Positions 1-64,000 of a stretch of DNA of 64,000 bases are shown piece by piece. The position numbers and the translations under genes are program-made. Location of the stretch: NCBI GenBank assembly GCA_011109175.1, contig RDEW01000064.1:122221-186220 (forward strand), written 5' to 3'. The stretch's first letter is position 1. Each line of letters starts with the position of its first letter. A model generated the notes under the pieces. The model was not told the origin of the DNA. It saw only the letters and a program-made list of their open reading frames with translations, and ran no database searches. The DNA comes from Dicyema japonicum (Eukaryota > Dicyemida > Rhombozoa > Dicyemidae).

Positions 1-1125
1 AAAAATGCCACGACCATCCTGGGGATCGATATGTCAAGAGCTTTCGACACCATTAGCCGACACTAGCTAATGGTTGTCCTTCATCAATTTGTGGACCAAT
101 CATTGCTACGGATAATCAGAGTACTTCTCTCAAGTACTGAACTGTCAGTCCGAATTGGGAGAACTCTATCCCGACCATTCAAAACTACAATCGGCACTCC
201 TCAGGGAGACTCACTCTCCCCCTTACTATTTGTGATATATCTCGAAGCTGCACTAAAGGATCTAAGAACTTGCTATGAAGGAAAAATAAACGAAGTCGTA
301 TACGCGGATGGTGTGGATTTTATATCCGAGGATACAGTAGCTCTCACACATCTGCTGGAAAATGCAGCGGACAAACTGGGTGAATGGTTCCTCATCGTTT
401 ACCAGGCCAAAACGGAAATCACGGAAATCAAAAGAATGGACAACATCCTTAATGAACGTTGGCGACATGTTAATAAGCTTGGATCCCTACTGGGGGACAC
501 AGAAGACATCATCAAAAGGAAAATACTTGCAGGAGTAGCAATGCGAAAACTCAAAAAGGGATGGCTGAAAGGACTAGATGTCAATCTGCGGATACGCATG
601 TACAATGCATTTGTGAAACCGATACTGACATACAATGCTGGTACTTGGGCCTGTACAGGTGCGGAATCAATGGCTTTCGATGGGTTCCGCAGAAAACAGC
701 TTAGAGTATTATTTGGCATGCGGAATCTCGAATACCAGAATCTCGAATACCGGTATTTACAAAAAATGCAAGAGTAGGCCTCTAAGCCTGGAAATCACTG
801 ACGCCCGGTGGAGACTGTTTGGTCACGTACTACGCATGGATCTTGCTGCCCCGGCTAATGTGGCGATGTATGACCATTTCATGTTCGAGGGCAAATGCTT
901 CCGTGGCAGACCAAGGATGACCCTACCTATCATGCTGCACAAAGACCTCCAAAGGATGAAGAAATGCCTAAAGACGGGAGACTATCTGGACATGCTGAGA
1001 TCGACTGCGTGTAACCGTGGAGGATAGAAGAGGCTAACTAATAACATTGTTTCTTGTATTGCACATGCTTTGCTATATCTATTATGGCAAGGCGATAAAT
1101 GCTGTAATAATAATAATAACGATGA
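1..1125 (+). mobile_element. Family A non-LTR retrotransposon, RT palm to 3' end (decayed)
   Basis: The window opens inside a reverse transcriptase: an AFDTIS segment near 45-60, then TPQGDSLSPLLF at about 196-235 and a YADG box near 298-312 where the active YADD is expected, so one catalytic aspartate is lost. The thumb region and the tail motifs RWRLFGHVLR and FRGRPR follow, but in a second frame after about 720, where a 13-15 bp duplication (aatctcgaatacc) shifts the frame. A stop also sits near 64. The copy ends in a TAA-rich tail near 1,105-1,125. The same tail ends the copies at 8.4 and 36.8 kb. Truncated at the window edge and not functional as read. The LINE assignment is secure; the clade is not. 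Confidence 0.88.
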
Positions 1126-1729
1126 ATAACTTATATATATCTGTGATGAATAATTTATCTGCGATGAATAATTTATTTATATCACAGTTGAATATGACAT
1201 ACATAATTATTTTTTTTATTTGAAAAATATATTAACTATAAAAAATTATTTATTAACTATGGGGGAGAGTGGCTGCTGACATGAGAACCTTATTCTTCCC
1301 AATAGCTTTACTAATTCGAAAACCAAGAGAAAAGGATAGATATGTTATTGATAAAAGAAATCTGAGAATGGCGAGCTGACAAGAGTTTTTATTATTATCA
1401 TTCACAGAATCAGGATATTGAGAAAATAATCATTTTATGAAGAGAAGAAGGCACTCAGGAATGATAATTGTGCTTTTTAAGAAAATTGTGGAGATTCTAT
1501 TCTAACCCTACCAATGAGGACCAGAGAACTGAGTTTGGATTTGAAAATTACAAATACCTCATGATTTAGTTGACGGTGTTGGAATGGATAAAATAAATCC
1601 GCAATCAGAATGCCGCAATCAGAATGCCTAATTTTTTCAGACAACCTGGCTGTATAGATCTCAGTCTACTTTACTATGAGTCCGATTAAGATCGTTAACG
1701 TATTGTACACTTACGACGAATCAAGTTAA
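1126..1729. other. Gene-free AT-rich stretch
   Basis: No coding signal was recognised. Around 1,122-1,190 a short unit reading gatgaata(a/t) is repeated about three times with spacers, just after the LINE tail, and could be 3'-tail slippage or a small microsatellite. Confidence 0.5.
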
Positions 1730-3330
1730 ATGAGCCACAGAGGCTCGTGCACTTTCCATTTCGGATTCTGCAGCAACTCTAACAAGATGGCTTTTTATAG
1801 AGCCCGTGAACGATACTTGTCCTTCGGACCGGACAATCACCAGTTCAGAGTGATAACCTCGAGGCCATCAGAAATTGTAATGAAACCAACCCATTCGGAA
1901 TTGAAAAAAGCGATTTTCTGGACTACCTACAAGCGATAGTTTCATCAACTACAAGGTCTTGAATGTTAAGAGGAGAACATACATTGCCAATGGTCAAGGC
2001 GTCAGTCGGAAACAAATTAGAGGCCACATCAATAGACAGTTGAGGCTTTTTCATTGGAAGAAACGTGGTCACTTACAAATGGATGCGAAGAGTTCCGTTA
2101 TTTGCTATAGCTGCCAACAAATCGGACACTTTGCATACAAATGCAATGAGAGGAAGAATTTTATCCGATGTCCAGGGGAACACAATATCTTTGAAGCAAC
2201 ATAGATCCGAGATCGAAAACAAACTGTGTCAACTGTTTCTAAACACGGGGCATATATGGAGGATGCCCAGTGATATTGGAAGCTAAACGAAAATTTGATA
2301 CTTGCAACAATTAAATGGAATCAAGAAAGAAGGAAAAGACCAAAGTTGAATGCAACAGGGAAACATCACATAAAGTGAACACGGCCTCAGAGCCAAAGAT
2401 ACCGACTGAGAGAAATATAAGAACTCTCGTCCCCGGCTTTGCATGCACGAGAATCGGTCTTGCTTACCCGAAGTATCATTCCTGAAAAGATCATTTATGA
2501 AATAGAAGATATAATTTCAAGACTAAAGGAACTCATTAAATCCTTGGAGTGCATTTAAAGATAGCGGACCGGGCGAAAGAGATCCTTGGCCACCTAATAA
2601 AACAATTGGGAAGAGGTCCTAAGATATTGTTGGTGATTTCCAAATCTCTAAAAAAAAGGCATCCGTATCTAATACTACTTATGACATCCTCCAGGATTGA
2701 CTTCCTGGTGGTTAACGAGACCATGATAAAAAAGACCAATACTACTACAACGGAGGAATGTAACTTGATAGCAATACCACTGCCGGAACAGGAACCTCCC
2801 TCTTCTACCGTGATGAACTACTAGACGGAACTCTAATATCATCTCAGCTACACAATGCGAATTCGTGACCATTGCAATACGTTGCTGCGGTTCGTGGATA
2901 AATATCGGGGGTCTGTATCGAAGGATATAAGAAACTGTTCTACAGAGATTAACAAATTCTTTGAAATAAATGCAATATCTATTCTGGTCGGCGACCTAGA
3001 TGTTAAGAACGTGAGTTCGGATACTACAAAACTAATGGTGGCGGACGAAGATTGAAAAATCTTGGCTGATAAGCAGGTCTTGAGGTCATGACATCAGATG
3101 AGCCTATCCAATTCTCTCACAATGATTAGACATGCTTGACTGTACTTTGTATTACCGCTACTGTACACCAATGTGAAGAGACCAAGAATTATGACGGAAA
3201 TCGTTAGTGACTATATACCACAAGAAGTGATCTGAACCTCGTACCAGATGTCATCGAAGACGTCTTCATAAAATACGACATGTCAAATTTAGACTAGGGA
3301 CACTACCGGAATGATCTTACAAAAATTTTC
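1730..3330 (+). pseudogene. Decayed LINE 5' half: CCHC ORF1 and apurinic-type endonuclease
   Basis: A zinc knuckle CYSCQQIGHFAYKC (CX2CX4HX4C) is encoded at about 2,103-2,145, typical of gag-like ORF1 proteins of retroelements. From 2,549 a second frame resembles the start of an apurinic-type endonuclease (DFLVVNET). Near 3,085-3,130 a SDEPIQFSHND segment matches the usual SDH-type end of that domain, with frame breaks between the pieces. The order (ORF1, then endonuclease) fits a jockey-like LINE whose RT is missing or unrecognisable downstream. Many stops and frameshifts: dead copy. Confidence 0.7.
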
Positions 3331-4063
3331 AAACGTGGACGAAGGATCCCATGTCAACAAATGAAATTGAAAATATGAACCGGGATCTTACAAACATCAT
3401 AGTGACTTACAACTAAGAAGATATTCTCTAATGTAAATCGTTAGAAAAGAATTGACATTTCACGTAAGAAAAAGAGTCACATTACAAGACAAAGGGTCAT
3501 ATTATAGAACGAAGGAACCTATTGAAATCGTAGTAACCCAAATGGGTGAAATTTCTGGATATTTTCCACGTTGGACCTGCCCCACATCACTTGACCCAAC
3601 ATACGATTTGGAGTCTACAAGACTATGTTACACACATAATTGGTCCCTACAGGAGAAGTGGAACTAGTTGGGAAATACATATGCGGAATAAACTTCTGTA
3701 GAATAACTAACTGCCGAAAGAATTACTACCATAGGACTTAATAGGTCGTAGACATACGTTTAATAATGAAGGAGATTGGGTACGTGTGACTGTTCATACC
3801 ATTATGGCGAGGACTAGATAAAACTATTTAATTACCTCCTGTTTACTTTTGTTATGATTATGGTTTATGGTTTTTTTAAAGTGAAGTATTTGAACGTTTC
3901 CCTTTGTTGCATTTTCAATATTTTTGATAATGTATAAATTGTTCAATTCTTTTGGTTATCATGGAAAGACATTATGATCCCTCTTTTCATTAATGACTCA
4001 TGTAACCATATGTTTAGGAGTGATAAGTTTGATAAAAATGGCATCCATGACAACTAAAATTAA
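3331..4063. other. Degenerate sequence, no recognisable gene
   Basis: A 71-codon open frame at 3,452-3,667 (+) has no recognised motif. It may be the eroded continuation of the LINE at 1.7-3.3 kb. From about 3,820 the sequence is plain AT-rich DNA. Confidence 0.4.
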
Positions 4064-4405
4064 AAAAATGAAATTTATATTGAGCCACATGGTGCCATGT
4101 TGTAATTCGTAGCTAATTAGTTAAAGTTTATTGATTGTTTCTCTGTCCTTTTCTCTCTTCCTATTAAAGTAGTGTCATGTGATCCACCTGTCTAAGTGGC
4201 GCGTATCTCCTAGCTGGCACAAAAAAAGATCATTTATTATTCCCCACTCAACAAGAGGGGTTTTCACTACTGCAAGTATGGAATATTTACCCTTAATGCT
4301 GTTTCCGCATAAACTCTGTTTCAGTAGAAGTGGAAACTGGGTACACTTAGTTAGTTGTTTACGTTAACTTTTTTTTCGGTGTATCCGGGGTTAATAAATT
4401 AAATC
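4064..4405 (+). repeat. SINE/MITE-like dispersed repeat, copy 1
   Basis: This roughly 340-bp unit contains catgtgatccacctgtct near 4,170-4,190 and ends with ggtgtatccggggttaat near 4,378-4,395. The reverse complements of 19,890-20,260 and 51,725-52,165 carry the same ordered blocks, and 37,590-37,740 carries the first half. The four scattered, diverged copies without an open frame suggest a short interspersed element or a MITE. No clear Pol III A/B boxes were identified, so the class is open. Confidence 0.75.
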
Positions 4406-5069
4406 TAAAATTCGAAAAATGTAAAAGCCACCACTTCATTTTTAGTTCACCCTTCCGATTCCCCAAAAGCCGTCCTGATCAAATCAGACGTGTTCGAGTC
4501 AATAACGCTAGACGTTTTATTTTTCCTTGGACATCCATTTTATATATTTTTATTCTCCAGTTTTATATTTTCTACTTTTTTGTGCATCTTTGTCTAACAT
4601 TAATTCTCTACCTTATTTAAATATTATGAGAAGCATCATAGGTGCTTAGACATAGGTGCATTCACTTCCAGAGTTCAAGCACGTGAGATGTCTCAACGGA
4701 GATCGGCTGGAATAAGAACCACAATGCTACGGTTCTTGTCCTTTTCGAATTTTCAGCACTACTCTCTGCAGAACACACGCACAATGATGACTCTAGAGGA
4801 ATTGCGTTTGAGAAATTATCCGTGAACGTTGAATCCTAAGAAAGACATCTCAATTGGCTCCATGGCATGATCGTTACGCTCTCCGGCCTCTTTTCATCAC
4901 CTTTGTCATGTCCGTCGGCTTCCAATGGGTCACAGTGGTAAGACATTAGAAAAAGTTTGAAAATTTGTTTTTAAATTGGGATTTCCCATTCTAATATAAT
5001 TTCTATCCACGACGCACGTGAGACCCGGTGGCTACTCCAGTTGATCTTTGTTGCAATCGTGAAAGGCAA
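4406..5069. other. Gene-free stretch
   Basis: AT-rich with a somewhat more GC-balanced block at 4,650-4,950. No frame longer than about 60 codons and no recognised motif. Confidence 0.4.
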
Positions 5070-5253
5070 CGCAACGTCGATAATGTCGGTGGGGTCCATT
5101 TTGGATAAATGGCATTTTTAAATAAAAGAATAAATTTTGTCAATTTAAATTTAATTTCTATCGCAACGTCGATAATGTCGGTGGGGTCCATTTTGGATAA
5201 ATGGCATTTTTAAATAAAAGAATAAATTTTGTCAATTTAAATTTAATTTCTAT
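5070..5253. repeat. Exact 92-bp tandem duplication
   Basis: The block beginning cgcaacgtcgataatgtcgg at 5,070 recurs at 5,162 without visible difference, giving two head-to-tail copies of 92 bp. One of a window-wide set of similar duplications that probably reflect unmerged contig ends. Confidence 0.9.
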
Positions 5254-5966
5254 CCCATTTTTTGTACCTGTTGATTAATTTTAAAAATATTTATAATTAT
5301 TATGCATTCGAAAAATAATATATTATTTATGCTAGATATATAAATGGGCGCATAGTGCTATGTGGTTCCACGTGGCTACTTGATTGAAGATTTCTCATCC
5401 ATCCCTCTGGTGCCGTCATTGGATTCACCAATGCCTGGCCAGCATTCAAAAGGATTTATCCATTCCTCTAAGATACAATTTTGATCCCTAGCAAAGAATT
5501 CTGGATCGACTTCAGCTTCTCGGACAACGGCTTCCTGATAACATCTAGCATTTGCCATCTATGAAACGCGTCAATTAGGTAAGTTCTATTATGGGTTTCC
5601 CCAAGTGGCAATATTGTACTTTAATATTGGAAATATGAATCCATTTACACCCTTAGGCTGGTTTTGTCTCTTATTGACGTAAGCTTAACAAAATCCATTG
5701 TAACTTATAAATTTTCGTCGTAGTTTTCCGTTTGATCGAAACTGCATCGTCCTAACTACACTGCAATATAAATCGGGAGTGTGGGTACTAACCCAGACAT
5801 GAAAAACAACTAAGGACTCGACAGCATCCGAAAAATCTGAATCTCTAGAAGAGCGTGGCGGAGTCTAACAGAATAGATGATTTGAATGGCACAGACAACG
5901 GGAAGAATTTAGCTTTCACATTGCGATTGTGTATATAAATTATGATTTATTATAACATGAATGAGG
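5254..5966. other. No recognised gene; small minus-strand ORF
   Basis: A 60-codon minus-strand frame at 5,376-5,558 has no recognised family. The block near 5,400-5,470 (tgcctggccagcattcaaaagg) resembles ggctggccagaattcaaaagg at 32,520, suggesting a shared repeat rather than a host gene. The remainder is AT-rich. Confidence 0.35.
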
Positions 5967-6158
5967 CCTACTGTGTTGTCTACTAAATTACCGGACACAT
6001 ATCTTGCCGATTCGATTGATCTAAGACGCTATTCTGAAAGAATACAATTTTGAAATATTTTTCCTACTGTGTTGTCTACTAAATTACCGGACACATATCT
6101 TGCCGATTCGATTGATCTAAGACGCTATTCTGAAAGAATACAATTTTGAAATATTTTT
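5967..6158. repeat. Exact 96-bp tandem duplication
   Basis: The block starting cctactgtgttgtctactaa occurs at 5,967 and again at 6,063, head to tail and identical on reading. Same type of junction as the other exact duplications. Confidence 0.9.
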
Positions 6159-7481
6159 TATTTAATAAAGCAATTTATTACGTAACAAAACAAACCAAAT
6201 AATCCAGCAGAAAGAATTAAATGGCTGTTTTTCCTTACAACTTCCAGAAAAATCCTTTGGAACAGTCATTTGGTTTCCCAACGTTCGTTACCTGCTTTCG
6301 ATATCATATACCCAAGTGATCTTACAAAAGACCGTCTTGGGCCCAAAGATTCTACTCGTTTCGACGACACGACCTGTACGTATTCTGGTGGAGAGGCTGT
6401 CATATTTTCTTATTTTGGAATTCCAGGGCCATCGGTTCCAGATATGACGGAATCCAGCTGTTCCAAGATAGCGCATGACCATGTTAATAGCTACAGAGAC
6501 GTACAGATTCCTGTTTTCAATAATTTCTGAGCTATTAACGACCCCCTACCTAAGAAGAAACCGTTATGGGCTTCATATATATGATTAAATATTTTTAGAT
6601 TAATATTCAAAAAAATTTCATTAATTCATTTAGAGCCTTATTTCGTGAAGCCTGTATTGAAAAAAACATTATTTTCTCCAATATCCTGATTCTGTCTTGA
6701 CTCTTGTAAGCTTCCCTTTATATACCTTTCACAAATTTATAGACTTCTCAATTGTTAGCCAGAATGAGAAAATCATACTCCGTAATATTAAATACAACAA
6801 ATTCATCTTCAAAAAGAACTACCGTACAAATCAAGTAGCTTCTCAAGTTAATAAAAAACAATTCTCCGTCCTAATATAACAAATTTGCCTATTGGTCTAA
6901 CTAGGCTGATTTGAATCTATTTTACAGTTTTGAGTAATATTTCGGTACAATCGGAATCGGCCTGTTGTATTTTCGGTTTAATTCTGCTACATAAGATTTT
7001 ATGTCTACAAAAGTTTATTAATCAGGATACGATGCTGTTTTTTGGGTGACTTTATCATTATGGAAGATTTTACCTGCAACGTTTGTTCCCGGGATAAAAA
7101 ACGTCCATTGTTTGATTTTTCCTTGTTATTCTCATGGAATGTGTCGAGCTGTCAAGATCCTATCACAAGTACTTATCACAAATATCGACAAGGAATCGAA
7201 CCCAATTAGCGCAGCAAATCCTTACCGTTAATGCATTTAATATAATCAACTTTGGTAATTTATCAATATTTAATCAACTCAATGCAAGTAGTGGGCATAT
7301 TATGAACTTTCAACAACAATAAAATCCACAGAGTGTTTCAGTCACATATTTTGAGGTTCTCTGAGTTTATGGATATTAACCTAATTCCATTCTTGTGGTA
7401 AATCGGAATACAATCAAATATACAACTACTGACTTCAATGTCATCATTAACATCCTTTATCGTATAACATTGCTTAAGGAT
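6159..7481. other. No confidently recognised gene
   Basis: Open frames of 60-86 codons exist (for example 6,270-6,530 +), and the 6,270 frame contains DDTTCTYS, faintly like the WD(V/A)TC(V/T)D block of RLE LINEs, but nothing else supports it. The stretch from 6,540 to 7,480 is AT-rich without coding features. Confidence 0.35.
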
Positions 7482-8110
7482 TCATGATTCAAACACAGAA
7501 ATAGTCCCAGTTGATGAAGTAAAAATCTGATCACCTAATATTGTACAGGAAAGCAGATATCTATTTCTTCGTTAAACTCGCAAGTCCCCTTCCATCATAG
7601 AGATTCCGTACACGTGACAATTTTCTTTAATATTTCCAACAAGTAAATGGTATTTTGAGGGATCAACGGCTAAGGTAGAAATTTCATTATATGGAGTAGA
7701 CAGAAAGATATCCATGGAACTTCTTCTGTCAACAAGATGTATTCTACCGGCTAAATCTCCACCAATGCACAAATTCTTAAATAAAACTGAGTACTACCAT
7801 AAACGGATGATGAACAAGTATAAAAATAGGAAATGAGAATCGCATGATATAACCCTCCCAAGTCCTTCTTCCACGTCGCATATTTGAAGTGTTCTTTTCT
7901 TGCTTTCAAAAGCCAAGTAAATGAGGAATCGTCGTTGCTAAACTTGTGATTGACAATGTTATTTCTTCCAAATTGACGTCGTTCTAATTTTTGTACAGTT
8001 TATTATAGAACCAACGTTGAGGGAANGACAATGTTATTTCTCCCAAATTGACGTCGTTCTAATTCCTGAAAAATTTATTGTAGATCCAACGTTGAGGGAA
8101 AAGTCATACA
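7482..8110 (-). pseudogene. Beta-propeller (WD40-like) gene fragment, possibly spliced
   Basis: Several minus-strand pieces look like successive propeller blades: YLAFESKKRTLQICDVEEG near 7,870-7,925, LCIGGDLAGRIHLVDRR near 7,720-7,770, ISTLAVDPSKYHLLVG near 7,645-7,690, and a final GDQIFTSSTGTISVFES ending in TGA at 7,484-7,482. The pieces lie in different frames. One join is served by a GT..AG intron ending near 7,775, as in the short introns of other genes here, but another join (near 7,920) needs a frameshift. The 5' part is duplicated around an n at 8,026. It could be a live host gene with sequence errors or a decaying copy. Family membership within WD40 proteins is not resolved. Confidence 0.5.
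7952..8100. repeat. Diverged 74-bp duplication around a single n (8,026)
   Basis: gacaatgttatttct.. to ..gttgaggga at 7,952-8,025 recurs at 8,027-8,100 with about ten differences clustered in the middle. A single n between contig-end copies suggests two alleles placed in tandem by the scaffolder. Confidence 0.85.
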
Positions 8111-8384
8111 GACATACATTTTCGAATTTTCCAGCAGCAATCAAGTCACTATTGGAAGTGACTTGAGCACAGTTCACCTGCGCGGCACTGAAATCTACTA
8201 ATTTGAATGATAAAGAGAATTGTTCGTGAAGTTTTATGGTTTAATCCAAACTGCACGTGATGAGACCAAAATCTAAATTTTCAACGTAACACAGAACCAT
8301 TAATAAATTTAATGAAATTAAAATATTTTAATTCTATTTCTAAATATTATTTCTTGAAATTTCTTTTGATATTTTTTATACACT

Positions 8385-8995
8385 ATGATTGGAGAAAAAC
8401 ATTGGCAAATGCAGCATTACAAAGGCTTAAAAATCTTTGGCTAAAACGGAAAGGATATAACATAAAACAAAGGAATATGTTATACGACACTTTCATCAAA
8501 CCAATTCTACTATACTACTCTGGGACCTGAGCCACCTCTAAAGAGGAATTGGAGAGGCTAGACTCATTTCACAGGAATCATCTAAGAAACATAACTGGAA
8601 TGTCCTGGCCATCCAAGATCTCGCGGAATGCACTGTACAATAAGTGTGACTGTATACCATTAAGCCACAAGATCATCAGCTCTCGTTGGAGACTTTTTGG
8701 ACACGTCCTGAGGTTGGACCCGATGTCCCCTCCGAATATCGCAATGGAAGATTACTACTCCTCCAATGTAAAACGCTTTCGTGGAAGACCGAGAACTACC
8801 CTACCGTTCTACAAAACGATCTAAAAGCCGTGAAGAAAACATTGGTATCTGGTGACAATCTGGACTCACTGAGGGACCTAGCAAAGAACAGTAGAGCTTG
8901 TAGCAACCTAACTAATTCTCTTATATTTTTTGCTGCACATGCAGGGCTATTAATATTATGGCTCTCGTGAAAGTGCTAATAATAATAATATGATT
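8385..8995 (+). mobile_element. Family A LINE, 5'-truncated 3' end
   Basis: The coding remnant covers the RT thumb and C-terminus: LYDTFIKPILLYYSGT at about 8,480-8,527, then an in-frame stop, then RWRLFGHVLRLDP and FRGRPRTTLP at 8,680-8,810, where a frame change follows. It ends with the family's 3' sequence (gctattaatattatggctct) and a TAA tract at about 8,980-8,992. The matching parts of the copies at 0-1.1 and 46-49 kb align in order. Typical 5'-truncated LINE insertion. Confidence 0.88.
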
Positions 8996-9739
8996 ACGAA
9001 TATTTTCTAAAGACGAATTTTCATGTCAAAGTTTCTCAACTACACAGCTTATCTCTTAGCGCATAAGGTATTTGATAACTAATTATTTTATGTCAAATGT
9101 TTATTAATTTGCTATTTTTACTATGATTTAGAAGATCGATGGATATTGAAAGGTGGTTCTCATAAGATCCACAAAATATACAATTTTATTTACTTACCCA
9201 AGTTCTTATTAAGTGAAAGAAACCGATGGTAAATAGAAATGTAGCGTCCAAAAACGGACGCTTCAGTGATCGGTCAGATGTATCGGGTTTGCAGGACCGT
9301 CTTGTTGTCTAGAACAGACATAATAATACTGCACTTTACTAAGACCCAAATTAAGTATATTCATCCCAGGCAAGACACATACAATTTATTTAAATAAAGA
9401 CAGTTATCATAACTCATCAATCAAAGAGAACCAATAAATTCTTTTTTTATTTTGTGTGAGTAGCGCATAGGATAATTTGAGTAGGCAGACAGGCCACACT
9501 AACAAATCTGAAAGACAGCTTAATCTATTGAAGTCGCAAGCTGGTCGGACCCCACACGATATAGGTCAATATCAAAATACAAATTAATAAATTATTACAA
9601 AAAAGCTAATTATTAACCATTTTTAAGTCTTTTAGAAGGTGTTTTTTTGATGGAACCTTTACTATCTTTAAAATTAACAAGATTGTGACAATTTTGTAAC
9701 GTAAACATTTTATTGCGAAAAAAAGTGAGCAAATGGTCA
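8996..9739. other. Gene-free AT-rich stretch
   Basis: No open frame above 60 codons and no recognised motif on either strand. Confidence 0.45.
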
Positions 9740-10990
9740 GTACGTGGCTATTCCCACTCAGGATGGCGAGCGAGATTTGCTCGAATAACCACCAGCCTCG
9801 CAGGAATCTTCTGATAGTATAGAAATCTGATTCCCTATACGACTCAAGAATTTCATCGTCACAGACGCAAAGGAACCAGACGTCTCAACATCGAGTGGCA
9901 GCGAATTCCAAGTCCTCGTAATCTCACTGGCATTGTGGCTTGCTTCCATGAATAATCCTCTAACCGGACGTTGAAGATACGTTCAGCTGTTGTACGGAAG
10001 ATATCGTTACTCTGTGAGAGATGGTCATACAGGATGAAATAGGGAGCAGTCCTCATGACATATGCANGCTGTTGTACGGAAGATATCGTTAATCTGTGCG
10101 AGTTGGTCATACAGGGTGAAATAGGGAGCAGTCCTCATGACATGTGAAAGCCTCTATACGTTGAGACTGTTTTTCAGGAGGAATAATGCTATATGCACTT
10201 CACGTAGACACAAGGAGTCTAGAGTCTCTCAGAGTAACAGTCGTTTTTCACGTATAGCTCTCCCCATTGCATTTATGGTGATCCGAGGAATATAAAGTCT
10301 TCATTGGGTGTGGACTAAGTAATAAATTTGCGAAAAAATGACAGATTTTGAATACTTCTCTTCTGAATGTCCACCGTAGTGTAATTTGATTCCAGTCCAG
10401 CTGCTGACAGTGCAGGAATTATCGCATAAATTCCCAGAAAATAATATCTTGGGGTCCTCAGACGACCGATCATTTAGATACCATAGGTTTAGGGGTGACT
10501 GCGGAGGTTTGCCATTCTCTCAATTGCAAGACAGAACAACAGGGGTCCATCTCCTAGTTGCACTCTGAAATACAAAGAGATTATGTAGTCCCCAAAAACT
10601 AAGGACGAAGATATACTGTATGACTGATTCACATATTCGAAAATATGCATCTCTCTACACAGGCCTCTAGGATATTGTTCTCTTTAGACTATTGAAGGCG
10701 GTATTTATGTCCAGTTTGTCTTGGACATGCCCCAGGAATCTACTAGTTTAGGAATGTTCTCATTGAATCGATAACGGCTTCGCATCCCAGGCGATGACGA
10801 CATCTACTTGAGGTAGGTTCAAGAATTGTGACTAGTCGAAAGTCAGGAGGCAATCTTAGCAGCCAGCCTTCTGAAAACAACCCCGACCACAACCAGGTTG
10901 TACTCTGACACCCTTCTTATCGAAGGCTATCAAATTGGTAGAGAACAGGACGTAGTAGATAACTTTTGGAAGTACTCCATACAAAATCCA
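9740..10990 (-). mobile_element. RLE-type LINE, internally deleted (RT plus C-terminal tail)
   Basis: On the minus strand from about 10,700: an INTAFNSLKRTIS segment, then LVFGDYIISLYFRVQLGDG (degenerate GVQQGDPLGP motif) near 10,500-10,560, FCLAIERM, then TPNEDFIFLGSP near 10,280. AYVMRTAPYF and ERIFNVRLEDYSWKQA follow at 9,960-10,060. The sequence then jumps to the extreme C-terminus (PLDVETSGSFASVT, then GNQIS) at 9,770-9,890, so the CCHC and PD-(D/E)XK endonuclease segment seen at 21.7 kb is deleted. Several stops and frame breaks. A duplication around an n at 10,067 interrupts the copy. Confidence 0.82.
9986..10150. repeat. Duplication of about 81 bp around a single n (10,067)
   Basis: gctgttgtacggaagatatc at 9,986 recurs at 10,068 with a few substitutions (cgttactctgtgagag versus cgttaatctgtgcgag). 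Probable unmerged contig ends within the LINE fragment. Confidence 0.85.
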
Positions 10991-11040
10991 ATTCATAAGT
11001 CAGGTAATTGAACACTCAAGATGACTGTTAGCATACAGGG

Positions 11041-11985
11041 TATTGGTGCATTATAGTTCCCCTAAGCATTTTAGTACTTCTTAATAAATTGTAGTACTCC
11101 CTAAGTAATCATAGTACCCCTAAGCAATTATTTTTAATAATTTTTAGCGCTAATAGGTTTGTTTATGTGCTAGAAACAGCTTGCTCTACTTATCACTCTA
11201 AATCACCGTGAGACTGGCCGCAAAAAATGGCGACCTTGACATGGTTCTAGTTGTAATAAACTGGACATGGTAGAAGAATGGGATTTATTATCAGATCACT
11301 CATTAGAAAAATGTGGGAAATGTGAAGGAAACTTAAAAATACGAATAAAAAAAACAAGGAAAGACAAAGTACTTCAGGCGCTTTATTAAATGCAGAAATG
11401 AGACAGGTTTTTTTAATAAGACATTTTTTCCATATCAATACGAAAATGATGGAAAAACTAGTAAATTAGATATTTGGTTGAAACTATTGTTTTTATATTT
11501 TGAAGGCAAAACAATAAAGGAAATAATAGACATAACGGGGATTCAGAACAACCACACAGTTGAGAGAGTATGGAGAGAGTGCAAAGCAAGATTGTTAGTT
11601 AAATTAAGGGGTGTGCCAATAGAGTGATTACAATCCCATCTCGATTTTTTTCATTCATTTACGAATTTAAATATGCAAAGCAAGATTGTTAGTTAAATTA
11701 AGGGGTGTGCCAATAGAGTGATTACAATCCCATCTCGATTTTTTTCATTCATTTACAAATTTAAATATGACTGCCCATTTTCAATTTTTATGAAGATTTT
11801 GGGAGATAAGTTCTATCTGGTATTGTTTGTTGTTTTATGGTTAAAAATTATTATTTTTATGGCGGGTACAATAATTGTTTAGGGTTTAATAAAATTATGT
11901 AGAAATACTATAAGTGCTTAGGGAGTACTATAATTGTTAAGGGAACTAAAAGCGCTTAGTGTGTACTATAATGCACCAGTATGTA
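11041..11985 (+). mobile_element. Merlin-like (ISXO2-type) DNA transposon remnant
   Basis: The ends are inverted: tattggtgcattatagt at 11,041 and actataatgcaccagta ending near 11,981. Both arms carry several copies of a short motif like gcttaggg(g)tactataat. Between 11,300 and 11,630 the plus strand encodes CGKCEGNL, then a KTSKLDIWLKLLFLYF helix and GKTIKEIIDITGIQ followed by TVERVWRECKARL, which is the layout of Merlin/ISXO2 transposase N-termini (zinc ribbon, then a helical domain before the DDE core). The catalytic core is absent, so the element is an internally deleted non-autonomous copy. The family call rests on motif layout only. Confidence 0.6.
11581..11768. repeat. 94-bp tandem duplication inside the Merlin-like element
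   Basis: gcaaagcaagattgttagtt starts at 11,581 and again at 11,675. The two copies differ at one position (acgaattt versus acaaattt). Same signature as the other short head-to-tail duplications. Confidence 0.88.
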
Positions 11986-12111
11986 TAGCACTAGTAACCA
12001 TAGTCTTTAGTGCTTTGCAACAACAATCACTTTCGAGACAAACTTAAAAATTTTGTTTTTCCTTCGTAAAGGGGGAACCGATGTCAAGTTCTCCCTTTTT
12101 GTCCTTTGAAA

Positions 12112-12305
12112 CGCCAGTCTCACGGTGATTTAGAGTGATAATTGGAGCAAGTTGTTTCTAGCATTTATATAAACTTATTACCGCTAAAAATTATTAATTT
12201 TATAAAAATAAGAAAAATTACTTAGGGGGTACAATAATTACTGAAGTGTTAATATAATTACTTAAGGGTTACTATAATTGCTTAGGGGTACTAAAAGTAC
12301 TTAAG
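12112..12305. repeat. Inverted copy of the Merlin-like left arm
   Basis: gtctcacggtgatttagagt near 12,116 onward is the reverse complement of 11,195-11,215, and the similarity continues out to the gcttaggggtactaaaag block near 12,280. This makes a second, more distant inverted arm beyond the element's own right end, either a nested insertion or a fragment of another copy. Confidence 0.7.
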
Positions 12306-12830
12306 GCACGAATGGCCAACCTATATCGCTCGTGAGCTACTTTTTATATATCGATTTATCTGGCGATTGACTATACAATTTTTGTATTTTAATAACAATT
12401 TTTTAAATATTAGATTTTATTTACCAAAAAAAGAGAAAAAGAAACAGACGTGTCAAAAATAGAGAGAATTTTTATTTTATAGTAAAAAATTTAATGCTAT
12501 TTTTGTCATTGTAATTTTCCTGCAATTATTTCAAATTCTAGCTCATATGAGGGGGAAAGTTGATGGTTCTTTTCGTTCCTTTCCTGAATGGGTGACACTT
12601 TTTCGGGTGAGCCACAAGACAGCATGTTAAGCACACGTCTAGAGACTAAGCTTCACAAAATCAATTCGATATACCGGAAAACTATATTTATGGAGGGTCT
12701 CATTTTGAATCAATGGTTAATTCTTTACTCGCGGAAGCTACGACCTCATTAATAAAAAATGACTCTCACCTAAAAAAATAGTATTTTATGGCAAAACCGC
12801 CCCAGTTATTACATCAGAAGGCTCATTGAA
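12306..12830. other. Gene-free AT-rich stretch
   Basis: No recognised coding sequence or repeat signature. Confidence 0.45.
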
Positions 12831-12831
12831 A

Positions 12832-13555
12832 AGGTAAGGCGATTACATTTGCACTTTAGTAGAACGTACGGCATCAAAAAGTCAAAGAATTTGTAGACTC
12901 ATTTGTTCAACTCTACTGTCAGTACTCAGAGGGTTGAATCCAGGAGGACACTCAATAATGACAGATACACAGGTCAGATTTAATAAATTTGATATTTTTG
13001 TCAATGATAGGTGAAACAGTGATTGTAATCGTCGAGATTGAAATTACGTCTAAGGATTATTAAAGCGCAGTGAATTAGAGAAATTGTATAAATATTATTT
13101 ATTGGCTGGATAACTCAAACTACTGTATGGAGATCTATTCAAAGTCATCTCTGTTGTTTTAACGTGGGGACGGTGAAGTTTCGAATTCTTATAAATCTCA
13201 CTTACATTCTATTTGTCGTCCTCAAAAGACGTTGGAGAGTATGTTTGGTGGACCATAAATATGAAGTATTCATTATTGAGGAAGAGTTGGTTGGAGCTAA
13301 AAACTCAGTTCGTAAACGAGATGGGCGACGAGGCTCCTCTTCTAAGAGGAGAAAGGTCTGGTTCTTTTTATTCGCAACAGAACGTTCCTCTGTTCTTACA
13401 TATTGAAGATTCGGAGACTGGCACTTTCCTAAGTTTATCTTTTAGTAATTTTGGTAGCCCTTTTTTGCTAGCCTCGATTTTCATGGAATTTGTCCAAGAG
13501 CTAAACGGGCCACATGAAGTTGATAGGCGATTGTCCTCTAAAAAACGTTAAGATG
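12832..13555 (+). repeat. Dispersed repeat, paired with 56.9-57.3 kb, with a 112-codon ORF
   Basis: 12,836-13,290 aligns with 56,940-57,260 in the same orientation: shared blocks include acggcatcaaaa, tatttattggctgga, attgttttaacgtggg and cgtcctcaaaagacgtt. The 56.9 kb side encodes LHLHFSRMYGIK, reminiscent of the H..C..(Y/F)G(I/M) region before the endonuclease of RLE LINEs. The plus-strand frame 13,213-13,551 shows no recognised domain. I read both as relics of one mobile element and leave its class open. Confidence 0.6.
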
Positions 13556-13689
13556 GTCCACATGTCGCAATCTTGATGTTGCAATCTGAATATCCCTACC
13601 ACGTAAGGCCAGAACAATTCGTCTTCATAAGCTAGTAAGAGGTAGTTCTCGTTTTCTGTAGTGGGAAGATCGGTCAAAATAAAATATTA

Positions 13690-13985
13690 ATGTCGACAGT
13701 TGTACTTATCTACCCCCTGTCTTTTAGGGCGAAAGAAACCAGTGACTATCAAAAACGTAACTACAAAGAGCTGACGCTCCCAGTGATCTGACAGGTATAT
13801 TTGGTTCTGTGTAAATCTCGGAGGTGGAGCCGTACAAGAGAAGAGGTAACCCGTATTCTGGTTGTCAAGAAAGCATAATGGACATGGTGGAGAGGACGAT
13901 TGTCCAATCTTGTACCGATGCGAATGTAAATCTATATGGTACCCACACTTTAGGCTCGCCAAGTTGACTCGAAGCTTCAATTCCG
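13690..13985 (-). mobile_element. Jockey-like LINE tail with zinc motif (truncated)
   Basis: The 97-codon minus-strand frame carries HRYKIGQSSSPPCPLC followed by a YLFSC segment, the usual C-terminal CPLC....HLF.C motif of jockey-like LINE polymerases, with the histidine replaced by tyrosine. It starts abruptly and has no RT upstream, so it is a short relic lying just beyond the 3' end of ARMC9. Confidence 0.65.
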
Positions 13986-14168
13986 TCGATAATTAGTTTC
14001 CTATGGCTTAGTTAGATATCAAATTTGTGACTCTTGATTATTTGAAGGGTAAAGATCTCCACTCGCCAAGTTGACTCGAAGCTTCAATTCCGTCGATAAT
14101 TAGTTTCCTATGGCTTAGTTAGATATCAAATTTGTGACTCTTGATTATTTGAAGGGTAAAGATCTCCA
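13955..14168. repeat. Exact 107-bp tandem duplication at the ARMC9 3' end
   Basis: ctcgccaagttgactcgaag begins at 13,955 and again at 14,062. The second copy contains the last codons and stop of ARMC9; the first repeats them out of context. Probably an assembly artefact. Confidence 0.9.
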
Positions 14169-16557
14169 CGTTTACCAAAAAAATTAAGCCAGAGACATGC
14201 ACAACTAGATAATTCATAACATAAGTTAGATCTCCAGTACTCATCTGGTGTTCTGGTGATCCTAGGTCTTGCAGCAAACACATCATCATAGTTTCTGCAT
14301 TCACACACAAATCAACTTTATTTTTAGTTTATCCCCCAATCCTATTGGAATAGGTTGCGCAATCTCCTCACTCTTCCTCACCCTCAGTGGAGTAGCCGGT
14401 CTGGCCATGTAAAACTCCCCATTTTCCTTTAGTGGCGATGAGTACTTTTCTGTCAACAACTCTTCCCAACATAGTGGCTCCCTTACAGTCTCATTTTCAT
14501 TGAGGTCAGCTTCCATCACTTCAGGATCGTCCTCACTGTTGTCCGCTTCCTCTTCTTCGTCCGACTTTGGAGACAATTCAGACTCATCTAATCTTCAGTC
14601 ACCCATTTCAGCTTGCAGTCGGCGAAGTATATGATTTATCTGTGCAGCATTTTCAGTCGTACTCTTCTTTAGGAGATCATTGAGCCTCTTCTCCATCTCC
14701 TATAAACTAATAATCCATCATCTAACGATTTTACTCCCAGCCTTCCGGATTCTTTGGTCAGAGAGAAGCGTATATAGGGTTCCGTGTATGTAAGGTTTGA
14801 TCTGCATATTTAGCTCAGTCAACCTCAGAGTTGGGACTTTCCAGTAATCTCAGAAGCACAGACAGGTATTTCTGAGCGTAGGAAACACAGACCTGTCGTC
14901 CAGAGTTTAAGATACAAAGATTCATTAGCAGAGCTAGTCCATACTCCAAGGAATAGTCCGAGAGACTCTCTGAATCTTCCAACCGATCCATGATCCACTG
15001 AATGAGATTCAATTTGATCATTTCTGTTTGAAATTGCCGACTGACAGCTCACACTGAAATCTACCGCAGTGTCAGTTTTTGGATGGCTCCCACCAACTGC
15101 TGCCTAGTTGGACTGTCTCCGGGTTCTTTTTTCATAGCGGATATCATCGATTCCAACAAACTTGGAGAAAGAGTTATTTACTCCCGTCCACGTGCCAGTG
15201 AGCCCAATGAGTTAATTAAACGTGCAAGATTGTCCAATATGACCTCACTGGAGACACTGAGTGATTCGATGATCGTTTTCTGTCTATCAAATGGAAAGGT
15301 ACCCCATATTGGTGTAATTTACTGCACCCGAAGATGTCGTTCGATATAAAACTCTGCAGAACCTCTTTCCTGGTACGTCTATCTGATCTTATCAGTCCCC
15401 AACGAAGAGCTTGAAGGAGAGGGGGTGTCTTTTTTTCATCCCCTTCAGCGATCTTCTGGCGAACCTTTTCGAAGTTTAATTTAATAAAGGCGACGATGTT
15501 CTTCGGTCTCATGTATATCCCCAGCTACCTTACCTTGGTAATATAGCGGGTTTATTAGGTTGTTCCGTGCGATTTGGTCGTAAAGAGGCCCTCCCAGAGA
15601 CGATTCTGCCGGTGGTCTGATTGCTGAACATCCTCTTGGCTATTTCGTCGATATTTTCAGGTGTTAGCTTCTGTAATTATAATTTTTGTACCGACTTTCC
15701 GTTCACAGTATCCTCCAAAGCATCGATTAATTCGCTGGCAATATCGATGAGGTTCCTATAGTCCGACTCTAGACTAGTCATTAGCTTGGCTGCTTGGTCT
15801 AGTTTCCTTTCAGTCTCCTTCTTTTGTCGAACGACCTCATCCACTTTGTGCTCAGACTCCACATTCATCTATTTCCTAATTACTCCCAGCATAACCAATA
15901 TGTCATAAAGTTGAGGATTCTTCTGTCCGTAAATCTTGCTTATAAATTTCTTCAATTTGCCTATTAGACTCTTCTTCCATTCTTCAGTGAAGATGTTTTT
16001 GAAGGCTCGATGAGTGGTAGAGTTTTTGATACACACGAAAGCACAGTACGGAAAGAAGTCGTTCGATTGACTCAGTTCTGAGCCTTCTGTCTCCAAAAAC
16101 TGCTTAAAACTGTTCATTCGATGAAAGTTCTCGTCATAATCGAACTGGGAGTTAGAATTTGGTTTACGTCGGTGGTCTCTCGGTAGGTGTAGGTGGCGAA
16201 GAATATTTCCAGGTAGAACCTCATCTTATCTTTTGTTTCCTTGTCGTTCTTGGTGGTCAAATGAGAAAAATGTTGATCCCACAGCAAAATGAATTTGCCA
16301 CGACCCCCGTTTTTTATGAGGTTTAACAACTTTGACTAAATTGTTGCTAAAATTTACTTGAATTTCTGATGTGATTATTCTTGATTCTGGCATGGCTCTG
16401 TTCGTGCTTTCCTGTTCGAACTCCATCCTGAGATCCTCATATCCCATAAATTTCAAATACTGCTTTGTAATTATAATATGACCTCGGTTACTAACTGTCG
16501 TGCAAGACGGGGGACATCCGGTCGTCCTTTATTAGGATTGGGCAAATAATCAGACAT
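14126..16557 (-). CDS. ARMC9: ARMC9 (LisH/armadillo ciliary protein), 14 exons with 15-27 nt introns
   Basis: ARMC9 acts at the ciliary base in a Joubert-syndrome module. From ATG 16,557, removing 13 GT..AG introns gives one frame of 715 codons to TGA at 14,128-14,126. Introns: 16,482-16,460; 16,357-16,336; 16,167-16,145; 15,883-15,869; 15,691-15,671; 15,533-15,508; 15,302-15,280; 15,181-15,161; 15,064-15,041; 14,823-14,802; 14,726-14,700; 14,602-14,588; 14,316-14,295. Landmarks match vertebrate ARMC9 in order: LVTEYLKFMGYEDL (LisH), FYLEIFFATYTY, FLETEGSELSQ, DYRNLIDIASELIDALEDTV, LLQALRWGLIRS, LARLINSLGSLARG, SDYSLEYGLALLMNLC, an acidic stretch with VMEADL, and FAARPRITRTPDEYW near the end. 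Intron 4 could instead be 27 nt (15,895-15,869). Orthology is strong; exact joins are inferred from homology and splice dinucleotides. Confidence 0.95.
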
Positions 16558-16639
16558 ATTTCGTTGTCATAGATTTTATTATTTTGATTTTTAAATTTAT
16601 TTATTTATTTGGTGCAATGTGGTTAATTTCTAAAAATTT
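16558..16639. promoter_or_regulatory. Probable ARMC9 promoter/5' flank
   Basis: Short AT-rich gap between the ARMC9 start and the next LINE fragment (which begins near 16,640 on the other strand). No TATA-type element is distinctive enough to call; the assignment is positional only. Confidence 0.3.
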
Positions 16640-17300
16640 ATCTTCCTTCCCTCTTATGGCGTCATTGGGTCCACCTTACAAAGGATACGCCCAACCGATA
16701 ATTAGCTACGGCTGTAAGGCATGGGGTACAAACCTGTCTTATAGGAACCTAAAGAAAATTAATGTCTTTCAAACAACAGTCACGGGAGTCCTCCTTACGG
16801 TTGATGCCAATATTTTTCAAGGAACTTGTGAGAGGAACGGGAGCCCGATCGCTATCTCCGAAATCCAGTAAAGTTTCCCGTAGGTACAGGAAACATGTTG
16901 GTTTCGTGACGAACACCGTTGAAGGATGAGTGGCATACTAAAAGAGGCCGGGATCACTTGAAGGCCACGTATCTTTTTGACATGTCGGTGATTTTAGGTT
17001 TTAAATAAATAATAATTTCGGATGTGGCATATTGGGACCATTCATCTACCGGAAAAATTCATTGAAGATCGAAGCTAGCCAAAAAAGGGCTTCTAAAATT
17101 ACAAAAAGATTGAATTCTGGAAAGTCCTGTCTCGAAAGCCTCTCGAATCCTTAATACGCAAGAACTGGGGAACGTGCCGTTGCGACTACGAGGATCCAGT
17201 TATACGGGCGATACGTGTTTGTGTGGGGTAGAGGGAGGAACATCGAGCCAAGTTGAGGTCTTCTCTGAGCGTGCTGAGATCACGTGATTAGTTGATTTTT
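16640..17300 (+). mobile_element. Jockey-like LINE 3' fragment (family B)
   Basis: The plus frame 16,650-16,870 reads PIISYGCKAWGT and then FQTTVTGVLL, typical of the post-RT region where a seven-residue Y(A/G)C..W motif recurs in jockey-like elements. After breaks, 17,200-17,290 encodes the family's C-terminal end (CVG.RG..EHRAK..SS..ERAEIT stop), comparable to 34.2 kb and 21.0 kb. A second partial tail with ggccgggatcacttga lies near 16,945-16,960. Two overlapping truncated copies are likely. Confidence 0.7.
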
Positions 17301-17739
17301 GTCAACGTGGTCTTTGGTATTTTTTCATTTTTACCGAAAAGAGGTTCAAAGTTAAGTGACGTCTAATATTTGTTGCCTCAAGATCACTGGGATCAAAGAG
17401 AATGTGTCACAACTAACGATCTAATTCCTATGAGTGAGACGCATCCTTTTCAAGTACCACGTCCATCCATTACCGTTATTGTGGGAACCTCTCAAGTAGA
17501 AAAAAGGATAGATCCCTTTTTGGATGCTCGACAAGCACTGGTATCATGATGCAGGTTGATAAGATCACGCCTTTTAAGAGCGGAAGTGAAATTCGTCTAA
17601 TTTCACATTTTTGAAATAACTATATGGCTGATTTAACAAAACATTTAAAATAATTATCAATTTACTCAGAATCCTCCAATTTTTGAATAAAATCATATAA
17701 AACTTTTATTTAATGCAAAAAACTAAAAGTTAACAACTA
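17301..17739. other. Gene-free stretch
   Basis: LINE 3' UTR-like and AT-rich sequence; no coding motif seen. Confidence 0.4.
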
Positions 17740-18880
17740 TTGACTACTTTAACAATTGAGAACGCATTCCCCCTGACGGTTTGAAAGAAATGCGCTAATG
17801 AGTCAGCTTCTTTCTCTCCCATCATTTTTTCTCTTCACGACGATTGATTCTATTTAGGAGGGTCAGTTACCTGCTTCCTATAATTCCTGAAGTTTCCATG
17901 GCGACCGGTTCAAAAATGATTTGTCCACCGAGACATTCATATTTCTTCCTTTTTTGGGTTAGTCTTTTCTGAAGCAGAACCTGTGTTAGTTCCAGTCATA
18001 ATAAGGTTGGAGTGAGAGAAGATATCCACACAGGTGGCGTCTCAGGAGAGGTATCTACCACTTTCCCACGGAGATTTGTTTCGTCAAATCTTTCCGAGAG
18101 GCTCCAACTGGACAGGGAATCCGGCCGCTTCTAGTCCCTACGCAATAACTCGGTTGATTCCACTGTGTCTTGAACTCCTTCCAGCACTCATCCGGAAGAA
18201 GAGAGTGTGAAGACCTTTCCTGTCGACCATTCTTCCACATCTACAGCAATGGATCACGCAAAAATCCATTCAGAGGTGGACAGAAATCCCAATCCTCGTG
18301 AAGTCGTTATCTAATAGTGTCTTAAGTGAGGTGCATAGTAGTGCTCTGAGCCATCCACTTTCGTTCGTCGATGCACAAGCCAACGATGATTTTCAAGTCC
18401 AGTTTTATTTCCTCAATGATCTTTGAGCTCCCAGTCTCGTTTTTTATTAGCGTTCCTGGGAATCTCACACGCAGTCGTGTCCAGACTGGTTCAGTGTCCG
18501 ATCCGTTAATGTAGCGTAGAATCTGGAGTATGAGACCGCTGGAAGTATATGTCGAAGATAGAAAGTCGGGAGGTTGATTTCTAGTGGATTCCCCGTAGCA
18601 TTGGATTCAGGCAGTTTTGTCAAAAAAAATGTTAAGTGTTTCTTCAACGGAAGTCCTCAGCTTCTCGTCACTGAGTCTTAAAAAGTCCATTTCAGTGAAA
18701 CCCGATACTGTCCGTAGAAGAAAAAGGAATCGTGGAGTAAGGTTAAAATTCCTGAGGACGAATAAAGACGTGTGGGAGTCCAGAATTTCTAAATTGTATT
18801 TACTCTCCCAGTAGAGTTATATTCGTATTAGTTAGTACTCCACTTTGCATGTCTGAAACAGTCTATAAATGTCAAGTCCT
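17740..18880 (-). mobile_element. RLE-type LINE, decayed, with CCHC and endonuclease remnants
   Basis: Read on the minus strand: LFVLRNFNLTPRFLFLLRT near 18,730-18,790 (post-RT region), then CCRCGRMVDRKGLHTL near 18,190-18,260 (zinc motif), SAGRSSRH, LEAAGFPVQLEP near 18,100, DATCVD near 18,030 and a C-terminal segment to about 17,745. The PDG of the PD-(D/E)XK core is not visible, and several stops interrupt the frame. The C-terminal 200 bp is clearly related to 60,880-61,120. Confidence 0.82.
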
Positions 18881-19438
18881 AGATTTTCCACTATTGGTAT
18901 TTGTACGAGATCTTTTAAATTGATTTATTTATATGCTACATGGGGATCCTTTCCGGCCTCAATTTTTTTGAATAATATCGACAAACTTCATGTTGTTGAC
19001 TTTATACTTAAAATAATCCGGTATTCGCAGGCAAAAATGACTTCCATCTGCTTTAATTCTACACAGGTGTAAGAAAGAAAGGTTAAACCCGCTAATTAGG
19101 TGATCCCAGTCTCCAATAACGCCCAAAAATCTACTTGAATGTTCCGCTAGTTACCCAATTGCCCTCCGGAAGTGCCTTCTTTTATGTCTGCAGAGGAATT
19201 CCATCGAGTGCTCTTCTTTATGGTTGATCGGATTCCTTTGCATGGGTCACCCTTTCTCTGAATGGGTTTCCAAGTTCCTTGCAGAAGCGTAGGAACTCCT
19301 GGCCATTTTTCAGAGTCGACTCTTCGGAAAAGATACTGGTGAAGAATAAGGTGTGTTGGAACGTCTTCCTTAGTCATATTTGTCTTCTGTTAAATAAATT
19401 TTTTTTTCCAAATTTTATGGTTTTATTATAAAATGAAT
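18881..19438. other. Possible LINE-derived stretch, minus-strand ORF
   Basis: A 76-codon minus-strand frame at 19,147-19,377 is unrecognised. gtgatcccagtctcc near 19,100 resembles the reverse complement of the family B LINE 3' end. Confidence 0.35.
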
Positions 19439-19439
19439 A

Positions 19440-19690
19440 AAAATTAAATTAAGGCATCTGAATGGCCATGCTATTGCCCCTAACAATAGCCAACGAGATA
19501 CGTTCTCGGAACCAACCAGTCCCTCGCGGATCCTTGGTCATAGCTTGAATCATGGAGCCGATCTTACGAACCAACTCATCTGCTTGGGGGCCAAGGATTC
19601 CTGGCGTTTCCACCGCGAATGGAACAAAAAGATACTCCACCGAAATTCTCTAGTACTTCCTCCTCTTTCGTTCAAAGATCACCGTTAAAC
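19440..19690 (-). mobile_element. RLE LINE extreme 3' end, recent copy
   Basis: Minus-strand codons encode YLFVPFAVETPGILGPQADE, then WFRERISLAIVRGNSMAIQM and stop at 19,456-19,454, followed by an AT-rich 3' UTR. Nearly the same 200 bp occurs at 40,785-41,000, and the last 70 bp at 56,550-56,620. The similarity of the copies suggests relatively recent retrotransposition. 5'-truncated. Confidence 0.85.
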
Positions 19691-19885
19691 CAAAAAAAAC
19701 TAAATGATCCCAAAAAATTTAATCCAGGGTCTCAGCTTGGCTCGATGTTACTCTCTTGATCCTACACAAGCTCGTTGGGGTTAAGTGGTTTCCTGATCAC
19801 ATTATTTCCTCGGATTAGGATATCCAAGGGTGTTAGTATCATATTCCTTTTGTCCGTAGGCCGTAATTTGGATTTTACTTATTTT
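19691..19885 (-). mobile_element. Jockey-like LINE (family B) 3' tail
   Basis: The minus strand near 19,720-19,770 encodes CVGSRE, a stop, then HRAKLRPW, matching CVGSREHRAKMRF at 34.2 kb. Only the terminal 150-200 bp is left, placed head to head with an RLE LINE tail. Confidence 0.6.
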
Positions 19886-19889
19886 TTTT

Positions 19890-20260
19890 TTATTGGGGTT
19901 TTCATAAACAGTTAAGAAATAACTTATTTATTATTAACCACGGATACACAGAGAAAGAAGTTAAAGTAAACGACTAATTAAGTGTATCCAGTTTTCACTT
20001 CTACAGAGTCCATCCGGAATCAACATAAAAGGTAAGACATCCGTTACATGCAGTTGTGGAAACCCCTCCAGTGGAGTGGGGAAGAGCAAATGATCCTTTT
20101 TCGTGCCGGCCTGGCACTGGACGTCACCTAGACAGGTGGATCACATGACGCCACTCTAATGGTAAGAAAGAGGAGGAAAAGACAAGCAAGCAGAAACTTC
20201 AATCAATAAACCACGCAGCACCACATGGCTCCACGCGGCTAATTTATAAGAAATAACTTA
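19890..20260 (-). repeat. SINE/MITE-like dispersed repeat, copy 2
   Basis: Reverse complement of the unit at 4.06-4.4 kb, including gtgatccacctgtct (20,130-20,145) and the ggtgtatcc..ggttaat terminus near 19,930. About 350 bp, no open frame. Confidence 0.78.
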
Positions 20261-20291
20261 AATATGTTTAATAAAATTTCAAAATAAAATA

Positions 20292-20865
20292 AATCTTTTA
20301 TTTAAATAATTTAACTTGTGTAAACTAGTTCTCAAGAAAGAATATTTTCAAATCGGTTCTGACACCTGGAGGAGCTGCTTCGAACCTAAAAATCAAGAAA
20401 TATTCTTGTCTCGGTGATCGCTACCGATTTACTCTTGTTGCGACCGAATCATCGGGAGCCGTTGGTTTAATGAAGGCTGAGTTCTTGTGAGAACTCGGAG
20501 GATTGCNAATCTTTTATTTAAAAAATTTAACTTGTGTAAACTAGTTCTCAAGAAAGAATATTTTCAAATCGGTTCTGACACCTGGAGCAGCTGCTTCGAC
20601 TGCGGAGAACCTAAAAATCAAGAAATATTCTTGTCTCGGTGATCGCTACCGATTTACTCTTGTTGCGACCGAATCATCGGGAGCCGTTTGTCCAATGAAG
20701 GTTGAGTTCTTGTGAGAACTCGGAGGATTGCTTGCCAAAAAGAAAAGGGATCAACGAGAAGGGTTATGACTAAGACAAAAGATTGAAATGGCCATACTCT
20801 GAGGGAACTTGTTCGCAATCCACGCAGCAGGCTTCCTTAACTGACATTTGTTTAATTGTTAAAAA
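20292..20865 (+). mobile_element. RLE LINE C-terminal end, duplicated around an n (20,507)
   Basis: 20,292-20,506 recurs at 20,508-20,731 with substitutions and a 9-12 bp indel (the second copy has extra ctgcgga sequence). The second copy reads TPGAAASTAENLKIKKYSCL, then RYRFTLVATESSGAV, ELGGLLAKK, and a terminal IEMAI..GNLFAIHAA, the C-terminal layout of RLE LINEs (compare KAEKAKLVKYVDL..FVPFTMETSGS at 22 kb). The two copies probably represent two alleles at a contig break. Confidence 0.75.
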
Positions 20866-20929
20866 AAATATTTTTTAATTCGAAAATGTGGCACAAAATA
20901 TGTCACATTCTGATAAATTATTATTAACC

Positions 20930-21420
20930 CAAGAACACTAATAGTTAATAAGTGATCTCGAAGGCCTCAATCAGAATTCTCATTTTCTCCTCGTGCGCCT
21001 TCTGGGATCCAACACAACTTTTTTGTGGGCAAGTGGTTTCGGGAATAGGAATTGGAGAGGGGTGATGTATACGCTTTCATAAGACACCTCGTGGCTGTGT
21101 TTTGTTGAGAGTTGCACTGCCTGCACAGCAAATCCTACTCTTCAAGTGATGAGGGTATTAGTTTTTCTAGTTTCCCGAGATTACTAATGGTATTGGCTGT
21201 TAAGGCCTGATTTTCCCTGATTCTTTGTTTGTTCGTATTAGGACAGATTGATTCCCATAAAGTACAGGCATAGCTGACAGATGGCTCAATGAATTGTTTG
21301 TACAACATCCTCAAAGCTGGGAAATGGGTTTTGATGCCACCGAAAATAGTTTTGATTATTCCTAGCTTTCTTGAGCAGCTCCCAGAGACGCCGTCGACGT
21401 GAGATGAAAAGGACATGTGT
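20930..21420 (-). mobile_element. Jockey-like LINE (family B) 3' fragment
   Basis: From 21,416 the minus strand reads RKLGIIKTIFGG, then LRMLYKQFIEPSVSYACTLW, the post-RT region of jockey-like elements (compare YKQYIEPCFSYACASWD at 38.7 kb). After a frame break it ends with CVGSQKAHEEKMRILIEAFE and IT-Y-stop near 20,955. Truncated at the 5' side. Confidence 0.8.
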
Positions 21421-21699
21421 GTGTGTCGAAGGTGATCCCCTAGATTTTCAGTTTCTTTGTGAAAAATATTTTTGTTTGGTTGATAAATATATTTCCTGTC
21501 ATTTGTCCAAGTCGTTTGCCTGAGGTAAATAAAGATGAAGAAGATTTTTTAGTAGATATATCAAGTCGGTTGTAATTTAGTCAAATTTGAATCTTCGAAA
21601 TGATGCAGGATTGTTTTTAGGCTTGCCAGGCTTAAGGATTGGGGTATATAGGACAGTTCAAGAAATTTGGAATTTTTTTTTTACTATTTATTAAACAAT
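21421..21699. other. Spacer between two LINE fragments
   Basis: AT-rich, no recognised coding signal. Confidence 0.4.
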
Positions 21700-21704
21700 A
21701 GAAG

Positions 21705-23130
21705 TCAGGTAGTTGCCGCCCTCACTGTGTGTCTGTTCCCTCTCAAAATTGCGAGCGAAATTCGCTCAAATAGCCAGCGGCGTTCACGGAGATCTCCAGT
21801 GCATGAGGTGATCCGGTTTCCAAGACGTCCGAAAAACTCGAGTGTAGAGAAGGAGTAGGATCCGGAAGTCTCCATAGTAAAGGGAACAAATTTGACATCA
21901 TCGGGAAGGTCGACGTATTTAACGAGTTTGGCCTTCTCCGCCTTTACGGATGCTGAACAGGCCCTTGTAGCACTCTCGTGAAGATTTTTCTGGGCGAACG
22001 TGTCTGTACATGTCACATCCCAAACCAGTGGTTTCCCGGCCTCAAATGGAAATATGGTCATCCCGTCCGGTCGTTTCCCGTCACTTCTGCATAACCCGAC
22101 CGGTTCAAGAATGGCCGAGTATCCAGCAGCATCCATAGCTCGCCTGACAATTTCATTCAGAGCCTTGTGCCTTGGGGATCTGCCAGCGCTCCTCCTGCAG
22201 GCGAGAGGGTGCAGGCCATAGCAGTCTATCAGGATGCCACATCGGCACGGGTGAGGTACACATACTTTTAGTCCCAGCCGCAGAGAGATACCAGTTCTAA
22301 CGCATTCATCATCCAGAAAAGTGCCCAAAGCTCCATTGGGGATGGCGTTTAGCCAAGCTCCGCTCTCAGGGGAAGCCCCCGAAAGCAAACAAGCGCGTCG
22401 GTGCTGATTGGCAGATTCTAGTAGGAGTCCAAATGATTTCCAGCATAATAAGTTGTCCAGGTTTCGCTGGCGATCTTGGGAAGGAGGCAGGGGGAGGTTG
22501 GTGGCATTCCAGGCTTCTCGTGCGTGGATTATCTCTTGGTCAGTTGAGAATTCGGGTGGGGAGTGTAGAATCCTCCTGACCAAAGGTTCGCAGGCCGTGA
22601 GTGATGATAGATGAGCGGGAAGTGAGACGTCCAAAGTTCGACGGATTCCAAGACCCCCGAATCTAACTGGGAGTGTAGCCTGCATCCATGTATCATCGTC
22701 GAATCGGACATTAAATATTTGCTCCGTCGAGCTGAGGAGAGACAAATCAAAATTCTCGAGCAGCTCCAGTTGAGAATAATATGGAGCTGTCCTTAGTAGA
22801 TAGGAGATTCTCTGGATGTTGAGACTTCTTTTCAATAGGAATAGTGCTGTGTGCAAGTCCAGCAGCTGTAATCTTTCCAGCGAATCGCATAGGAGTCGTT
22901 TTTTTCAAGGAGGACATGCTTCATCGCATTACTAGTGATCGGGGATCCAAGAAAGATCAATTCATTTTCAGGGGTCGAAATCCCACCGGGAAACAAGGAG
23001 TAAAATTTTTGAACAATTGGAGAGAAGTCATCGTCAGCAAGACCACAGTTTGTTATTTCACATTTCGATATATTCAACTGAAGACCCACCTCGGACAGCG
23101 CGGGGAAGTGTATTCATGTTTATTGAATAG
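21705..23130 (-). mobile_element. RLE-type LINE with a long intact C-terminal frame
   Basis: Best-preserved RLE copy. A 383-codon minus-strand frame (22,856-21,705) runs from ALFLLKRSLN and YLLRTAPYY through EQIFNVRFDDDTWMQATLPV and GGLGIRR to a zinc motif CRCG..D..GLHPLAC (residues 204-220), then the restriction-like endonuclease core KRPDGMTIFPF (262-271) and LVWDVTC (277-283), and ends NRHTVRAATT. Upstream in another frame (23,089-22,832) is GLQLNISKCEI and IFLGSPITSN of the RT thumb; the shift falls near the T-run at 22,890-22,900. The RT palm is missing. The endonuclease residues P263, D264 and D280 are present, so the domain itself looks undamaged. Confidence 0.9.
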
Positions 23131-23649
23131 TTGAAAATCACTGTGATTGCATTAATCGCAATAGGTCCAAGGTGTTTTTGTAAAATACAAAGGATAGAAT
23201 CAGGCCCACATGAGAGGGAAGAATTCTTCGACTTCAAACCCTCTGAATGGGGATAAAGTTAATCAGCTGTGTTCTTTTCGCTCTTATTAGATATAAAGAA
23301 AGCCCATCCGTTTTCCTGAAAGGTTTGTGGCTTATACTGGCGTAATATTTGATGAGCTTGCTAAAACTGTGTTAATCAATCTGTTCTCTTTTAAAATTTC
23401 CTTTTGGGCCAAATTGTTTAATTTTTCTCCATATCTGATAAACCGCTAGTCTGATAAATCGTCACTTACAAAATACAACTAAATTGTCTAAAATTAAAAA
23501 TCTACACATTAATAAATAATAATATACATCTCCAGCTATTAGTTATCTTAAAAACGAGCTTTTTTTGTCCCTCAGATAACCAACATTTCCATCAAAAAAA
23601 CGTAAATACTGTATTACCATATTTGCCAGTGACCCCCCTACTATTTACT
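23131..23649. other. Gene-free AT-rich stretch
   Basis: No coding signal recognised. May include the outer end of the pogo-like element that follows. Confidence 0.4.
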
Positions 23650-24335
23650 TTGTAACGCTGTGATATTACGCGCCGAGAGAGAATAGAAACAATGAACACC
23701 CTTGTGATTTATTTTTAGTTAAGAAACAACAAATTAGAATTAGCTTAGTACCGTCGGCTAAGCAGGAAAAAACAACAGTGAATCTAGACTTTTTATGGTC
23801 TGTTGTTCTCACGAGAACAGTTTTTTTACCTTTGGAAGATAGTTTTCGATGTAGGCTTATCAAACCATATTCCAATTTACGATAACTCATTTTTTTTCTC
23901 ATTTTGATTACGATGGATTGAAAGAGTTATCTTTTCCTCTAAATCTTCAGGCAGTTTCTGAACATCAACTTATAGTTCTCTGTCGTATCACAAGGTCATT
24001 TCTCTTTAAAAATCGTGAACATCAACTTATAGTTCCTTTGAAATCGGTAATCTTTCTTTGTTCGGCACAAGCCAAACCTCGCAGACGAATCATATTTCTT
24101 GTGACGACTAACCCACACTTTCTTCGACCCAGCATACAAGTTCTTGTTCAAGTGCTGGTTACTGGCAGCGTTTCCTCTATTAGCAAATTTGTTTCATCAC
24201 TGATAGCTGTGTTGCATTGCGTTTCCAATCTCTTACTAGTTTCTCATTTACGCCAAACTTTCTTGAGGCACTACAGTTGTTACCTTCTTCGGCAAGGTTT
24301 ACAACTTGCAGTTTGAACTTGGCAGAGAATTTCAT
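23650..24335 (-). mobile_element. pogo/Tigger-like DNA transposase, decayed
   Basis: From ATG 24,335 the minus strand encodes MKFSAKFKLQVVNLAEEGNN and then ASRKFGVNEKLVRDWKR, the helix-turn-helix DNA-binding start of pogo/Tigger transposases, broken by a stop near 24,185. At 23,902-23,666 a second frame carries VLVRTTDHKKSRFTVVFSC and LADGTKL, the conserved strand of the DDE domain before the second aspartate. The middle contains stops, and a small direct repeat (gaacatcaacttatagttc) at 23,960 and 24,018. The remainder of the DDE core is missing. Dead copy of the Tc1/mariner superfamily. Confidence 0.82.
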
Positions 24336-24450
24336 GATTGAATGTTTACCATTCACTTCAATAATTAGATTGATCTTTGCAAGAATTTTTTGTGAAGAGT
24401 GTAGTAATCACATCACATTAAAGCGATGAATACGAAGTTGAATTTCATGA

Positions 24451-24522
24451 CTCGGTGTATAAGTCAAGGTCGATTTTTTAGGTTGATTTGTGATCAAAAA
24501 AGGTCGAATTATACACCGACAC
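24451..24522. repeat. Inverted repeat, likely pogo-like terminal repeat or MITE
   Basis: cggtgtataagtcaaggtcg at the left and cgaattatacaccg at the right are inverted copies separated by about 25 nt, forming a long hairpin. Inverted termini beginning CGGTGTATAA are plausible for the pogo-like transposase next door. The two termini so close together would mean an extreme internal deletion. Confidence 0.6.
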
Positions 24523-25019
24523 ATTTTTTATGGAGCGACATTCACATCATGGAGCACACATATTATACCCAAGAGACTGGACACGACATGTGGTTATGCC
24601 AGTGGACGCAACTATGGACTTATCTGCTCTTCTTGCAGCGACTTTTTCCACCTTGATGCATAAAAATGCCTCAGCGGGATGCATGCTCGCTCTGCTTGTG
24701 GAACTGCAGTGTCTGCATGGGTACTGGTCGGAAAACTTAGACGATCATTCCAAACGAGCCCGTCGAACCGAATGAGCCTCTGGGCCTAAATGATATGGAC
24801 AACCTCTTGCTCTTCTTGTCGGATCTAAGGAAAGCCAGGAAGATTCCAATCAGGATCCCAAGTAGGGGTGATAAAGTTAATATTTTATATTAAAATTAAA
24901 CAAATTCTGTTTTTTCATTATTTTTAAACGTACTCCCTTTATTATTATTGTTAAATTTTTTTAATTTTATTTTTTTAATTATTTCAATAAATTATTATTT
25001 TACTATTAAATAAATATTA
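24523..25019. other. Unrecognised plus-strand ORF and AT-rich spacer
   Basis: Frame 24,530-24,775 (+) contains PRDWTRHVVMPVDATMDLSA but no family I recognise. It is flanked by transposon remnants and is probably mobile DNA. 24,850-25,020 is AT-rich. Confidence 0.35.
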
Positions 25020-25021
25020 AA

Positions 25022-26165
25022 CATCATGTGGTTTACACGTTTTTGGATGCCACTTATTTCTAAGTCTTCTCTGATTAAATTAGCATTAATTGTTAACGAC
25101 TTTCCAAGAGAATTTCAATTACAAAATAACCATGAGTTATGTAAACTATGTTTAACGACAATGAAGTACTTTGTTAACTTTCACAGGTTGTCAAGGAAAC
25201 ATAAAAATTCCGTTGGTAAGGATTTTTTGATGATATAGATAGATCGCATGACAACATTTAGCCAACAAAAATTAAATAAATCTAAAATTGAAAACTTGGA
25301 TTTGAAGGTGACAAGGTTCTTCTGAAATGTGACATTCCGCTTAACAAATCATCAATGCCTTTGTTCATTGATCTTTTCAAATGCAACCAAATTTCCCTTC
25401 CTTTGCAATCGCAAGCAAGGAACTGTGCCAAATATTTTACAAATGAATACATAGCTTCATTAGGGGCATATTTAAGTATTTCATCGAATTTTATTTTCTA
25501 GAGAACAAAAAAAATTTGCGATAACCGATGAAACTCAAATTATTTTACATAATTGTTCAATGGAGGTCAGGAAATCTTATCCAGAAGTAGATGATGTGAT
25601 AGCTTCCGAAATTGGAATTCCTTCCAAAGTCGTATTGACGAGATGGGTACCTGCTTGAAGGCTACATTTTTTATTCAAAAATTTTAATCCCAGTAATTAA
25701 CATTTTTGAGTTAATTGAGGATGAAGGCATTTTAGTAACTTGAATGCATTGAAAAGTGAAAAAATAGAACAGAGCTTATGAGCATAACTATTCACATATT
25801 CCAGGTTGTTCATATATAGTAATTAATCACAAAAAAATATTACAATTTGGAAATAACGAGTCCACAATATAGTACGCATATTCGACGCTTAGTGCAATAG
25901 ATTTTGGGAAAGATGAAACAGGGGTTAAAAAAAACAATATTTGGAGAAGAGAATTTTGGAAAGTGACCTAACTAAAATTATTAATATGGAATGTAATAAT
26001 GTCTCTCCTGAAGATTATTCGTTCCTTCTGAATTGTCAGCCATCCTCGGCAACTGTCGAATGATGTTTTTCGCAATTCAAGAGTTTTTTGAAGACAAACA
26101 GAGATTTTTTGTACACGAAATCTGGAAGATAATGTAATGTCCATTTTCAATAAATAGTCTTTAAA
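25022..26165 (+). mobile_element. hAT-like transposase remnant
   Basis: The plus strand starts with a zinc-finger-like HELCKLC block near 25,130, continues with a GIPSKVVLTRW motif near 25,610-25,650 (hAT transposases share a T-R-W signature here), and ends near 26,030-26,100 with SSATVE, a stop in place of the usual arginine, then FSQFKSFLKTNR, the C-terminal hAT dimerisation signature. Many stops and frame changes. The minus-strand relative at 41.5-41.8 kb has the equivalent PPDVIITRWGSFLETSFYY. Confidence 0.72.
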
Positions 26166-26203
26166 ACAACATTTGTTAATTTTTTTAATTTTAAGGTTAA
26201 AAA

Positions 26204-26830
26204 ATGTTTGCGCTAATCCCAAGAACTATCCAGATCCCCGCGGCTACATGCCTGGTCTCTGCAATTGACGACGCTCTCACGTCCGACGAACAAGAGGCCT
26301 GGCTAAAACTCCTCAGTCGGTATAAGGAACGAATACAAGGTGTTTTTTGGACAGAAAGACGAACAAAATACACACATTGGGGTCAAGTTGGACATCTGCA
26401 ATGCCTTCAATTCACTGCGAAGGGATCAAATTTTAGAAATTACAAGCAAACGAGCCCCGGAACTTATTCCACTCGTCTACCTCGCTTACTGAACCAATTC
26501 TTCACTGGTTTTTTATTTTATTGAACCAAAAAAACTACCGTCATATTCAAAATAACAAAATCCAGATGATCCCAGCCTCCCTCAACAGTCTCCACATCTT
26601 TTCTCAGTGTTCCGACTGCGTTCCTTCGCATTTCCGATATGGACGGGGTCCGCATACTCATTTTCGGGGACAAGATTATCTGTTTGGAGACTGGAGTCCA
26701 ACAAGGGGACCCAATTGGTTCACGATGAAATTGTCCGCTCTATCAACAAAGAACTAAACCTCTGGCATCTTGATGACGCTGTGTACATATTTGTATGAGT
26801 ACATATATGACGCTGTGTACATGTAGTAAC
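26204..26830 (+). mobile_element. RLE-type LINE fragment with RT motifs
   Basis: 26,204-26,524 reads IPAATCLVSAIDDALTSDEQ, an RT-upstream style segment. Then 26,600-26,800 encodes SQCSDCVPSHFRYG, ILIFGDKIICLETGVQQGDP and, in a second frame, DEIVRSINKELNLWHLDD, where HLDD replaces the YLDD active box. The deletion between GVQQGDP and DEIV and the frame change make it inactive. An ORF-less duplication tacatatttgtatgagtaca lies at the end. Confidence 0.75.
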
Positions 26831-27464
26831 ACAGTCATTCCTGAGTATAAAAGTTTATTTTTTTAATTTCATAGAAAATGAGAGATCGGATGATGTTTTT
26901 CCAAGAACATCATAAGATTTTTATGTGGAACATATTTCGAATGTTTCAGGTATTTATTGTATAAAGTCTGCTAGAAAACTTAGATTCAAAACATTTTGAT
27001 CTTAATTTTTCTCAGCAAATCTAAATTCATCCTATTTTAAGCGGATGAACAAAAAAATGAACGTTCATTTAACAAAGTATGATATTTGTATTGGAAGTGA
27101 GGTATTTTTAGTGAATATATTTAGATACGAGTTTTAAAGGATTATGGGACAAATTGAAGCTCCATATGAAGAGCCAAGTAAAATTACTCAAATTTTGTCA
27201 AAAAACCGAATAGAGGTTTATTTACGTTTTTATCACAGATTAAGGCAGGATCAGGAGAATTTAAAATAGTCAACTAGTCGAGTCAAGAAAATCCAGACTT
27301 AAAAAAATACATTCTTTGATTAGAACCCAATTAGTGTTAATTTGATATGACATGTCGTAAATTCTTTGATTTTTGATAAGAAATGACAAGTGATGTGATT
27401 GACAGGTGAAATGTAACCAGCATGGATGGGTAACCCGTGCGGGACGAGACATATTATGATTTAA
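26831..27464. other. Gene-free stretch
   Basis: AT-rich without recognised coding sequence. It may hold the 3' end of the gene that follows on the minus strand. Confidence 0.4.
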
Positions 27465-28320
27465 TTAATATCCTGGTTGGACAAATAAATCACAGCTATA
27501 CTCTCGTCTCTGAAAGAATAGTTTCATTTCAAAAAACGAGGAGAGAAGGAATCGAATTTGATAGGTGTTAAAGAACGGACGGTTTTCCTCAGATTCATGC
27601 AGAACGACGTAAGCATTATAATAATTAATCATATAAGGACTTAAATTAGTAGCTTCACTCACACACGATTACTCTCATAATGAAGAGGATGTTCGAACAG
27701 TAGAGAACGATGATGGGATCACTGACTCTATAAGGAACACCTTCATTTTACTGCGAATACTGCAATATAAGCAAAAGGAACCCATATAATAGAATGTTCT
27801 TACCAGAAGGGTAACTCTTTTTGAAAGACTGCGAAACTGATGAAAACACTCCCTGAGGACGAGGACGTTTATCTTCCCTACCCATAAACAACACAGTAAA
27901 ACGAAGCACAAAATTAATAAAAACCAACCATAACCCCTCTCTAGAACACCAATTGGAGTGATCCTCTATCAAATACTCCAAAACATCACCAAACGGAACT
28001 GGATCTTTCTCCACAAACTTACAGGTACACAATGACAGCTTGAATCACACAAGTTCAACTTGAAAATGAAATGAGCACCACATCTACGCCACGAACTCCA
28101 GCACCCCAATGAATCTCCGTCTTATACGAACCTGTATCGGCCAAATCATAACTAAAGTGTAGTTCGGAATATAAATCAGTGGGGAAGTTCTCAGAAAGAT
28201 GATATTCTAGAAATTCTTTTGAATAATTAAATCCAAGTTGTTCCGTTGACTCAAATCCTTGAAATCCAGTATAAAAAACACTCCTAGGGGATAGTAACGA
28301 AGAAAGCTTTATTTCTACAT
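27465..28320 (-). CDS. Unrecognised multi-exon membrane protein gene
   Basis: No family recognised, but the coding character is strong. Starting upstream of 28,300, a stop-free minus-strand stretch of over 60 codons reads RSVFYTGFQGFESTEQLGFN, then YHLSENFPTDLYSELHFSYD and IHWGAGVRGVD. Next come DPVPFGDVLEYLIEDHSNWC, then a hydrophobic segment GLWLVFINFVLR (near 27,930), a basic segment, and SEATNLSPYMINYYNAYVVL to a TAA at about 27,467. The pieces shift frame at places with short GT..AG candidates (for example about 23 nt near 28,085-28,063 and 25 nt near 27,901-27,877), as in ARMC9. Exon joins and start are not settled. A family B LINE sits immediately upstream at 28.4 kb. Confidence 0.6.
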
Positions 28321-28394
28321 TCTACCTGACATAGTTTCACTAGTGATTGTGCAGGTATCAATTATTTTGCAAAGTGTTCTCAAAAGTTCTCATA

Positions 28395-29060
28395 CAACTA
28401 AGTGATCTCAGACCGACAAAGGAGAGGACGTGTCCGGCAGGGTCGAGAATCCTGAACAGCTCTTCTTATTCGACATGGTATCGGCTTAAAATTTATGTAT
28501 GATTGTAGATAATTCGACAGTGTATGGAATAGAGGGCAGCTCGGTAAACTAGCCTCTTTTAAGAGTTTCCGTTGTAATTCGATTAAGAAATTTTCAATGG
28601 GCTGAATTTTGTGTTCTGGTCTAATTAACCTTATTGCGGTCTCCTCGATTGCGGATAGTTTCAATGAGGAGGATCGTGAAATCTGTATTGCCCACGAAGG
28701 ACTTGCATACGTCATCGTTGGCCGGATAAATTGTTCATAAATCGTGCCAAGGGTCCCAGTTCTGTCTCTAAGTGTTTTTGAGAGCATTTTTAAAATTCTC
28801 ATTTTCTTCAGAGCAGAAGTTACTATGTTCTCAACATGTCGGATAAAGGTGAGTCCCTGATCAAAGGTGACTTCCAGAATCTTCGGTGTTTTGTTAATAG
28901 GAATAGCCTCATTCTTCATAAAGATTTCTGGTTCGACACAAAGCTGTCTTTTGTAAGTGGTAAACAGTGTGACAGAGGACTTTGTTGCTGATGCGTCGCG
29001 TCTCCGCTTCGAGAGCCATAGTTCCAGCTTGTCAAGCATTTGTTGAGCGGACTAAGTCGC
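28395..29060 (-). mobile_element. Jockey-like LINE (family B), RT thumb to 3' end, 213-codon frame
   Basis: One open minus-strand frame (29,039-28,398): KLELWLSKRR, then KTPKILEVTFDQGLTFIRHV (the ILGVT.D..L.F..H block), KKMRILKMLSKT, a YEQFIRPTMTYASPSWA block, ETAIRLI, and a C-terminus RTRPLLCRSEIT-stop. The final codons plus the following gtgatctca region match other family B ends in the window. The RT palm is absent (5' truncation). The unbroken frame suggests it is one of the younger copies. Confidence 0.85.
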
Positions 29061-30030
29061 TGATTAAATACTTCTGTCCGTAGAGGCAAGAATGGTATAG
29101 TGGCATAGGAGAGGATCAGACAGTTTTAATTAAAAGTTTATTAACATAAAAATAAAACTGCAATAAATTAGAGAATGCGACGAGAATTGGTAATTGAATT
29201 ATGATTCACTAAAAACAATTATAAATTATAAAACTTAAATACACTTATTTATAGTTTTTTGCATAAATTATCAATATCTCGTCAAATCGTTGACAACGTC
29301 ACTTGCATTAATATTTTTAAAATTTTACCGTTTGTTGTATTTCATATTATGCAGCGTAGAAAAACTTGTTTCGCATAAATTTTTCGTTGAAAATTGTAAA
29401 ATAATAGACAGTCTTTGTGTAGATAATCTGGGATATATGTTACTAACATATATTCAGAATTCTCCAATTTTTACTCCAACACTATTGATTTTATGAATCG
29501 ATCATTAAACAGTTCAATAAGTTCTTCAATCTCTTCAACAGATAAGTGTTTTGACTCTGACAGAAAGAATGATTATCAAGTTTTCGCCAATGATATTAGG
29601 TTTCAGTTATTTTACTATCAATTGCTTTGGTATCAATAAAATCACACTTTTAACACATTTGGCACACCTAAAAAATACCATTGTCAAAATCGAACGTGGA
29701 CAACAGTCGCACATTACACACAAGTGATTCTCCTCTCTCAAACTAGCGCCCACGAGGAATGACACAAAACGATCATTTGTCTCACAAAAGCTAGTAATAG
29801 GTGTCTTCTTTCTTTATACAATCTTCCGGGTGTTTTCACGTGATCACGGTTAATCACAAAAGCAAGCACAAATGACACAAAATAAATAAAAATAAATCAG
29901 AGATTTAAACAAGTCAAGTCCCTGTGCTGTGTAGCATCAATTAATCTACTAATATCATCCTTAACTGAATAAGGGATATCCCAAGCACATTAAGAGTACG
30001 CATAAATCTCCTCAACAGCAAATTTATGTT
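29061..30030. other. AT-rich intergenic stretch
   Basis: A 68-codon plus-strand frame at 29,290-29,496 has hydrophobic composition but no recognised family. No convincing gene seen. Confidence 0.4.
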
Positions 30031-30037
30031 CCATACT

Positions 30038-31072
30038 CTACAATAACAAAAATATTACAATGAGCCAAATCCACGTGTTAACATGGCACACCAGAGTGAA
30101 ATTATCTTCCACCAGTTTACTCATCACGACAAAAAATCTCTGCAACACACGATAAGAAGCGGATGGAAGCATAGTCAATGCCACTTGCAAAGCGGAGAGA
30201 TTCTTAGCCAACAAACAGGCCTTAATGACGCACCCACAGGCAGAGGGTATAACCTCCTCAAACACCAGCATTCTATAGTAATTGGCAATAAAGGAGAACA
30301 TAGTCTCAATCATCTCAAAGCTCAGATTAAGGACATCTACAAAATAACCAGTCAATACTACTTTTAATCAACTCCCAATAATTGGCATCCAACAATCGGG
30401 GGAGACTGGTGTCACAGTAATCATTGACTCCTTTAATAACCCCCATTTGTTGGCAATTGTCAATATAATGCATATTGTCCATCATTTTACGTCAATCCAC
30501 TACCTCTTCTATGATATTCAGAGAATTTGTTAGTACTTGATCATCACCTCCCTTCAGTTCCTTCCACAGACTACAATGAGTACATAAAGTACAAGTCCAC
30601 ACAAACGTCCCCATATAATAGCTCAATTTGCCTGGGGGTGAGTACTGCACAGTTAATCTGATTTTTTGTGGGCACGGAGAGTGTCATCATTGAAACTATC
30701 AAATCTTCGGTCTGGTTGCTGAGAGTACTGATATTCCTCTCACATCCGAAACTGGAATATATAAAGAATTTCGCCTGTAGAGAGTATCCCCATCTGAAAA
30801 GGGAGCACAGTAAGATTTATTGACGGGTACTATGATTCCACATTGGAGGTACTTTTCTAGTAGTTTGACCACCTTTGAACTGTGGAATGAGAATTGACTA
30901 AACCGAGGGAATCAACGTCTGTAGAATGGACACTCGAAAATCATAAAGTGATGGAGATGGTGAACAGCATCATTCCCATTAAAACAGTTTAAATAGATCT
31001 TCCATTTGCTCCTGTATATTCTCAGCGGTAGTGTTGTCTTTAGTTTTGCCACCAATGACAATCACTATGCTT
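30038..31072 (-). CDS. DEPDC1: DEPDC1-like protein (DEP domain plus RhoGAP-like domain), partial
   Basis: Recognised from the ordered resemblance to animal DEPDC1, a mitotic/cortical regulator. From about 31,060 the minus strand encodes LVAKLKTTLPLRIYRSKWK, NCFNGNDAVHHLHHF and, after an in-frame TGA at 30,914-30,912, SSKVVKLLEKYLQCGIIVPV and PFSDGDTLYR (DEP domain). After short introns at 30,728-30,712 (17 nt) and 30,592-30,571 (22 nt) come TPRQIELLYGDVCVDFLWKE, IIEEVVD, MGVIKGVNDYCDTSLPRLLD, a 22-nt intron (30,358-30,337), and the RhoGAP-like helices MIETMFSFIANYYRML, LSALQVALTMLPSASYRVLQ and VVMSKLVEDN. A second in-frame TGA lies near 30,521. The start codon and the C-terminal third are not visible. 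Two disabling stops mean it is either a pseudogene or error-bearing sequence. Confidence 0.72.
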
Positions 31073-31739
31073 TAATTTATAATAGAAACAATTTTTGTAG
31101 CTATTTGACTATTATTTCAATGTCTTGTAAAATCCATACGTATAATCGCCGGCAATTTATTTATAATTTAAATTTAATTTTTTAAATATTTTTTTAATAA
31201 TTTTATTTAATATTAATTTGTCAATCTATTTTTTTTAAACTTAGAACTTATTCCTTGGTGGCTAATTCGTACAGGGATTTTAGGGATTTGCCTAGCGCCA
31301 GTTCGTAAACAGCCATAGGTTCGGTAAGGAAAGAGAAGTATTTCTTTAGAGCAGTGGTTCCCAAATAGAAAGGCCGTAGATAACCTTCGACCAGGAAGAA
31401 TTGAACTCACGGATAATTGGTTTTATGTATTTTTAAAATCATTTGTGCTTTTTTGTGAACTGTCCCTTCATTATAAAGTTTTTTAGTTCTGTCCATTTAA
31501 CAACCCCCCTATTGACGGATTATTTAAAACAGTCGATATTGAAAATCAATTATTTTTGAAAAAATGAATGCCTAAATTAACTTTATATAAGTGAAGCCTC
31601 TGACACGTGATCATACAATTTTGGCCGGACTGATTTGAACACAGATACTTTGCAATTTCACACTCTTTGTTGAGTTCATAAATTTTGGTTTCTGATGTCT
31701 CTCATATTCGCCACCTCGTCTTGCAGACTTGTGCCTGCA
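31073..31739. other. Gene-free stretch
   Basis: AT-rich; a 65-codon minus-strand frame at 31,213-31,410 is unrecognised. Upstream exons of DEPDC1 would be expected here but were not found. Confidence 0.4.
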
Positions 31740-32035
31740 GCAGCGGGTTACGAGAGATGAACAGTTTTAAAGAATCTCGAAGGGAATAGTTTTCAAAGTA
31801 GACGACTACATCTAAAATTCAAAATTAGCAAAACAGGAAGTTTTTTAAAGAATTTGTGAAAAAACCGGAATCCTAATGACATTTCCGAAATTCTCAAAAG
31901 CATCTCGTACATACAGGAAGTGCATTGGTTTCCGGGACGAGCAGAGAGCATAGATGGGGCCGGGATCATTGAGGGCCATGTATTTCCTTTTAATTTGTTG
32001 GTGATTTTTCGTTCAAATAAATAAACTGATTAGAA
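31740..32035 (+). mobile_element. Family B-type LINE 3' tail
   Basis: acaggaagtgcattggtttccgg to gggccgggatcattgagggccatgtattt parallels 16,885-16,990 (acaggaaacatgttggtttc, gaggccgggatcacttgaaggccacgtat), including the trailing tcggtgatttt-like and aaataaata sequence. No intact frame. A 5'-truncated 3' UTR-side copy. Confidence 0.65.
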
Positions 32036-32039
32036 TCTT

Positions 32040-32275
32040 TATCATAGGTATTGCCGACAACAATGGTCTTACTGAGCGTTTTGAAAAAAAATTTTCGTTT
32101 CAAAGTTGAGTCGCGTCGTAAGACGATCCTGACTTTGTTAGCGACACCTTTACGCATTCTCTCGTACGCTCTAGAAATTTCGGAACCGATTGTGATGAAA
32201 CAGAAGCGATCTCCGAGGGCGAGAGTTTCTTCAACATCTACCTTTAATAAAACGATTTTTTAATTTCTAAAAAAT
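32040..32275 (-). other. Candidate coding exon, unrecognised
   Basis: Read on the minus strand, 32,265-32,040 is stop-free for over 70 codons: DVEETLALGDRFCFITIGSE, then ISRAYERMRKGVANKVRIVL, KRKFFFKTLSKTIVV. The amino-acid composition looks protein-like, more so than the 70-codon plus-strand frame over the same DNA. There is no start codon, and the stretch abuts a LINE tail. Could be a host exon or an unidentified element. Confidence 0.4.
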
Positions 32276-33173
32276 ATAAATTTGTAAGCAATTCTCGTGA
32301 TAAAGTGCATTCTTTTTTACTATTTGTATTGAAAGTGCTCTAACATTCATATCTTTTCTCGACTGTTTTTTCCATTACTTTTTGCTATTAACGAAGGATG
32401 AGCTTAATCGAAGTGTTCTCTTAAGGTTGCGTATTTTTTCCTCTAGCGAATTAGGTTCATCGTGTCACTTAGCCTAAATAATTGAATACTTCTCTTCCTC
32501 TAGTAGGAGAAGCTCAATGGCTGGCCAGAATTCAAAAGGATTCTTTCATCCAAATAGAGACTGTTCACCTTGCTCAGGAGACCCCTAATGCCTGGTTGAA
32601 TTCAAAAGGATTCTTCTTTTTATCAAACTGGAGACTATTTCGCTCCCTGGAGACGTGTTCTGGTTTTAACCATATAGCTGAGGCTCAAATGGAACTCGTC
32701 AAGAAAAAACTCACTAACTAGGTGATCTCAGCGTCTAACATTTCACAAACTCTCCATAAATGTTGCACTCGCGACTCAACTGCAATCCGAATCTCGATCT
32801 TGTTATAAATTTACATAACTCATAATTTGCCTTTAATTATAAAAATATTATAAATTGAATAAATAATATTTTTAGACTGGTTAACCAATTATTATAACAC
32901 GCGCACATGCAATTAGAATGATTTTCTAGTAGTGCAGATATATATACTTCTTCCGATTTTTTTGTTATTGATTTCGATCTGGTTGTTATCAAAATGATAA
33001 AGATTCAACTATTTCGGTAACTTCAATCAAGCAGTATTGCTTCAATAACAACAATTCCCCCTTATTTTATTTTTTTCACATGCAGTTCACTATCGAATTA
33101 TTTTTATACTCCAAGTACAAATTTATTTTTATAAAAACAATGTTAACACATCAATGGAAGGAATTCATGAGAC
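32276..33173. other. LINE-tail traces and AT-rich spacer
   Basis: Around 32,500-32,720 there is a plus-strand 79-codon frame. Near 32,705-32,735 the sequence gtgatctcagcgtc is the reverse complement of a family B terminus (AEIT-stop), suggesting a minus-strand LINE tail. 32,760-33,170 is AT-rich with nothing recognised. Confidence 0.45.
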
Positions 33174-33494
33174 CTAATCCATTTTTGTCCCACGTTTTAC
33201 CCTCGCGGACATCACTTCATTCTTTAGCGGAATAGTTTTCATAATGCAATCTTCATCAGAGGATTTGGTCAGGGAGAAATGTAGGAAGATCCTTTTTAAC
33301 AACTGTGTCGTGCCTGAAGGACTCGTTGTCTCACGGGTGGGATCTGTTTGACAAGAATTGACCTTCGCTGAAAACTCTATCTTTCGGATTTGAACCCACG
33401 ACATTTCCATTTTGAATAATCCCGTACAGGCTATTGCTCCATACTTATGTGAGATATCCACCGAATGCTGTTCTTTTATAATCTGTGTGTTCAT
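33174..33494 (-). CDS. Unrecognised 106-codon ORF
   Basis: ATG at 33,494 opens a frame reading MNTQIIKEQHSVDISHKYGA, then GLFKMEMSWVQIRKIEFSAK and a basic end RVKRGTKMD before the stop. No signal peptide, membrane segment or familiar domain. It is flanked by AT-rich DNA and no LINE motif overlaps it, so it is a weak candidate for a small host gene or an exon. Confidence 0.35.
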   Translation of the reverse strand: MNTQIIKEQHSVDISHKYGAIACTGLFKMEMSWVQIRKIEFSAKVNSCQTDPTRETTSPSGTTQLLKRIFLHFSLTKSSDEDCIMKTIPLKNEVMSARVKRGTKMD

Positions 33495-33999
33495 TCTTTA
33501 GATTTTATTTTTTGACCATATGTTGCAATAAACATTGGAGGTGGTTTATTAAACGATTCAGAGGCATCTCTTAACCACGTATATTCCGAAGGAGTTAATA
33601 TTTAACAAATACTTAATGTGCCCTATTACAATGATTGTATATATGGATTAATTTCCGACGTATTGACTCATTACATAATATTAATTTCCAATTGAAATAC
33701 TAAAAACGTCATTTAGCATGGATAAACCAAATAATATTGCGTTAAATGTGGAAATAATATTATCTTACTCGGAAATATACAAGTGTCTTCCAATTGATCA
33801 CTTGCATTAAGACTCATCGTTGTAATTTTATTATTTATTTAACCCCAAGACCACCAGGAAACATAGGATTTTAATTTAAATTTTGTTTAATAAATTGTTT
33901 TATATTAATTTATTATAGAAAACTAATGTATTAAAATGCACTATATAAACAATTCATTGAACCATGAATCTCTTATGCATGTGGTATATAGCGCACATT
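33495..33999. other. Gene-free AT-rich stretch
   Basis: No coding signal recognised. Confidence 0.45.
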
Positions 34000-34265
34000 C
34001 ATCTCTTGGACAAATGTCTTGAAGATCGAGGATATCCGAAAAAGAGTTCCCAAAATCATGGAACGCTGGATTTCTGGAGAGTTCCAGCCATCAATGCCTC
34101 TTGAAGCCTTGATACGAATGAACTATGGAACCCGCCGTCGTGACTGCGAAGGTCTAGTCACTCGACCGATACGCGCTTGTGTGGGGTCGAGGGAGCATCG
34201 AGCCAAGATGCGGTTCCTGCTAGAGCGTGCTGGGTTCATGTGATTAGTTAGTAAGATCTAAATCT
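34000..34265 (+). mobile_element. Family B LINE extreme 3' end
   Basis: The 74-codon frame ends with ACVGSREHRAKMRFLLERAG and FM-stop, matching the C-terminal codons at 17.2, 19.7 and 21.0 kb. Upstream codons (PKIMERWISGEFQPSMPLEA) continue the same domain. 5'-truncated. Confidence 0.72.
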
Positions 34266-35590
34266 ATGTAATAACGCGGAACGAAGTTCAAGCTGTATTA
34301 TCACGTTATCCATTCCGAAATAACATGTAATAACTATATATTTCCCCCTCTATGCATTTGGGGACAATTGATCAGTAGGCTAGTTGTCCCTTTGCCTTAT
34401 CAGAATTTCCATTAATAAATTTTGCGACCAATCTACCAAAATGTCTTATCCTCCATAAAATTGAATTTTATCAACCAGACATAGAATTCAAATATATTGA
34501 ACTAGAAAAACATCGTCATAGTCATAATGAAAAAACTCAGGTGATCCCAGCCTACCTCAGCAGTCTTTGCAAGATTGGACTTGAAGGAAATGCCGTCCAA
34601 GGAGAATTTCTTTGGATGGTTGTTGACTAATGGGACTTTTTTTAGTAACAATAACAATTTTTTAACAAAGAAGTTGAGGAGTTTTCTCGAGGGTATTACT
34701 TACGAGTCCTACCATAAGGCATAGACTCCACACCAAGACCCTTCCGCTTTTTTAAAATTTTTTTTTCAGAACGTTTTGCCCAGTTTTAATTTGTGTCCTG
34801 GATCCTTGATTTCCTCCTGAAAGCATAGATCCGACCCTCCACAATCCTATAATCAGTTCTAAAGCTTGTCTTCGTACTCTTCGGCAGTCTATCAGTTTTT
34901 TGATTAAGGAGACTTACTGGCCGGTCGCCTTGTCTGCTCTAGAAGCGATAAGATCTTCTCCCTCTTGTGAGCCAAGAACCACCCTTCGACCCATAAAGTA
35001 GGCTAGGGAGAATAGCTCCCTTGAAGATGAACGGCTGACTTGTAACTTTCGTGTACTTCCTTCTTTCCCTTTCGTCGTCCATGTAATATCCTGCGTGTCC
35101 ATAGTTGACCCCCAGATAGCTCAGACTCGTGCATTGTTTACTCTCAAAGTGTATTATCGTTTTAGGTATTTTTTCATATTATTTATTTGGATTTCACATG
35201 ATTTTTCAGCAGAGGGCCCACACACTAACAATTCATGCTCAGTAGAGTCAAAAGGGAAGAGGATGAACAGAAACAAACAAAAAATCTTCAATTCAAGTAG
35301 CCACATAAATCGACTCTATCATTGGCGGCACGTGGCATAGTTGAGTATTAAAATACATAGGATTTCCAAAATCAAGCATCATTGCTCTGAATAAATTTCA
35401 CACATTTTAATTTTAAAATATTAACTGATGTGAATTGATTAAGTCCGTCTCAAATAATTCGTCTCCTCTTAGAGCCAGGCCTACCCCTACATTAAGGCTC
35501 TTTGTACTAAATAGTTTGGCTCGTCATGGAATGAGTATTTAATTCCTTAATTTCATCGTTCAAACGTCAAATAAGCAGCATCCCCCAATC
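34266..35590. other. No confident gene; LINE-tail trace and unrecognised ORFs
   Basis: ggtgatcccagcctacctca at 34,541 matches the reverse complement of family B termini. Minus-strand frame 34,914-35,102 and plus-strand frame 35,095-35,340 are unrecognised. Confidence 0.35.
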
Positions 35591-36000
35591 GGTTGGATGT
35601 TTTCAAATCCATGGCATCGGGAATTCACTCGACAATGAGAATCTTTGTATTGGCAATTCATATCGCTTTGGCTTGGGTGTTCATGAGTTACACCGATGGT
35701 TCTTGGAAGATGATTGATAGAAAAGAGTCTTTCGAGGATTTTTCTATTTCAGTCTTAAAATTATCTTCAGCATTTTTGTAGAGGTCAGAGGGTTTGTTTC
35801 AGACATTACAGCTAATTAATGCGGCAATGGAAGATAACCTTATTGAAAGATCAAGGAACATCTTTAATCATTGGGACAACTCCCACGTCTCATTTATTGA
35901 GTCCATTTGTTTAGTATAACAAGGTGTTAGACCTCTGAGTCGACAGAAGTAATTTCAGTGCTTACACTCTTATTAATATGTATGTCCCCCTTTTCTTTCT
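35591..36000 (+). other. Candidate coding stretch, unrecognised
   Basis: Plus-strand pieces MRIFVLAIHIALAWVFMSY (hydrophobic) and, in a second frame, LQLINAAMEDNLIERSRNIF then HWDNSHVSFIESICLV look protein-like. A 25-nt GT..AG candidate (about 35,779-35,803) lies between them but the phase does not join the frames, so a working model was not obtained. Confidence 0.3.
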
Positions 36001-36050
36001 GCCAAATGTTTTCTTTCTGAAATTTCTACTCAACTCAAATAACCCTATCA

Positions 36051-36250
36051 TTTACAATGAACTCAATTTTTCTGACTCACAATGATATTTGGTTCAGTTC
36101 TCAGATACCAGAGAAGGATATACTTCATGTAGTCAAGCTTTAGGACAGTATTTACAATGAACTCAATTTTTCTGACTCACAATGATATTTGGTTCAGTTC
36201 TCAGATACCAGAGAAGGATATACTTCATGTAGTCAAGCTTTAGGACAGTG
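36051..36250. repeat. Exact 100-bp tandem duplication
   Basis: tttacaatgaactcaatttt begins at 36,051 and 36,151; the two 100-bp copies read identical, ending ..taggacagt. Confidence 0.9.
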
Positions 36251-36655
36251 TACTGAGTAGTGCAAGTGAAATTTATGAAGAATGATGAGAGTTACCACAA
36301 TTCCACTATGAGAGCTGACCAGTAAGTGATCTGTAAATTTAGATATGGCTCATACTCTAAAATTTTGCAAAAAATCAATATTTTCTTTAGTCAAAAGTCC
36401 AGTTTTTTTCATAGTCGCAAGCTGAACCACAATGTGATTCTTATTGATATTTTTATTGCCTCAGAGAAAGTATAATTTACATAAAACCCAAAAGCTACAA
36501 ATATTTTATCTAAAATTTGATTTTATCAGTTAAATTGGAAAAATCAACAAAAATGGGAGAGTAAAGACCAAGTCTAGATGTTAGTAGTATAATTAACAAC
36601 TATCCATTTGTTGAATCCCATAATTAGAAGACCGATTGGGATTAATGAGATCAGA
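36251..36655. other. Gene-free AT-rich stretch
   Basis: No coding signal recognised. Confidence 0.4.
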
Positions 36656-36905
36656 GATAATTTTTGACTTGAACTTTGACCGGCTTGACGAGTGGCGCCG
36701 TCATCAGTGGATACTCACTGCGGAACTGGATTGTCTAGAAAGGACCCACACACAAGAAAAAGAAAAAAAGAAGTGAAGATCATTCCTTGGCTCTACGATT
36801 AGTTAAAATTAACTGTTCTATACTTAAATAAAGTGTGTATCCTGCTTATGCAGAGCTATAGATATTATGGCTCTCGTGAAAAGGCTGTTATTATTATAAA
36901 AAACT
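36656..36905 (+). mobile_element. Family A LINE extreme 3' end
   Basis: gctatagatattatggctctcg followed by a TTATTATTAT-type tract at about 36,855-36,897 matches the family A 3' terminus at 8,950-8,992. Upstream sequence to about 36,660 is probably the same insertion but holds no intact RT motif. Confidence 0.65.
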
Positions 36906-37589
36906 ATATTGGGAACATGGTTTTCCTGTTTTATGAGGATTACCTGTATAATTGTGTGGACTAAAGTAAATACAGATAAAATTCTATGGACGGTAATTGC
37001 AGTAAGCAAAATACGAGTGAATATAAACCAAGTGAGCCACAGAAATTTTTAGCACATCCTAATTCATAGGTATCAGCCCAAACAACCAACATATTATAGA
37101 AATAAAACAAATTTGAGTATTAAAATCATAATATTCTTTTTTGTAAAATTCCATTACAAACTCTGTGAGGGTATTGCTGTCTCTAGTCGTATTAACAGAT
37201 AACTTTTAGAAATTGTAGAGAAGTATTGTCCATTTGTGACGGTTGGTAATAAACATTTCTCGCTTGATTTTCAGCTTCTTTTTCAAGTGCATCACTCCAA
37301 ACCTTGATAACTTTATATTTAACAACCATTTTTCTCATATTGCTAGCAACAGGTCTAGCATCGATCTGAAATAATTATGAGGATCCAAAAGTTCCTTTTT
37401 TTCGTCATCAGTAAATGATTGTCGCACTAAGATGTATTTAATGTATCAACTCATTTTAACTGAAAGAAATAACAATAATTTAATCATTGTATTGGTTATT
37501 TAATTTTGAACTTTATAAATGATTAGGAAATTAATTTTTGCTGGTTTAATTATTTACGTTTTTTACATAAATAAGAAAATCATCTTTGG
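36906..37589. other. Gene-free AT-rich stretch
   Basis: A 61-codon minus-strand frame at 36,824-37,009 is unrecognised. Otherwise nothing seen. Confidence 0.4.
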
Positions 37590-37745
37590 TGTTGCGTCAT
37601 GTGATCCACTTGTCTTAAGTGGTCCCAAGTGACAGGCTGGAGTTATAAAGGATCAGTTGCTCTACTACACATTTCTCACACGCCACTTTAGAGGTTTTCA
37701 CAATTGAAAGGAATGGAAGTCTTTACATGCTCGTTCTGGATGAAT
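37590..37745 (+). repeat. SINE/MITE-like dispersed repeat, partial copy 3
   Basis: cgtcatgtgatccacttgtc at 37,595 begins the same block order as 4,170-4,290 (gtggtcc..ggctgg..aaaggatca..gaggttttcac), lacking the last half of the unit. Confidence 0.7.
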
Positions 37746-37958
37746 TGTGTTTTAAAATGAGATTTTGGAGATTAATTACGATATGAGTAGACGATCCGGT
37801 TCCGCAATGAAGAGTTCACTGCTGATGACGTCACTCGTCAAGCCAAATGGATGAATTGTGTTTTAAAATGAGATTTTGGAGATTAATTACGATATGAGTA
37901 GACGATCCGGTTCCGCAATGAAGAGTTCACTGCTGATGACGTCACTCGTCAAGCCAAA
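37737..37958. repeat. Exact 111-bp tandem duplication
   Basis: tggatgaattgtgttttaaa begins at 37,737 and 37,848; the copies read identical through gtcactcgtcaagccaaa. Confidence 0.9.
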
Positions 37959-38159
37959 GCATCATAGATGTGTGGAACCTTCAGTTGGAATGAACAGAGA
38001 CAAGATTCGAACTAGGAGCCATCGAGCCTTTTTCCCGGTCCAAGTTATGTTATCCATTAAATTGAAATCCAATTCTCGGAATGTACAACTGAAGCACTTT
38101 TTGAGAAATTTTTTTATTTTAAAACCAAGAATCACCGACAAAATAAAATAAGAGAGTGG

Positions 38160-39020
38160 AGACCGTCAGGTGATCCCGGCCTCCTTATATTAGGAAATAA
38201 ATGTACATTATTAAAATTAAATAATGCCGTAATTTTACTTTAATTATTTAAATATTATCACCGTCCACACGTAAACAGCATGTAGAACTCCATCTAGCTT
38301 TTTCCAGTTTATGACGCTTTCTGGAAACAGGCTCGTGGTGAATGCAGAGAAGTCGTCTACGTCACTATTTACCTCGGACAAAAGATTGGGAAGGAAGACA
38401 GTCACCTTGAAGTTAAACAAGGTCGGCATCCCTTTCCACAGATGTCAAAGGATCTTGGGTGTCTACGTCACTATTTACCTCGGACAAAAGATTGGGAAGG
38501 AAGACAGTCACCTTGAAGTTAAACAAGGTCGGCATCCCTTTCAACAGATGTCAAAGGATCTTGGGTGTGACAATTGATATGCATCTCTGTTTGACACCAC
38601 ACGTAGAAAACATTCTATTGAAATGCGAGAAGAAACTGAACGTATTGAAAAGTTTATCGGGAATATGGAAGAGTGGTACTCACCCAGTTTTGATGAACGT
38701 GTACAAACAGTACATCGAGCCATGTTTCTCATATGCATGCGCCTCGTGGGACCGTCCATATCTTGGACAAATATGAGGAAAATTGAGGAAATACAAAAGA
38801 GGGCTTACAGAGTACGGAGCGTTGGATTTGTGAAGATCATCGACCCGGACCTACGCCTCTGGAGGCCCTTATGAGACTAGACTCCAGATCTCGGGAAGTT
38901 TGCCCTGAAAATTCAGGCAGCCGTCCTGTACGTTCATGCGCGGGCACGAAGGAAGAACACCGGGAAAAGATTAGGTCTCTGTTAGAATCATCGGGATCAA
39001 GTGATAATTAGTTTTGTTTT
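38160..39020 (+). mobile_element. Jockey-like LINE (family B), RT thumb to 3' end
   Basis: LVVNAEKSSTSLFTSDKRLG at 38,330-38,395, then (after the tandem duplication) RCQRILGVTIDMHLCLTPHV, KKLNVLKSLSGIW, a YKQYIEPCFSYACASWD block to about 38,755, then in another frame PVRSCAGTKEEHREKIRSLL and SSGSSDN-stop near 39,010. The order matches 28.4 and 21.0 kb. The first 60 bp (38,160-38,190) contain a family B terminus in reverse orientation. The copy is broken by a frame change near 38,760. Confidence 0.8.
38354..38567. repeat. 107-bp tandem duplication inside the LINE
   Basis: gtctacgtcactatttacct begins at 38,354 and 38,461; one base differs (ctttccacag versus ctttcaacag). The duplication puts a repeated RT-thumb segment in the reading frame. 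Confidence 0.9.
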
Positions 39021-39259
39021 ACCGTGGTCTTGGGTTAAATAAATAAAAATTAATAAAAATGACGTTTTTCTGGCTCTAAAAAAACCATTTTCAGTGAAAA
39101 CTCAATTTTGGTAGTATTTTATACCGAAAAATACTAAAATGTACACAAGAGAAAATTTGCAATTAATAATATTTAAAAATTTATTAAAAATTAAAAAAAG
39201 TTAATATAAAATCGGACATAAAAAAGCTTATTTTAAACATTTCTTTAAAAAAACAAGAA
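39021..39259. other. AT-rich spacer
   Basis: LINE 3' UTR and AT-rich DNA; nothing else seen. Confidence 0.4.
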
Positions 39260-39860
39260 GTACCTTGAAAGCACTGGGGATGCGACAAGAGTCGCATGGC
39301 TCAAAACGGCAAACTGCCATTCAAAAGGTCCCTGGCTGAACGCCTATCCTTATCCCGAGATTGACACCCGCTGGATGATGAGGCAGCTAAGATCGTGTAC
39401 CAATGCATGCCTGTCTAAACTTGAAATTGAAAAAACCATTTTCCTCTGATTAGCACCTCTACATTTTATAGTCGACTGGTCTCATACTAGTCTATAACAA
39501 AAGCCGTGATGGGATGACAACATTCCCTTTGGCTAAATCTCGGAACCTGGTTTTAAAAACTGCATGTGTTGATAATTCTCTCCGAAAATTTTATCCGCTT
39601 CAGTCTCGGACCCAAGTTATGTTTCTAAGCAAACCGAAGATCAGAAGAGAAGGAAATATGGAAGCATTCACTTGTTTGTCTAAATTTTTATTGAAACGTC
39701 AAGAATCCTTGGCCCACAAACAGGTGACCTAGTTCATCTGATCGGTTCATAATCTAAAGTATCCTAAGAATCCACGTGATACTTGATGGCTTAGAAAGCG
39801 TATCTCGATAGTAATCGTCAGAGGAAACAGCATGACCATCAAAGCTCCCTAAATTAAGTG
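39260..39860 (+). mobile_element. RLE LINE C-terminal region, endonuclease degenerate
   Basis: Plus-strand pieces in changing frames: ERLSLSRD then PLDDEAAKIVYQCM near 39,335-39,405 (segment before the zinc motif), DNIPFG-like and MTTFPLAKSRNLVLKTACVD near 39,512-39,570 where the core RPDGMTIFPF...VWDATCVD is eroded, SDPSYVSKQTEDQKRRKYGS, ETSRILGPQTGDLV, and a perfect terminus WLRKRISIVIVRGNSMTIKA-P-stop at about 39,785-39,855. Closely related to the 19.4 and 40.8 kb copies but on the opposite strand. Confidence 0.78.
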
Positions 39861-40779
39861 CTCTTTAAAAATTTTTTAATTTTTTTTAAAAAATAACTCT
39901 CAATATAAAAAAATCAATCTAAAAGTGCAAAATACAACTCTAACCATATAAAAGTCTCACCTCATCCCTAAGTTGTGTATAATCTCAGCCCTAACTTCGT
40001 CTAAACGAGTCGATGATTTAAATCGCAATCCATCGCAGAATTGCTAAATTTCCTGACTGAAATGCGTTAACAATTTCAAAATTTTTTTTCAAAATTCATG
40101 AAATAATATTTCACTGCTTCAAACCAACTTCCCCATCTGCATAAATTAAGCAAAATTTACCACATCAGGTGAATATCCAACATCCTTCAACAAACTACGA
40201 CGTTGTCGGGTTTTTACTGTGGCACTTTAATGCTTGCAATTAAGCCATTTATTTCCGGATATGCACACTTTATACGCAAAATCGTATTGTGTGACAAATG
40301 AGAAACACACGTCACATGGTGCATGTTGTTATGACCATTAATGCTTTACCACCTATTTATTTAGATAAATTTATATCACCAGAAATCATATAAGGAGCGG
40401 CATCTGAAATTACTAGATGAAAAGTGTCACAATAATCTTCATTTCTCTAATGACGTCATCTATTTATTGGCAATAAGCGAATGCTCCCAATTAGAATCAC
40501 TAAAAAACCTTTCCTGCTTAACATGACATTACGGAATAAGCGTTTCCGTGGACAACTGAGATCCCAATTCGTTGCCTCAGTCAGACCGCTTCTCGCACGT
40601 CTTTCTTACGGTGGGCCAATTTCCCCCGATTTCCTTTAGGAAAGAGGCTGTAATACTTCCGGCCGCACCAGATTGTTAAATTATTTTATTATCATTTTAT
40701 GGGCGACATTAAAATCATTTTTTAAATGCAATTTAAATCAAATTTTTTTAATAAAAAAAATTGTTTAGTATATTAAAAA
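39861..40779. other. Gene-free AT-rich stretch
   Basis: No recognised gene. Around 40,380-40,480 and 40,560-40,670 short more GC-balanced blocks occur without identifiable frames. Confidence 0.4.
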
Positions 40780-40784
40780 TTAAA

Positions 40785-41095
40785 TTAAGGCATCTGAATG
40801 GCCATGCTATTTCCCCTAACAATAGCGAACGAGATACGTTCTCGGAACCAACCAGTGTCTCGCGGATCCTTGGTCACAGCTTGAATCATGGAGCCGATCT
40901 TACGAACCAACTCATCTGCTTGGGGGCCAAGGATTCCTGACGTTTCCACCGCGAATGGAACAAATATATACTCCTCCAAAATTCTCTGGTATTTCCTTCT
41001 CTTTCGTTCCTCGGCCTGCTTCGAAGCATGTCCTGGGTCTGAAGCAGAAGCAACCAAATTAGACGGGGAATTAGAATTTAAAAAAATTAGCACTT
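40785..41095 (-). mobile_element. RLE LINE 3' end, recent copy
   Basis: The 102-codon minus-strand frame reads SNLVASASDPGHASKQAEER, then KYQRILEEYIFVPFAVETSG, LGPQADELVRKIGSMIQAVT and ends GNSMAIQMP-stop. It differs from 19,449-19,640 at only a handful of codons, and both share the downstream aaattaaattaaggcatctg sequence, indicating recent copies of one active family. Confidence 0.87.
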
Positions 41096-41249
41096 AAATT
41101 TAAAAATAGCACTTATAGCATTTATAATGCATGTTTATTTTTAACAAAATTAAAAAATAATTATTCCAAATTTAATTTTATATTAAAATAAGTATAAAAA
41201 TAACATTTTAGCACTTAAATTGGCCTAGTCATCATTATTGATGACTAAT
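41096..41249. other. AT-rich spacer
   Basis: Nothing recognised. Confidence 0.4.
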
Positions 41250-41960
41250 TGTTAGGACGGAAATAATAGGACATTTTTTAGGACATTTTAAAAACAAAAT
41301 GCTACATTAGCATGAAATATTTTTTTCAATATTGTTTACATTGAAATTTCTATCTTTAGACATCTGTTTTTTCAAAAGGGAGAAAGATTGCTCCTCTGCA
41401 ATTGAAGTAGCGGGATAGTTTAGAAGGTTGCAAAATGTAATTGGATTTATTAATTTGTTATTCATTTTAACAACATCCATTAAATCATTTTACCTTCAAT
41501 TGAATGCCGTGAGTTTTGTAATTTTTCCAAATTAGATTTTAGCATTTATATTTCGCAATTTCAAAAAGTTCATGAAACAAATTTTCATTCATTATTGATT
41601 GCTTCACAATTGCAACTATAATCCTATCGTTTTCAAAATTGTTTACTATGTCTTTTATTGTAACGAGATTTTCGGAATAATAAAATGACGTTTCTAAGAA
41701 ACTTCCCCATCTTGTGATAATTACATCTGGAGGTAATTTAATTCCATCAAAAATAGATCTGCGCTTTATTGATTTCGAAAAAGAAATTTTTTCAAAAGTC
41801 ATTAACTGCAAGATATTTTGACATTGTTTTCATTTACAACTTTGTAGCAAATGAAAAAAATAAGTATTATGAAAATTTTTATTATTTTCATTATTTTGTC
41901 TGACTTCACCATATAAGGAGCCACATCGCTAATAAATATGTCAAACTTGAAATTTTAAAT
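41250..41960 (-). mobile_element. hAT-like transposase remnant
   Basis: The 90-codon minus-strand frame (41,811-41,539) reads FEKISFSKSIKRRSIFDGIK, then PPDVIITRWGSFLETSFYYS and NLVTIKDIVNNFENDRIIVA, a hAT-superfamily segment around the T-R-W signature. Flanking minus-strand sequence (41,480-41,400 and 41,860-41,950) continues the similarity in broken frames. Related to the plus-strand copy at 25.6 kb. Confidence 0.68.
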
Positions 41961-43124
41961 AAAAATTTATCAAAAACATCTCTAATTGTTTGAATTATAA
42001 CAGTTGTGGGGGAGCTATTAAATAGATTTTCATAGATAGCAGGTAGACACGATAACAGAACGTCCAAGACGGCAAGAGAAAAAAGTGAGTAGCCAGATCT
42101 ATACCTGGAATTTCCATGGGATGATCTTGCTCAGAGCGCATCTATATGTCCTGACAAACGGTTTAAAGACATCAGTTAAGATTTGCGATCGTTAAAATCT
42201 TCAATAATAATAAATCTAATCCACTTTCTTAACAAGGAAATTTTCTCGTGGATTAACTCTTTGATATGGCAATATATCAATTCCTACTCTCCTGCATATT
42301 TGGATGAATTTCCAGATATCGTTTATGCTGGGCATTAACATTTGAAGCTCTTTCATCTACGAGAAATAATAGCTAGTGGGTTGAACGCATGCAAGGAAGA
42401 CTTCTGAAGTTGAATAAACAGCTCAAGCAAATCTCGGAGCTTGTCGAACAGAAGGGAAATAAGAGGTTCGATGACGATACGAGAGATACACTGTGCCATT
42501 GTGGAAATCGAAATTTGAAATAGGGTGAATTGGGAAGAATAGTTAGTTGCATTCAGGATGAAATAAATATTGTGGAGAAAAACTCAGAGTACATAAATCC
42601 CGGAAGGAATTCAGGAACAAAATTGGTGTTTCGAACCCAATCGGAGGCTTTTTTATAGAAAGTCAAATGGAGAAACCAGGGATGCCACATTCTGTTTTAA
42701 AGAAAGTAATGTCTAGCATTTTTGGAAAATATTTGAAAGGAGCATGATATCAAGGAAACACATATTCGATGAGTAAGAGAGTTACTAGAGTAGAAAACAC
42801 ACTTGTAGATCGCAAGAAAAAAAATATCCTTGAAATAATTAATTCCTGCCTAATTCTAATCTTCAAAGCTACTGGACTTGAACCAAATGCATAAAAATCG
42901 GCTACTAATGATTCTGGGTTTAGCTCCCAAGCCAAACTGCTGGATGGAATGGTGTATTGGAGGACAAAACTAGCATCGTCTTGAAAAACGAAATTCTAAA
43001 GACGATTTTTGATGGAGTTAAGAATAGAATTGACAACTTGTTAGTGATAAAATTAAATTCTGTAAACCTGTTCAAGGCCATGAATGATCATGCTGTCTCT
43101 CTCTATACAACTACTACATCGGAT
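41961..43124. other. Degenerate, possible retroelement remnant
   Basis: At 42,380-42,540 the plus strand reads GRLLKLNKQLKQISELVEQK then DTRDTLCHCGN, a coiled-coil-like segment followed by a CXC motif, suggestive of a LINE ORF1, but broken and unsupported elsewhere. The rest is unrecognised. Confidence 0.3.
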
Positions 43125-44407
43125 TAATGACGCACCCACAGGGAGAGGGTATAAACTCCTCAAACACCAGCATTCTATATTAATTGGCAATAAAGGAGAA
43201 CATAGTCTCAATCATCTCACAGCTCAGATTACGGACATCTACAAATAACCAGTCAATACTACTTTTAACCAACTCCCAATAATTGGCATCCAACAATCGG
43301 GGGAGACTGGTGTCACAGTAATCATTGACTCCTTTAATAACCCCCATTTGTTAGCAATTATCAATATAATGCATATTGTCCATCATTATACGTCCATCCA
43401 CTACCTCTTCTATGATATTCAGAGAATTTGTTAGTACTTGATCATCACCTCCCTTCAGTTCCTTCCACAGACTACAATGAGTACATAAAGTACAAGTNAG
43501 CAATTATCAATATAATGCNNNNNNNNNNNNNNNNNNNNNNNNNNNNNNNNNNNNNNNNNNNNNNNNNNNNNNNNNNNNNNNNNNNNNNNNNNNNNNNNNN
43601 NNNNNNNNNNNNNNNNNNNNNNNNNNNNNNNNNNNNNNNNNNNNNNNNNNNNNNNNNNNNNNNNNNNNNNNNNNNNNNNNNNNNNNNNNNNNNNNNNNNN
43701 NNNNNNNNNNNNNNNNNNNNNNNNNNNNNNNNNNNNNNNNNNNNNNNNNNNNNNNNNNNNNNNNNNNNNNNNNNNNNNNNNNNNNNNNNNNNNNNNNNNN
43801 NNNNNNNNNNNNNNNNNNNNNNNNNNNNNNNNNNNNNNNNNNNNNNNNNNNNNNNATCTCTGCAACACACGATAAGAAGCGGATGGAAGCATAGTCAATG
43901 CCACTTGCAAAGCGGAGAGATTCTTAGCCAACAAACAGGCCTTAATGACGCACCCACAGAAAGAGGGTATAACCTCCTCAAACACCAGCATTCTATAGTA
44001 ATTGGCAATAAAGGAGAACATAGTCTCAATCATCTCACAGCTCAGATTACGGACATCTACAAAATAACCAGTCAATACTACTTTTAACCAACTCCCAATA
44101 ATTGGCATCCAACAATCGGGGGAGACTGGTGTCACAGTAATCATTGATTCCATTAATAACCTTCATTTGTTGGCAATTGTCAATATAATGCAATTGTCCA
44201 TCATTATAAGCCAATCCAGTACCTCTTCTATGATATTCAGAGAATTTGTTAGTACTTGATCATCACCTCCCTTCAGTTCCTTCCACAGACTACAATGAGT
44301 ACATAAAGTACAAATCCACACAAACGTCCCCATATAATATCTCAATTTGCCTGGGGGTGAGTAATGCACTGTTAATCTGGTTTTTTGTGGGCACGGAGAG
44401 TGTCATC
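43125..44407 (-). pseudogene. Duplicate DEPDC1-like fragment split by an assembly gap
   Basis: 43,125-43,497 and 43,857-44,407 are both near-identical to parts of 30,170-30,690 (minus strand), with the run of n at 43,519-43,855 between them. They encode the same WKELKGGDDQVLTNSLNIIE and FSFIANYYRMLVFEEVIPS segments. Each copy is broken differently: at 43.36 kb a CAA codon has become TAA (NC-stop-QMG); at 44.2 kb bases are missing around the intron and the frame shifts. Similarity to the 30 kb locus stops at 44,408, within the segment before TPRQIELL. This is a segmental copy lacking the DEP domain, or collapsed haplotypes. Confidence 0.7.
43498..43855. other. Assembly gap
   Basis: A single n at 43,498 and a run of n from 43,519 to 43,855, flanked by overlapping DEPDC1-like contig ends. 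Open frames crossing the gap are artefacts. Confidence 0.98.
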
Positions 44408-45399
44408 AAATTTTTTTCAACTTCAGAATCAGCCGTGTCACCGTATTCTGCATCCCATATCTTTCTTCCATCTGAGGAACCCCATATCTGCTCAAAACAT
44501 AACCACGTGCTTTGCGGTGGTCCTCATTTTTCGAGAACGCAACAGTTCCGTAATCGAACGACCTACAAACGTTCAATTGGACCAAACAACTCTAACTGTT
44601 CTTATCTTCTCCGAACTCAAATAAAGTCTGATCCTTTACTTTCCAACTGAATTATTAACAAGTGACACGAAGTATTTAGAAGGTCGATCGCTAGAGCAGA
44701 AATACAATCATTTTGAAAAGATCATTTTGAAAGACAATTGAAAAGGTCGAATCGACTCCGGCTTACGGATCAATACCCTTATCGGAAATAATGAAACAAG
44801 CCTCGACGAGAGACAGTCTGCATCTGGAATTCTACCCGACTAGGATTGAAAAAAATCGAGCTCACCTTTGAACCCGTCGTTATATACGAATACCACACAA
44901 ACGATGCTGTGTCTAAGAACACTCGGTTGGATAACACTCGGTCAGAAGCTTTCAAAATATGAGAGTCGGCTAACTTCAAAACAATTTGAATCCCCTACAG
45001 TGGGACAAAATAATAAACGTTATCCTAAGAACTACCAGAATAATCACCTCTGAGTGTCAAAAAAACAAAATCCCCATTTTAACAAATTTCTGCGGATTCT
45101 TAATGATTTGTTCATTAGAGGAATAAAGCGTAAAATTCGCGCAAAGTCATCAACTCAAGCTAGCATGTGATTTACACAAAAAACCACCAAATCGATTTTT
45201 ATTTCGTTTTTATTTAATAAATTATTTGTCTCAGTCCATACATGCGAGACGCCGTACATTCGAGATTCATCACAAAATACAAAAGAAAAATTTTCTTAGT
45301 AAAACTTTAATTGGAAAAAATTATTAATAATATCAAATTACATATAGTACATATTTTATTTAAAATAATAATTTATAAAACATGTATCTAGTGAACCTA
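44408..45399. other. No confident gene
   Basis: Minus-strand pieces such as RSFDYGTVAFSKNEDHRKAR and YVLSRYGVPQMEERYGMQN (44,400-44,580) look protein-like, possibly from a LINE post-RT region, but I cannot place them. 44,779-44,979 (-) is a 66-codon frame of unknown nature. 45,060-45,400 is AT-rich. Confidence 0.3.
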
Positions 45400-45640
45400 A
45401 CATGTCATACCTTGGAAAATTTAAGATCAACTGTGCTACTGGTAACATAGATATTTGCCCTGACTGGAGAGAACGGGCAAATATCAAAAGACGTGCCTTA
45501 GAATCAGCACTTGCAAGAGTTACGCAATAAATTTGCCATTTCGCATGTTACAGGATGTCCACGAGCTACTTGGATACAAGGACAAGTAGAGCGGTTTTTG
45601 TTTTTTTATCTTAATAGATTTAATTAATAAATTGAAAGAT
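45400..45640 (+). mobile_element. Possible retroviral-type integrase fragment (GIN/KRBA2-like)
   Basis: Plus-strand codons near 45,525-45,600 read KFAISHVTGCPRATWIQGQV followed by ERF, resembling the integrase-core motif H..G.PR...QG.VER found in retrotransposon- and GIN-derived genes. The frame is short and no catalytic D-D-E set is visible. Weak call. Confidence 0.35.
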
Positions 45641-46009
45641 GGGTTTCTACCACGAGTTCATCCAAGGGGAATATTGGAAGTTATATTGACTTCATAAAAG
45701 ACATTGTACGGGATTATAGTAAATCAAAACTTTATACAAGACAGCGGCCTTTTGAGATTATTACAACGTCAAACTAACAAATCAATCGATAAATTATTAT
45801 TGGATTTAAATTAGGAGTAGGTTAAAGGTGAACACAAGAGGAGAGGCCATAATTAAAATTGCCTCTTCCAAAATATCCTTTCGAGAAATTGGGAAAACTC
45901 TCAGTCTACTTTGATAACCCTATTATTTTACGATATTTAATTTATTATAAAAATAAAAAAATAAAAAAAATTTATTAAAATTAAACGATCAATCTTTTCG
46001 GTTGAAGTG
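45641..46009. other. Gene-free AT-rich stretch
   Basis: Nothing recognised. May contain the 5' UTR of the family A LINE that follows. Confidence 0.35.
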
Positions 46010-47755
46010 GTGACGTGCTTCTGTTTTTCTTCTCTAGAAAAATTCATTTCTTTATCATGTCTAAATGCAAAATTTTTGTTTTCCATCGCCACATTCAATG
46101 TTCGTGGCCTCTCATCTCTGATCAAGAGGGAACTATTATCCGAAAATTTGTCCCGATACAAAATCGACATTTGCTGAATCAGGAAACAAAGAAAGCCCTA
46201 GGATCCGATGAAACCATTGGTAACTACCGGATTCTTCTACTCCCATCAGAAAATTGGCATTACGGTCTTGGTTTTGCAATTAACTCGAACCTATTGAACT
46301 GCTTGCATAAAGTATGGACAGTCAGTGATCGTGTTGCCGTTATGCAATTTGTTTATCATCTACAAACAATACTATAATGACTGTTATCAATTTATATGCC
46401 CCACACATGGGCAGAGTTTCCAAAAATATGGATGAGTTGGAAGAGTTTTATCAAATCCTATCGAATACTTATATTTGAGTTCATCGATCTGCACTTATAT
46501 TTATCTGTGGTGACTGGAATGCCAACGCTGGTATGAGAAGGCACGACGAAGTCTGTATGGGAAAATATGGCAGAGGGTATCGTAATCTCTCTGGACACTC
46601 ACTCATGGATTTTTGTGATTCATCAAATCTGTATCTATGCAATACCACTTTTAAATACCCAGCAAAACATATAACTACCTGGGTTGGCATAAGAAGGTCC
46701 AAAGACGAACATACGTGCATATTCAACCAAATAGACTACACTATCTGCCCTATCTCCTTGAAGAGACTTCTGTCTGACTCTAGGAGTTATGGAGGAACCA
46801 CTACTGACAGTGACCATAAGCTAACGGTGGCCAGATTAAATCTCAAACGATACTACGGAATTGAGGCAGTCAAGAGGAAAAGCACACCTCTAAATAAACG
46901 TTTGGCTGTGGAAATGTTGACTTTTGACACTTGGCAAAAGAGATACAACAAAATGTCTCTAAACGTTTACGTGGAGTTGAACCCAGTGGCACCCCCTCGA
47001 CTGACCTCGGAAAGATCTTGGATATTCTAAAACTGTTGGATACCAGGAAAAAGACCAAAATAGACGAATGATTCATGACCCCTTAATTCGAGAATTGTCT
47101 GAACAGCAGAAAGAAATACATTCGAAACTGGGAAGTTTAAATTCGAATAATGTGCATTAAGGAGAAAATGCAATCAAATATCGCATCTGATAAGAAGACG
47201 ATCAAATATACTTTGGCACAAATATTTGGACGATAAAGCAACTGAAATCGAAAACTGTCAGTATGGAAGACGAATGTTCTCTGCTGTTAGACTACTTACA
47301 CGAGGAACTGCAAAGAAACCACTGAAAGTCTGTGACGACGAAGGTCAATATCTTCAAAACACTGAGGATAAAGCAAATTATATTGCTAGACACTTCGAGT
47401 CGTTGTTTAAATCTGAAGGGATTAATGTACCTAAATTTATTGGATATCCGAGACCCCTTACAAACAAAATTACAATAAAGGAAGTAACCGATGCATTTAT
47501 GCATCTAAAGGGAAATCGGTCGACTAGTTATGATGGCATTCCGGGTAAGTTACTAAAACATGCCCCGGTTACTGTTGGGAATATAATCACGAATATCTTA
47601 AATGAGTCGATGGAACTTCACTGTCCACTTTTTTGGGACATGGAATCTTATTTCCAATACATAAACCTGGGAAAAAAGAAGCGTCGTTGGACGGACTAAG
47701 ACCTATTATTCTATTGTCAGTTATCAGAAAAACCTTATCGATCATAGTGTTTAAC

Positions 47756-47961
47756 CGTATACGAGAGCCAGCGGAAAAATACCTTTCCCTAAGTCAAAGT
47801 GGGTTTAGAAGTGGAAGATCAACCTCAGATATTGTGTGGAGTCATCGATGGCTCACGTCGTATACGAGAGCCAGCGGAAAAATACCTTTCCCTAAGTCAA
47901 AGTGGGTTTAGAAGTGGAAGATCAACCTCAGATATTGTGTGGAGTCATCGATGGCTCACGC
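47756..47961. repeat. Exact 103-bp tandem duplication in LINE RT
   Basis: cgtatacgagagccagcgga starts at 47,756 and 47,859; copies read identical and repeat the QSGFRSGRST segment of the RT fingers. Confidence 0.92.
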
Positions 47962-48225
47962 TAATATGTCAAAAATACACGAAAGTAATCTACATCCTAG
48001 GAATTAATCTAACGAAGGCTTAAGACAGCATCAATAAAGAAAAACTCATAATTGTTCTAAAGGAACTGCGTGACGAGGACTGCCTGAGACTAATAAGTTT
48101 ATTACTTTCCGAAACTGACCTATCCGTGAGAATAGAACAAAGAATTCGAAGAGTTTCAGTACCAACATGGGCACTCCACAAGGAGATTCCTTGTCCACAA
48201 TTATATTTATTGTTTACCTCGAAGC

Positions 48226-48417
48226 TGCGCTCAAGGAATTGAGAAATGTCATGGGTCCTAAATACCGGGACATAACAGAGTTAATTTATGCGGATGATGT
48301 AGACTTTGTGTCTACCGACCATGCGCTCAAGGAATTGAGAAATGTCATGGGTCCTAAATACCGGGACATAACAGAGTTAATTTATGCGGATGATGTAGAC
48401 TTTGTGTCTACCGACCA
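48226..48417. repeat. Exact 96-bp in-frame tandem duplication of the YADD box
   Basis: tgcgctcaaggaattgagaa starts at 48,226 and 48,322. The unit is 32 codons long and in frame, so the RT open frame contains two complete LIYADDVDF active-site boxes. Confidence 0.93.
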
Positions 48418-49230
48418 AAAAATACTTGACCAAATTTTACTTCAAGCCGAACGTATTTTTAAGAATTGGGATTTACGCATAAACATTAAAAAAACTGATT
48501 ATACACGAGTCGAACGAGCAGAATCAAGGAACGATGAGTGCTGGAGACATACCGATATTTGTCGAAGGAAAATGCTGGCTACCATATACTTCAAAAAAAT
48601 GTACCAAATTTGGATAAGAAAAAAACATGTATCACTGAAACTACGTGTCAAACTATACGACACGTTTATTAAACCAATTTTGCTATACAATTCCGGAACA
48701 TGGGCATGTTCTAAAATTGATTTAGAGAAGCTAGATACTTTTCACAGGAACCAACTCCGCATGTTGATTGGAATTTTTTGGCGAGAAAAATCTTAAATGA
48801 AAATCTATATTCACGATGTAAATCCAGACCACTCAGCACCGATGTTATTTTATCGAGATGGCGACTATTTGGACATATCTTCAGACTGGACCCGACTACG
48901 CCATGCAACAGAATAAAGGAAGAATATTTCTAATACGCCGGAAGTCGCGGATTTCGAGTAGTCCTACTCGCTGCGAAAAAGAGTCTGTCCTTTATCTTTG
49001 TATAATTTATTATATAAAAAATAAAATTAACTACTTCCAATTTATGTGTTCGTACTCTCAACATAGAATCAAATGTAATAGCTTCCTCCTTTATAAAAGT
49101 GTCGTAGTTCTATAACACAAAATTTTTATTATCACGTTAAGTTAAATCAAAATTATTCAATAACTTAACATATCTTTAATTAAGTGCGGCTGCTCTATAG
49201 TTAATATAATGGAATTATAAATTTCAAAAA

Positions 49231-49302
49231 ATCCGCGTCCGGGAATCGAACCCGAATATCCAAAATAAAAATCTGAAATCTTAACCACTAGACCAACGCA
49301 AA
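49231..49302 (-). tRNA. tRNA, Glu-like body with UUU anticodon
   Basis: Minus strand, 5' end at 49,302. The D-arm side carries TGGTCTAGTGG (A box) and the T-arm GGGTTCGATTCCC (B box). Acceptor pairs TTTGCGT with ACGCGGA, using two G-U pairs; the D stem is GTCT/AGAT, the anticodon stem TCAGA/TTTGG, and the loop TTTTTAT places anticodon TTT at 34-36. A run of six T follows the discriminator base, a good Pol III terminator. The body matches eukaryotic tRNA-Glu (loop normally TTTTCAC, anticodon TTC). It may be a tRNA-Lys(UUU) arisen from tRNA-Glu, or a tRNA-Glu pseudogene with C-to-T changes. No intron. Confidence 0.8.
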
Positions 49303-49979
49303 TTGTTTTTAGTGACGTCAACTATTCAACTGTCAACTATAATTTTTCATTTATATTTCCTCGGACATTGTATTTTGAGAGGTGACGTCGATGAAACTTG
49401 TAAGTTTTTTAGCTCCTGTTTACTTTCCTCCAGGTTCACGAGTTGCATAACAGAATGGATCAGAAAAACGTTTTATAAATTTTAGTCCTATTCTGAGAGA
49501 GATGTGCCTTCTTCGTATCCAAATATTCCAAAATTTCTTAAAGATAGTGCCCAGTAACTTCCTTCTTCTGATATCCTCCGGGTATTCCAAAATGAGAAAC
49601 GGGAATTAAAAGTTAAATTATTATTTCTCGAACGTTCTTAATAATATAATTGTCAATATATCAAAATATGTCAGGGTACATAATACGTCACGAGCCTAGA
49701 GTGTTACCAAGCCTAGGTGGTTACACTTCGGTTATTTTTCGATAAAGATTGAAAATTAATTTATTGTTTGAGATAAATATATGAAATTAAAATTTTTTAT
49801 TTAATAAAAACAGCATAGGAAATTAGTGTAATTATAGATTTATAATAATTATAATGTATAAATGGCCCTTGTGTTCGTAAATAACATAGAGTATTATTAT
49901 TCTATTTCGTAGAATCCTGATATCCACGTATGTGAAAGAAACAATCAACTGAGGATTATACAGTAACCGCCCCGCTTGC
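49303..49979. other. Gene-free AT-rich stretch
   Basis: A 60-codon plus-strand frame at 49,303-49,485 is unrecognised. No other signal. Confidence 0.4.
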
Positions 49980-50105
49980 ATGACTATTCCCAATCTGGAT
50001 AGCTAGTGAGACTCGCTCAAAATCCAACAGCGTTCACGTAGATATCTTGTTCGTGTAGAAATCCGATTCCCTAGACGACCCAGGAATTTCAGCGTCGAAT
50101 ATGGA
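49980..50105 (-). mobile_element. RLE LINE 3' tail, short relic
   Basis: ttcccaatctggatagctag to aatttcagcgtcgaa aligns with 9,750-9,880 (ttcccactcaggatggcgag to aatttcatcgtcaca), the C-terminal codons of the RLE family on the minus strand. Only about 120 bp remain. Confidence 0.65.
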
Positions 50106-50208
50106 CTGATGTATTTGCATATTGAGTTAACGATAATTAGGTTTTTATGATCGATTTTGTTTTCTCAGATAAATTAAATATTTTTATTTTTTACAAAAAC
50201 ACAGAGTT

Positions 50209-50489
50209 CTAATTGTTGATCCTCCCAGACATAATTGACGTGGTCGGTTCAAATGGTAGTAATTGATATGAACTGGAATAGTCACTGAGTTTCATAATTC
50301 GATTCTTACAACACTATTTACCTGGTAGTAGGATTCATTTCTGTCTATTGACTCCTTCAGAGTTCTCACGACAACACATCTTTCAGGAGACGTCCATTTT
50401 CCAAAAAGGATCTCTAATCCCAACACTACAAGAAAGGTTGATACAATGGGGGATGTGATAGACCTGGTGCCTTGAAAGGAAGCACTCAT
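50209..50489 (-). CDS. Small signal-anchor protein, 87 aa, one 17-nt intron
   Basis: ATG at 50,489 opens MSASFQGTRSITSPIVSTFL followed by VVLGLEILFGKW, a hydrophobic segment near the N-terminus that would serve as a signal peptide or anchor, then ERCVVVRTLKESIDRNESYY. A GTAAAT..GTAAG intron of 17 nt (50,321-50,305) removes the local stop and joins NRIMKLSDYSSSYQLLPFEP and ..SIMSGRINN to TAG at 50,211-50,209. Exon lengths 168 and 96 nt are both multiples of three in total. No family recognised. It is divergent from the lectin gene next door, so the two may share a promoter. Without splicing the frame ends nine codons later, so the two-exon model is an inference. Confidence 0.55.
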
Positions 50490-50638
50490 ACCGTGGAAAC
50501 TAGATTTACCTAATAAGCAATATGTAGACTATTTTTTTTTTATTTTTAATTATTTATAATATGAATCCAGACTGTTGTTACCAAAAACGACATGTGTTGT
50601 ATTTTTTATATATATTTGTGGAAAGGACAAGAAGACTA
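50490..50638. promoter_or_regulatory. Shared divergent intergenic region (small protein / lectin)
   Basis: About 150 bp of AT-rich DNA, including runs of t and a tatatat block near 50,606-50,614, separates the minus-strand start at 50,489 from the first lectin-like ATG at 50,639. Position suggests bidirectional regulation; no specific element can be named. Confidence 0.35.
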
Positions 50639-50849
50639 ATGTTCAGTCTTGTCCTTCTCTCAGTTTTATCAGTCTCGACTATTCTCGCAGAGAAATGTTG
50701 TGTTTGAGATGAATTTGGACTGTTTTAACGAAAAGTGCTACGCTTTCATAAAACAGTGCCAAAACTATAAAAACGGTAAAAAAATTTGTAGGAAAATGGG
50801 GGGAGATTTGGCCAACGTCAACAGCAAGGAGACTCAAAAGTACATTTTT
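50610..50849 (+). pseudogene. Truncated first copy of the lectin gene (before n at 50,850)
   Basis: 50,610-50,849 is repeated almost exactly at 50,851-51,090. It contains the start ATG (50,639), signal peptide, first intron and the first half of the lectin domain. Its only noted difference is in the first intron, which ends ttgg instead of ttag (50,717-50,718), destroying the acceptor. Most likely an unmerged contig end carrying a sequence error or allele. Confidence 0.8.
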
Positions 50850-50879
50850 NATATATTTGTGGAAAGGACAAGAAGACTA

Positions 50880-51399
50880 ATGTTCAGTCTTGTCCTTCTC
50901 TCAGTTTTATCAGTCTCGACTATTCTCGCAGAGAAATGTTGTGTTTGAGATGAATTTAGACTGTTTTAACGAAAAGTGCTACGCTTTCATAAAACAGTGC
51001 CAAAACTATAAAAACGGTAAAAAAATTTGTAGGAAAATGGGGGGAGATTTGGCCAACGTCAACAGCAAGGAGACTCAAAAGTACATTTTTGGTGAGCTGA
51101 GTGATTTTTATTGTGTAGAGACAATTTTGAAGAAGTATAAGAAGTCATTTTACATTGGGGTTAACGATATCGCTGAGGAAGGGAAATTCGTTGTTTCTTT
51201 GGGAGACGATCTAGTAAATCGATAGATAACATAGAAATCCTCCAATTGGATAAAAAGAGAGCCAAACAATTATGGGAATGAAGACTGTACCGTCATTACT
51301 AATCATTGTGGACGCTGGAATGATATAAGTTGCGGCAGAAAACGACCCATTCTCAGTGAAATTAATGATATTCTTCTTGGCGGTACAATTTGGCATTAA
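50880..51399 (+). CDS. Secreted C-type lectin with EPN and WND motifs
   Basis: ATG 50,880; a signal peptide MFSLVLLSVLSVSTILA precedes EKC. Two short introns, 50,941-50,959 (19 nt, GTGTTT..TTTAG) and 51,214-51,234 (21 nt, GTAAAT..CATAG), join three exons into 159 codons ending TAA 51,397-51,399. The protein is a single C-type lectin domain: CFNEKCYAFIKQC, KKICRKMGGDLANVNSKETQ, a FYIGVNDIAEEGKFVVSLGD block (the usual WIGLND..EG.FVWSDG), NWIKREPNNYGNEDCTVI and CGRWNDISC. EPN implies a Ca2+-dependent mannose-type sugar site, and WND supplies further Ca2+ ligands. In a host-associated animal it could act in recognition or attachment; that role is inferred. Confidence 0.92.
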
Positions 51400-51724
51400 A
51401 TAGAATCAAACCACCGTAGTTGTTAAAATAGAGTCGGCAATTACTAATTCTCTAATACATTGATTTCCGTCGTCTCTAACATTTCTCATATTATATTACA
51501 AGTCCCAACATTTATTCCTTAGTTTTCAATGTAGCGTAGTAGTTGTATGGAAAGATAAGTTAGGGCAGTTCATGAGGGAATTGAAGACAAGGAGTCTTGT
51601 CTTGGTGGCTTGGACTCTCCGTTAGTATCCCATTCCAACCGCTACTATATCTCCGTCATTGAAATACACGCAGGCATATTCTTTTTTTTTCAAAAAAATT
51701 ATGTTCCCTTTGACGGCCAATTCG
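51400..51724. other. Spacer, no gene
   Basis: 3' flank of the lectin gene; no recognised coding sequence. Confidence 0.45.
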
Positions 51725-52170
51725 TTTTTTTTATTATTTATTTATTATTAACCCCGGATACACCGAGAAAGAAGTTAAAGTAAACAACTAATTGAGTGTA
51801 TCCAGTTTCCACTTCTACGGAGTCCATCCGGAATCAACATAAAGAGTAAAAGACGTCCATAGTATTTATTTATTATTAACCCCGGATACACCGAGAAATA
51901 AGTTTAAGTAAATAACTAATTAAGTGTATCCAGTTTCCACTTTTACAGAGTCTATCTGGAATCAACATAAAGGGTAAAAGACGTCCATAGTTGTAGTTGT
52001 GGAAACCACTCCAGTGGAGTAGGGGAGAGCAGATGATCCTTTTTCGTGCCGGCCTAGTACTGGGCTCCACCCAGACAGGTGGATCACATGATGCCACTCT
52101 AATAAGAAGAGAGAAAAGGAACATACGAACAAACAGAAACTTCAACCAATTAGCATAGCTCGATATGAGA
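51725..52170 (-). repeat. SINE/MITE-like dispersed repeat, copy 4 with duplicated end
   Basis: Reverse complement of the 4.06 kb unit. The terminal block (attattaaccccggatacac ... ggaatcaacataaag) is present twice, at about 51,745-51,862 and 51,870-51,990, with many substitutions between copies, so this tandem duplication is an older genuine event. A 89-codon minus-strand frame in it is fortuitous. Confidence 0.78.
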
Positions 52171-52181
52171 AAATTTATTTA

Positions 52182-52385
52182 CAGGGTTTTCCGATTTATT
52201 TAATAACTTTGTCATAAAATTTAATAACTTTGTCAAAAAATTTAATAACTTTGTCATAAAATTTAATAATTTTGTCAAAATATTTAATAACTTTGTCAAA
52301 ATGTTTAATAATTTGTCAAAATATTTAATAACTTTGTCAAAATGTTTAATAACTTTGTCAAAATACTTAATAACTTTGTAAAGGG
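52182..52385. repeat. Left terminal array of 20-21 bp units
   Basis: About nine to ten head-to-tail units of ttaataactttgtcaaaat type. Read on the minus strand the 21-bp units would encode a regular heptad (NFMTKLL, NFLTKLL), which is a by-product of the period and not evidence of a protein. Confidence 0.9.
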
Positions 52386-53087
52386 TCAAATTAAAAGAAA
52401 CCAATTTTATAATTAATTGAAAAAAACAACTATAAATTAAAATTCTTCATTAGCCAATGCTTTAACTAAATTGATCCGCATATGGCTGTACAAATTATTG
52501 CACACATCTGATGAAATTTCTCCGATGTTTTGGATTGCGTTTATTAATTCATCGAGTTCCTACAATTTTTCTTTTTCTATTGGATTAAGTTGAAAAAAAA
52601 CTCTTCAATTGGATTAAGTTGAGGAGTATAAGGAGGCAAAAAATACAATTCATACCCTGTATACGTTAAAAATCAATTGGATACCAGTTCCGAATACAAT
52701 GTAAAAGGCCGTCCACAGAAATAGCAGCACAAATAGAGAAATTTTTCTCTCTTATGTTTCTAGTACATTTTTTCGAAGTAACTCCTTTTATAGATCTTCC
52801 AAATTTGGATCTCATCAAACAATTGACTCCCATTTCGTCTATAAAAATAAGCCGTTGATTATCAACTTCAATTATTTTTCTGGCAGATTTTTATCTTTCT
52901 TCCATATTTATTGTAGAATTTCTCGCCATAGGTACAAATTGATTTTTTTAAACTATATCCAAATGTCTCTAGCGTCCTATTTATTGTCGATTGAGAGACA
53001 TTTTTTATTTTCACATCAAATAAAGAATTTTGTAAATTCTTCAGCGTAAATGAAGCATCTTCTTCAATTTTTATTAGCATCTTCTTA

Positions 53088-53282
53088 AAGTTATTAAGTA
53101 TTTTGACAAAGTTATTAAACATTTTGACAAAGTTATTAAATATTTTGACAAATTATTAAACATTTTGACAAAGTTATTAAACTTTATGACAAAGTTATTA
53201 AACTTTATGACAAAGTTATTAGATATTTTGACAAAGTTATTAAATTTTATGACAAAGTTATTAAATAAATCGGAAAACCCTG
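53088..53282. repeat. Right terminal array of 20-21 bp units
   Basis: Units of attttgacaaagttattaaa type, the inverse of the left array, ending aataaatcggaaaaccctg. Unit sequence varies between attttgaca and actttatgaca subtypes, with the same subtypes in the left arm. Confidence 0.9.
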
Positions 53283-53389
53283 TATTTTATTTGAACTTTG
53301 AAATTTGATTTTAAAATTAAATATAAATAAATTTAAATCGAACATTTCGTTAGGTTAAGAAATATCAAATATAAATAGTTAACATTATT

Positions 53390-53850
53390 TTGATGGTAGG
53401 TTATCCTCATAACAATGGATGTACAATCCACGTGTTTGTTCGCGAAACAGTATATTGTATCCTTCAAAAATGTCGATCATATCATTCCAAATAACTTTTT
53501 CTTTAAATTCTGATTTATTTCAATGATAACAGAGATTGAAAATAAGTAAAAATCGTGAACCATAAACAAGTTACAAATAAGCTTTTGCGGTAAAGTGTTA
53601 GGGTATCTAGATTTTAGAGTTGCTAGAATGTTGCTTCCATAAAATAAAGTCAGCAGACGAATCTTCACACAACGAATTGAGAACAACGTTTTATAATACA
53701 GATTAGTAAAGATCACGTATTCAATAAATTCTTTAACGGAAAAGGATATCCAGGTCGACGAAAATCTCTTCCAGAAAGTTGTTAGTTTTGTGGAAGATAC
53801 AGAAATCAAATACATTTGATTGTGGGAAACATTTTGGCTTTTCCAGTCTC
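53390..53850 (-). other. Candidate host exons, unrecognised
   Basis: A 112-codon minus-strand frame (53,815-53,477) reads TTFWKRFSSTWISFSVKEFI, LYYKTLFSIRCVKIRLLTLF and SRYPNTLPQKLICNLFMVHD. An overlapping frame continues EFKEKVIWNDMIDIFEGYNI and LFREQTRGLYIHCYEDNLPS-K-stop near 53,395. No transposon motif is present. The pieces probably join through short introns, but no consistent model was found. Confidence 0.4.
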
Positions 53851-54039
53851 AGTGGGATTAACCAATTAATCGATATCCCACAGGATCGACGACCAATTAA
53901 AAGGAGTGTGCTTTATTTGGCTAACAGATGAGATGCAATCATCCGAAACCAAGATGAAACAGAAAGACCACTATAAAATCATATGTGAAGATATATTTGA
54001 ATTAAAGGAGGAGGAGAAAGAATTGACGCTTCCCCAATT
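53851..54039. other. Spacer
   Basis: No recognised feature. Confidence 0.4.
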
Positions 54040-54430
54040 GGGAACATTGCACGCATCTTTATGATGATGCGGTCCGCATCGGTATCTCTATCCGTTTGGG
54101 GTAATCGACACTAACGCGCCTGTCTGATCGCATCACCCCCGTCATGCAGAAGAATTTTTAGGAGATTCCCGCAGCATAGTACCTTGAATGATGCTGTGAA
54201 ACACACACTGGAATCTGTCGGAGACCCTTCCATATTGGTACCCATTGACCTTGACAAAGGAGGCGGAAAGCGAATATATAGAGGAACAATCTTTCCGTTC
54301 GAAAAGGGGAAACCGTTAGTTTTAGAACCCACATGTTTTGACTCTTTGTCCCCCAACATCACCGGGAGTGCGACAAAAGCAGAAATCGGAGAGAGCAGAA
54401 GAAAATAAGTACAGATGACCCCTCGACCGA
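54040..54430 (+). mobile_element. RLE LINE endonuclease region, catalytic core eroded
   Basis: Plus strand: DDAVRIGISIRLG near 54,062-54,100 (compare DDECVRTGISLRLG at 22 kb), then TLNDAVKHTLESVGDPSILV at 54,180-54,240, TIFPFEKGKPLVLEPTCFDS at 54,289-54,348 and LSPNITGSATKAEIGE. The core RPDG is replaced by RIYRG and VWD by LEP, so the PD-(D/E)XK site is lost. A 185-codon minus-strand frame over this DNA is the shadow of this relic. Confidence 0.75.
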
Positions 54431-55379
54431 TAAAACTCCCGCGCAATTGCTGTAGAGACAACCGGAGCGATAAGCAATAAGTCCCTAGTCTTCCACAAAA
54501 AAACTCGGATGTATTGTTTCGCTTTGAAACCATGATGACTACGAAACACGGTCTTTTTAGCGGTCTTCCGTCTGAAGGGCTTTGATCTGCCTTCATACGC
54601 CAAATCTGTTTAGTAATGACTGGTCTACGAGAGATTCCAGAGAGAAGTCCAGACGCATCAAGGATCAATGATATTTCATCTAACGTTAAACCTCACAAAA
54701 TCTGTATTAATAAAAATTCATTCATTCAAAAAAGATAATAAATTAAGTAAAAGACAGCTTAGTGTTCGGGTCCCAGCATTCCACCATCTCTAAGCTTCTG
54801 TTTTCAGCATTGACTTTCCCATCTTTGACTTTTCGGTTGCACGAGAAAGTCGAGAAAATCTGAAGACAACGTGGACGAATATTTGGTAGTTATTACAATC
54901 CTTGCATTCTTCCACAAAAAAGCCCCCAAAATATGTAAGGCATGAATCATCTCGTCTGAGTTTGTTTTCCTTCAAGTAAAACCAACTCTGATTTAATTCA
55001 GAAATAAACCTGGGCATCCCCCATTTCGTCGCAAATCCAAAAAGGAAATATTCAAATTGGATTCGTTAGCTGGTGGTTGATACTTAACTCAGTGTCGACG
55101 CTTCTTATTTATAAGATTTATTGGATTGATATTAAACTGTTCCGACCTCCTAACCCTCTTTGGGTTAAACTAGGATGGAAGTGCGTTATCCAGGTATCAC
55201 TTTAAAGACTTGCAATTCAGCCTTTTCCTGAAGCCGATCCTATCGGGGATATTTCCGTAATCCAAGGTCAACTGAATGAGTGAATTGACTATCTGTCGGA
55301 ATGGATAAATATTAGAAACTTCCCTGGATCGACACTGAGTTCTTATATCCAACCAAAGTTAAGAAATCGAATTGACAAA
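54431..55379. other. LINE remnant and unrecognised minus-strand ORF
   Basis: Minus-strand frame 55,017-54,790 (PRFISELNQSWFYLKENKLR, then YFGGFFVEECKDC) is unrecognised and might be an exon. 55,080-55,380 precedes the family A RT and may be its eroded upstream part. Confidence 0.35.
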
Positions 55380-55870
55380 AACTACGTCAAGAGAATTCCT
55401 ATATAATGTGGGTACTTCTCAAGGGTACTCCCTCTCACCTTTGCTATCTGTCCTATACAGGAAACGGCGATAAGTGATCTTCCAAGATTTTATGAGGGTA
55501 GCATAGAAGCATCCACTTATGCTGACGACGTTGACTTCACATCGAAAGATAGATCAGCCCTATTAATAAATAGCTCCAAATGAATTCAAAAAATGGTATC
55601 TAACATGAATGTTCACAAAACGAACAAAATATTTTTNTAATGTGGGTACTTCTCAAGGGGACTCCCTCTCACCTTTGCTATCTGTCTTATACAGGAAACG
55701 GCGATAAGTGATCTACAAGATTTTATGAGGGTAGCATAGAAGCATCCACTTATGCTGACGACGTTGACTTCACATCGAAAGATAGATCAGCCCTATTAAT
55801 AAATAGCTCCAAATGAATTCAAAAAATGGTATCTAACATGAATGTTCACAAAACGAACAAAATATTTTTA
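55380..55870 (+). mobile_element. Family A LINE RT fragment, duplicated around an n (55,637)
   Basis: 55,404-55,636 recurs at 55,638-55,870 with two or three differences. Each copy encodes VGTSQGYSLSPLLSVLY (family A GTPQGDSLSPLLF) and, after a break, YADDVDFTSKDRSALLIN with an intact YADD. Frame breaks separate the two motifs. Confidence 0.8.
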
Positions 55871-56089
55871 TGTATATTTTAGAATATATAATATTTTGTC
55901 ACATGGGCAACATAAGCATCTGGGCAACCTGTTTTTTTTACGTGTTTCCATTGTAACTAGAATATACTACATAACATGATTTTCTTGTAACTCTTATCAG
56001 AGCAACATTTAAATAATTCATTAATTTTAAATAAAAATTACTACAAATTGTATTTAGTTGTATTAGTTCATAACAGATTTGAAACGAAA
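55871..56089. other. AT-rich spacer
   Basis: Nothing recognised. Confidence 0.4.
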
Positions 56090-56331
56090 CAAAACATGTT
56101 TCAGAAAGAATGGAATCCTAATAGTCCATAAAGCTAGGAAAGCCACAATTACAGGATTCTTTTTTTTTGATACAAGATGAACCCTGCCCAAGTAGGTCTT
56201 AGACCTATAACAAAACATGTTTCAGAAAGAATGGAATCCTAATAGTCCATAAAGCTAGGAAAGCCACAATTACAGGATTCTTTTTTTTTGATACAAGATG
56301 AACCCTGCCCAAGTAGGTCTTAGACCTATCA
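56090..56331. repeat. Exact 121-bp tandem duplication
   Basis: caaaacatgtttcagaaaga begins at 56,090 and 56,211; both copies end ..ggtcttagacctat and read identical. Confidence 0.9.
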
Positions 56332-56544
56332 AGGAGAATCAACTGCAATACTATATCGAAGTCACTCTATACCAAAATTGTCAAACAGTGTGCCAACTTC
56401 TAGTGTGCCGCCTGCCAAATACAAATTGAATAAATTTATATGCATTTTTTGACATAATTAATTTAAAAAGAAAAACAAATTAAAACAATTACTATAATTA
56501 AAATAATCATTTTTTAATAAAAAAAAATTTTATTATCAAATGAA

Positions 56545-56625
56545 TAAAAATTAAATTAAGGCATCTGAATGGCCATTCTATTTCCCCTAACAATAGCCAA
56601 CGAGATACGTTCTCGACGATTTTTA
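56545..56625 (-). mobile_element. RLE LINE terminal 80 bp, recent family
   Basis: aaattaaattaaggcatctg through aacgagatacgttctcg matches the ends at 19,440-19,510 and 40,785-40,850 with one or two changes. The insertion is truncated to the last 25 codons and 3' UTR. Confidence 0.82.
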
Positions 56626-57350
56626 ATTATACATTAACTTCCTAAGTGGACGACGGGGACGTGTTTTCCTGGGAGGTCTGAAATCAATCTCACGGCTCCT
56701 CCCAAACTGAGTTCCTCAAGGATCGCCAGGTTGGCAAAAATGAAAAGCTCTGCTCTATACATTATAATTGTTACGAGGACGAAAATATTGATGTTGCTGT
56801 ATCCGCAGAGTGGTTGGCCATTGGAAACAATAGTCCGAGATCTGAGGAATATTATTTTTCAAGACAGGAATCTGTTATTTGCAAATTCGATACATCATAT
56901 GCCTGCTGGAACAGGATGCTGAACAGTAACAACATCAGAAGGCACAAAGAAAAGGTTAGGCTATTACATTTACACTTTAGCAGAATGTACGGCATCAAAA
57001 TTCAAAGAAACTGAAGACTCTGGTATAAATACTATTTATTGGCTGGAGAACTCAAACTACTGTAAGGTGCTCTTATCAAAGTCATCCATATTGTTTTAAC
57101 GTGGGACGGTGGCATTTCGAAGTATTATAAATATTACGTATATTCAATCCGTCGTCCTCAAAAGACGTTAGAGAGTATGCTTGGTTGAGCATAAATAAGA
57201 AGTATCCACTATCGAGAACTTTGTCGCAGCAACCAATCACTTGGTGGAACTAAATACTCAGTTGAGAACGGTGGCGAAAAGGAAACGGAAAATTATCAAG
57301 TATCAGCTCCTCCAAGATGAGACAGGTCCAGGTGGAAGAAGCGAGTAATA
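56626..57350 (+). repeat. Dispersed repeat paired with 12.8-13.3 kb
   Basis: Contains a plus-strand frame NNSPRSEEYYFSRQESVICK, KFDTSYACWNRM, then VRLLHLHFSRMYGIK (56,820-57,010), and from 56,940 nucleotide similarity to 12,836-13,290. Likely part of a mobile element's coding region; class unresolved. Confidence 0.5.
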
Positions 57351-58100
57351 ATGATAATTTAATAGGCTCTTGCAATTTTATGACATTTTCGATAGGAATA
57401 TCGTTATAAGTGAATACATGACTCATAGTGACACGTGATCGTAAATATATTTTGTTTTTTTCAGTTTATACATTTTTTTAGTTTTTAATTCACGGAAATG
57501 ACCGACATCAACCCAGGCGACGATTGAGAAATTACGGGAGAACATTTCGATTGCTCGTCTCAAAATATCGTGCTTGGAATTCAATCTAGCTTACGTATCT
57601 GAAGATTTTCTCATCGTTTGAGAAAAATACAAGATGGTTTTCAATAAAGGCAAATTTTCTCATAAACATAAAATACACATTAGGCTTACGAAACCCACAT
57701 CGTCTCTTAAAACCTCCTATATTATAGTATCCACTGACTAATAAGATGTCTTTGTTGTAGGCTCTGTCATTTGTCTAAATATTATAAACTTTTTACATCA
57801 ATTTTCAACAACAATATACAAATAAGGATCAAAAAACTCAAAAACATTATTTTTTTCTCAGACGTCGAATAAACATGATAATTTTATTCTATCAGCGATA
57901 AATGTGACATATTTATTAAAATAACTGTACCGTCCCTACGTGGAACTCAGCCATACTTGGCACTTCACAAGATCCAATCAAAATAAAAATTAGTTTTCTG
58001 GATAATTCAGAATTTTTTGAGTTGAATGGTGTAATTTTTAGTTAAAATCATTAATATTTAAAAACATAAAGTACAAAAAAATCAGTCAATAAGAATAGAG
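57351..58100. other. Gene-free AT-rich stretch
   Basis: No open frame or motif recognised. Confidence 0.45.
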
Positions 58101-59990
58101 TGTCATTTTAATGGAAAAACATGCAACGTGCGTTCGATTCGGTGGCGTTAAAACTCTCTCGAGTTGTCAAAAATGTTGAAAGGAAAAATGGAGAATGGTC
58201 ACTTGCGTTACCTGATGGTATGAATGTAACTCTTGCAATATCCGAGAGCGTTGTGGCAGATGACCCAAAAGAATGGGCGAGGCATGTAGTCCTGCAGGTA
58301 CGTAGCAGGCTATCTCGAATGCCCTGGAATGGTTGGCATATGCTCGAACAGCCGAGGAGCTCTACTCCATGGGGGTCTGCAGGTACGTAGCAGGCTATCT
58401 CGAATGCCCTGGAATGGTTGGCATATGCTCGAACAGCCGAGGAGCTCTACTCCATGGGGGTCTATTCCAGGAAATTCTTTGAGAGTATAGGAATAGATTT
58501 GAATTATTCAAAGTTGCGACTAACACGCAAGTATGTAGCGAGTTAGTAAGAGTCCTAGAGGAACACGAAGGATATAAGTATCTGGGTGTTACCGAATCTC
58601 CAAAGTCCCTTATAATGTCTGAGACAAAGCGATAAATTACTAAAGGCATCCGTAAAAGAGCAGCGTTATTGTGTAAGACGTCTCTACATGCAAGGAATTT
58701 GTACGTAGCATTAAATGAGTATTATGTCTTGCTGCTAAACTACTACATAGGTGTTGTGGAGTTGAACTTAAAGAGTATGATGAGATGGATGTTATGATTC
58801 GGGGAGTACTCAGAGAAAACCATGTCCATGTGCTGGCAGACAATAAGGAGAGACTATATTTACTCAGTGATAAATTCGGCCGTGGACTGTGTGGAGTAGT
58901 CCAACTAAGTGAGCGTATCTTAATCCGTATGCACGACACCCTGATAGCTGGGTCAAGTGTGTCTGCTAGGAAGCACGCCATAATAACGACCGAGAAAACA
59001 CGGGCAATCCACCTAGGCACTATCAGACCTTTTTTGTCTGCTAAGTATGGTATTGATAATGGTGGGCTAGTAAATGTGAAGGCGTTGATCGAATTACAAT
59101 ATAATAATTTGATGAAAATGATCAACTTAAAAAACCTTCATAAGGTACTCTTCAGAGCATTGGACAATCCACATGTCGACTTTAAGTCGTCGACAATATG
59201 GCTAAAATACGGTGACAGCTCACCTCGATCGAAGGCGCTGTACACGTATATGCAAGACCGCAATATTTTTTGGGGTCGATCAACAAATACATGCCCCCAC
59301 CGTAAGTCAAGGCACATGTCGGTTGATCATTTAGCCACTCGATGTGGATCCATGCTCTGCCACGACTATGTGTGAATGCACAACGAGGTAATAAGGATTC
59401 TTCATCTTCTACTATGCAATAAGTATGGTATTCGCCAAACCAGAAAGTTGCGGATTCATAAGGTGCAATCTGTTGTAGAGAACACCAGGGTCCAAATTAA
59501 GGTAGACAGTGTTATCCGTACCTCGGTGCTACTCAAGCACAATAAACCGGACATTTTTGTACACGATAAGGTGTCTGGCCAAGTCCTTATCATAGAAGAT
59601 TGCATCACGTCTCAAGACCGTTTGCAGACTGTGAAGTTGGAGAAAAAAGGAAGTATGACTTTCTTGCAAACGAGATGGGGCAGATGCTTGGTTGCAAGGT
59701 CCTCGTTATTCCTATAGTAATGACGTGGGAAGGAATTGAAACAAAGTACCACAAGGGTTATCTGAAGCAGTTGGGGGTAGATAGGAAGCTCCAGGCCTAT
59801 CAACAGTCCACTGTGTTAAAGCGGATTCTAGAGAGCCTGACAGTGGAGTATAGGAGGCAGAGCCCTGAGATGCCATATGGGAAGAGGGTTCAATTGGACA
59901 AGGCGCTCTCGGAGATGTTTCAGCAACCAGAATCGAACCTGCCTGAGGAGGCTGGTGCACAGGCAGGCGAGGAAGGTTGTTGATTATTAA
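58101..59990 (+). mobile_element. Second RLE-type LINE (R4/Dong-like style), post-RT to 3' end
   Basis: Plus strand: FDSVALKLSRVVKNVERKNG with DPKEWARHVVLQ at 58,121-58,295, a thumb region EGYKYLGVTESPKSLIMSE near 58,570-58,625, then a long frame 58,785-59,375 (ADNKERLYLLSDKFGRGLCG, SSVSARKHAIITTEKTRAIH, DRNIFWGRS) to a zinc motif CPHRKSRHMSVDHLATRC near 59,292-59,345, in which the second cysteine is arginine. After a stop: HNEVIRILHLLLCNKYGIRQ, NKPDIFVHDKVSGQVLIIED (PD..(D/E) endonuclease core), then, in another frame, KRKYDFLANEMGQMLGCKVL, VIPIVMTWEGIETKYHKGYL and VLKRILESL to about 59,980. Distinct from the 22 kb RLE family. The clade name is tentative. Confidence 0.82.
58292..58461. repeat. 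Exact 85-bp tandem duplication
   Basis: ctgcaggtacgtagcaggct begins at 58,292 and 58,377; identical copies interrupt the LINE frame. Confidence 0.9.
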
Positions 59991-60259
59991 ATATATTAAC
60001 TTTTTTATTGTTTGTTAAATAAAGTGGGTATACTAAATTAAATTAAAAATTCAAATAGTCCAACAGCATGGATAAATTCATGAGTTGTTGTTAAAGAAAA
60101 TTGGCTAATAGTGAAGGTTTTGATGTTAGCTCAAATAGTCAAAATAATTTGAATATAATCAATGCGACTCCAAAGATAAGAAAATATTGTCCAACCTACT
60201 TATTGTAGGATTCACACATATTATTGTTGATACTTTTGGAATACCCCTCTTTTTGCTTT
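59991..60259. other. AT-rich spacer
   Basis: Nothing recognised. Confidence 0.4.
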
Positions 60260-60645
60260 GTTCAAAACATTTCAGATAGTATGAGGTCTACAAATTAAGA
60301 AGACATTTTGAAACGAGTCATTCAGAATATGTCCATAAGTAAAATAGAAAAATTCATAACCAAACGAAAACGTTAAAAAATTGCTCTGTCTCATCAATGC
60401 TTTGCTTCGTACAAAGTTTCTTACAGAATTGCAAAATTTAAAAAACCGCAGAATTTTGGATTAACTCTAGTTTGCCAACGATTATTGATATGGTTGAAGC
60501 TATGTTTTGGTTATGCAAACCAATTACGGTAACTATCACTTTCTGATAACACAGTCGCTAGAAGAATTGATGACAAATCTGGAGATCAAAAACTTTGTGT
60601 TAAAATGAAAGAAATTATATCACTAACTTTTTTGTGTTAAAATTT
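60260..60645 (+). mobile_element. hAT/ZBED-like transposase remnant
   Basis: Across two or three frames the plus strand reads RRHFETSHSEYVH near 60,305-60,345, ASYKVSYRIAKFKKPQNFG near 60,400-60,455 and LSDNTVARRIDDKSGD near 60,538-60,585. This order is the signature of the hAT lineage that gave ZBED5/FAM200-type genes. Single-base deletions separate the pieces. Confidence 0.78.
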
Positions 60646-60818
60646 GTTTATGCTAAAAATAATATTTGTATTATATTGTGGAATATAAAGGAATACCTGT
60701 AAAAAAAGTTTGGAAACATGTCCTATAGTGATGGCAGTTTAGATTCTTCGTATCGTTCTCTTTATATTCTCTTATTTTTAACAGCTCCCTCGAAAAGTTG
60801 CACGTTTTTTTATTTCAA
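60646..60818. other. AT-rich spacer
   Basis: Nothing recognised. Confidence 0.4.
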
Positions 60819-61205
60819 TTATTTAAAATAGTTAATTAAAAAATCAGTATTTAAAAAATCGTCCTTCAATGAGAAACACTGAATGAGCCAGCTCCTTTCT
60901 TTCCTATCATTTTTCTTCGTGATGACCGATCTGATTCTGTTTAGCAGGACCAGTGACCTGTTTCTTATGATTCCTGTCGTTTCCATGGCTACTGGTTCTA
61001 AAATGAACTGTCCATCGAGACATACATATTTCCTTATCTGTAGGGTATCAGCCTTCTTCGAAGCAGAGCCTGGGTTAGTTGCTGTCACAACAAGGCTGGA
61101 GGTAGAGAGGCTATCCACACAGGTGGCATTCCAAGCAAAATATCTGCTGCTTTCTCACGAAAAGAGAGTAGTTACGTCTGATCTTTGGTTGGCTGAGGCG
61201 AGTCC
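60819..61205 (-). mobile_element. RLE LINE C-terminal end
   Basis: The minus strand encodes NATCVDSLSTSSLVVTATNP, GSASKKADTLQIRKYVCLDG, then FILEPVAMETTGIIRNRSLV and LLNRIRSVIT to about 60,900, corresponding to the stretch after the endonuclease WD.TC.D block. The 200 bp 60,880-61,080 aligns with 17,800-17,960. Truncated at both ends. Confidence 0.8.
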
Positions 61206-61640
61206 GAGAGGCTATAATTCCAGGGATTTCCGGTTGGAATATTTTCCAAATAAGTTTTTCCTGGGGACGGAGTCAAACGCTTTGTGAATATCCACGGAAT
61301 AAAGTACCGTCTTCTGGGTGTGTTTGTGACTCACCTCAGGATAAAATCTGCCAGGGTGGTTAAATGGGTAGAAGTTGAGAGATCTGTTTTGAACCCGTGC
61401 TGAAATGACATATCTGGTAAAACATCCTAAATTTTTGAAAGGACTAGATTTTCCAGTAGCTTTGAGATTGAACATAGGAGAGAGACAGGCCTGAATGACG
61501 CTTGATTGTCTTTCCATCTTCCAGGTATCAGAATTGGTCGTATATGAGCACTTTTCCAAATAGTATAAAATTTTTGTTAACTGAACAGTCTTGTTAGGAT
61601 GCAATGCCTAGTGTTCCTAGATATTTCAGTAAAATAGTTG
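61206..61640 (-). mobile_element. Jockey-like LINE, RT fingers fragment
   Basis: The 130-codon minus-strand frame includes KTVLYSVDIHKAFDSVPRKN (the D..KAFD.V box of RT) near 61,270-61,325. Upstream codons (DTWKMERQSSVIQACLSPMF) are in the position of the fingers domain. It complements the family B 3' fragments elsewhere; truncated after the palm start. Confidence 0.75.
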
Positions 61641-62114
61641 GAATTCTATCAGGACCGCTAGTCTGTTTTAGAGCATTTTAGTCAACCGTAATGGCACATG
61701 TGAATAAAATATCCTGAATAGTTTGCGGATTTGTAGGTTTTATTAGTGATGTTATTTTTATTATTTTGTTTTTGTTTTTTAAATTCAATAACTTTTTGCT
61801 AGTGATTGAGGATGCTTGCATTGCGTGTGTAATAATAAATGGGATTGAATAATCGCTTCCTTAGAATAGTCAACACCCCAATGCAAACATAGATGCTTAG
61901 TGGAACATTTCATAATTTAAAAAATCACTAAATAAAAAATCTCCCTAAGGGGGAATCGCCTCCTTTGAGAACACTGTCCTAGTAGATGATAACTGGACAC
62001 AATATATTCTTTGTTACTGATCCCTCTTAGAAATACCCTTAACACGTGGTCGAATACACCCTATTCACCACCGACATTAAAATCTCCCGGTAGTGCGACA
62101 GCAGACTCTACAGT
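61641..62114. other. Probable NCKAP1 3' region, not resolved
   Basis: Minus-strand pieces such as VFDHVLRVFLRGISNKEYIV (62,060-61,990) could be further NCKAP1 exons, but alignment to the family is not convincing. The expected last 250 residues of NCKAP1 are otherwise not found, and 61,650-61,960 is AT-rich. Confidence 0.35.
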
Positions 62115-64000
62115 ACCAGTCGGTTAAAGAAGGCGTCAATTTCTAAGGTAACTGAGGGACCAACCTTTCCGACGGTGCTCTAAAATAAATTAACTACTTA
62201 CTCTGAAGACTCTTAATAGACTCAATCAGCAGTCCGTGCTCTCCCACAGAATTACAGATGTGTACAACCTCTGACTGCAATTGAGCTGCAACTTTCTGAC
62301 ATTATCCCTTACTCTACCATTATCTCATTAAACTGATCCAGCACGTGGGCAAAAACCTTTTCCATCAAGTATTCCATGCCACGTAACCCCATCACCAAAC
62401 ACAATGTCTCCATCTCTACCATTACCACACTCCAACCTTGTCGTGATGTGTATTCCTCCAAGTCGAACACGTGAGCACCCTCATTTGCACACAACCCCAC
62501 GAAACAGTTACAGGAGAACGAGTATATCACTTCCCTCCGAGCCTACGCTTTCAGCAGAAAGTCAACGTACCTAAGTAACCACCACGTAACTACCACGCAG
62601 CCATTCTCTGCTGTAGAGGCGGTAGGTCCCCAATCTCAGTACAGTTCACCCACAGCCCATTATTAAGTGAGTCCATAACACGTGTCCAGCCAACTAAGAA
62701 TAAAAGAACCCCTTACAGACAGCATCCACTTGCACAACCACATTAATGAGGACGGATATCCTCAAGTTCACTTGTGAGGGAAGACACGTGATCATTGCAG
62801 CACTGCTTTGATACGAGCTTTCCTCTATCATTCTTAAGAGGATGGCACTGAGAGCGCTCTCAAACTGCTTTCTGTGATGTTCCGTCGCGAATCTACGGAA
62901 AATCCTTGACAGGGCTGTAATAGACGTCATAAGGTTGGACCTACTGTGACCATAATAACCCACGTGGTCTAAAAATACTCTTTATTGTTAGTTAAAGATA
63001 TCTCAGACTTGCTTTTCGACTGCTTCCCGGATATGTGACCCATCATTCTCTGTCCCAACACTGCGAGATCCAAAGCCTTTATCAACCCACGAGTCACCTG
63101 TTTGTNCTTAAGAGGATGGCACTGAGAGCGCTCTCAAACTGCTTTCTGTGATGTTCCGTCGCGAATCTACGGAAAGTCCTTGACAGGGCTGTAATAGACG
63201 TCATAAGGTTGGACCTACTGTGACCATAATAACCCACGTGGTCTCAAAATACTCTTTATTGTTAGTTAAAGATATCTCAGACTTGCTTTTCGACTGCTTC
63301 CCGGATATGTGACCCATCATTCTCTGTCCCAACACTGCGAGATCCAAAGCCTTTATCAACCCACGAGTCACCTGTTTGTAAACTTCAGCTTAATGTAGTA
63401 GACGTTCTCGATATGCTGAATCAAGGAGAAAACCACGTTCTCCAGAAATTTATCACAGAGACTTTCTGCTATGCTTATCAATGGAAATTTCTTGTGTTAC
63501 CACCAGCTACCTCCTCAGGACAAAGCACGTGGAAGCAGGTTCCTACTCCCTCTGTAAGTCGAAGGTAGCTACCAATGTAGTTGATTCTGCTTATTCTGGA
63601 GAGACACAGGGAGAAGTGGTGCTCTATCAGGTTGGAGGTGTGGCTAAATCACGGAAAAGGCTTACAAATATTTGGAGAGGTCACAGACACGTGCCAGAAA
63701 TTCGGGGTATGCGTTAACAGCCATGTTTATGGAGGAAAGGTCTGACAGGAGAGCTGGTACAGGGATCCCCTTTAAGGTGCAAATCCCCTGAGCCATAGAC
63801 AAAACATACTCGCAGTCATCTACATGTCCCTCACGGAATGCCGTCTCCAGTCGTACGCAGATGTCCAGTCCACATGGAGTTGACAAAGTCTGGACCTTTC
63901 CGAGCAAATATTCCAAATGTGCTTTGGCCTGACCCATCAGTTCGGTTTTTCTAATCAAGCACGTGTCATGTAGTTGTCCCACCATGTGCACTAGGGCAAT
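62115..64000 (-). CDS. NCKAP1: NCKAP1 (Nap1/HEM, WAVE complex subunit), central part, many tiny introns
   Basis: NCKAP1 is a scaffold of the WAVE complex that links Rac to Arp2/3 actin nucleation. The reading enters from the right edge (IALVHMVGQLHDTCLI, AHLEYLLGKVQTL) and follows the animal protein in order: RINYIGSYLRLTEG, CFHVLCPEE, ESLCDKFLENVV, a KQSKSKSE basic stretch, RSNLMTSITALSRIFRRF, MAAWYVDFLLKA, FVGLCANEGAHVFDLEEYTS, EMETLCLVMGLRGMEYL, HVLDQFNEIM, EIDAFFNRL. Introns read at 63,665-63,644; 63,500-63,469; 63,403-63,372; about 35 nt near 62,975; 62,716-62,694; 62,593-62,571; 62,436-62,416; 62,317-62,296; 62,201-62,180; 62,164-62,143. An in-frame TAG lies at 62,545-62,543. A 273-bp duplication around n (63,106) repeats one exon. 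N-terminus is outside the window; C-terminus unresolved. Confidence 0.9.
62833..63379. repeat. 273-bp duplication around a single n (63,106) inside NCKAP1
   Basis: 62,833-63,105 recurs at 63,107-63,379 with about two substitutions (ggaaaatcct/ggaaagtcct, gtctaaaaat/gtctcaaaat). Both copies carry the same NCKAP1 exon, which is single in the protein family, so this is an assembly duplication rather than a gene feature. Confidence 0.92.

Follow-up and report, generated by a model that had tools for sequence, protein, structure and literature searches.

Ultra-short introns are already known from dicyemids, minute parasites of octopus and squid. In the excerpts of the literature considered here, published accounts go back to 2007 (PMC2222250), with lengths of 26.2 ± 1.9 nt for 16 dicyemid introns (PMC2222250), a median of 25 nt for Dicyema acuticephalum (mean 24.93, SD 2.51, n = 41; PMC2483917), a median of 27 nt for Dicyema sp. 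(PMC6543705) and a mean of 38.2 nt in the annotation of Dicyema japonicum (PMC6736024). For D. acuticephalum, the excerpted text describes a 5′ boundary of 0.5 bits, weaker than any other known, and introns devoid of a branch signature (PMC2483917). The same excerpts describe short introns in other lineages. In Paramecium, more than 95% of the introns measure 20–34 nt and selection acts against retained introns that can be translated (PMC11334263). Stentor coeruleus possesses GT-AG introns of 15–16 nt with a weak branch consensus and a nearly fixed branch position, and retains SF1 and U2AF (PMC9505925). The nucleomorph of Bigelowiella natans, a reduced endosymbiont nucleus, contains tiny and densely spaced introns of 18–21 nt with donors that are largely GT(A) (PMC2222250, PMC2483917).

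The introns analyzed here resemble the published dicyemid introns in their length, their very weak 5′ boundary, the lack of a clear branch motif, their density and their conserved positions. They share the length range and the scarcity of translatable retained introns with Paramecium, the GT-AG borders, weak branch consensus and retained SF1 and U2AF with Stentor, and the dense, tiny, largely GT(A)-type introns with the nucleomorph of B. natans, while differing from the latter in length and in not belonging to a reduced endosymbiont nucleus. The best supported reading is that an animal of the dicyemid type carries spliceosomal introns of extremely small size. Judged from the sequence, we assign a probability of roughly 0.92 to the pieces being ordinary major-type (U2-dependent) spliceosomal introns of ~20–27 nt in a dicyemid nuclear genome. 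A preliminary description of this DNA had stated that tiny introns are known from Dicyemida, which agrees with published lengths of about 25 nt in the excerpts considered (PMC2483917, PMC2222250).

The window, by which we mean the whole analyzed stretch of 64,000 nucleotides (C153:122221-186220), is part of a genome of 64,672,829 bases in 191 contigs. On its minus strand, a homolog of the cilia gene ARMC9 extends from an ATG at 16557 to a stop codon ending at 14126 and comprises 14 exons with 706–717 codons, depending on how ambiguous joins are placed. Whereas the preliminary description invoked vertebrate ARMC9, the match was judged here on Pfam profiles and on a single protein of metagenomic origin (P0001); P0001 was the sole ARMC9 relative obtained from a protein-collection search with ~8,000 candidates scored per search, and a PDB search with the ARMC9 protein gave no useful match. 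The spliced protein matches ARMC9_ARM with 129.5 bits (E 8.7e-38, residues 448–566 to profile positions 1–119) and CTLH_Armc9 with 96.2 bits (E 2.6e-27, residues 58–188 to positions 3–133), both over equal lengths and above the family cut-offs, and these scores confirm the proposed ARMC9 gene at 14126..16557. The domains follow the expected order of LisH, CTLH-like and ARM, with the ARMC9_LisH match (19.2 bits with a revised intron 1) lying below its family cut-off of 27.3. A single unspliced open frame yields 77.7 bits for ARMC9_ARM and covers profile positions 1–67 of 120; since this is only about half of the profile, the joins contribute real signal.

Thirteen is the minimum number of GT-AG introns of 15–30 nt that opens the ARMC9 frame. 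Under this rule, neither the 200 dinucleotide shuffles nor the 135 other stretches of the window, taken on a random strand, included a single sequence that could be read from end to end with any number of such introns, and the opposite strand of the gene is readable for at most 90 bases. The opening of the ARMC9 frame by short introns is not a product of chance. As far as sequence comparison can tell, ARMC9 does contain short introns and was for the most part read correctly, and the phenomenon is one that is already known. A frame-keeping alternative nearby is absent for introns 7 and 8 only, some of the alternatives at the other joins being possible only with an intron of 10 nt or a donor of the GC type. 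The codon totals amount to 716 in the first reading, 706 in another and 712 in the revised model. The preliminary description had emphasized that the exons sum to exactly 716 codons; such a reading exists, yet because several frame-keeping choices of joins are available, it is one of several possible sums and verifies nothing.

Support for the individual joins, all on the minus strand, is of different kinds. Introns 2 (22 nt, 16336-16357) and 3 (23 nt, 16145-16167) fall within the equal-length match to CTLH_Armc9, as do introns 10 (22 nt, 14802-14823) and 11 (27 nt, 14700-14726) within that to ARMC9_ARM, and the alignment to P0001 is gap-free over the join of intron 9 (24 nt, 15041-15064). Intron 1 (16482-16460) had been given a length of 20 nt; at 23 nt, the gap in the ARMC9_LisH alignment disappears and the score increases from 11.6 to 19.2 bits (residues 22–42 to profile positions 7–27, equal length), so that the longer form is to be preferred. 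For introns 5 (21 nt, 15671-15691; splice score 1.07 versus -1.54 for an in-frame 24-nt version) and 13 (22 nt, 14295-14316; no domain match over the join), the support consists of frame and splice profile. Intron 6 (26 nt, 15508-15533) is the sole GT-AG choice found, with two GC-donor choices also in frame, and introns 7 (23 nt, 15280-15302) and 8 (21 nt, 15161-15181) are the sole choices found at their sites. P0001 carries seven more residues exactly at intron 8, which reads E*ITLSPS if kept; the join could be wrong, and a loss of seven codons or an in-frame stop may be present instead of an intron. Intron 4 can be read with 27 nt (15883-15857) or 15 nt (15883-15869) from the same donor, both in frame and with splice scores of -1.84 and -1.53, respectively. 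Intron 12 (14588-14602) was read as a 15-nt GT-AG intron and has as rivals a GC-AG intron of 24 or 30 nt, a base error and a nonsense change; if GT-AG introns are restricted to 19–30 nt, the ARMC9 reading breaks at this site. When scored against the splice profile of the dynein and CCT genes described below, the introns of the revised model come out low, 12 of the 13 being under the median and five not exceeding the 5th percentile, which counts against the favored reading. The last part of the ARMC9 reading sits in a 107-base unit that is repeated head to tail without difference (window 13955-14169), which casts doubt on where the gene truly ends on its 3′ side. Outside the window, a stretch of 94 bases on the same contig, ~89 kb away (C153:47018-47111), is 89% identical to positions 847–940 of the ARMC9 query and by its coordinates spans intron 5; it represents a partial copy or a pseudogene piece.

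A plain codon-usage gene finder was rejected, since the bias in codon usage is weak and little was found with it in the window besides ARMC9; a wider view of the introns required alignment guided by profiles. CCT and dynein AAA_6 genes were each aligned leave-one-out to a profile of their own paralogs, with GT/GC-AG introns of 10–120 nt admitted at one fixed cost, GC donors being dearer and no length preference being applied in the final step; the paralog proteins behind the profiles had first been predicted with a mild preference for 20–27 nt. This covered 20 genes on 17 contigs, namely eight of the nine CCT/Hsp60 loci (the Hsp60-like locus on C115 was left out) and 12 of the 13 dynein loci (C83 was left out). 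A junction was retained if at least eight gap-free aligned residues flanked it on either side, and 191 of 240 passed this filter; the 49 others, 14 of them shorter than 20 nt, were dropped for a gap, an insertion or a stop near the join. The filtered junctions have a median of 24 nt and a mode of 23 nt (48 introns), slightly shorter than the introns reported in the excerpt on D. acuticephalum, and 179 of them fall between 20 and 30 nt, with seven longer and five shorter.

The five short junctions measure 11, 14, 15, 16 and 17 nt, and inspection by hand left no secure intron below 20 nt in the filtered set. Readings of 23 and 25 nt are available for the 11-nt and the 16-nt junction, respectively, the 14-nt junction lies in a poorly aligned stretch and the 15-nt junction in a gene with in-frame stops; for the 17-nt junction a 23-nt reading exists, yet the shorter form fits the paralog length equally well or better. 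Only two of the 191 junctions thus measure 15–16 nt, neither of them secure, and no peak of the kind described for Stentor, where 15–16 nt is the reported intron length, is seen here. All junctions end in AG and begin with GT (183) or GC (8; 4% GC-AG), these being the only borders that the search admitted; that the alignments close at such borders, with GT outnumbering GC, lends support to U2-type borders. Five of the eight GC-donor introns show CAG at the exon end followed by GCAT, as if strong exon pairing offset the weak donor. Among the 177 mapped dynein introns (unfiltered), 56 share position and phase with an intron of a paralog, as would be anticipated if ancient introns had been reduced in size. 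One dynein heavy chain gene (C68:63628-67755) contains three in-frame stops outside of its introns in the guided alignment and is possibly a pseudogene.

The number of thirteen introns in ARMC9, given as 15–27 nt long in the preliminary description, is upheld as the frame-opening minimum, whereas the two 15-nt lengths are insecure. By the sequence evidence, intron 4 is more probably a 27-nt intron, and intron 12 more probably a GC-AG intron or the result of a base error. If both were genuine at 15 nt, this animal would splice introns down to the size reported for Stentor; we regard this as unlikely, given that not a single secure junction below 20 nt occurs among the 191 filtered ones, even though no in-frame GT-AG replacement of 19–30 nt exists for intron 12 and a trained splice model still picks 15 nt at both sites. 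A 15-nt candidate in the dynein gene on C146 speaks for genuine introns of this size in that it shares position and phase with the 25-nt intron of a paralog; like introns 4 and 12 of ARMC9, however, it carries an in-frame stop if kept, so that three of the four 15-nt candidates resemble a nonsense change, and the fourth, in the dynein gene on C68, is free of in-frame stops but resides in a gene with stops elsewhere. Retention of intron 12 would also bring the protein near the length of P0001 by hand count. The 15-nt introns are doubtful, too, because the assembly appears to hold one-base slips, as suggested by a frame change in a Pax gene and by frame slips noted by eye in dynein genes. The more restricted proposal that 15 nt is the true length of intron 12, and perhaps of intron 4, so that U1 and the branch machinery of an animal spliceosome share this short stretch in rare exceptions below a general floor of 20–21 nt, seems rather improbable to us. 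It is likewise improbable that ARMC9 is a decaying copy with a few nonsense changes in which introns 4, 8 and 12 represent stop codons in former coding sequence. All three have lengths that are multiples of three and an in-frame stop if kept, their retention fits the length of P0001 about equally well or better (hand count), and the splice signals in ARMC9 are weak, but a DNA search of the genome revealed no second full ARMC9 gene, only the 94-base piece and a 44-base repeat, the frame is open over ~710 codons where 200 shuffles were unreadable, and the 21 nt of intron 8 are ordinary for this genome. As to the slips themselves, the Pax paired domain at C13:1407728-1408116 shows a frame change without a plausible intron, which may reflect either a discrepancy of a single base in the assembly or a genuine frameshift, and several dynein ‘introns’ of 10–17 nt resemble one-base frame slips by eye.

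The splice signals were analyzed on the 179 introns of 20–30 nt. Measured against the base composition of introns, the information at the donor amounts to 0.39, 0.44 and 0.58 bits at exon positions -3 to -1, plus the GT, and to 0.14 bits at +3 and 0.01, 0.00 and 0.03 bits at +4 to +6. The match to AAGT at +3 to +6 averages 1.44 of 4 versus 1.18 in shuffles (z 3.8; 171 GT introns), a slight excess to which the A at +3 (49%) contributes most. The pattern YTRAY occurs in 57 of the 179 introns versus 38.9 ± 5.0 in shuffles, with its A mostly at -7 to -11; since fourteen patterns were tried, this loose motif is only suggestive as a branch signal. The CTAAC motif singled out in intron 3 (16167-16145) is indeed present with its A at -8, but CTAAC was rejected as a general branch motif, being found in one of the 179 introns with 1.6 expected.

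Parts of the machinery that introns of this type would need were identified in the genome. U2 RNA is canonical (155.1 bits; 25 matches, 22 of them above the cut-off) and keeps GTAGTA in all five copies read, and U6 RNA (107.8 bits) carries ACAGAGA in both copies read of its 10 matches. The best U1 RNA scores 69.0 bits, just below the Rfam cut-off of 69.5, as all 11 matches are below it; seven of the eight copies read have the 5′ end ACUUACCUGG and one has ACUUACUUGG, such that a divergent U1 body accompanies a 5′ end that is canonical in seven of eight copies. SF1 is present, its gene model containing nine introns of 22–25 nt that were not obtained in a length-neutral manner, U2AF65-like exons cluster at C114:219969-221071, each of them under the whole-protein cut-off, and the zinc-binding domain of UPF1 is found as well. 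The presence of these RNAs and factors implies that the tiny introns are not tied to their loss. We infer a mechanism in which U1 would chiefly recognize the exon end (AG preceding GT) together with a weak A at +3, while a loosely defined A ~7–11 nt before the intron end would act as branch point. As the introns are too short to hold U1 and SF1/U2AF/U2 together, these would bind sequentially rather than side by side. Splicing would be leaky, with nonsense-mediated decay (NMD) clearing those transcripts in which an intron persists.

Both the nature of the pieces and the source of the DNA could in principle be different. Short sequences that ciliates eliminate from their DNA are similar in length to these pieces, which would then be removed from DNA and not from RNA. 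We give this idea next to no credence, since 183 of the 191 junctions begin with GT and eight with GC (in a search that admitted only these starts and AG ends), an exon AG precedes the donor, U1, U2 and U6 genes are present, and the Pax domains point to an animal and not a ciliate. Four PAX loci were found in the genome and indicate an animal; the family also matched one of 14 prokaryote controls, below the cut-off. The Pax gene on C13, Pax6-like by its motifs, scores 99.2 bits for PAX, and its homeodomain (residues 64–119 to positions 2–57) matches over equal length across two introns of 23 and 25 nt. Their phases, 1 and 0, are those given for Dicyema Pax6 in the excerpt consulted (PMC2222250), at positions that are common to many animals. 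The GC content is 37.1% in the window and 38.7% in the loci examined, and the genome size of 64.7 Mb compares with 67.5 Mb and 36.7% GC stated for D. japonicum (PMC6736024, in excerpt). Another animal with independently shrunk introns is therefore a very improbable source: size and GC content fit D. japonicum, introns of ~25 nt in animals are reported for dicyemids only in the literature compared, and the orthonectid Intoshia linei has a median intron of 57 nt according to the excerpt (PMC6543705). The assignment to the dicyemids is based on the kind of intron and the statistics of the genome and denotes a fit and not a placement in a tree. The earlier suggestion of a dicyemid genome with short introns is supported by the median of 24 nt, which matches published dicyemids, with the lower end of 15 nt unproven.

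Introns of the same kind are modeled in two other genes of the window. NCKAP1 (62197-64000, minus strand), cut by the window edge, has 10 introns of 20–38 nt in its spliced model and matches Pfam Nckap1 with 56.7 bits, the best stretch pairing residues 94–190 with positions 522–618 over equal length; a PDB search with this piece brought up no more than weak similarity to a protein that is not related to it. A C-type lectin gene model (50688-51393, plus strand) has a 21-nt intron at 51214-51234; an unspliced piece scores 32.9 bits for Lectin_C, and the later part, when spliced, 63.3 bits (111 residues to 102 positions, not gap-free). Both splice models were built with an intron-length preference. 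The claim of similar introns elsewhere in the window is supported for these two genes, but DEPDC1, also listed with them though without coordinates, was not found among the eight window pieces scanned, which covered a minority of the window's open frames. Within the NCKAP1 model, the same stretch of ~40 residues occurs twice, which suggests that the gene is internally duplicated or that the assembly is at fault here, and a portion of the lectin gene is tandemly repeated ~240 bases apart (window 50640-51222). Similar sequence is further found on the minus strand at window 30000-30900 and 43400-44650, beside 337 consecutive N (43519-43855).

With the dynein and CCT junctions, a dicyemid-like genome assembled in long contigs yields a set of tiny introns that were checked by homology and have a lower limit near 20 nt, and gene finders that expect longer introns would fragment genes in such genomes. 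The set opens two matters to RNA testing, namely the lower size limit of the introns that an ordinary animal spliceosome is able to excise, and whether the splicing of tiny introns is leaky and policed by NMD. Bearing on the latter, only nine of the 55 introns with a length of 3n would be stop-free if kept, versus 17.0 or 18.4 expected under two null models (P 0.0012 and 0.003), in a small sample and with a choice of test that postdates the collection of the introns. The introns of other lengths served as control and show no shortage, 69 of 124 being stop-free with 68.9 expected. NMD clearance of intron-keeping transcripts would account for the scarcity of stop-free 3n introns, and their shortage hints at NMD-guarded leaky splicing; it is possibly new for dicyemids, as no dicyemid report of it was found in the excerpts of the open-licence literature. 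In Paramecium, a like pattern is attributed in the cited excerpt to selection against retained introns that are invisible to NMD (PMC11334263). While Paramecium avoids 3n lengths according to the same source, such lengths are not rare here (55 of 179) but mostly contain a stop, as expected given three stop codons.
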